Positions 1-22,730 of a DNA stretch of 22,730 nt are shown here, one piece after another. Each line of letters begins with the position of its first letter. Position 1 is the stretch's first letter. The stretch is taken from positions 1 to 22,730 of IMG/VR virus record IMGVR_UViG_3300047316_000185; one strand, 5' to 3'. Origin of the DNA: a virus. The notes under the pieces were generated by a model. The model made no database searches. It saw nothing but the letters and a program-made list of their open reading frames with translations, and was not told where the DNA came from. The translations under genes and the position numbers were made by a program.

Positions 1-1653
1 TTCCTTGGCGTTCGCCTCGTCGATTTTGCGAACCGTATCCTCGACCGCTTTCCCGGCCTGCGCGCGCCACTCCGCGAACGTTTCCTTCCACAGCTTCGTG
101 ATGGCATCGCCCTCCTTCACCGCCGCGATGTAGGCGTGAATCTGGACGACGTTTTTTCCCATGAGATTAGCGATCTTTTCCTCGCTCAATCCCAGGGACT
201 GCAGGTAGTCGACGTGCCCCTTCTCCTCTGAGGTCAGCCCCACCTGCGCCGCGTTGAGCGCGTCGATTGCCTCCTGGTGTTTCTTCGCGGCTTCCGACGC
301 GGCCTTCAGCCCGTCCTCGTATTTCTTGATTGCCGCCACCGAACCGCCGATGTAGGTGACGCTGATCTCGGCGCTTTCATTCGCCTTCTCAGCGATGTCG
401 AGATACGCCTTCTGCGACGCGCTCAGGGGCTCGATGCCCTGCGTGCGTAGTTCCTTGATGTGGTTATTGAGCACGTCGGTGGCGGTGGTGCCCTTCTTCG
501 TGGCGTCTTCGCCGTCCTTCGCGCCGGCGGCCAGGTGCCCCCACCCGGCGCTCAGCGAGGCGATGCCCTCGGCCGCTTTCTTCGTCGCCGCCGCGGAGGC
601 GTCGTAGCCCTTGCTGTTCGCGTTGATCCCCGCGGTCCACAGGTCCATCTGCCCGGTGATGAACATGAGGCCCGTTGCCAGCGGCCCGAGGGCATCTGCG
701 ACAAACGCCTTCGCGCGAATCTCCAGGTGCTCGATCGCCACCTCGAAGTCATGCGCCGATTTGATCGTGGCGTCGCTGATGATGGCGTCCTTCGGCACCT
801 CGTTCATCTTGTCGCGCAGCTGCCCGAGCATCGGCAGGAGGTTCTTCGAGAGCTTGGCGCCGAAGACGTTGGCGGCTTCCCCGTCCTTCAGCATCGGGTC
901 TTCGATGCGGCCCAGGGCTTCCGCGATTTCGAGGAAGGCTTCCTGCGGGCCCGCCGCCCGTAGGTCTTTCACCGACAGGCCGAGATCCGTCACCGCGCGT
1001 GTCGCCTTCGTGTCGCCCTCGGCGAGCTTGGTCGAGAAGGTTTCGACGCCGCGCGCCATCGTCTGCTGGTCGACGCCGAATTCGGCCGACACGTAGGACA
1101 TCCGCTGCAGCCCGTCAGCGGCGATGCCGGTGGCGCGGCTCAGATCCTCCAGCGCCGCGGCGCCGGCCAGGGCGTCCTTCGCGAAGTCGAACGCTTTCAT
1201 CGCCAGTTCGACGGCGCCCTGCACCGACACCCACTGCGCCACCAGGCCGGTGGCGAAGTCCGCGAGCTGGCTGCTGGATTCTTTCTGCTGGTCGGTGAGG
1301 TTCTTGGCGGCGGCGGCGATCTGGTTGACGGCGGCCGGCGCGGTCTGCCCGAGCGCGGCGAACTTGGCTTGCGCTTCGATCGCTGTCGCCCCGAGCTTGG
1401 TCAGTTCCGCGTCGGTGAGTTTGAGAATGCCGGCGGTGGTGCCGCCCGCACCGCCGAGCCGCGTCACCGCTTCGGCGGCGAGCGTCGCCTGCTGGATGAT
1501 GCGCACGCCGGACAGCGCGTTGCCGACGTTGTTCAGCCGTGTTTCGACCTTCGCGCCGTCAGCCTCGAAGCCCTTGAGGGAGTTCTGCGCTGCCGCCACC
1601 GCCGCGGTGAACGGGGCGAAGTCTGCGTCGAAGCGTCCGGTGAGGCCGGCCAT
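1..1653 (-). CDS. Tail tape measure protein (partial, C-terminus outside window)
   Basis: The reading frame opens at an ATG (1653-1651) and stays open for 551 codons to the window edge, so only the N-terminal part is seen. The protein would set tail length and form the lumen scaffold of the phage tail. The visible part is Ala/Lys/Glu-rich and helical, with no disulfide pattern. It contains the stretch LEDLSRATGIAADGLQRMS followed by a FGVD segment, which is typical of the N-terminal third of siphovirus tape measure proteins, and a few short hydrophobic helices further on. It starts 11 bases after the stop of the tail-chaperone frameshift extension, with AGGAG just upstream as a plausible ribosome binding site. 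Position right after the G/GT chaperones is the standard place for this gene. The call rests on position, size and composition rather than on a catalytic motif. Confidence 0.9.
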   Translation of the reverse strand, partial: MAGLTGRFDADFAPFTAAVAAAQNSLKGFEADGAKVETRLNNVGNALSGVRIIQQATLAAEAVTRLGGAGGTTAGILKLTDAELTKLGATAIEAQAKFAALGQTAPAAVNQIAAAAKNLTDQQKESSSQLADFATGLVAQWVSVQGAVELAMKAFDFAKDALAGAAALEDLSRATGIAADGLQRMSYVSAEFGVDQQTMARGVETFSTKLAEGDTKATRAVTDLGLSVKDLRAAGPQEAFLEIAEALGRIEDPMLKDGEAANVFGAKLSKNLLPMLGQLRDKMNEVPKDAIISDATIKSAHDFEVAIEHLEIRAKAFVADALGPLATGLMFITGQMDLWTAGINANSKGYDASAAATKKAAEGIASLSAGWGHLAAGAKDGEDATKKGTTATDVLNNHIKELRTQGIEPLSASQKAYLDIAEKANESAEISVTYIGGSVAAIKKYEDGLKAASEAAKKHQEAIDALNAAQVGLTSEEKGHVDYLQSLGLSEEKIANLMGKNVVQIHAYIAAVKEGDAITKLWKETFAEWRAQAGKAVEDTVRKIDEANAKE

Positions 1654-1664
1654 TGGTGCGGTGG

Positions 1665-2218
1665 TTACTCCTGGTCCTCGCCCCCGCGCAGCAGGGCAGC
1701 GTCTTCCGCGCGCAGCTGGTCGAGCAGAATCATGTAGACGTCAGGATCTAGATCTCGGACCCACTCATACCGCCAGCGGCAGCGTCGGGCGACGGCGAGA
1801 TTGCTAGCGATACGCTCGCGCCACCCTGGCCGTTTTTTTCCGCCTCGCGTTCTTTCTCCTGCGCCGCCTGGTGCGCGCTGATCGCGAGGTAGATTTCCTC
1901 CATCACGTCCTGCTCGAGTTCCCGCAGGATCAGCCGCACCTCGGCGTCGGGTTTCTTGAGGATCGGCACCGGGGCGCCGTCCTCGTCCACGAGCGTCCAG
2001 TCGACCAGGTAGGCGAGCACGGTGTTGAGGCGCACGGCGAACGGATTCGCGCGCAGTTCGGCGTCGCCCGGCGTCCGCGGGCTCGCCATGCTTTCCATCA
2101 GATCGTTGTGCTCGCCCCAATTCAGGCGGCGCTTCACGATCAGCGTGGCGCCGCCGGAGATCTTGAGGGTGGTGGTCATCGGTTGGACGAAGCGTGGTGC
2201 CATATCGGATTGCCTCAT
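1665..2218 (-). CDS. Tail assembly chaperone GT fusion made by -1 frameshift
   Basis: This is the long product of the tail assembly chaperone gene. Translation starts at 2218 in the G frame, slips back one base on the heptamer at 1838-1832 and continues in the -1 frame to the TAA at 1667-1665. The fusion would be 184 residues: 129 from the G frame and 55 from the T frame. The T segment begins RPGWRERIAS and ends LLRGGEDQE. It has no sensible independent start, which is what is expected if it is reached only by frameshifting. In lambda-like phages G and GT coat the tape measure protein before the tail tube polymerises around it. The next gene downstream here is the tape measure gene. Confidence 0.8.
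1748..2218 (-). CDS. Tail assembly chaperone, short form (G-like)
   Basis: This is the zero-frame product of 156 residues, starting MRQSDMAPRF at an ATG whose ATGA overlaps the stop of the preceding gene. The body contains a beta-rich start (TTLKISGGATLIVKRR), then an acidic helical part ending in a charged AQEKEREAEK helix just before the slip site. The tail after the slip site (GQGGASVSLA onward) is Ser/Ala-rich and low complexity, as in many G-type chaperones. It would act in the cytoplasm as a chaperone for the tape measure protein. Later ATG codons (MAPRF or MTTTLK) are possible starts, but the ATGA coupling favours the one given. Confidence 0.8.
   Translation of the reverse strand: MRQSDMAPRFVQPMTTTLKISGGATLIVKRRLNWGEHNDLMESMASPRTPGDAELRANPFAVRLNTVLAYLVDWTLVDEDGAPVPILKKPDAEVRLILRELEQDVMEEIYLAISAHQAAQEKEREAEKNGQGGASVSLAISPSPDAAAGGMSGSEI
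1832..1838 (-). promoter_or_regulatory. Slippery heptamer A-AAA-AAC for -1 ribosomal frameshift
   Basis: Read on the minus strand the zero-frame codons are GCG GAA AAA AAC GGC. The bases A AAA AAC are therefore in the exact X XXY YYZ phase needed for tandem tRNA slippage. After slipping, the ribosome reads CGG CCA GGG TGG in the frame that stays open to 1665. The position, late in G, and the direction (-1) match the programmed frameshift conserved in tail chaperones of long-tailed phages. GC-rich sequence follows on the minus strand and could fold into a stimulator, but I did not resolve a specific structure. Confidence 0.85.
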
Positions 2219-2487
2219 TGCTCGGGTGGGCCGAGGGGCGCGGTCAGCGACGTGCCGCTGATGATCACTTCCCCGGTGACAGGGAAGCACCAGGCCCCCT
2301 TATCGCGCGGCGCGGTGAAGTAGAGCGGCCGCTTCTGCGTGTGGCGCGTGTTGACCGCGGCGCAGGTGGCGCTCAGGTGCCACCCGGCCTTGTTCTTCAC
2401 AATGCGCCACGCCCGCAGATCCGCCACGGTGAGATAGCCCCGCACGAGCGACGCGGCGCCGCCGTGCAGGGTAATCGAGCGGAACAC
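2215..2487 (-). CDS. Small protein between tail tube and tail chaperone
   Basis: This gene codes for 90 residues from a GTG start (reading MFRSITLHGG when initiated). It ends LGPPEQ just before the chaperone start, with an ATGA overlap. The protein looks compact and beta-rich, with no membrane segment. Small proteins of this kind, often ending in GPPEQ-like tails, recur between the tail tube and chaperone genes of related phages, so a tail-associated role is likely. No biochemical function is known to me. There is a 13-base gap after the tail tube stop, and the start is uncertain because no ATG is available near the 5' end. Confidence 0.65.
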   Translation of the reverse strand: MFRSITLHGGAASLVRGYLTVADLRAWRIVKNKAGWHLSATCAAVNTRHTQKRPLYFTAPRDKGAWCFPVTGEVIISGTSLTAPLGPPEQ

Positions 2488-2500
2488 GCCAGGCTCGCGG

Positions 2501-2917
2501 TTACGGGAGCGCCGCCGTGGGAATCGTCCACGCGCCGGCCGCGTTGAACGTGCCGGCCAGCTTCGGCGCCTGGAGCGTGCAGTCGATGTCGGCGTCCATA
2601 TACGCCGGCCCCTTGAAGATCATCGTCGCTTCGTTTTCGTTGGTGCCGAGTTCGAGGACGCCGGGCACCAGGCCCGAGGCGGCCGCGGTGATCAGCGCGA
2701 TGTCCTGCGCGTTGAAGAAGCCACCCAGTGAGCCGCTGATGTCGGGAATGCCAGGAACGTAGACCTTGTTCGGGTCACCGAAGCAGGTCACGTCTTCCTT
2801 CGTCGTCTTCATGCTCAACTTCCACGAGTTGAGGCTGGCGATCTCCACCGGCGTCGGTGTCGTCACCGAGGCGTCCGGCGCCCACTTCACCGTCCCGTAG
2901 CGCCCTGATTTGATCAT
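2501..2917 (-). CDS. Major tail tube protein
   Basis: The product is 138 residues, starting MIKSGRYGTV. It is short for a major tail protein but of a size seen in some HK97-like tails. The sequence is beta-rich, with a KTTKEDVTCFGDPN segment, the pattern PGIPDISGSLGGFF and a hydrophobic strand-rich second half ending in AWTIPTAALP. This resembles the single-domain tail tube fold. It follows the tail completion gene through an ATGA overlap and precedes the small protein and tail chaperones, which is the invariant place of the tube gene. It would polymerise as rings around the tape measure protein. Confidence 0.8.
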   Translation of the reverse strand: MIKSGRYGTVKWAPDASVTTPTPVEIASLNSWKLSMKTTKEDVTCFGDPNKVYVPGIPDISGSLGGFFNAQDIALITAAASGLVPGVLELGTNENEATMIFKGPAYMDADIDCTLQAPKLAGTFNAAGAWTIPTAALP

Positions 2918-3387
2918 CGTCCTACCCTCATTGCTGCACCGTTGGTTACCCTGGAATACCCGGGATCGATCGCCATCTGCACGCGGTAATGCCCACCGCG
3001 GCGGGCCCATTGAATCGTGGTGTCGAGGCCGTCCACTTCGTCGTCGCGCTCGCGGTTCTCGCGGAACGTCGCCATCCACCCATAGCCCGGCACCGTCAGC
3101 GGCTGGTCTTCGAGCAGCGCATCGATGCGCGCCGCGGCGCCCTTGATGTCGCCGCCGGCCGGCGTGTTGAGCATCCGCGCTTCGACCAGGTAGAGGATGT
3201 CTTCGATCGCGCGCCCGCCGAAGATGCTGACGTCCTGCGCGTCGACCACCGACACGATCACGAAGCGCTTCGAGCCGGCCGGTGCGACGTTGATATGCAC
3301 GTTGTCGGGACACAGCGCCAGGAGCGCGCTGTCGCTGCACAGCCGCTGCACCAGGGCGTTATCGATGTCGCTCGAATCGCGGCTCAT
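2914..3387 (-). CDS. Tail completion / terminator protein (DUF3168-like)
   Basis: The product is 157 residues, starting MSRDSSDIDN at an ATG that overlaps the gp10-like stop as ATGA. The first part (LVQRLCSDSALLALCPDNVH, then KRFVIVSVVDAQDV) and the later EARMLN, IDALLEDQPL and GYGWMATFREN segments fit the DUF3168/gp17-like fold. This protein caps the tail tube and joins it to the head-tail connector. A longer frame upstream to 3444 exists but would overlap the preceding gene heavily, so the coupled ATG is preferred. The next gene is the tail tube protein. Confidence 0.75.
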   Translation of the reverse strand: MSRDSSDIDNALVQRLCSDSALLALCPDNVHINVAPAGSKRFVIVSVVDAQDVSIFGGRAIEDILYLVEARMLNTPAGGDIKGAAARIDALLEDQPLTVPGYGWMATFRENRERDDEVDGLDTTIQWARRGGHYRVQMAIDPGYSRVTNGAAMRVGR

Positions 3388-3791
3388 GGTTCGCCCGTCA
3401 CCGTCAGCCCGTGCCGCTCGACCATCGCCTTCAGGTCCACCCACATCTGCCGGCGGCGCCGGTAGTAGACCGGCAGGAACACCTTCTGCGCCGGCATCCG
3501 GCCGCGGTTGGCGCCGGTGGCGGTGTGCCGCGCCTCGGTGCCTTTTTCAAACCACCCGGCTTCTTTCATCGGTTGCCGCAGGACGGCGAGCACGCCCGCC
3601 GTGTTGTGGCTCATCGTCAGCGTCAGCCGATCGCGCAGCGGCCCCGCGGGATATTTCCCGCCGATCTCGCTGTGCGCGCCGTTGGCCGTGCCTTCCACGA
3701 TCGCCGTCGCCTCTTCGAGCAGCTGCGCGGGCAGCGCGCGGAGCGCCGCCTGCAATTCCGCCAGCCCCTCGAAGCGCACCTGGCTGCTCAT
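3384..3791 (-). CDS. HK97 gp10-like head-tail joining / neck protein
   Basis: The product is 135 residues, starting MSSQVRFEGLAELQAALRAL. The opening F-x-G-L-x-E-L-x-x-A-L pattern, followed by a long helix and later GTEARHTATGANRGRMPAQ with an aromatic FLPVYYRRRR segment, is characteristic of the HK97 gp10 family. Those proteins lie at the neck between connector and tail. Both ends overlap neighbours by 4 bases (ATGA), so it is translated together with the head closure protein upstream and the tail completion protein downstream. Confidence 0.85.
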   Translation of the reverse strand: MSSQVRFEGLAELQAALRALPAQLLEEATAIVEGTANGAHSEIGGKYPAGPLRDRLTLTMSHNTAGVLAVLRQPMKEAGWFEKGTEARHTATGANRGRMPAQKVFLPVYYRRRRQMWVDLKAMVERHGLTVTGEP

Positions 3792-4144
3792 GGCGTCAGC
3801 TCGGTGCAGGACAGCTGCATTTCAATCCCGCGCTCGGTCACGTTGGTGATGCCGTTCACGTGGAATTCCCGGCCGTTGAACAGGAGGCGCGTCAGGGTGG
3901 TGACCTGCGGGTGGTACTGGCCGGTGATCGTGTACATCGCCACCGAAAGCGTCGACCCTTCCGCCCGCGCCGCGCGCTGCTCGATGCCGCCCGCGCTCGA
4001 TACGATCGCCATCCACAGAAACGGCGGATCGAGATCGCCCCACGTCTGCGTCGAGCCGCCGTCGCCATTGGGCTGCGGCGGGCCCGGGTTCTGCAGCTGT
4101 ACCCGGTGCGGTCGCTCGGCGATCGAGGTGCGCGGTGACAGCAT
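3788..4144 (-). CDS. Head closure protein (SPP1 gp16 / head-tail joining family)
   Basis: The product is 118 residues, starting MLSPRTSIAERPHRVQLQNP. The N-terminal strand R-V-x-L-Q-N-P is followed by a disordered Gly/Pro loop and a WGDLDPPFLWMAI strand. Next come a polar helix, then YTITGQYHPQVTTLTRLLFNGREFHVNGI, and a final strand ending in SCTELTP. This is the head-closure barrel pattern, with the typical order R(V)xIQ...W...R...G+xF+V. It would seal the portal and connector after DNA packaging. It begins at the base where the connector stop ends and overlaps the gp10-like gene by 4 bases. Confidence 0.8.
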   Translation of the reverse strand: MLSPRTSIAERPHRVQLQNPGPPQPNGDGGSTQTWGDLDPPFLWMAIVSSAGGIEQRAARAEGSTLSVAMYTITGQYHPQVTTLTRLLFNGREFHVNGITNVTERGIEMQLSCTELTP

Positions 4145-4830
4145 CAGACCACCGCGATCGGCACGTAGGCCGCCAGCAATTCCTCGTAACCCTGCGGCGT
4201 CTGCGTGACGCGCCGGTCTTCCAGCACCACGTCACGCCCGAGCGTCGCCATATGCGCGGCCATCAGGCCCACTAACTGCACCAGCCCCGGATCGCGCGCC
4301 AGCAGATCGGCGGCGTCCTTCCGGCCGGCAATCACCTGCACCTGCCAGCCCTGGAACGGCTGCAGATTCCAGAACACCGTCACCGCCGGCCACGAGAAGT
4401 AAATGCGTCCGGCTTCGAGGTCGACCTGGTAGAGCGCCGGATCGAGCGTGGTGGTGTTGCCGAAGTAATCGGTGGTGACGATCGCCGTTAGCTCCTGCAG
4501 CGGGTGCGCCTGGTCCGGCAGCTGAATGACCGGCACCGGCTGCAGGAGGTCGAAGGTGATCGAGCGGACCTGCGCAATTAGCGCCCGGCCGGTATCGTGT
4601 TCGACGCGCACGCGCGCCGCGGCAATGAACTGCTGCATCAGGTCATCGCGCGGATCGCCGGCAGCCCAATCGAGGCCGGCGCGCAACTTCGCCATCGCCA
4701 GCGTGATCGGTTCTTCCTGCGGCGGCGTCACCAGGACGTTCACCGGATGCTGCAGGAAGCGCGCGTGGCTCTGCCACCAGTCGTTCCCGTAGCCGCCGTA
4801 GCCCTGCCAGTTCCAGAAGGGCGGATACAT
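4144..4830 (-). CDS. Head-tail connector (gp6-like adaptor)
   Basis: The product is 228 residues. After an aromatic N-terminal stretch rich in W, Y and G (residues about 1-25), it has VNVLVTPPQEEPITLAMAKL, a helix with DPRDDLMQQFIAAARVRVEHDTGRAL, and beta strands ending in VIAGRKDAADL. This is the gp6-like connector layout: a P-x-x-E-P-(I/V)-(T/S)-L start, then a helical bundle. It forms the ring under the portal. The aromatic N-terminal extension is unusual for the family. Start ATG and preceding stop share a base (TGATG). Confidence 0.85.
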   Translation of the reverse strand: MYPPFWNWQGYGGYGNDWWQSHARFLQHPVNVLVTPPQEEPITLAMAKLRAGLDWAAGDPRDDLMQQFIAAARVRVEHDTGRALIAQVRSITFDLLQPVPVIQLPDQAHPLQELTAIVTTDYFGNTTTLDPALYQVDLEAGRIYFSWPAVTVFWNLQPFQGWQVQVIAGRKDAADLLARDPGLVQLVGLMAAHMATLGRDVVLEDRRVTQTPQGYEELLAAYVPIAVV

Positions 4831-5066
4831 CAGCCCTTCTTCCCCGGCCGGCGGTACGTGCCGGTGCTAAAGGCATTAGGCGGCAGCGCCGCCGGTAGGG
4901 CCTCCGGCGCGTCCACCGCCCCCACCAGGCGCGGCGCGGCGCTGATGGCATCCCGGGCCGGCAGCTGCGCCACGATGACGTCAGGCGGCCCGGGAGCCGT
5001 GCAGATCGTGTGCGGTGCCTGGCACACCGGGCACGGCCCCGGATCGCGCTTGAAGAACACGCCCAC
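4830..5066 (-). CDS. Small CxxC protein of the head gene block
   Basis: The product is 78 residues from a GTG start (reading VGVFFKRDPG) one base after the stop of the preceding gene. It has CPVCQAPHTIC near the N-terminus, a CxxC plus downstream His and Cys that could form a small metal site. An Ala/Pro-rich middle and a basic end (TYRRPGKKG) follow. Small proteins with a GPCPVCGAPHTxC signature are common between capsid and connector in HK97-like phages, and their role is unknown. The frame is open further upstream, but that part lies inside the neighbouring gene. Confidence 0.65.
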   Translation of the reverse strand: MGVFFKRDPGPCPVCQAPHTICTAPGPPDVIVAQLPARDAISAAPRLVGAVDAPEALPAALPPNAFSTGTYRRPGKKG

Positions 5067-5067
5067 G

Positions 5068-5286
5068 TCAGCCTCGGTGCTTCGGCGCCGGGCCGGGCGC
5101 GATCGGGTGTTCCGGGTGGCCGGCCCCCGGGCGGCCTGGCGTATCAGGCGGGCCGGCGATCGGATGCCCTGGCCGGCGCTGCACGCCTGCGTCATCCACG
5201 GGCGGCACGTCTTCGGACGGTACCGCGCGATCGTTCGACTCGCCGGGCTCGTAGGTGTTCGTGCCGTCTTCGTTGTAGGTCGCCAT
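5068..5286 (-). CDS. Small Pro/Gly-rich protein, N-terminus paralogous to next gene
   Basis: The product is 72 residues, starting MATYNEDGTNTYEPGESN after a good GGAGG ribosome binding site. The first 23 residues match the start of the neighbouring 107-residue protein (MATY..GT...PG..N.(K/R)AVP). The rest is a low-complexity Pro/Gly/His tail with GHPIAGPP and GHPEHPIAPGP repeats and no predicted fold. It may be a capsid-decoration or linker-type protein. I do not recognise a family. It overlaps nothing and is followed directly by the CxxC gene. Confidence 0.6.
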   Translation of the reverse strand: MATYNEDGTNTYEPGESNDRAVPSEDVPPVDDAGVQRRPGHPIAGPPDTPGRPGAGHPEHPIAPGPAPKHRG

Positions 5287-5300
5287 CGTGCCTCCGTGTG

Positions 5301-5624
5301 TTACGTGACTGAAAACGCCGCGGGCGTCGAATAGCCGTTGCCGGCTTTCACGAACACCGGCACCGCGCGTGCGGTGTTGCCGGCCACTTCCGTGATCGAC
5401 GCCGAGACATCCGTTGCTGAATTCACCGTCGTCGCTTTGTCCACACCGTCGTAGTTCAGGACGGCGCCCGCGGCGAAGCCGGCGCCGAGCGCGTGTAGGG
5501 TGAAGGCCACGCCGTCGCGGCCGTGCGCTGGCGGCGTGAACCCGCTGAGGAACACGGCGGGCACCGCCTTCGCGTTGGTGTCGCCTGGCACTTCCGTGGT
5601 GCCGCTCTGCGAATAGGTCGCCAT
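5301..5624 (-). CDS. Small beta-rich protein after capsid (possible decoration / Ig-like)
   Basis: The product is 107 residues, starting MATYSQSGTTEVPGDTN. After the shared N-terminal motif it has an Ig/IPT-like alternation of short strands: GVAFTLHALGAGF, a VLNYDG turn, then SITEVAGNTARAVPVFV and a closing YSTPAAFSVT strand. That shape resembles small Ig-like domains attached to phage capsids or tails. It lies straight after the major capsid gene, where decoration proteins are often found. This role is inferred from fold appearance and position only. Confidence 0.6.
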   Translation of the reverse strand: MATYSQSGTTEVPGDTNAKAVPAVFLSGFTPPAHGRDGVAFTLHALGAGFAAGAVLNYDGVDKATTVNSATDVSASITEVAGNTARAVPVFVKAGNGYSTPAAFSVT

Positions 5625-5676
5625 CGGTGGATCTCCCGAAAGAGGACGGCCCGCGGCCAGGCCGTCCTCGCGGTGT

Positions 5677-6957
5677 TTACGTGAGGCCGGTGGCCGTGCC
5701 GAACGCGCCGGGCCGGTAGACGCAGAGCGCCAGCCGTTCCTCCGCGCGGATCGCCACCAGGTTCTTGATGAAGAAATCCTGATGGCTGTTCGATGCTTCG
5801 ACGCGCAGCCCGCCGGACGAAAAGACCTGCGCCTGCGAGGCGAACGCGCCGGTCAGGCCGACACCCGCCGCGATCGACGGCGTGACGTCGACCGGCAGGC
5901 CCCACAACGTCGGCGCCGGACCTGCCTGGAAGGGCCCGCCCCCGATGTAGCGGCCCATCGTGTCCTTCGCCAGCGCGGTGCTCTGCCAGTTCGCCGGGTT
6001 CATCACGTGCCCGTCCGGCATGGTGAAGGAGGCGTTGAACACCTTCATCATCGCCTTGTACATGACGTCGGCGTTCGTATCGGGCGCCACGAGCGCGACG
6101 GCCGGCGTGAGGCCCGGGCGGTTCAGCAGGCCGAGCAGATTTGGAGCGGTCCCATTGCCATTTAGAAGCTGGTCCTCCTCAGTCAGCCCGACACCGAGGC
6201 GCAGGCGCGCGTCGATGTAGCTGGCGATCTGCGCCACGTCTTCGAGCATTTCTTCCGTAACAGGGAGCCAGTGCGCGATCTTCGTCACGAGGTCGGTGTG
6301 CTGGCTGAAGACCAGCGCGCTTTCCGGTTTCGCCGCGCCTTCCGCCACCGTCGCCGCGGCGTTGGTGAAGGTGGTTTCCTGCATGTAGATGATCGCGTTC
6401 GACGTGGTGGTGCCGGCCGCCAGCAGATCGCGGATCGTCAGCTGCTTGAACTTCAGCGGGACGATCCCGGGCAGGTACTGCGGGGCGATCAGCGCGGCGC
6501 CGGAGCCGGCCCCTTCCGTCAGCGTGGTGCTGTAGAAGCCGGGCTCGATGAGTTCGGCTGACGGCGAGTTCCAGCTGCGCGAGCCGCGGTTGCGCTTCTG
6601 CAGGAAGAACTGCCCCGCCTCCGACTCCGTCCACTGCATGCCGTACGATTTGCGGATGACGCGCTCGGTGCTGGCCGCATCGTGCGGCTTCATGCCGGAC
6701 GTCAGCCGATCGATCTCGGTCTGCAGCGCCGATTCGCCCCGCGCCGACGCGAGCCGGCCCTTGATGCCGTTGGCGTCATCGATGATGGTCTGAATGGCGG
6801 CCTTCTCGGCGTCCGTCATCAGGCGGCCGGTGCTCGTGACCTTGCCGGCGGCGTCTTTTTCCTCGTGCGCCTGGCAGGTCTGCATGGTCTTTTCGAGCAG
6901 CGAGGTGGCGGCGCCACGGCGCTGGTCGAGATCCCGTTCTAACTGCGCGATATTCAT
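5677..6957 (-). CDS. Major capsid protein, HK97 fold
   Basis: The product is 426 residues. Residues about 1-95 are a charged coiled-coil region that matches the scaffolding delta domain of HK97 gp5-type proteins, which the protease removes during maturation. The core shows LIAPQYLPGIVPL, a helix ending in PVTEEMLED (about 232-240), LLNGNGTAPNLLGLL (about 264-278) and, near the end, RAEERLALCVYRP. All of these are typical HK97-fold landmarks. The gene sits between the S49 protease and the small capsid-associated genes. The start ATG at 6957 has a purine-rich GGAG/AGGA upstream. No chimeric insertion is seen. Confidence 0.95.
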   Translation of the reverse strand: MNIAQLERDLDQRRGAATSLLEKTMQTCQAHEEKDAAGKVTSTGRLMTDAEKAAIQTIIDDANGIKGRLASARGESALQTEIDRLTSGMKPHDAASTERVIRKSYGMQWTESEAGQFFLQKRNRGSRSWNSPSAELIEPGFYSTTLTEGAGSGAALIAPQYLPGIVPLKFKQLTIRDLLAAGTTTSNAIIYMQETTFTNAAATVAEGAAKPESALVFSQHTDLVTKIAHWLPVTEEMLEDVAQIASYIDARLRLGVGLTEEDQLLNGNGTAPNLLGLLNRPGLTPAVALVAPDTNADVMYKAMMKVFNASFTMPDGHVMNPANWQSTALAKDTMGRYIGGGPFQAGPAPTLWGLPVDVTPSIAAGVGLTGAFASQAQVFSSGGLRVEASNSHQDFFIKNLVAIRAEERLALCVYRPGAFGTATGLT

Positions 6958-6978
6958 GGTCCTACTCCCGCACTGTGA

Positions 6979-7956
6979 TCAGTTCAACAACTGCAATTCG
7001 AGCGCATAGCGATCGAATTGGGCGTCGACACAGCGATCCTGGCCGGACCCTCTTGCGAGGTCTGCGGGCTGTCGCGCGTCGAACTGGTGCGCGCCTGGTG
7101 CCACGCCATCCGCGGGCGTGGTGACGAGCAGACGCGATAAGGTGTCATCGAGCGTGCCGACGCGATCGATCATGCCGAGCGCGTGCGCATCGCTGGCGCT
7201 GTAGACGTGCGCCTTCCATTCCGACTTCACGCGATCGGCCGTCAGGCCATTGCCGCGCCCGTGGACGATCGTGCTCACGAAGGTGTCGTAGTGGTCGTTC
7301 ACCGCCTTAAGCAGCCGCCCGTGCGCCGCCTCCGACAGTGGGCCCGTTTCGTTGCCGTCGACCTTGCCTTCGCCGGCCGAGATGAACGTGCGCTTGATGC
7401 CACGGTGCGCGAGCGCCGCGGAGAGATCATCGTGGATGCTGTAGGTGCCGATGCTCCCGATCCGGGCTGACGGTGCCGCCACGATTTCCGTCGCCGCGGC
7501 GGCCAGCTGGTAGGCCGCGGAGGCCATCGTGTATTCGGCCTGCGCAATGATCGGCTTCTTGGTGCGCGCCTTCAGAATCTCGCTGGCGAGTTCGGCGTTG
7601 CCGGCGGCGCTGCCGCCTGGCGAGTCGACGTCGAGCACGATCGACGCGATGCCGGGATCGCTCACGGCGTTGCGCAGCTGCTGCGTCAGCTGCTGATACG
7701 ACGTCCCGCCGGACATCTCGCTGAACACGTTCATGCGCGGCGCGAGTACGCCATGCACGGGAATGACGGCGACGTTACCGCGCCGCGGTTGCGGCACGTC
7801 TTTTCGGGTGGCCATCGCCGCCAGAATTTCCTCGCGGTCGACCGCTTCGCCGGCCACGCGCCGCGCCAGGATTTCCGCCACCACCGCCAGCATCGCCGGC
7901 GTCAGGTTCCACGGATGCTCGATGGCGAAACTGAGGACGTGTTCGATGCCTTTCAT
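6979..7956 (-). CDS. S49 (SppA-like) capsid maturation protease
   Basis: The product is 325 residues. The S49 fold is clear: VAVIPVHGVL, then IVLDVDSPGGSAAG and the active-site strand EYTMASAAYQLA with the nucleophile Ser at residue 146. AARIGSIG-like PSARIGSIGTY follows, and a Lys in GEGKVDG (residue 198) matches the catalytic Lys of the Ser/Lys dyad of SppA-type enzymes. In lambda C-like phages this protease cleaves scaffold and the capsid delta domain inside the procapsid. It overlaps the portal stop by 4 bases (ATGA) and precedes the capsid gene. A C-terminal extension of about 45 residues after LLVTTPA is polar. Confidence 0.95.
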   Translation of the reverse strand: MKGIEHVLSFAIEHPWNLTPAMLAVVAEILARRVAGEAVDREEILAAMATRKDVPQPRRGNVAVIPVHGVLAPRMNVFSEMSGGTSYQQLTQQLRNAVSDPGIASIVLDVDSPGGSAAGNAELASEILKARTKKPIIAQAEYTMASAAYQLAAAATEIVAAPSARIGSIGTYSIHDDLSAALAHRGIKRTFISAGEGKVDGNETGPLSEAAHGRLLKAVNDHYDTFVSTIVHGRGNGLTADRVKSEWKAHVYSASDAHALGMIDRVGTLDDTLSRLLVTTPADGVAPGAHQFDARQPADLARGSGQDRCVDAQFDRYALELQLLN

Positions 7957-9470
7957 TCGTCATCCTCCAGCGCAGCGAAGAAGTCGACGTTGGCCGACAA
8001 CGCCAGGCCGGCCGCGTCGGCCGCGCCGACGATAGGCGCCAGGTCCGCGGCCAGTTCTCGGTTCCACCGATCGACCTCGGCGAAGAACGCCGACGCGCGC
8101 TCGGGCGCCGGCAGCCGCGCGAGGCTGGCGCGCTGGCGGGCGCGCGTGCGATCGATCGCCACCTGCAGCCGCGCCTCCGTGCCGGTGTCGCCGGTGCCAT
8201 CGGCCGCGTCTTCCGGGTCAGCGGTCGGATCGACGCCGGGCGCCGGTGGTGTCGGGTTCACGCTCGCATCGGACGGGCCGCCCTGCTGCGGCGCCAGGCG
8301 ATCCGCCGTGGGATCGTTCTTGATCGACGGCAGGTTCAGCCGGGCCCGGCCTTCGTTGGGTGTCATGATCGGCCGGCCGACCAGCACCTCGATCGCGGTG
8401 GCTTGTTCTTCGAAGCTGCCCGCGAGCTTGGACGCGATATTGAATTCGATGTAGACGCGATCCTGGTCGTCGCATTCCACGAGCAGCTGCCGCTCGATCT
8501 CCTGCACAATCATTTCGAGGGTGGGCCCGAGCGAGTCCTGGTACAGCTGCTTATGCTGTTCCTTGATGTTGCTGAAGGTGGCGTGGTCGAGGATGCCGAT
8601 CGACGGCTGCGGCACGTTGAATTCCGCGGCGGTCACCTCGCGGCGCAGCTTGCCGCCCTGGATAAACTCGGAGTCCCGCGGCGAAAACGCGGTCGGCTTG
8701 AACGACATCCCGTCTTCGAGCACCGCCGTCAGGCCGGCGTTCGCGCTGCCGCCGAAGCGCGCCTGCCACTGCTCGCGGAATTCTTTCTTCTGCGTCGGCG
8801 TCCACTTCGGCGCTTCCTTCGGCCGCTCGATGACACCCTCGTGCCGGCTGGCGTTGCGCCAGTAGTACTCGCGGTGCTTCGACGCCGCCTGGTCTTCGTT
8901 GACGATGGCCGCCAGCGTGTCGACGTGCGAGAGGCCCATCCGCGGGTTGATCGGGTTGTAGCCGTTGAAGTAGACGATCTCCGACGTGGGGAATTCGAGC
9001 TTGTGGCCGTCTTCGCTCGTCCAGCAGAACGAGGTGGGCAGCAGGCCGCCGGCCACGAACATCTGATCGGGCGGCAGGCGCACCAGGCCGATCGCCCGCC
9101 CGTCCGGCCCGCTGTAGCGGACCTTCAGCCAGTACGCATTCTTGTAAACGCCGAGGTCGCCCATCAGCGATTCAAACAGGCGGAACTGCGTGGTGGCCGG
9201 GTTCGGCTTCGCCAGCCACTGCGTCAGCTGGTGATCCGGCAGCCGCGTGCGATCGGTGTCGCTGACGCGGCGAAAGGCGTGGATGCCGAGCTGCGCGACG
9301 TTGCCGGCCAGGAAGTCGATCGGGATGCGCAGGTTCGGGTTCGCCGCGTAGAGCGCCGCGTACGCCTGGCGGGCCAGGCCGCTGGCGTTCGCATCGCGCC
9401 ACGAGGTCAGCGCCACCGGGCTCACATCCGGCGTCAGCGCCTGCAGCTGCCCGTAGGACTGCACGATCAC
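7953..9470 (-). CDS. Portal protein (HK97/lambda-like)
   Basis: The product is 505 residues from a GTG start (VIVQSYGQLQ) that overlaps the preceding stop as GTGA. Portal landmarks include NPNLRIPIDFLAGNVAQL in the N-terminal wing, a Y-K-N-A-Y-W strand, and a stem region with ITAAEFNVPQPSIG-like sequence (VTAAEFNVPQPSIGILDHAT). A clip/crown helix contains SIKNDPTADRL. The last 110 residues are an acidic, Pro-rich linker followed by helices. It forms the dodecameric DNA entry ring. A longer frame up to 9710 exists, but its extra N-terminus is low complexity and covers the small upstream gene, so the coupled GTG is preferred. Confidence 0.93.
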   Translation of the reverse strand: MIVQSYGQLQALTPDVSPVALTSWRDANASGLARQAYAALYAANPNLRIPIDFLAGNVAQLGIHAFRRVSDTDRTRLPDHQLTQWLAKPNPATTQFRLFESLMGDLGVYKNAYWLKVRYSGPDGRAIGLVRLPPDQMFVAGGLLPTSFCWTSEDGHKLEFPTSEIVYFNGYNPINPRMGLSHVDTLAAIVNEDQAASKHREYYWRNASRHEGVIERPKEAPKWTPTQKKEFREQWQARFGGSANAGLTAVLEDGMSFKPTAFSPRDSEFIQGGKLRREVTAAEFNVPQPSIGILDHATFSNIKEQHKQLYQDSLGPTLEMIVQEIERQLLVECDDQDRVYIEFNIASKLAGSFEEQATAIEVLVGRPIMTPNEGRARLNLPSIKNDPTADRLAPQQGGPSDASVNPTPPAPGVDPTADPEDAADGTGDTGTEARLQVAIDRTRARQRASLARLPAPERASAFFAEVDRWNRELAADLAPIVGAADAAGLALSANVDFFAALEDDE

Positions 9471-9649
9471 GGGAGCACCTGGTAGTAGCGCACCTGGCTG
9501 CGGTGCAGCACCACGTCGCCATCCGCCTTCACTTCGTTGTTCCCCGCCGACAGCGCGTAGACGTCGCGCAGCGTCAGCCACCCGCCCCGATAGGACCAGA
9601 GCACGCCCTTCAGCGCCTCGGTGTCCGAGGTCGTCAGGTTGACGATCAC
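9467..9649 (-). CDS. Small protein before portal
   Basis: The product is 60 residues from a GTG start reading VIVNLTTSDTEALKGVLWSY, with R-G-G-W-L-T-L-R and LHRSQVRYYQVLP at the end. Small beta-rich proteins of this shape (an I-V-N-L start, a W and an R-x-Q-V near the C-terminus) are frequent just before portal genes in HK97-like phages. The function is unknown. It overlaps the portal by GTGA. The reading frame is open upstream to 9700, but that part would run into the promoter region of the plus-strand gene, so the GTG is more likely. Confidence 0.65.
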   Translation of the reverse strand: MIVNLTTSDTEALKGVLWSYRGGWLTLRDVYALSAGNNEVKADGDVVLHRSQVRYYQVLP

Positions 9650-9775
9650 GCGCCGAAGTCGGCACGGTGGACGCCAGAAGCAGAGCCAGTCCCACAGCAC
9701 AGCGGTTCACGGCTCACGGTGCGGCCGGTCGGCGCGTTCGGGAAGTTTGCGTTCCTAAAGTGGGAGGCTTACACT

Positions 9776-9991
9776 ATGGGCCGTCGCATGGCCGAACGCC
9801 CTAACGGCCGCCCGCCGGTGAAACGCGGTGACCCTTCGGTCAGCGTTCACCTGCGCGTCCCAACCTCGCAGTACGACGCGGCCTACTCGCGCGCCGGCCG
9901 TGCCGGTGTCACCCTGCCGGAATTCATCCGCCGCGCCTCATGGGCCGCCTTCCGCCCGCCGGACGAGGACGGCGACGAGGACGAGGACTAA
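9776..9991 (+). CDS. Lone plus-strand ribbon-helix-helix-like protein
   Basis: The product is 71 residues, starting MGRRMAERPN, with an acidic tail of Asp/Glu repeats (DEDGDEDED). The middle reads DPSVSVHLRVPTSQYDAAYS followed by a helix and EFIRRASWAAF, which is the strand-helix-helix layout of Arc/MetJ-type DNA-binding proteins. A GGAGG ribosome binding site lies 8 bases before this ATG. A second ATG at 9788 is possible. The gene runs against all neighbours and its stop overlaps the end of the large terminase gene by 4 bases. It could repress a local promoter or serve as an antitoxin-like partner, but no toxin gene is adjacent. The family call is moderate because the fold is inferred from a short stretch. 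Confidence 0.7.
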   Translation: MGRRMAERPNGRPPVKRGDPSVSVHLRVPTSQYDAAYSRAGRAGVTLPEFIRRASWAAFRPPDEDGDEDED

Positions 9992-11688
9992 GCCACCACC
10001 AGGTCGGGATCGTCGGCCACGCCCGCGCTGGTGTCGAGCGTGGCGAGCTTGCGCGCAATCAGGCCGGCGATGATCGGGTCGATGCGCCCGCGGCTCTGCT
10101 TCTTCGTCGGGTAGATGTTGTCCTTCGTGTCGCGCTGCACCATCACGTTCGACGCGCAGTAGGTCAGCAGCGGATTGTGCCCGCCGTCGACCAGGCCATC
10201 GAGCACGTCTGCTTCGAAGTCCTTCGCCGGGCCGCTCATCTGCGCCATTGTCTGCGGCACTTCGACCACCTGGAAGCCATCGTCGCTCAGTTCGCGTTCC
10301 AGGTTGCCGGCGTTCCACGGATCGAAGCCCACCTGCTGCACGTTGCACACCGCGGCCGCCTCGTGCACGAAGGCCCGCACCTGCGCCTGGTCGATGCGGT
10401 TCCCCGGATTGGTGCGCAGGAAGCCGCGCTCCACCCACAGCGGATACGGCGCGCGATCCCGCAGCGCGCGATCCGCGAGCGTGTCAGCCGGCGTCAGGCA
10501 CCAGGCGACGTGATGCCAGGCGCGCTCGCCGTCGCGCGGCGGGAAGACCGCCACCACCGCGGTGAGGTCGATCTTCGAGGACATATCCACGCCGAGCCAG
10601 CAGTCGCGCCCGTGCAGGAAGTCGGGCAGGCACCACCGCCCCGCCAGGTTCCACACCGTTTGCCCGTGGCGCCAGCCATCGGCCGACAGCCAGGGTGAGG
10701 CGGAACTGACCCACACGTTCAGCCGCTTCTGCTTGAACGCCGCCGCCGCGGGTGGCATGTGGCGCGCCTTCGTCGCCAGCACGCGCAGATCGTCGGGAAG
10801 CACCGACACGCCGTAGTTCGGATTCGCCTTGCGCCAGGTCGCATCCTGCAGCCACCCGTCGCCCTCCAGGTCTTCGGGATCGGCGTGCGCGATGAACGCG
10901 AAGAAGCGATCATCGACCAGCACGCCATCGAGCACGCGGCAGGCGTAGTCATGCTGATCGCCGCAGGGCGAGATCGGATCGGTGCCGGCGGTTGTGATCT
11001 GGAAGTTGACCGGTTCCAGCCGGGCGCCCGTCGCCGTTTCCATGACGTCGATCAGGCCGCGGTTCTTCTGCGCGTGGAATTCATCGTTGATGATCAGATT
11101 CGGGTTCAGGCCATCGGTCGAATCGCGGTCAGCGCCAAGCGGCTCCAGCTTCGACGCGGTATCACCGCGCGACAGGTTCGCCGTCAGCACCGTGATGCGC
11201 GAGCGCAGGCCGCTCGACTGCACCAGGCGCTTGCAATCGTTGAAGACGATCTTCGCCTGCTCGCGCTTGGTGGCGATGCAGTAGCCTTCGGCGCCCGCCT
11301 CGCCGTCGAAGAACGACACGTAGAGCGCGACGATGGCCGCTTCGAGCGACTTGCCATTCTTGCGCGGGATCTCGTTGTAGCAGGTGCGGAAGCGCCGCAG
11401 CCCGCTGCGCATATGCACCCATCCGAACAACGAGCCGAGGCGGAACACCTGGTGCGGTTCCAGGTGCAGGTACTGGCCGGCCCACTGCTGGCCCTTGTAG
11501 TGGCGCAGCTTTTCCGCGAAGGCCACGAAGCGCAGGGCGCGCGGCAGGTCGAACCAGTACGGGAACGATCGCGTCGCCTCACGCCGTCGATCGCGCTGGT
11601 GCCGTTCGCACGCGAGCCGATGATAGCGGCCCGCCGGCACCCGCCGCGCGACGACGGCGGCGGCGTACGCATCGAGGGGATTGATCAC
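9988..11688 (-). CDS. Terminase large subunit
   Basis: The product is 566 residues. The ATPase domain carries the Walker A variant PRKNGKS (residues 108-114), typical of HK97-type terminases, and Walker B LIINDEFHA (198-206) with the catalytic Asp/Glu pair. The C-terminal nuclease domain starts with WLGVDMSSKIDLTA, where the Asp would bind metal, and has a further acidic VGFDPWNAGNLE strand. It pumps DNA into the procapsid and cuts concatemers. Start and small-subunit stop overlap (ATGA). The gene's end overlaps the plus-strand RHH-like gene. Length is normal. Confidence 0.96.
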   Translation of the reverse strand: MINPLDAYAAAVVARRVPAGRYHRLACERHQRDRRREATRSFPYWFDLPRALRFVAFAEKLRHYKGQQWAGQYLHLEPHQVFRLGSLFGWVHMRSGLRRFRTCYNEIPRKNGKSLEAAIVALYVSFFDGEAGAEGYCIATKREQAKIVFNDCKRLVQSSGLRSRITVLTANLSRGDTASKLEPLGADRDSTDGLNPNLIINDEFHAQKNRGLIDVMETATGARLEPVNFQITTAGTDPISPCGDQHDYACRVLDGVLVDDRFFAFIAHADPEDLEGDGWLQDATWRKANPNYGVSVLPDDLRVLATKARHMPPAAAAFKQKRLNVWVSSASPWLSADGWRHGQTVWNLAGRWCLPDFLHGRDCWLGVDMSSKIDLTAVVAVFPPRDGERAWHHVAWCLTPADTLADRALRDRAPYPLWVERGFLRTNPGNRIDQAQVRAFVHEAAAVCNVQQVGFDPWNAGNLERELSDDGFQVVEVPQTMAQMSGPAKDFEADVLDGLVDGGHNPLLTYCASNVMVQRDTKDNIYPTKKQSRGRIDPIIAGLIARKLATLDTSAGVADDPDLVVA

Positions 11689-12188
11689 TGCACCTTCAGC
11701 CCCGTGCGCGGCAGCGGTTGATCGAAGTCGGAGAAGGCATCACCGCCCGGCCCGGGCCCGTCACCGCTGACGCGCGAGCGCGACGACGGCGTGAGGCCGA
11801 GTTCTGGCCACAACCGCGCGCACGCCGCCAGCGCCTTCGAGGCGATCGACAGATACGGGTTCGGCATCGGATAGCCGCTCGGCGTCTTCACCACCATGCC
11901 GGCGGTGCGTACCTTCGCGGTCGCTTCCAGGTAGCGCGCCCATTCGACGCAGACCGCCACCAGCGCGGAGCGATCGGCTTCGCTGACCAGGCGCAGCCGG
12001 TGCAGCATCGGCGCGAGCCGGGCCCACTCTTTCAGCGCCAGCGTGTTGCCTTCCAGTTCGATGGGCGGCGGCGCATCGGCCGGCGCCGGCAGCGGCGGCG
12101 GCAGCGGTTCTGCGAGGTTGAGCGTGCGCTTCCCGGGATTGCCGAGCAGCACCCGCTGCCGCGTCGGATGTGGTTTGCGGCCCCTCAT
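11685..12188 (-). CDS. Terminase small subunit, P27 family
   Basis: The product is 167 residues, starting MRGRKPHPTRQRVLLGNPGK. The G-R-K-P...L-x-G-N-P-G-K-R start is the signature of the P27-type small terminase, and the LALKEWARLAPMLHRLRLVS helix and later DRSALVAVCVEWARYLEA are its helical core. It would recognise the packaging site and regulate the large subunit. The frame is open upstream, but residues before this ATG lie in the divergent promoter region of the plus-strand cluster, so this start is preferred. In related phages the HNH gene lies directly upstream of this gene. Here it is 6.7 kb away. Confidence 0.93.
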   Translation of the reverse strand: MRGRKPHPTRQRVLLGNPGKRTLNLAEPLPPPLPAPADAPPPIELEGNTLALKEWARLAPMLHRLRLVSEADRSALVAVCVEWARYLEATAKVRTAGMVVKTPSGYPMPNPYLSIASKALAACARLWPELGLTPSSRSRVSGDGPGPGGDAFSDFDQPLPRTGLKVQ

Positions 12189-12189
12189 A

Positions 12190-12219
12190 GAGCCTCGATC
12201 GTTAGCAATTGAGCCTCGA
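12190..12219 (+). promoter_or_regulatory. Upstream repeated element GAGCCTCGAT..TTAG (first copy)
   Basis: The bases GAGCCTCGATCGTTAG at 12190-12205 are followed by a second GAGCCTCGA at 12211-12219. A near copy (GAGCCTCGATTGCTAG) occurs at 13674-13689 upstream of the second promoter. The two copies lie 87 and 77 bases before their respective start codons. Such shared sequence could be an operator for one regulator, or only a leftover of duplication. The element also abuts the small terminase start on the other strand. Confidence 0.45.
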
Positions 12220-12240
12220 AGAAATAGTTGGCGATTGAGC

Positions 12241-12270
12241 TTGATAACCAGAGCGGTGAGGTTGTATTCT
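12241..12270 (+). promoter_or_regulatory. Sigma70-like promoter of plus-strand cluster, leaderless geometry
   Basis: TTGATA at 12241-12246 and TATTCT at 12265-12270 are separated by 18 bases. The start codon ATG begins at 12277, six bases after the -10 box, where transcription would be expected to begin. No ribosome binding site fits between. A second promoter at 13715-13744 repeats the same spacing and shares the core ACCAGAGCG between the boxes and GGTTGTA just before the -10. Confidence 0.65.
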
Positions 12271-12276
12271 CGGTGC

Positions 12277-12501
12277 ATGACGAAGACGACAGCGGCGGCG
12301 ACGACGGCGGCGGCGGACAACCAACTGCACGCCTTCCGCACCTTCCTCGGGCTGCCGCCCGACAGCGACACGGCGCCGGCCTGCGGCGCCGTCCTATCCG
12401 CGGCCTACAACGGCCGGGGAAAACCCGAATGCCGGATCTGCGCCGGCATCCTCCGTCGCGAGCGCGCCATCGCGCGCCGCGATCATCGGCGGGCCCGCTA
12501 G
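12277..12501 (+). CDS. Small Cys-containing protein, first gene of plus-strand cluster
   Basis: The product is 74 residues, starting MTKTTAAATTAAADNQ. A Thr/Ala-rich start leads into LHAFRTFLGLPPDSDTA and then a possible zinc knuckle (A-C-G-A-V... E-C-R-I-C-A-G) and an Arg-rich end. I do not recognise a family. The start codon is placed at the predicted transcription start, with no Shine-Dalgarno site, so it is probably translated from a leaderless message. The stop shares a base with a possible GTG start of the next gene. Confidence 0.6.
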   Translation: MTKTTAAATTAAADNQLHAFRTFLGLPPDSDTAPACGAVLSAAYNGRGKPECRICAGILRRERAIARRDHRRAR

Positions 12502-12602
12502 TGCGGCGCCCTGCCGATCCGCTCGCCGCCTGGCACGCGCTCTGTAACCGACTCGGATTATTCGACACCGTAAACAACCGCACTACTACGAAGGACAGCA
12601 CA

Positions 12603-12977
12603 ATGAAAAAGACCACCACCGCGAAGAAGACCACCACCACGAAGCAGACCACGAAGCCGCGCGTTGCCAGCGGCGTGAAGCGGTCGGAACTGCCGGCCGC
12701 CGAGCGGCCGACGATCAAGGGCGCCGCGCCCGTCACCGCGCCGAAGGCGGCAAAGGTCGCACGCGATCCGAAGGCGCCGACCACCTGCACGAAGTGCGGC
12801 AACGATAACCAGGCGCGCATCCTGGCGCGCGGTGGTAGCCGCGATTGCCGCAGCGCCGCGGCGTGCAAGCGCCGCATCGCGAAGGCGAAGGCGGCGGCAG
12901 CGCCGGCCGCCGCGGTCGCCGCGAAGGTGGCCGTTGCCGTCAAGCGCAGCGCGCCCGTTGCGCGCAAGCGCCGATAG
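12603..12977 (+). CDS. Lys/Thr/Ala-rich protein with zinc-ribbon tail
   Basis: The product is 124 residues, starting MKKTTTAKKTTTTKQTTKPR after an AAGGAC ribosome binding site. The first 60 residues are basic and low complexity, like histone-tail or DNA-binding linker sequence. Residues 62-88 form a CX2C-X16-CX5C motif (Cys 62, 65, 82, 88), followed by an Ala/Lys-rich end (PVARKRR). The Cys motif is nearly the same as the C-terminus of the 330-residue protein in this cluster (20 of 27 residues identical). An alternative GTG start at 12501 would add 34 residues (PLAAWHALCNRLGL) and couple it to the previous gene. Nucleic acid binding is likely but not shown. Confidence 0.65.
   Translation: MKKTTTAKKTTTTKQTTKPRVASGVKRSELPAAERPTIKGAAPVTAPKAAKVARDPKAPTTCTKCGNDNQARILARGGSRDCRSAAACKRRIAKAKAAAAPAAAVAAKVAVAVKRSAPVARKRR
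12786..12866 (+). repeat. Zinc-ribbon coding repeat, copy 1
   Basis: This 81-base segment encodes the CX2C-X16-CX5C ribbon and matches 14636-14716 at about 63 of 81 bases by eye. No other part of the two genes aligns this well, so the domain was duplicated or exchanged as a unit and then diverged mostly at some codon third positions. Confidence 0.7.
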
Positions 12978-12983
12978 TCGACC

Positions 12984-13023
12984 ACGGGCGCCGCAATTCC
13001 GCGGCGCCCCACCCGTTTTTTTT
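12984..13023 (+). terminator. Hairpin and T10 tract between two plus-strand genes
   Basis: A perfect 9-bp stem (GGGCGCCGC at 12984-12992 and GCGGCGCCC at 12999-13007) with loop AATTCC is followed, six bases later, by ten T (13014-13023). The T run directly abuts the GGAG ribosome binding site of the next gene. The offset makes it a less perfect intrinsic terminator. It could partly stop transcription before the 171-residue gene. Confidence 0.65.
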
Positions 13024-13036
13024 GGAGTCTACGAAC

Positions 13037-13552
13037 ATGCAATCCTGGGAACTGATGATGCCCCGCAGCGCCACGAAGATCGTCGTCACCCTCAACGGCG
13101 CCACCGCCGGCAAGCTGGCCGACGCCGAACTGCACTTCACGGAAGGGCCGCTGGCCGGCCTGCGCCTGGTCGGCTTCGGCGTATGGAAGCGCCGCGAGCC
13201 GAAGGCGATCCCCGACACCGGCCGCTACGCTGACCTCAACGTCACCTTCCCGGCGCGCAGCTACCCGGTGAACAACGCGCAGCAGCGCGCCACGTTTGCG
13301 GTGCTGCGCCCGCAGGCCGGCGCCCCGGTCGACGCCCTTGATCCGCTGCGCCTGGCGATCCTGAACGCCTACGAAGCGGAGCGCGCCGGCATCCTGGCCT
13401 GCGGCTGCATCGGCAGCTGCAGCGGCGGCCACGTGCCGGCCGACGACAGCGCGCCGATCGACACCAGCGACGAGCACCACGCGGAAGACTACCCGGGCCA
13501 GCGCATCACCGGGCCCGACTACGACACGCGCGACCGCGAAGGCCGCGACTAG
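13037..13552 (+). CDS. Unknown protein of plus-strand cluster
   Basis: The product is 171 residues, starting MQSWELMMPRSATKIVVTLN with GGAG (13024-13027) ten bases upstream. A beta-rich N-terminal half (LNGATAGKLADAELHFTEGP, then GLRLVGFGVWKR) resembles a single-domain barrel. It is followed by RYADLNVTFPAR and a Cys cluster CGCIGSCSGGH (about residues 117-127) that might bind metal. The end is acidic and polar. I do not recognise the family. It sits between the hairpin/T-run and the second leaderless promoter. Confidence 0.65.
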   Translation: MQSWELMMPRSATKIVVTLNGATAGKLADAELHFTEGPLAGLRLVGFGVWKRREPKAIPDTGRYADLNVTFPARSYPVNNAQQRATFAVLRPQAGAPVDALDPLRLAILNAYEAERAGILACGCIGSCSGGHVPADDSAPIDTSDEHHAEDYPGQRITGPDYDTRDREGRD

Positions 13553-13673
13553 CGGCCCTTCCAGGCACGCTCCAGGGCTCGGCCGCCAGGCCGGGCCCAC
13601 GCCCCCGCCCGCCGCCGCGCCCCGCCAGAACCCGCCAGAACGCCCCACCGACGCCCCCGCCGACCACCTTCCA

Positions 13674-13690
13674 GAGCCTCGATTGCTAGG
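13674..13690 (+). promoter_or_regulatory. Upstream repeated element GAGCCTCGAT..CTAG (second copy)
   Basis: GAGCCTCGATTGCTAG resembles the element at 12190-12205 and lies 77 bases before the start codon at 13751. The 10-base difference in distance, about one helical turn, would keep the element on the same DNA face relative to the promoter. Confidence 0.45.
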
Positions 13691-13714
13691 CTTTTGCCCG
13701 CCTTCGGTTATAGC

Positions 13715-13744
13715 TTGCAAACCAGAGCGCCGCGGTTGTAAAAT
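13715..13744 (+). promoter_or_regulatory. Second sigma70-like promoter with leaderless geometry
   Basis: TTGCAA (13715-13720) and TAAAAT (13739-13744) are 18 bases apart. The ATG at 13751 again begins six bases after the -10. Between the boxes, ACCAGAGCG and GGTTGTA match the first promoter, so the two are probably related copies. The match to the sigma70 consensus is better here than at 12241. Confidence 0.7.
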
Positions 13745-13750
13745 TAGGGC

Positions 13751-14743
13751 ATGGCAACGAAGACGACAACGGCCGACGCGCTGCGAGAAGCGCACGCGCG
13801 AGTCATCGACCGGATCGACTGCTACAACGAGTCGGTTGAAGCCGCCGCCGAGGCGGTGTATCCCGACTACGGCGGCCTGGCCTTCCGCACCGCGTTGATC
13901 TCTTACACCACCGGCACAAACCTTGAGGACAGCATGAACAGCATGATCGACACCACGCAATCGCAGACCTTCACCAGCCCCACCACCGCCGGCATCTTCG
14001 CCAGGCAGCTGCGCGCCGATGGCGCCGTGCGCGTCCGAGTGGCCGCCGGCAAGCGCGGCACGATGGTGGTCTACTGGCGCCCCACCGCCGTTTCCAAGAA
14101 CGCCGCGATCGGCCTGGCGAAGAAGGCGCGCACCGAGAAGGCGCCGTCGAAGGCCGCCGTCGCCGCGCGCCCGATGTGGGCCGCCGCGCCGGCCGCCGTC
14201 GCGCTGACCAGCAAAGAGCAGCGCGTGCTCGACGCCCTTGTGCGGAACGGCCGCGGCAACGGCGGCGACTTCGCCTGCGCGGAAGACATCGACACGAAAG
14301 CGCTGCAGCTGACTAAGCAGCAGTTCGGCGCGCTGCTGACCACCCTGCAGACGAAGGGCCGGATCGACGTCCACGTGGTTTATGTGAACGGATCGCTGAC
14401 GCGCGGCGACAAGGGCGATAAGGTTACGCAGGTGACCTTCCGCGACGTGCCGCCGGCCGCCGCTGCGCCGCAGACCTTCGACGCAGCCCTGGCGCACGGG
14501 AAGAAGATGAGCCGCCAGATCGCCCGCGACACCAAGCGCGCCGCGAAGCAGGCGGCGGCGGTCGACGCCACCGGCATGCCGATGGTCGACGGCAAGTTCA
14601 CGCGCACCGCGAAGGCGCCCGTCGCCGGCACCAACTGCACGAAGTGCGGCCACGATAACGGCGCCCGCATCGCGAAGCGTGGCGGCGGCGTCGACTGCCG
14701 CAACGCCGCGGCCTGCAGCCGGCGCCTGAAGGGCGGGAAGTAA
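13751..14743 (+). CDS. Winged-helix / zinc-ribbon protein of plus-strand cluster
   Basis: The product is 330 residues, starting MATKTTTADALREAHARVID at the predicted transcription start with no ribosome binding site. Residues 1-115 are mixed helix and strand and contain TFTSPTTAGIFARQLRADGA. Residues about 152-210 look like a winged helix (LTSKEQRVLDALVRNG, LTKQQFGALLTTLQTKGRID). A basic Ala/Lys linker leads to a C-terminal CX2C-X16-CX5C ribbon (Cys 296, 299, 316, 322). The layout suggests a nucleic-acid-binding or regulatory protein. The ribbon is shared with the 124-residue protein upstream. No catalytic motif is seen. The next gene follows after 3 bases. Confidence 0.7.
   Translation: MATKTTTADALREAHARVIDRIDCYNESVEAAAEAVYPDYGGLAFRTALISYTTGTNLEDSMNSMIDTTQSQTFTSPTTAGIFARQLRADGAVRVRVAAGKRGTMVVYWRPTAVSKNAAIGLAKKARTEKAPSKAAVAARPMWAAAPAAVALTSKEQRVLDALVRNGRGNGGDFACAEDIDTKALQLTKQQFGALLTTLQTKGRIDVHVVYVNGSLTRGDKGDKVTQVTFRDVPPAAAAPQTFDAALAHGKKMSRQIARDTKRAAKQAAAVDATGMPMVDGKFTRTAKAPVAGTNCTKCGHDNGARIAKRGGGVDCRNAAACSRRLKGGK
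14636..14716 (+). repeat. Zinc-ribbon coding repeat, copy 2
   Basis: This segment matches 12786-12866 (about 63 of 81 bases). It encodes the last Cys motif of the 330-residue protein. Both copies keep all four Cys and the G-x-D-N-x-A-R-I core. Confidence 0.7.
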
Positions 14744-14746
14744 GCC

Positions 14747-15097
14747 ATGCACGCCCCCAACCGCCAGGCGATCGCCGCGCTGAATGACGCCTTCCGCCGC
14801 ACGCTGCCCTTCGGTGGCGGCGTGCCCGGCCGCACCGTGATGACGCGCGGGATCGCCGCGCTGCCGTCGCGCACCGTCGCTGACATCCTGATGGCGGTGC
14901 GCCGCTTCAACACCTTCACGCCGGACAACGATCCGCACCTGGAGCATGACTTCGGCACCGTCACGATCGCCGGCGAGAAGTGCTTCTGGAAGATCGACTA
15001 CTACGAAACCGACGCCTGCGAATTCGGCTGCGATGACGCGGCCGACGTGGCGGCGTCCTACCGCGTGCTCACCGTGATGCTCGCGTCCGAATACTGA
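14747..15097 (+). CDS. DUF3768 family protein
   Basis: The product is 116 residues, starting MHAPNRQAIAALNDAFRRTL. Family hallmarks are present in order: GGGVPGRTVMTRGIAAL near residue 24, VRRFNTFTPDNDPHLEHDFG, GEKCFWKIDYYETD and the end YRVLTVMLASEY. DUF3768 proteins are small, of unknown function, and known mostly from alphaproteobacterial chromosomes, plasmids and prophages, which gives a hint about the host. The gene starts 3 bases after the previous stop and is followed by the last plus-strand gene after 21 bases. It is probably co-transcribed from the promoter at 13715. Confidence 0.85.
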   Translation: MHAPNRQAIAALNDAFRRTLPFGGGVPGRTVMTRGIAALPSRTVADILMAVRRFNTFTPDNDPHLEHDFGTVTIAGEKCFWKIDYYETDACEFGCDDAADVAASYRVLTVMLASEY

Positions 15098-15118
15098 CGT
15101 ATACTTCAGCGGTTGCAT

Positions 15119-15367
15119 ATGGCCAAGAAACCGAAGCGCAAAATCAGCACCGCCGCCGCCGCCCTCGGGCGCCTCGGCGGCCTGGCGAACACCGCCGCGC
15201 AGCGCCAGGCGCGGCAGCAGAACGGGGCGAACGGCGGCCGGCCGCGGCGCGTCTGCACGCGATGCCTGGAGCCGGTAGCCGGCGGCGGCGTCCACAAGGA
15301 TCGCGCCCTGGATGCCACCTGCGGCGGGCGCTTCTGGAAGTGGCAGAAGCCCAGCGAACGCGCCTAG
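15119..15367 (+). CDS. Small basic protein with Cys motif, last gene of plus-strand cluster
   Basis: The product is 82 residues, starting MAKKPKRKISTAAAALGRLG. The N-terminal half is basic and Ala/Gly-rich (LGGLANTAAQRQARQQNG). The second half has CTRCLEPVAGGG and a later C-G-G-R-F-W, a possible three-Cys metal site. A TATACT box at 15100-15105 may start some transcription close to the ATG, but no matching -35 box is visible. Two codons upstream (TTG at 15113) could start translation. The gene ends just before a strong terminator. Confidence 0.65.
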   Translation: MAKKPKRKISTAAAALGRLGGLANTAAQRQARQQNGANGGRPRRVCTRCLEPVAGGGVHKDRALDATCGGRFWKWQKPSERA

Positions 15368-15390
15368 CACCACCCGCCCGTCACCCTTCA

Positions 15391-15419
15391 CGCCCGGCCC
15401 GCGCCGGGCGTTTTCATTT
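15391..15419 (+). terminator. Intrinsic terminator of plus-strand cluster
   Basis: The inverted repeat CGCCCGGC (15391-15398) and GCCGGGCG (15403-15410) with a CCGC loop is followed by TTTTCATTT. This is a standard rho-independent terminator for the plus-strand genes. Its T tract overlaps the stop codon of the minus-strand cupin gene, so the two convergent units meet here. On the minus strand no T run follows the stem. Confidence 0.8.
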
Positions 15420-16112
15420 GGTGCGGATGCCGGCGTGCTGCGCGGCAGTCGCCGGCAGCTGGTCGACAATCGTTCGATTGAGCATCGGGTGCTCGTCATG
15501 GCTCGGCCCGAAGTCGCTGTCGGGATGCCACACGATGACGTCGAGGGGATCATCGATCGTGTGAAATGAATGCGCGTAGTCGGCGGGAATGATCCAGCCG
15601 GCGCCCGGCATCAGCGCCGTGTCGCCGTCAGCCGTGCGGCAGATCCCTTCGCCGCGGAGCACGAGGCCGATCCGATCCGAGGGATGCGTGTGCTCGGTCT
15701 GCGCGATCCCGGGCGGCAGGTGCAGCAAGTTCAGGCACGGATCGCCGCGCTGCGCCGGGCAGATTAGCAGCGAGTCCGAGCAGCCGTCGATGTAGTGCAG
15801 CCGGCCCGCGTCTTCGACCGGCCCGCCGGCCTGATACTGCCCGGTGTATTCGCGCGTGTAGATCAGCAGGCCGGCGCCCATGCGCAGCGAGGCGCCGCCA
15901 GGCACCTGCGCGTAGCAGCCGGGCCCCACCATCAGTTCGACGTGCGGCCACACGATGATCGTCCGCTTCGTCGGCAGCACGATCGCGGTGCCGGGCTCGG
16001 GCACCGTCGACTGCCCCGCGCCGTAGCTCCGCACGTGAACCGGCCCGGCCGGCGACGTCGCAATCTCGAAGGCCACGGGTTCGCTGCCGATGCGCCACGC
16101 CTTGAATGTCAT
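15414..16112 (-). CDS. Cupin-domain protein of ParB/PAPS-reductase cassette
   Basis: The product is 232 residues. The C-terminal domain has the two cupin motifs: PGIAQTEHTHPSDRIGLVLR with metal-binding His 141 and 143, and PGAGWIIPADYAHSF with His 181. The N-terminal half (PEPGTAIVLPTKRTIIVWPHVELM, then PGGASLRMGAG) looks like a second, degenerate barrel, so this may be a bicupin. After the barrel it keeps HPDSDFGPSHDEHPMLNRT. The Glu of the classic motif is replaced (S-D-R). Start overlaps the ParB-like stop (ATGA). It may be an oxygenase, isomerase or metabolite-binding partner of the PAPS-reductase-like protein. The substrate is unknown. Confidence 0.85.
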   Translation of the reverse strand: MTFKAWRIGSEPVAFEIATSPAGPVHVRSYGAGQSTVPEPGTAIVLPTKRTIIVWPHVELMVGPGCYAQVPGGASLRMGAGLLIYTREYTGQYQAGGPVEDAGRLHYIDGCSDSLLICPAQRGDPCLNLLHLPPGIAQTEHTHPSDRIGLVLRGEGICRTADGDTALMPGAGWIIPADYAHSFHTIDDPLDVIVWHPDSDFGPSHDEHPMLNRTIVDQLPATAAQHAGIRTK

Positions 16113-16630
16113 CCTGGTATCCAGCCTTTCGAGAAGCCGGCGCCGTCGCGCGACACGCGCTCGGGCATCCCCGCGCGATCGGCGAGGCGATCGACTTCCT
16201 CGGGTTCCATCTGCAGCAAGAAGCAGACGTCCTCGCTCGACTGCCCCGCCTCCAGTAGCTCGCGCACGATCGCCGCCATCGCGCGCACCGTGTGCTCACC
16301 GCGAGCGCGGTTGTGGCGAATCGTGCTCATCATGCGATGCGCCCGCGGGCCCACGATGCGCACCACCGGCACCAGGCCGCCCGTCAGCGCCGCCACCGCC
16401 GCATCCTCGCAGGCGATCCGCCAGCGGTGCTCACCGTCGATGATGATGAGCGGCGTGCTGCCGTCATCGAAGACCACGATCGGCTGCGTCCACCCGTCTT
16501 CGAGCAGCGAGATTTTGAGCAGCCGATACTCGGGCGGTGGCTGCGTGTTCGGGTTGTAGTCGTTGGCCATCAGTTCATCGACGTGCAGCCATTCAACACG
16601 CGAGATCGGCTGGTCAGCTGGTGATGCCAC
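16109..16630 (-). CDS. ParB/sulfiredoxin-like protein, IbrB-like
   Basis: The product is 173 residues from a GTG start that overlaps the PAPS-reductase-like gene by 17 bases. The ParB/Srx core reads DELMANDYNPN, LLKISLLEDGWTQPIVVF and IIIDGEHRWRIA, with GEHR at residues 66-69 as the nucleotide-binding or catalytic turn. It then has STIRHNRARGEHTVRAMAAI and ends GFSKGWIPG. N-D-Y-N-P-N and R-H-N-R-A-R-G are features of the ParB-like proteins encoded with IbrA-type PAPS reductases. No helix-turn-helix of a partitioning ParB follows, so plasmid-type DNA spreading is unlikely. Function is inferred from family and pairing. Confidence 0.85.
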   Translation of the reverse strand: MASPADQPISRVEWLHVDELMANDYNPNTQPPPEYRLLKISLLEDGWTQPIVVFDDGSTPLIIIDGEHRWRIACEDAAVAALTGGLVPVVRIVGPRAHRMMSTIRHNRARGEHTVRAMAAIVRELLEAGQSSEDVCFLLQMEPEEVDRLADRAGMPERVSRDGAGFSKGWIPG

Positions 16631-17798
16631 GGCGCCTCCGTTCGGCCAGCGCGACGTTCTGCATTTTCTGCATCTGGCGGTTGAACTTATTGCCGCCCAC
16701 CTTCGCCGCGATGTACAGCGTCTTCCAGCAGAACCCGCTGAGCGGATCGGGTTGCTCGTCAGGGATCGCCCGGCCGCCGGCCCGCGTGCGGTGACTGATC
16801 AGACACGCACGAATCGCCGCGGCCGCCTCGCGCTGACTGTCGGCGGGGAGCCCGCGCAGCGTCTGCATCGTCCACGCGCGCCAGGTCAGCCCGTGCGGCA
16901 GGTCTTCATCGCTCACGCCGACCGCGTACAGCTCCGTGTTCGCGTAGCGCGCCGCGGTGGCCGCGCCTGGCACGCGCGCCACGAGGACCGACCACAGCGA
17001 GGGCCAGCAGGTTTTGAACGTGTAGAGCCCGCGGATCGCCTGCTCCCCGAACGGCGGCGCGCACCGCTGCTGATGCCGAGGCATGCCGGCAGCGTCCATC
17101 ACGTCATACGCGCGGTTGTAGTCCCACCCGAACCGCGCGGGTGCGCGCCACACGTCTTCAGTCGACCAGTCGTAGATCGGGTAAATGTTCGTCGCGTGCG
17201 GGCGCGAGGTCGGGCGATCGGGTGACGCCGCGGCCTGCGCCGGCGCCATGTAGGCGAGCGGGCCGGACTTCGACGCAATCGCGCGGTGACGACTCATCGA
17301 CTCCTGCGCGCGAATGCCCATGATCACGGCGACGGTGCCGAGCGTCGGCGGCAGGATCGTGCGCACCTGCTCGGCGATCGACGTGCGCGTGAAGCCGGGA
17401 TAGTCGGTGATCGCCAGCGGCGGCAGCGGGCGCACCCACCGCTCGCGATCCTCGGGCGCCCAGCAGTACCAGTGCGGCGATGAATCCGAACAGGAATTGC
17501 GCTGCTTCAGCGGCACGCAGAACCAGCGGAACGCGACATCGGGCCGCTGCGCGACGCGCGCCATGTACTCGACTGTCTCCGGCGGGATCGCTTCTTCGTC
17601 GTACGAGAACACATCGAGCGGCAGGCGGCCGGCGCGTGTCGCCGCTTCGATCGCCAGGTGCAGGCACACCGTTGAATCCTTGCCGCCGCTGAAGCTGACG
17701 GCTACGTGGTCGAACGTGTCGAACACGTAGGCCAGCCGCTCCAGCGTCAGCTCGTAGCACGTCGCCGCCTGCCGAATCTTGCTATGGATTTTTCCCAT
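16614..17798 (-). CDS. PAPS-reductase-like PP-loop ATPase, IbrA-like
   Basis: The product is 394 residues. The PP-loop is SFSGGKDST (SGGKDS at 37-42), which binds ATP in the adenylation step. Next come YDEEAIPPETVEYM, a Cys-rich patch NSCSDSSPHWYCW followed by W-V-R, GIRAQESMSRHRAI and YPIYDWSTEDVW. The end is QMQKMQNVALAERRRRGITS. This order fits the IbrA/DUF3440 type rather than sulfate-assimilating CysH, which is shorter and ends in a catalytic E-C-G-I-H. It may activate sulfur or another group on a nucleotide, or act as a regulator. It overlaps the ParB-like genes on both sides (17 bases each), which means tight coupling. Confidence 0.88.
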   Translation of the reverse strand: MGKIHSKIRQAATCYELTLERLAYVFDTFDHVAVSFSGGKDSTVCLHLAIEAATRAGRLPLDVFSYDEEAIPPETVEYMARVAQRPDVAFRWFCVPLKQRNSCSDSSPHWYCWAPEDRERWVRPLPPLAITDYPGFTRTSIAEQVRTILPPTLGTVAVIMGIRAQESMSRHRAIASKSGPLAYMAPAQAAASPDRPTSRPHATNIYPIYDWSTEDVWRAPARFGWDYNRAYDVMDAAGMPRHQQRCAPPFGEQAIRGLYTFKTCWPSLWSVLVARVPGAATAARYANTELYAVGVSDEDLPHGLTWRAWTMQTLRGLPADSQREAAAAIRACLISHRTRAGGRAIPDEQPDPLSGFCWKTLYIAAKVGGNKFNRQMQKMQNVALAERRRRGITS

Positions 17799-18459
17799 TC
17801 GCTTCGAGCCAGGCGGTGAGCGCGGCGGTCAGCGCGGCGCCGGTGGTGATGACGGCGAAGACGTTGCGCGCGTGGCGCAGCGCGCCGCGCACGATCCGCT
17901 CCTGGTCGACCGTGAGCGGGCAGGCGAATGTCTGGTAGTCGCCGGCCTGGCCATCGCCGGCAGGAGCGGCCGCGGTCGGTTCGGCGCTGGCCATGTCGGC
18001 CACGTCGGCCGCGGCACCGCGCGACAAGAGCGCCGCTTCTTCCTCGGCCGTCCAGAACGGGCGCAGGTCGAGGCCCGCGGCAGCGTCGGCCGCCAGCGCG
18101 GAGTCATCCCATTCCGAGAGGTCGCTGCTGCGGTTGTCGTACAGCGCCAGGTCACGCTTCATCTCGGGCGTGAGCCCGCGGCGGCGGATGGCGACGAGGG
18201 TGTCGCCGTCGACGTCGACAATCTGCAGCTTCGAGATACCGGCACCAGGCGCCGCGCTGACCACGCCGTTGCCGGCGAGCACGGTGTTGTCTTCATCGAT
18301 GACGATCGAACGCGCGGTGCCGACACGCCGCAAGCTGGCGGTGATCATCTCGACGTTCCGGGCCGGATGCCGGCGGCGGTTGTCGGGATCGGGCCGGAGG
18401 TCGGCCACGGTGCCGGCGGTGGCCGGCGCAGGTGTCGCCGTAACGGGGGTTCTGGCCAT
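17782..18459 (-). CDS. ParB-like nuclease-domain protein (first in cassette)
   Basis: The product is 225 residues, starting MARTPVTATPAPATAGTVAD with GGAG upstream. The ParB core has LRPDPDNRRRH, NVEMITASLRRVG, IVIDEDNTVLAGNGVVSAA, then RRGLTPEMKRDLALYDNR and SEWDDSALAAD. The usual GERR/GHxR turn is replaced by GNGVV (63-67), a variant common among phage ParB-like proteins that lie next to methylases or sulfur-transfer genes. The Ala-rich C-terminus ends in helices, not in a DNA-binding HTH. A TTG six bases earlier could also start it. It is the first gene of the four-gene cassette and likely shares its promoter. Confidence 0.8.
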   Translation of the reverse strand: MARTPVTATPAPATAGTVADLRPDPDNRRRHPARNVEMITASLRRVGTARSIVIDEDNTVLAGNGVVSAAPGAGISKLQIVDVDGDTLVAIRRRGLTPEMKRDLALYDNRSSDLSEWDDSALAADAAAGLDLRPFWTAEEEAALLSRGAAADVADMASAEPTAAAPAGDGQAGDYQTFACPLTVDQERIVRGALRHARNVFAVITTGAALTAALTAWLEANGKNP

Positions 18460-18562
18460 GCTCAAGCGGCTCCAGGCGGTTCCGCGGCGTGGGTGGCCGC
18501 TACCCTACCGGCCGGCCAGGCGCCCATCCTGGCGGCCAAGAGGCGAACGGGTGTCAGGGATT

Positions 18563-18604
18563 TGACCCCCCCTGTCGAATTACGCGGAGGGTCAAGGGGG
18601 GTCA
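18563..18604. repeat. Inverted repeat of C/G runs, candidate packaging or regulatory region
   Basis: TGACCCCCC (18563-18571) and GGGGGGTCA (18596-18604) form arms around a 24-base spacer that itself contains GAGGGTCAA. A further C8 run lies at about 18650-18657. This stretch has no convincing gene. Similar G-run plus TCAAATCCC sequences occur near terminase and HNH genes of other phages, so a cos-type site is possible. I have no direct evidence for cutting. Confidence 0.4.
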
Positions 18605-18655
18605 GCGAGTGGTTTGGAAGGGCCGCCGCGCCAGCGAATTGAACCGCCCCCCCCG

Positions 18656-18916
18656 TCATCGATGCGGCCCGGCGCGGTGGCGCTTCTTGAACGCAAGCGA
18701 TCGGTTGTCCTTTGCCGGCGGCGCGCCGTCGCGCGAAGCGTTGCGTTGCTTCGGCTCGGTGGCCGACCGCGGTTGTGGTAGCCGAGCGATGACGTCGCAG
18801 AGGTGGCAGCCGTCGCCACCACGTGCGCGGCTGCGTGGGCAGGGCCCTGAAGCGCAGCCCTGGCCTGGCCTGGCCGGTGGTGTCGGCTGACGGGTAGCAG
18901 GGAGATCCGTGCCCAT
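18656..18916 (-). CDS. Possible small Cys-rich protein after HNH gene
   Basis: The frame gives 86 residues from an ATG six bases after the HNH stop. It has C-A-S-G-P-C followed by CHLCDVIARLPQPRS, a possible four-Cys metal site, then a basic end SLAFKKRHRAGPHR. No family is recognised. GC-rich DNA often leaves spurious frames open, so this is only a plausible gene. The Cys spacing, the coupled position and the charged tail argue for it. Confidence 0.45.
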   Translation of the reverse strand: MGTDLPATRQPTPPARPGQGCASGPCPRSRARGGDGCHLCDVIARLPQPRSATEPKQRNASRDGAPPAKDNRSLAFKKRHRAGPHR

Positions 18917-18922
18917 TTCTAG

Positions 18923-19297
18923 TCACCATCGCGGCCCGCGGTGCGCGTCCTTCGCCACGTTGCACGCGGTGCAGAGCGACTGATGGTTCGCGGGATCGTC
19001 ACGTGCGCCGCCGTCCCGCAACGCGCGAATGTGGTCGGTGACTGTGGCTCGCGTGCGCAGCCCGCGCTGTACGCAGCGGCTGTGCGTGCTGTGCAGCTGG
19101 CCGTCCTGCTGCTGCCCGCACCACGGGAAGGTCTGCAGCCAGGCGCGGGAATAACGTGCCCATTCGGCGGTGTAGCCACGAGATCCGGCGTTGCCTCTGC
19201 TGGCATCCCTGGCGCGCTGGCAGTGGTAGCACCTGGAAAATACCAGGCGCCGGCACCGAGGGCAGGGTCGCTGTGGTGCGGTGGGCATCGAACGCAT
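18923..19297 (-). CDS. HNH endonuclease
   Basis: The product is 124 residues from the ATG at 19297 (MRSMPTAPQR). A zinc ribbon CPRC...CYHC at the N-terminus is followed by GYTAEWARYSRAWLQTFPWC. The nuclease core has VTDHIRALRDGG (general base His), DPANHQSLC (Asn and His) and CTACNVAKD. Such HNH proteins are encoded next to terminases in HK97-like phages, where they are needed for cos cleavage. ATG codons at 19312 and 19351 could add 5 or 18 residues; the last would put the parS site inside the gene. The separation from the terminase genes is unusual. Confidence 0.9.
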   Translation of the reverse strand: MRSMPTAPQRPCPRCRRLVFSRCYHCQRARDASRGNAGSRGYTAEWARYSRAWLQTFPWCGQQQDGQLHSTHSRCVQRGLRTRATVTDHIRALRDGGARDDPANHQSLCTACNVAKDAHRGPRW

Positions 19298-19327
19298 TGA
19301 CTGTACTCTCATGGTCAAGCTACCAGG

Positions 19328-19343
19328 TGTTTCACGTGGAACA
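19328..19343 (-). promoter_or_regulatory. Perfect bacterial-type parS site
   Basis: On the minus strand the bases are TGTTCCACGTGAAACA, which fits the chromosomal ParB-binding consensus TGTTNCACGTGAAACA at every position. The site lies near the junction of two genes, outside the HNH gene if that starts at 19297 or 19312. Other CACGTG hexamers in the window lack the flanking TGTT/AACA arms. A host ParB would be expected to load here. Confidence 0.85.
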
Positions 19344-19350
19344 CTGGCCA

Positions 19351-19623
19351 TCAGAACGGGTCACCGGGGGCGATGGTCAGCACGCCGAACAGCACCTGGT
19401 AGGCGGCGTGGTCTGCACCTGGCGCGCGGTAGTGCTGGCCGTGCGCGTTGCGCAGGTAGCGCCACACGTAGCCGTGAATGCCGTCTTCACAGAACACCGC
19501 GCGTGAGCTATCACGGGTCACGTCGACGCTGCCGAGGTAGACGTGCAGCACCTCGCCGGTGGTGGCCAGGTGTGCGCGCCAGGTCGGCACGTCGAGCCAG
19601 GTGATCAGCCGCGCCTCCGTCAT
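19351..19623 (-). CDS. Unknown small protein downstream of replication gene
   Basis: The product is 90 residues, starting MTEARLITWLDVPTWRAHLA. It overlaps the replication-protein stop (ATGA). Alternating short strands (GEVLHVYLGSVDVT, GYVWRYLRN) suggest a compact alpha/beta protein without membrane or Cys motifs. It is not recognised. Its coupling to the replication-like gene suggests a DNA-processing context only. The frame is open upstream but would lie inside that gene. Confidence 0.65.
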   Translation of the reverse strand: MTEARLITWLDVPTWRAHLATTGEVLHVYLGSVDVTRDSSRAVFCEDGIHGYVWRYLRNAHGQHYRAPGADHAAYQVLFGVLTIAPGDPF

Positions 19624-20411
19624 CGCCTGGCCTGCGCGTGGGACACCGCATCGAGCGCGCCGGTGAGGGCGTGCGGTGTCGGGTAGTCGAAACCCTGCGC
19701 CGCCAGGCGGCGTTTCACCAGGTCGGCCCATTCGCCGTAGTGGACTTCACTGCCCGGATGCGCGCGTAGCTCGCGCCTGGCGATCGCGCACAGCCGGCGA
19801 TGCGTGGGTGTTTTGTGTTTCCCTGGCGAGTTTTTCAACCGACGCGAAGCGGCGGTTAGTACACTGGCGGTACTGGTACCCGGATCTCTCGTTCGTGAGA
19901 TCTTTCTAGCTTCTAGCATCTGGGGGTTGATCGACACGTTATCCCGGTGGTTATCCCGGTGGTTATCCTGCAGGTTAACCTTCGAGTTAACCGGCGGGTT
20001 ATCCGGCAGGCGGGTATCCTGGTTATCCTTTCGCAGCGCCGGATTGCCGCCGAGCGCGCCCACTTCACGCGCGATGGCGGCACGCCGTGCCATGCGTACC
20101 ATCCGCCGCGAGTAGATCACGCCACCCTCATCGATCGACAACACACCGCGCGCTAATAGTTCGCTGCGCAGCCGGCGCACTTCGATCACCGCGGGCCCGC
20201 GCGTCAGCCGCGCCAGGTCCGCATCGCTCGGCGGGCCGCCGTTGACCACGAGGTACCCGTAGCGTTTCGATTTATGCATCAGACAGATCAACTCGACCAG
20301 GAAGCCGCGCGCTGCGTAGCTGCACAGCGCCAGCAGTTCATCGCCCTGCCAGTCTGAGACAAAGAATTTTAGCCACGGATCTTTCAGGTCCGGTGCGCGT
20401 GTGTTAGGCAT
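19620..20411 (-). CDS. Replication-initiator-like protein (replisome organiser type)
   Basis: The product is 263 residues, starting MPNTRAPDLKDPWLKFFVSD. The start overlaps the preceding gene by 8 bases; a frame open to 20489 is less likely. The N-terminal domain (about 8-115) reads like a winged helix: W-L-K-F-F-V-S-D-W, LCSYAARGFLVELICLMH, DADLARLTRGP and GGVIYSRRMVRMARRA. This is seen in phage replisome organisers such as DUF1376-type or lambda O-like proteins. Residues about 127-158 are a tetrapeptide-repeat linker (DN/VN every four residues), and the last 80 residues are a basic helical domain. The protein would bind origin DNA and recruit a helicase loader. No helicase is in the window. 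Confidence 0.75.
   Translation of the reverse strand: MPNTRAPDLKDPWLKFFVSDWQGDELLALCSYAARGFLVELICLMHKSKRYGYLVVNGGPPSDADLARLTRGPAVIEVRRLRSELLARGVLSIDEGGVIYSRRMVRMARRAAIAREVGALGGNPALRKDNQDTRLPDNPPVNSKVNLQDNHRDNHRDNVSINPQMLEARKISRTRDPGTSTASVLTAASRRLKNSPGKHKTPTHRRLCAIARRELRAHPGSEVHYGEWADLVKRRLAAQGFDYPTPHALTGALDAVSHAQARR
19883..19902 (-). repeat. Dyad GATCTC-N8-GAGATC beside iterons
   Basis: Six-base arms at 19883-19888 and 19897-19902 enclose an 8-base loop within a stretch of clearly lower GC (about 47% A+T over 19861-19937 by hand count). It lies downstream of the iterons in gene orientation. A similar arrangement, iterons then AT-rich DNA and a dyad, is known from lambda-type origins. Confidence 0.45.
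19938..20033 (+). repeat. Eight 12-bp iteron-like repeats inside replication gene (candidate origin)
   Basis: GTTATCC or GTTAACC recurs at 19938, 19950, 19962, 19974, 19986 and 19998, exactly 12 bases apart. A degenerate unit (at 20010, containing GTATCC) and another full one at 20022 keep the same register. The first two units are identical (GTTATCCCGGTG). In protein they give a DN/VN tetrapeptide repeat, so either the DNA or the peptide may be selected. Location in the linker of a replication gene strongly resembles the lambda O gene. Confidence 0.75.
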
Positions 20412-20733
20412 CCGGCCCCGCCGCGGCGCTGCGGAAATCGACCACGTTCGGCGCGGTGTCTTCGTCGGCGTCGGTGTCGGGCGCGTCATCCGTCCGCTTG
20501 ACGCGCACCTTCACCGATTCTTCTTCCGCCACGATCGTGATCGTGATGCCGGCGCGCTGGTAGACACGCTTCCCGTGCTCATGCATCAGGCGCAGCACGT
20601 CGGTTTTCAGATTAGCTTCGGCGGCGTTGAGCGCCATCCGTTGATCGCGGATGTTGGCGTAGGTTTCGGCCGCCTCTTCGAGCGCCGGGATCGCGCCTTC
20701 GACGCCCGGCAGGTGTTGCGAGGTTGGTTCCAT
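20404..20733 (-). CDS. Small phage protein, coiled-coil plus beta segment
   Basis: The product is 109 residues, starting MEPTSQHLPGVEGAIPALEE, with AAGGAG upstream. A helix (AAETYANIRDQRMALNAAEA) is followed by KTDVLRLMHEHGKRVYQRAG, a strand ITITIVAEEESVKVRVKR, and an acidic tail. Proteins with this order (helix with Y..(I/V)RD.RM, then a KVKV-type strand) are frequent in replication blocks of phages, with no established function. It is 3 bases after the preceding stop and overlaps the replication gene. Confidence 0.7.
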   Translation of the reverse strand: MEPTSQHLPGVEGAIPALEEAAETYANIRDQRMALNAAEANLKTDVLRLMHEHGKRVYQRAGITITIVAEEESVKVRVKRTDDAPDTDADEDTAPNVVDFRSAAAGPDA

Positions 20734-20736
20734 TGG

Positions 20737-20949
20737 TCACTTCTCCTTCAGCAGCTGCTGCACGGCGGCGTAGTAGTGCGCCAAGTCATCTCGATCCATT
20801 GCTTCGAGGTAGAGCAGCACCACGGCGGCGCTGCGACGGCGACGTTCGACACCTGAGCGCGGATCGATCAGGCGACGATAGGCGCGCAGCGCGCGATCCA
20901 CCGTGCGCGACGGTCGGCCGCGAGGCCGAGGGAGCACGCCGCCGATCAT
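20737..20949 (-). CDS. Small basic protein with AT-hook-like start
   Basis: The product is 70 residues, starting MIGGVLPRPRGRPSRTVDRA. R-P-R-G-R-P near the N-terminus resembles an AT-hook, which binds the minor groove. The rest is helical and basic (RRRRSAAVVLLYLEAMDRDD) with an acidic-to-neutral end QLLKEK. It is coupled to rusA by ATGA. It may bind DNA, but no family is recognised. Confidence 0.6.
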   Translation of the reverse strand: MIGGVLPRPRGRPSRTVDRALRAYRRLIDPRSGVERRRRSAAVVLLYLEAMDRDDLAHYYAAVQQLLKEK

Positions 20950-21440
20950 CGAGACTCCGCGAACAGTGGTGGGTCTGCGGTGGCGAGCACGGCGCCGCGC
21001 ACGAGAATATCGGCGCGCGGTTGTTCACGATAGGCGCAGTAGCGTTTCCGCCCGTGCAGGTCGGTGATCTGCGAATCGTCGCCCCACACGATCTGCGACA
21101 ACGCATCTTCCGCGGCGCGCAGTAGCTTGCTCACGTCCGGCCGCGTCAGGTGCGGCACCGCGGCGCCGGCATACTTGCCGGACAGATACTTGAGCGGCCG
21201 AGGCAGCCAGAACGTGACGTCAAATTCCACCGCGCCGGTGAAGTAGAGCCCACGGTACTGCGCCTGGCGTAGCTCGCGCGCTGCGGTTTCCGCGATCACC
21301 TGGCGCCAGCCTTTCGTCAGCGGATTGTCGCCGGTGGTGGTGGCGATCATTTTTCCGTCGCGCTTGCGGCGCACCACGAAGGACTTCATCGAGCCCTGCG
21401 GGATCGGCACGCCGATGACGGTGAAGCGCAATTCTGTCAC
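20946..21440 (-). CDS. rusA: RusA-type Holliday junction resolvase
   Basis: The product is 164 residues. It has the RusA pattern: GVPIPQGSMKSFVV at the start, VTFWLPRPLKYLSG, then TRPDVSKLLRAAEDALSQIV and WGDDSQITDLHGRKRY. The Asp residues in RPDVSK, AAEDAL and DDSQI are the metal-binding catalytic set of RusA. It would resolve branched replication or recombination intermediates before packaging. Length is slightly above E. coli RusA (120), due to a C-terminal extension. It overlaps neighbours at both ends (ATGA-type). Confidence 0.93.
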   Translation of the reverse strand: MTELRFTVIGVPIPQGSMKSFVVRRKRDGKMIATTTGDNPLTKGWRQVIAETAARELRQAQYRGLYFTGAVEFDVTFWLPRPLKYLSGKYAGAAVPHLTRPDVSKLLRAAEDALSQIVWGDDSQITDLHGRKRYCAYREQPRADILVRGAVLATADPPLFAESR

Positions 21441-21892
21441 CGCCGGCCTCGATACTCGCTGGCGTTCATCAGGTCGCTGTAGACCACCACCGCGCGCTGA
21501 TTGAGGGATTGCTTGTAGCTGTGCGCGAGTTCCGCGATGGCGATCAGGAAGTCGCGCGGCGCCGGACTCGGCACGCCGGGCGGTGGCATGATCGCGTGCA
21601 GGCGATCGGCGAGTTGCACGCGATAGGTTGCCGGCGCGGGTACTGGCGGCGCGGTCGGCGTGAGCCGGCGGCGTCGATACGGGCGCCGCTGGCAGTACGG
21701 GAAGTCGTCCGGCGTCCGTTCCAGCTGCGAGCCGAGGCCGTGATACCGCACGCCGGTGCCGGCGGCCTGGTGCAGCGCGTCGGCGCGGTCAGCCTCGATC
21801 ACCGCTTCCAGTTCGTCGCGCGTCGGATAGCGCCACGGCGAGAACATGATCGCCGCGGAGTAGGCGGCCTTCGATACCGATCGCTTCTTCAT
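21437..21892 (-). CDS. Unknown phage protein upstream of rusA
   Basis: The product is 151 residues, starting MKKRSVSKAAYSAAIMFSPW, with ATGA overlap to the preceding gene. It has a helical start, a very basic patch (CQRRPYRRRRL), a Pro-rich hinge, then a helix with DFLIAIAELAHSYKQSLNQR and the end SDLMNASEYRGRR. It is not recognised. Coupling to rusA and a basic patch fit a DNA-processing role but do not prove it. Confidence 0.65.
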   Translation of the reverse strand: MKKRSVSKAAYSAAIMFSPWRYPTRDELEAVIEADRADALHQAAGTGVRYHGLGSQLERTPDDFPYCQRRPYRRRRLTPTAPPVPAPATYRVQLADRLHAIMPPPGVPSPAPRDFLIAIAELAHSYKQSLNQRAVVVYSDLMNASEYRGRR

Positions 21893-22494
21893 GTGAAATC
21901 CGCGAGTCTAAGCTGGTGCGCCTTCAGCCAGCGCCGCAATGCGAGCAGCACGCGGCGCATTTCGATCGCGTCCGGCGGGAGGCCACGTGTGCGGCGACGA
22001 AAGTTGTAGTTGTTCACAGATTTCCGATGCGATTCCGGGTGGCGTCGATGCCACCCGGCGCACGTCGCCTTCACGCGGGCTTGATTCTGTTGTCGGTATC
22101 GGCGACAGGCCGCCAGGAAATGTGCGCGGCGCCGTTCGTAGCGCGCCCGCGCCATCAGCAGCCGGCGCGCACGGTTGCGGTAGTACCGCGCTCGTTGCTG
22201 CTGATTGATCCGTGCGCGGTTGCGCGCGTTCCATGCCGTCGTTCTTGCCCGATATCTCGGACGCCGCAATCGCTGCTGCTCGTTGACCCGCTCGCGATTC
22301 TTGGCGGTCCACGCCAGCTTGGACGCGCGCACACGGTCAGGGTATCTCCGCCGATATAGCCGCGCCGCTGCCGCCGCAGAACCGGGGCGCCGCCGATCCC
22401 CTTTCTTATTCCGGGCCCGGTCGTACGCGACCAGTCGCTCGCGATTCTTCCGTCGCCATTCACGGTAGTACGCGGCCCTGGCGGCGGTGATCAT
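21889..22494 (-). CDS. Arginine-rich repeat protein, possibly HNH-derived
   Basis: The product is 201 residues, of which 55 are Arg by hand count. Short repeats of the type W-x-x-(K/R)-N-R-x-R-(V/I)-N-(E/Q)-Q-Q-R occur several times (at about 62, 87 and further, with degenerate versions before and after). Phage HNH nucleases often carry such basic repeats before their nuclease domain, but here the C-terminus (SVNNYNFRRRTRG, then DAIEMRRVLLALRRWL) lacks an HNH core. It may be a truncated relative or a separate nucleic-acid-binding protein. Both ends overlap neighbours (ATGA). Confidence 0.65.
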   Translation of the reverse strand: MITAARAAYYREWRRKNRERLVAYDRARNKKGDRRRPGSAAAAARLYRRRYPDRVRASKLAWTAKNRERVNEQQRLRRPRYRARTTAWNARNRARINQQQRARYYRNRARRLLMARARYERRRAHFLAACRRYRQQNQARVKATCAGWHRRHPESHRKSVNNYNFRRRTRGLPPDAIEMRRVLLALRRWLKAHQLRLADFT

Positions 22495-22730
22495 TTTGCA
22501 ATCTTCAGTGGCGCCGGTTCAGCGGAATCCGGCAGCAGGCCGGCGAGCTTGCAAATATCGAGGGTGGCTTCAGCCGAAACGCCAGTCTGCCGCGCCGCCA
22601 TCAGCATCATGCTCACCATGTTGTTCTGACTCGCGCGCCAGCGCGTGTAGCCGCTGACCGCGCCGGCAGCAATCTGAACCCGCTTCAATCGTTCAGGGTC
22701 TTTCCCGCGATACGTCTTCAGGAACGTGGA
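22491..22730 (-). CDS. Unknown protein, C-terminal end only
   Basis: The frame is open from the right window edge for 79 codons to the TGA at 22493-22491, so the start is outside. The visible end contains VQIAAGAVSGYTRWRASQNN, a Met-rich helix, SAEATLDICKLAGLLPDSAE and the basic tail LKIAK. No motif permits a family call. It is ATGA-coupled to the Arg-rich protein. Confidence 0.55.
   Translation of the reverse strand, partial: STFLKTYRGKDPERLKRVQIAAGAVSGYTRWRASQNNMVSMMLMAARQTGVSAEATLDICKLAGLLPDSAEPAPLKIAK

Follow-up and report, generated by a model that had tools for sequence, protein, structure and literature searches.

Organisation of the cassette

The window, meaning the whole stretch of DNA analysed, comprises positions 1 to 22,730 (22,730 nt) of the virus record IMGVR_UViG_3300047316_000185. 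The cassette spans 15414-18459 and consists of four real genes, read from the minus strand in the order ParB1, IbrA, IbrB and bicupin. The features referred to below are:

9988..11688, minus strand: terminase large subunit (phrog_9, 1.9e-149)
11685..12371, minus strand: terminase small subunit (PF05119); the true start is probably downstream of the ORF start
15390..15411, no strand assigned: terminator-like hairpin closing the cassette operon, with the T tract on the plus strand, between convergent operons
15414..16112, minus strand: bicupin, a metal-type cupin (Cupin_2; AlphaFold2; Foldseek; conservation in 56 sequences)
16109..16630, minus strand: IbrB, ParB/Srx superfamily, GTG start with GGAGG upstream (Pfam/PHROG; motif conservation)
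16614..17798, minus strand: IbrA, PP-loop ATP pyrophosphatase of the PAPS-reductase superfamily with DUF3440 (Pfam/PHROG; AlphaFold2; Foldseek; conservation)
17782..18459, minus strand: ParB1, ParB-like, 225 aa, ATG start, with a TTG at 18465 (phrog_620/498/723)
18923..19351, minus strand: HNH endonuclease gene, upstream of the cassette (PF01844, phrog_589)

Neighbouring genes overlap by 17 bp (ParB1/IbrA), 17 bp (IbrA/IbrB) and 4 bp (IbrB/cupin, ATGA), in agreement with the overlaps of 4-17 bases described in an earlier note on this DNA. A second contig (L002) has an identical cassette order, with identities of 64% for IbrA and 59% for the cupin, and it shares both the ATGA overlap between IbrB and cupin and a hairpin at the corresponding place. 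Inverted repeats lie at 18562-18604, upstream of ParB1. Scans of the window for tRNA and Rfam families gave no match.

Properties of the four proteins

IbrA matches PAPS_reduct (5.7e-13, 49.7 bits) and DUF3440 (9.6e-13, 48.7 bits) well above the curated Pfam cut-offs of 22.5 and 25, and it belongs to the IbrA family by its match to phrog_2302 (3.6e-84). The SGGKDS motif is found at 37-42, and C94 and C103 are conserved, this cysteine dyad being present in 37 of 39 cassette IbrAs. An AlphaFold2 model (pLDDT 90.9) was used for a Foldseek search, which returned FAD synthase, TilS, CysH and CysD. Two more specific assignments were considered and rejected. As DndC, the protein scores 25.5 bits against a TIGR03183 cut-off of 290.4. 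As CysH, it scores 23.9 bits against an NF002537 cut-off of 154, and the translation lacks the C-terminal ECGLH-type catalytic cysteine motif, its conserved cysteines being 94 and 103. By its predicted fold IbrA is a PP-loop adenylation-type enzyme, and by the curated cut-offs it is neither DndC nor CysH. Among the papers listed for IbrA/IbrB, DUF3440 and PAPS reductase with ParB in an open-access library, we found no biochemical study of these proteins.

IbrB belongs to the IbrB family (phrog_2159, 6.7e-57) and adjoins IbrA; it also matches ParB_N at 9.8e-7. Its motifs DGEHR (65-69) and RHNRARGEH (105-113) are supported by conservation in 89 sequences. ParB1 had no match in Pfam, and its PHROG matches were phrog_620 and phrog_498. 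It is related to the N-terminal domain found in phage ParB-DNA methyltransferases and has a C-terminal tail of its own. Of 85 near relatives, 46 have a long tail that contains a DPPY-type motif, and in the two tailed relatives checked Pfam found an N6_N4_Mtase domain. ParB1 itself, at 225 aa, has no such fused domain and is not a ParB-DNA methyltransferase. The 'GNGVV turn' that had been singled out in ParB1 is indeed present, but it is not special, AGNGV- being the usual form in the ParB-methyltransferase relatives. The curated profile does not support either protein as a ParB/RepB/Spo0J partition protein, as IbrB reaches 15.9 bits against a TIGR00180 cut-off of 58.45 and ParB1 gives no match.

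The cupin matches Cupin_2 at 1.9e-8. Its AlphaFold2 model (pLDDT 95.8) retrieves bicupins in Foldseek, among them BacB and AerE of natural-product pathways and ureidoglycine aminohydrolase. Across 56 sequences H141xH143, R147, H181, H196, H208 and C111 are invariant and C126 nearly so. The name bicupin is right as to the fold; the conserved histidines are confined to the C-terminal barrel. Fold and ligand histidines (H141, H143, H181) agree with a metal-dependent cupin in which R147 takes the usual Glu position, and the bicupin is a conserved and, from these residues, probably metal-binding component. It is absent from plain IbrA-IbrB pairs, as the earlier note had proposed in calling it an additional metal-dependent step.

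Cellular homologues of the cupin often adjoin PP-loop genes, either Asn_synthase/GATase (asparagine-synthetase-like) or a gene with SGGIDST, and some adjoin a PLP gene (threonine-aldolase-like). Genes with PP-loop motifs numbered 10 of 66 near these homologues, compared with 2 of 204 far from them. One homologue, on a Paraburkholderia plasmid, has a methyltransferase-like gene as neighbour and not a PP-loop gene.

Conservation of the unit and its place before the terminase

Scanning viral contigs with a single cupin sequence gave no match, whereas a two-sequence alignment gave 191; in the isolated-phage collection two queries found no cupin. ParB-like, IbrA and IbrB genes are also present in 68 of 80 viral loci that were found by the cupin alone, the remaining 12 including some on contigs that break off next to the cupin. 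The loci differ in the order of the genes, yet the genes are kept together. This supports the view that the four genes act as one unit, which is conserved and present in many uncultivated bacterial viruses. The earlier note had argued for a joint unit from the tight coupling and named rare co-occurrence as the outcome that would make it doubtful; that outcome did not arise in the neighbourhood search. Some cassettes carry extra genes, namely a second PP-loop protein, a class-II glutamine amidotransferase (GATase) or a radical SAM protein.

IbrA and IbrB matches pair up almost host by host across phages. In a comparison set chosen by similarity to the IbrA of the window, and with many short flanks, the IbrAs that are linked to a cupin group into what is almost a single clade, the tree showing 2 label changes where shuffled labels would give 18, and 76 of 80 loci anchored on IbrA have IbrA and IbrB only. 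The IbrA-IbrB pair of many phages and bacteria (phrog_2302, phrog_2159) resembles the cassette in the adjacency of both families, in DG[E/F/Y]HR of IbrB and in SGGKDS with DUF3440 of IbrA. The cassette differs by the addition of ParB1 and the bicupin, by a separate IbrA clade and by C94/C103 in place of C94/C112. That four unrelated morons came together by chance is very improbable, being contradicted by the 68 complete loci, the shuffled orders and the coherence of the IbrA tree.

The large terminases that follow the cassette belong to several Pfam types (GpA, Terminase_6, TerL and Terminase_3). The order in this lineage is HNH-[ParB-IbrA-IbrB-cupin]-terS-terL, and phages with a TerL 66-70% identical have [ParB-MTase]-terS-terL, in some with the HNH gene ahead. 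The cassette is accessory and present in only some relatives. The ParB-N6/N4 DNA methyltransferase fusions (phrog_498) have a homologous ParB domain in the same slot; the cassette has no methylase domain, and IbrA, IbrB and cupin stand in its place. Cluster B3 mycobacteriophages such as Akoma (gp1-gp6) have ParB1, IbrA and IbrB directly before the terminase, but differ by the lack of the cupin and by two small ORFs. Rhizobium phage RHph_I4 likewise keeps these three genes together, without cupin and with two ParB1-like proteins. The 'DNA methyltransferase' next to IbrA in a Rhizobium phage does not count as support, as its sequence is a ParB domain and a tail without methylase motif. Near terminases, ParB1-type proteins are also found on their own, so the slot may belong to ParB1 and not to modification.

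A candidate pathway and its alternatives

The position next to packaging genes, in the slot that relatives fill with a DNA methyltransferase, makes an undescribed chemical marking of viral DNA the probable function. Furthermore, the link of this IbrA clade to ParB proteins, bicupin, terminase slot and methyltransferase alternative argues for action on DNA rather than in sulfate assimilation. Our main reading, with a probability of about 0.45, is that the four genes form one pathway that modifies the phage's DNA once it has been replicated but not yet packaged, most likely as a protection from host restriction. It starts from the co-conservation of the genes, their predicted folds, the invariant residues and the genomic slot; from these we infer that DNA is the target, that adenylation is involved, how the events follow one another and that the phage escapes restriction. 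ParB1 and IbrB, with ParB/Srx folds, would bind and remodel DNA using NTP. IbrA would carry out an ATP-driven adenylation of the target atom, which would belong either to a base or to the group that is attached, and C94/C103 may carry sulfur or serve as nucleophile. The metal bicupin would make or finish the attached group. Where present, the second PP-loop protein with the class-II glutamine amidotransferase would provide the ammonia from which an amide or amine is formed.

ParB-superfamily proteins are known to accompany DNA-modification enzymes, DndB with DndC and DpdB with DpdA (PMC12839542, PMC10853773). Dnd phosphorothioation resembles the cassette in combining a PP-loop enzyme with such a protein. 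It was the chemistry to which the earlier note had pointed by way of DndC, and here the suggestion of DNA modification gains from the genomic context while phosphorothioation is not supported: IbrA lies far below the DndC cut-offs, the cupin is not part of Dnd, and no Dnd match (dndD and dndE included) was found among the window genes scanned, on a contig that is a fragment with small ORFs partly covered. Defence-system profiles (PADLOC) gave only weak matches in the window. In Dpd 7-deazaguanine modification (DpdA/DpdB) a ParB-like ATPase is proposed to support base insertion (PMC12839542); the likeness to the cassette is the ParB-like protein, and no TGT-type DpdA was found among the window genes scanned. 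Tentatively, the cassette could encode an undescribed hypermodification before packaging by a PP-loop enzyme, two ParB/Srx proteins and a metal bicupin, optionally with the second PP-loop protein and amidotransferase. The product, equally tentative, would be DNA bearing a new group with an amide, an amine or sulfur.

The neighbourhoods of the cellular cupin relatives count against DNA, as asparagine-synthetase-like and PLP genes suggest small-molecule chemistry. The cassette would then make or modify a small molecule, a nucleotide, an RNA or a peptide; cupin and PP-loop protein would work as a pair in biosynthesis, and the ParB proteins would be kinases or other enzymes that use NTP. The excess of PP-loop motif genes near these homologues, the Foldseek neighbours of the bicupin and the second PP-loop protein with GATase in some phage cassettes fit this reading. 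We nevertheless regard it as unlikely, since two ParB-family proteins and a slot common to a DNA methyltransferase are hard to explain without DNA.

It is also quite improbable that the cassette counters host defence without modifying DNA, its ParB/Srx and PP-loop proteins consuming or altering nucleotides or signals from host immunity. In conflict systems, ParB/Srx proteins can be NTPases and nucleases (PMC12839542, PMC10853773), and the cassette is accessory, but it lies among packaging rather than early genes and exchanges its slot with a DNA methyltransferase. Scarcely different in probability is a regulator, in which IbrA and IbrB with ParB1 would co-activate the expression of late or prophage genes, with the cupin as the sensor of a ligand. 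Many phages carry the annotation 'co-activator of prophage gene expression', and in a metatranscriptome ibrA was one of the phage genes that were overexpressed following carbadox (PMC5550749). Against this, the invariant residues of the PP-loop and of GIRxxES and the invariant histidines of the cupin indicate catalysis, the cassette is placed with packaging genes, and beyond ParB no DNA-binding regulator fold was found.

'PAPS reductases' of the IbrA type turn up repeatedly in phage genomes, and PHROGs classes them as auxiliary metabolic genes. DNA modification before packaging turns this vague annotation into a testable claim, for which Akoma and its kin, growing on M. smegmatis, are laboratory phages with the three-gene version. 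If true, it would add a new chemistry of DNA modification, and many uncultivated phages would have a likely anti-restriction system.

Operon structure and family assignment

The stretch, which is an IMG/VR virus record in full (22,730 bases), is a tailed-phage fragment in which terminase, portal, head and tail genes are present. The four overlapping cassette genes described in the earlier note were borne out, with overlaps of 17 bp (ParB1/IbrA), 17 bp (IbrA/IbrB) and 4 bp (IbrB/cupin).

Features of the cassette and its surroundings in the window
17782-18459, minus strand, ParB1 (cassette gene)
16614-17798, minus strand, IbrA (cassette gene)
16109-16630, minus strand, IbrB (cassette gene)
15414-16112, minus strand, cupin (cassette gene)
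15390-15411, terminator-like hairpin at the operon end
13751-15367, plus strand, convergent genes between cassette and terminase
14747-15097, plus strand, DUF3768 protein gene, among the convergent genes

In the sister contig L002 a hairpin is found at the matching position, and at least two of the convergent genes (14747-15097 and 15113-15367 in the window) are kept with unchanged relative orientation. Positions 18562-18604, 5' of ParB1, carry the inverted repeats TTGACCCCCC/GGAGGGTCAA and TGACCCCCCCTG/CAAGGGGGGTCA, possibly an operator or a ParB site.

IbrA exceeds the Pfam cut-offs for PAPS_reduct and DUF3440 and matches phrog_2302 at 3.6e-84; as DndC or CysH it was rejected, scoring below the curated cut-offs of both. 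IbrB, with conserved motifs DG[F/E/Y]HR and RHNRARG, matches ParB_N and phrog_2159, and the cupin matches Cupin_2. ParB1 gave no match in a Pfam search and matches phage ParB PHROGs, among them phrog_498, a DNA methyltransferase family.

Linkage across viral loci

In pattern-based, similarity-ranked scans, where many flanks were short and near-copies were counted, a two-sequence cupin alignment used as query found 191 viral relatives, of which 80 were kept; all four genes are present in 68 of these 80 loci. The 12 others lack at least one cassette gene, and include L084, L094 and L099, whose contigs start within or beside the cupin. The orders ParB-IbrA-IbrB-cupin, ParB-cupin-IbrA-IbrB and cupin-ParB-IbrA-IbrB are all seen, and this persistence of linkage despite reordering argues for a joint function. 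In contrast, 76 of 80 loci anchored on IbrA, from scans of the same kind, hold IbrA and IbrB only. On the IbrA tree, where a long branch carries L128/L138, the cupin label changes twice, versus about 18 times with shuffled labels. The exception near the window is L194, a close relative in which a pentapeptide-repeat gene (8277-9698), directly after IbrB, replaces the cupin.

Several cassettes have a second PP-loop protein, some together with a class-II glutamine amidotransferase (L086, L090-L092 and L157; Pfam confirms L157 only, the others being weak matches). A radical SAM gene is present in L117 and L141, along with a second ParB. Between IbrA and IbrB of L158 a gene is inserted (2381-2902) with an initial GIIDGEGSI-type homing-endonuclease motif.

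Among isolated phages, Mycobacterium phage Akoma (L277), a cluster B3 member, has the order ParB1 (gp1; 2e-18 by HMM), two small ORFs (gp2 and gp3, 690-1072), IbrA (gp4), IbrB (gp5) and terminase (gp6); at least 80% of this stretch is found in 51 records. Rhizobium phage RHph_I4 carries IbrA, IbrB and two ParB1-like genes. Its EVC24_114 (L275:4019-4717), annotated 'putative DNA methyltransferase', consists of ParB and a C-terminal tail in which the methylase motif is absent, and is probably misannotated, the label coming from ParB-methylase fusions. Two cupin queries of the phage collection returned zero matching records.

The slot before the terminase genes

Pfam assignment of 32 large ORFs 3' of dereplicated cassettes gave GpA nuclease (14), Terminase_6C (7), TerL nuclease (4) and Terminase_3 (2), so the cassette stands before large terminases of several Pfam types. 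One GpA-type TerL (L101:3791-6865) has an apparent intein, with typical start and end motifs within the ATPase region.

Of 85 close relatives of ParB1, 46 are long proteins in which a DPPY-type motif lies at a near-constant offset; the two checked by Pfam are N6_N4 DNA methylases. Where TerL is 66-70% identical to that of the window, the slot before terS-terL holds a ParB-methyltransferase in L198, L203, L208, L223 and L255, and the cassette in L082 and L085; in L084 (71%) the cupin alone is visible, because the contig is cut. We take this to mean that a DNA methyltransferase and IbrA-IbrB-cupin have been exchanged in this slot, a reading that is not airtight since ParB1-like proteins without a methylase domain occupy the slot in L218 and L220. 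IbrAB pairs are already known; for a cassette with ParB1 and bicupin, or for such an exchange, the search of papers turned up no description.

Candidate chemistry

The predicted IbrA structure (pLDDT 90.9) matches FAD synthase, TilS, CysH and CysD through its N-terminal PP-loop part, as judged from sequence and alignment length; the C-terminal DUF3440 part gave no clear match in this comparison. As FAD synthase, TilS and CysD transfer AMP or activate with it, IbrA may perform an adenylation step. Cassette IbrAs carry C94 (39/39) and C103 (37/39), a pair compatible with thiol chemistry without proving it; most IbrAs of IbrAB-only loci have C94 and C112.

The cupin is a predicted bicupin (pLDDT 95.8) with H141, H143, H181, H196, H208, R147 and C111 invariant in 56 viral and cellular sequences. 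The model resembles EF2996, ureidoglycine aminohydrolase, BacB, AerE and gentisate/salicylate dioxygenases; the identities, about 10-16%, are too low to assign a specific reaction. In 30 cellular loci, SGGxDS-motif genes made up 10 of the 66 genes within 700 bp of the cupin versus 2 of the 204 lying more than 2.5 kb away, some being asparagine-synthetase domains; as genes were called naively and the genomes are related, the p-value is indicative only. Eleven cyanobacterial cupin loci share a neighbour family, threonine-aldolase-like in the two members scanned. In bacterial loci (L184, L188, L190, L191 and others) the cupin overlaps by a few bases an SGGIDST PP-loop protein, itself without a match in a Pfam search, which looks like an undescribed biosynthetic pair. 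These cellular contexts prompt the main rival, small-molecule or RNA chemistry, which we consider rather unlikely.

Co-conservation, slot, folds and invariant residues are shown for the cassette. The reading we favour, at a probability of roughly 45%, is that DNA is modified after replication and before packaging. ParB-superfamily proteins are companions of DNA-modification enzymes in the Dnd and Dpd systems (PMC10853773, PMC12839542), a likeness taken as analogy and not as membership. Under post-replicative modification the target would be DNA, adenylation would be carried out by the cassette, the cupin would perform a step of the modification, and the outcome for the phage would be escape from restriction.
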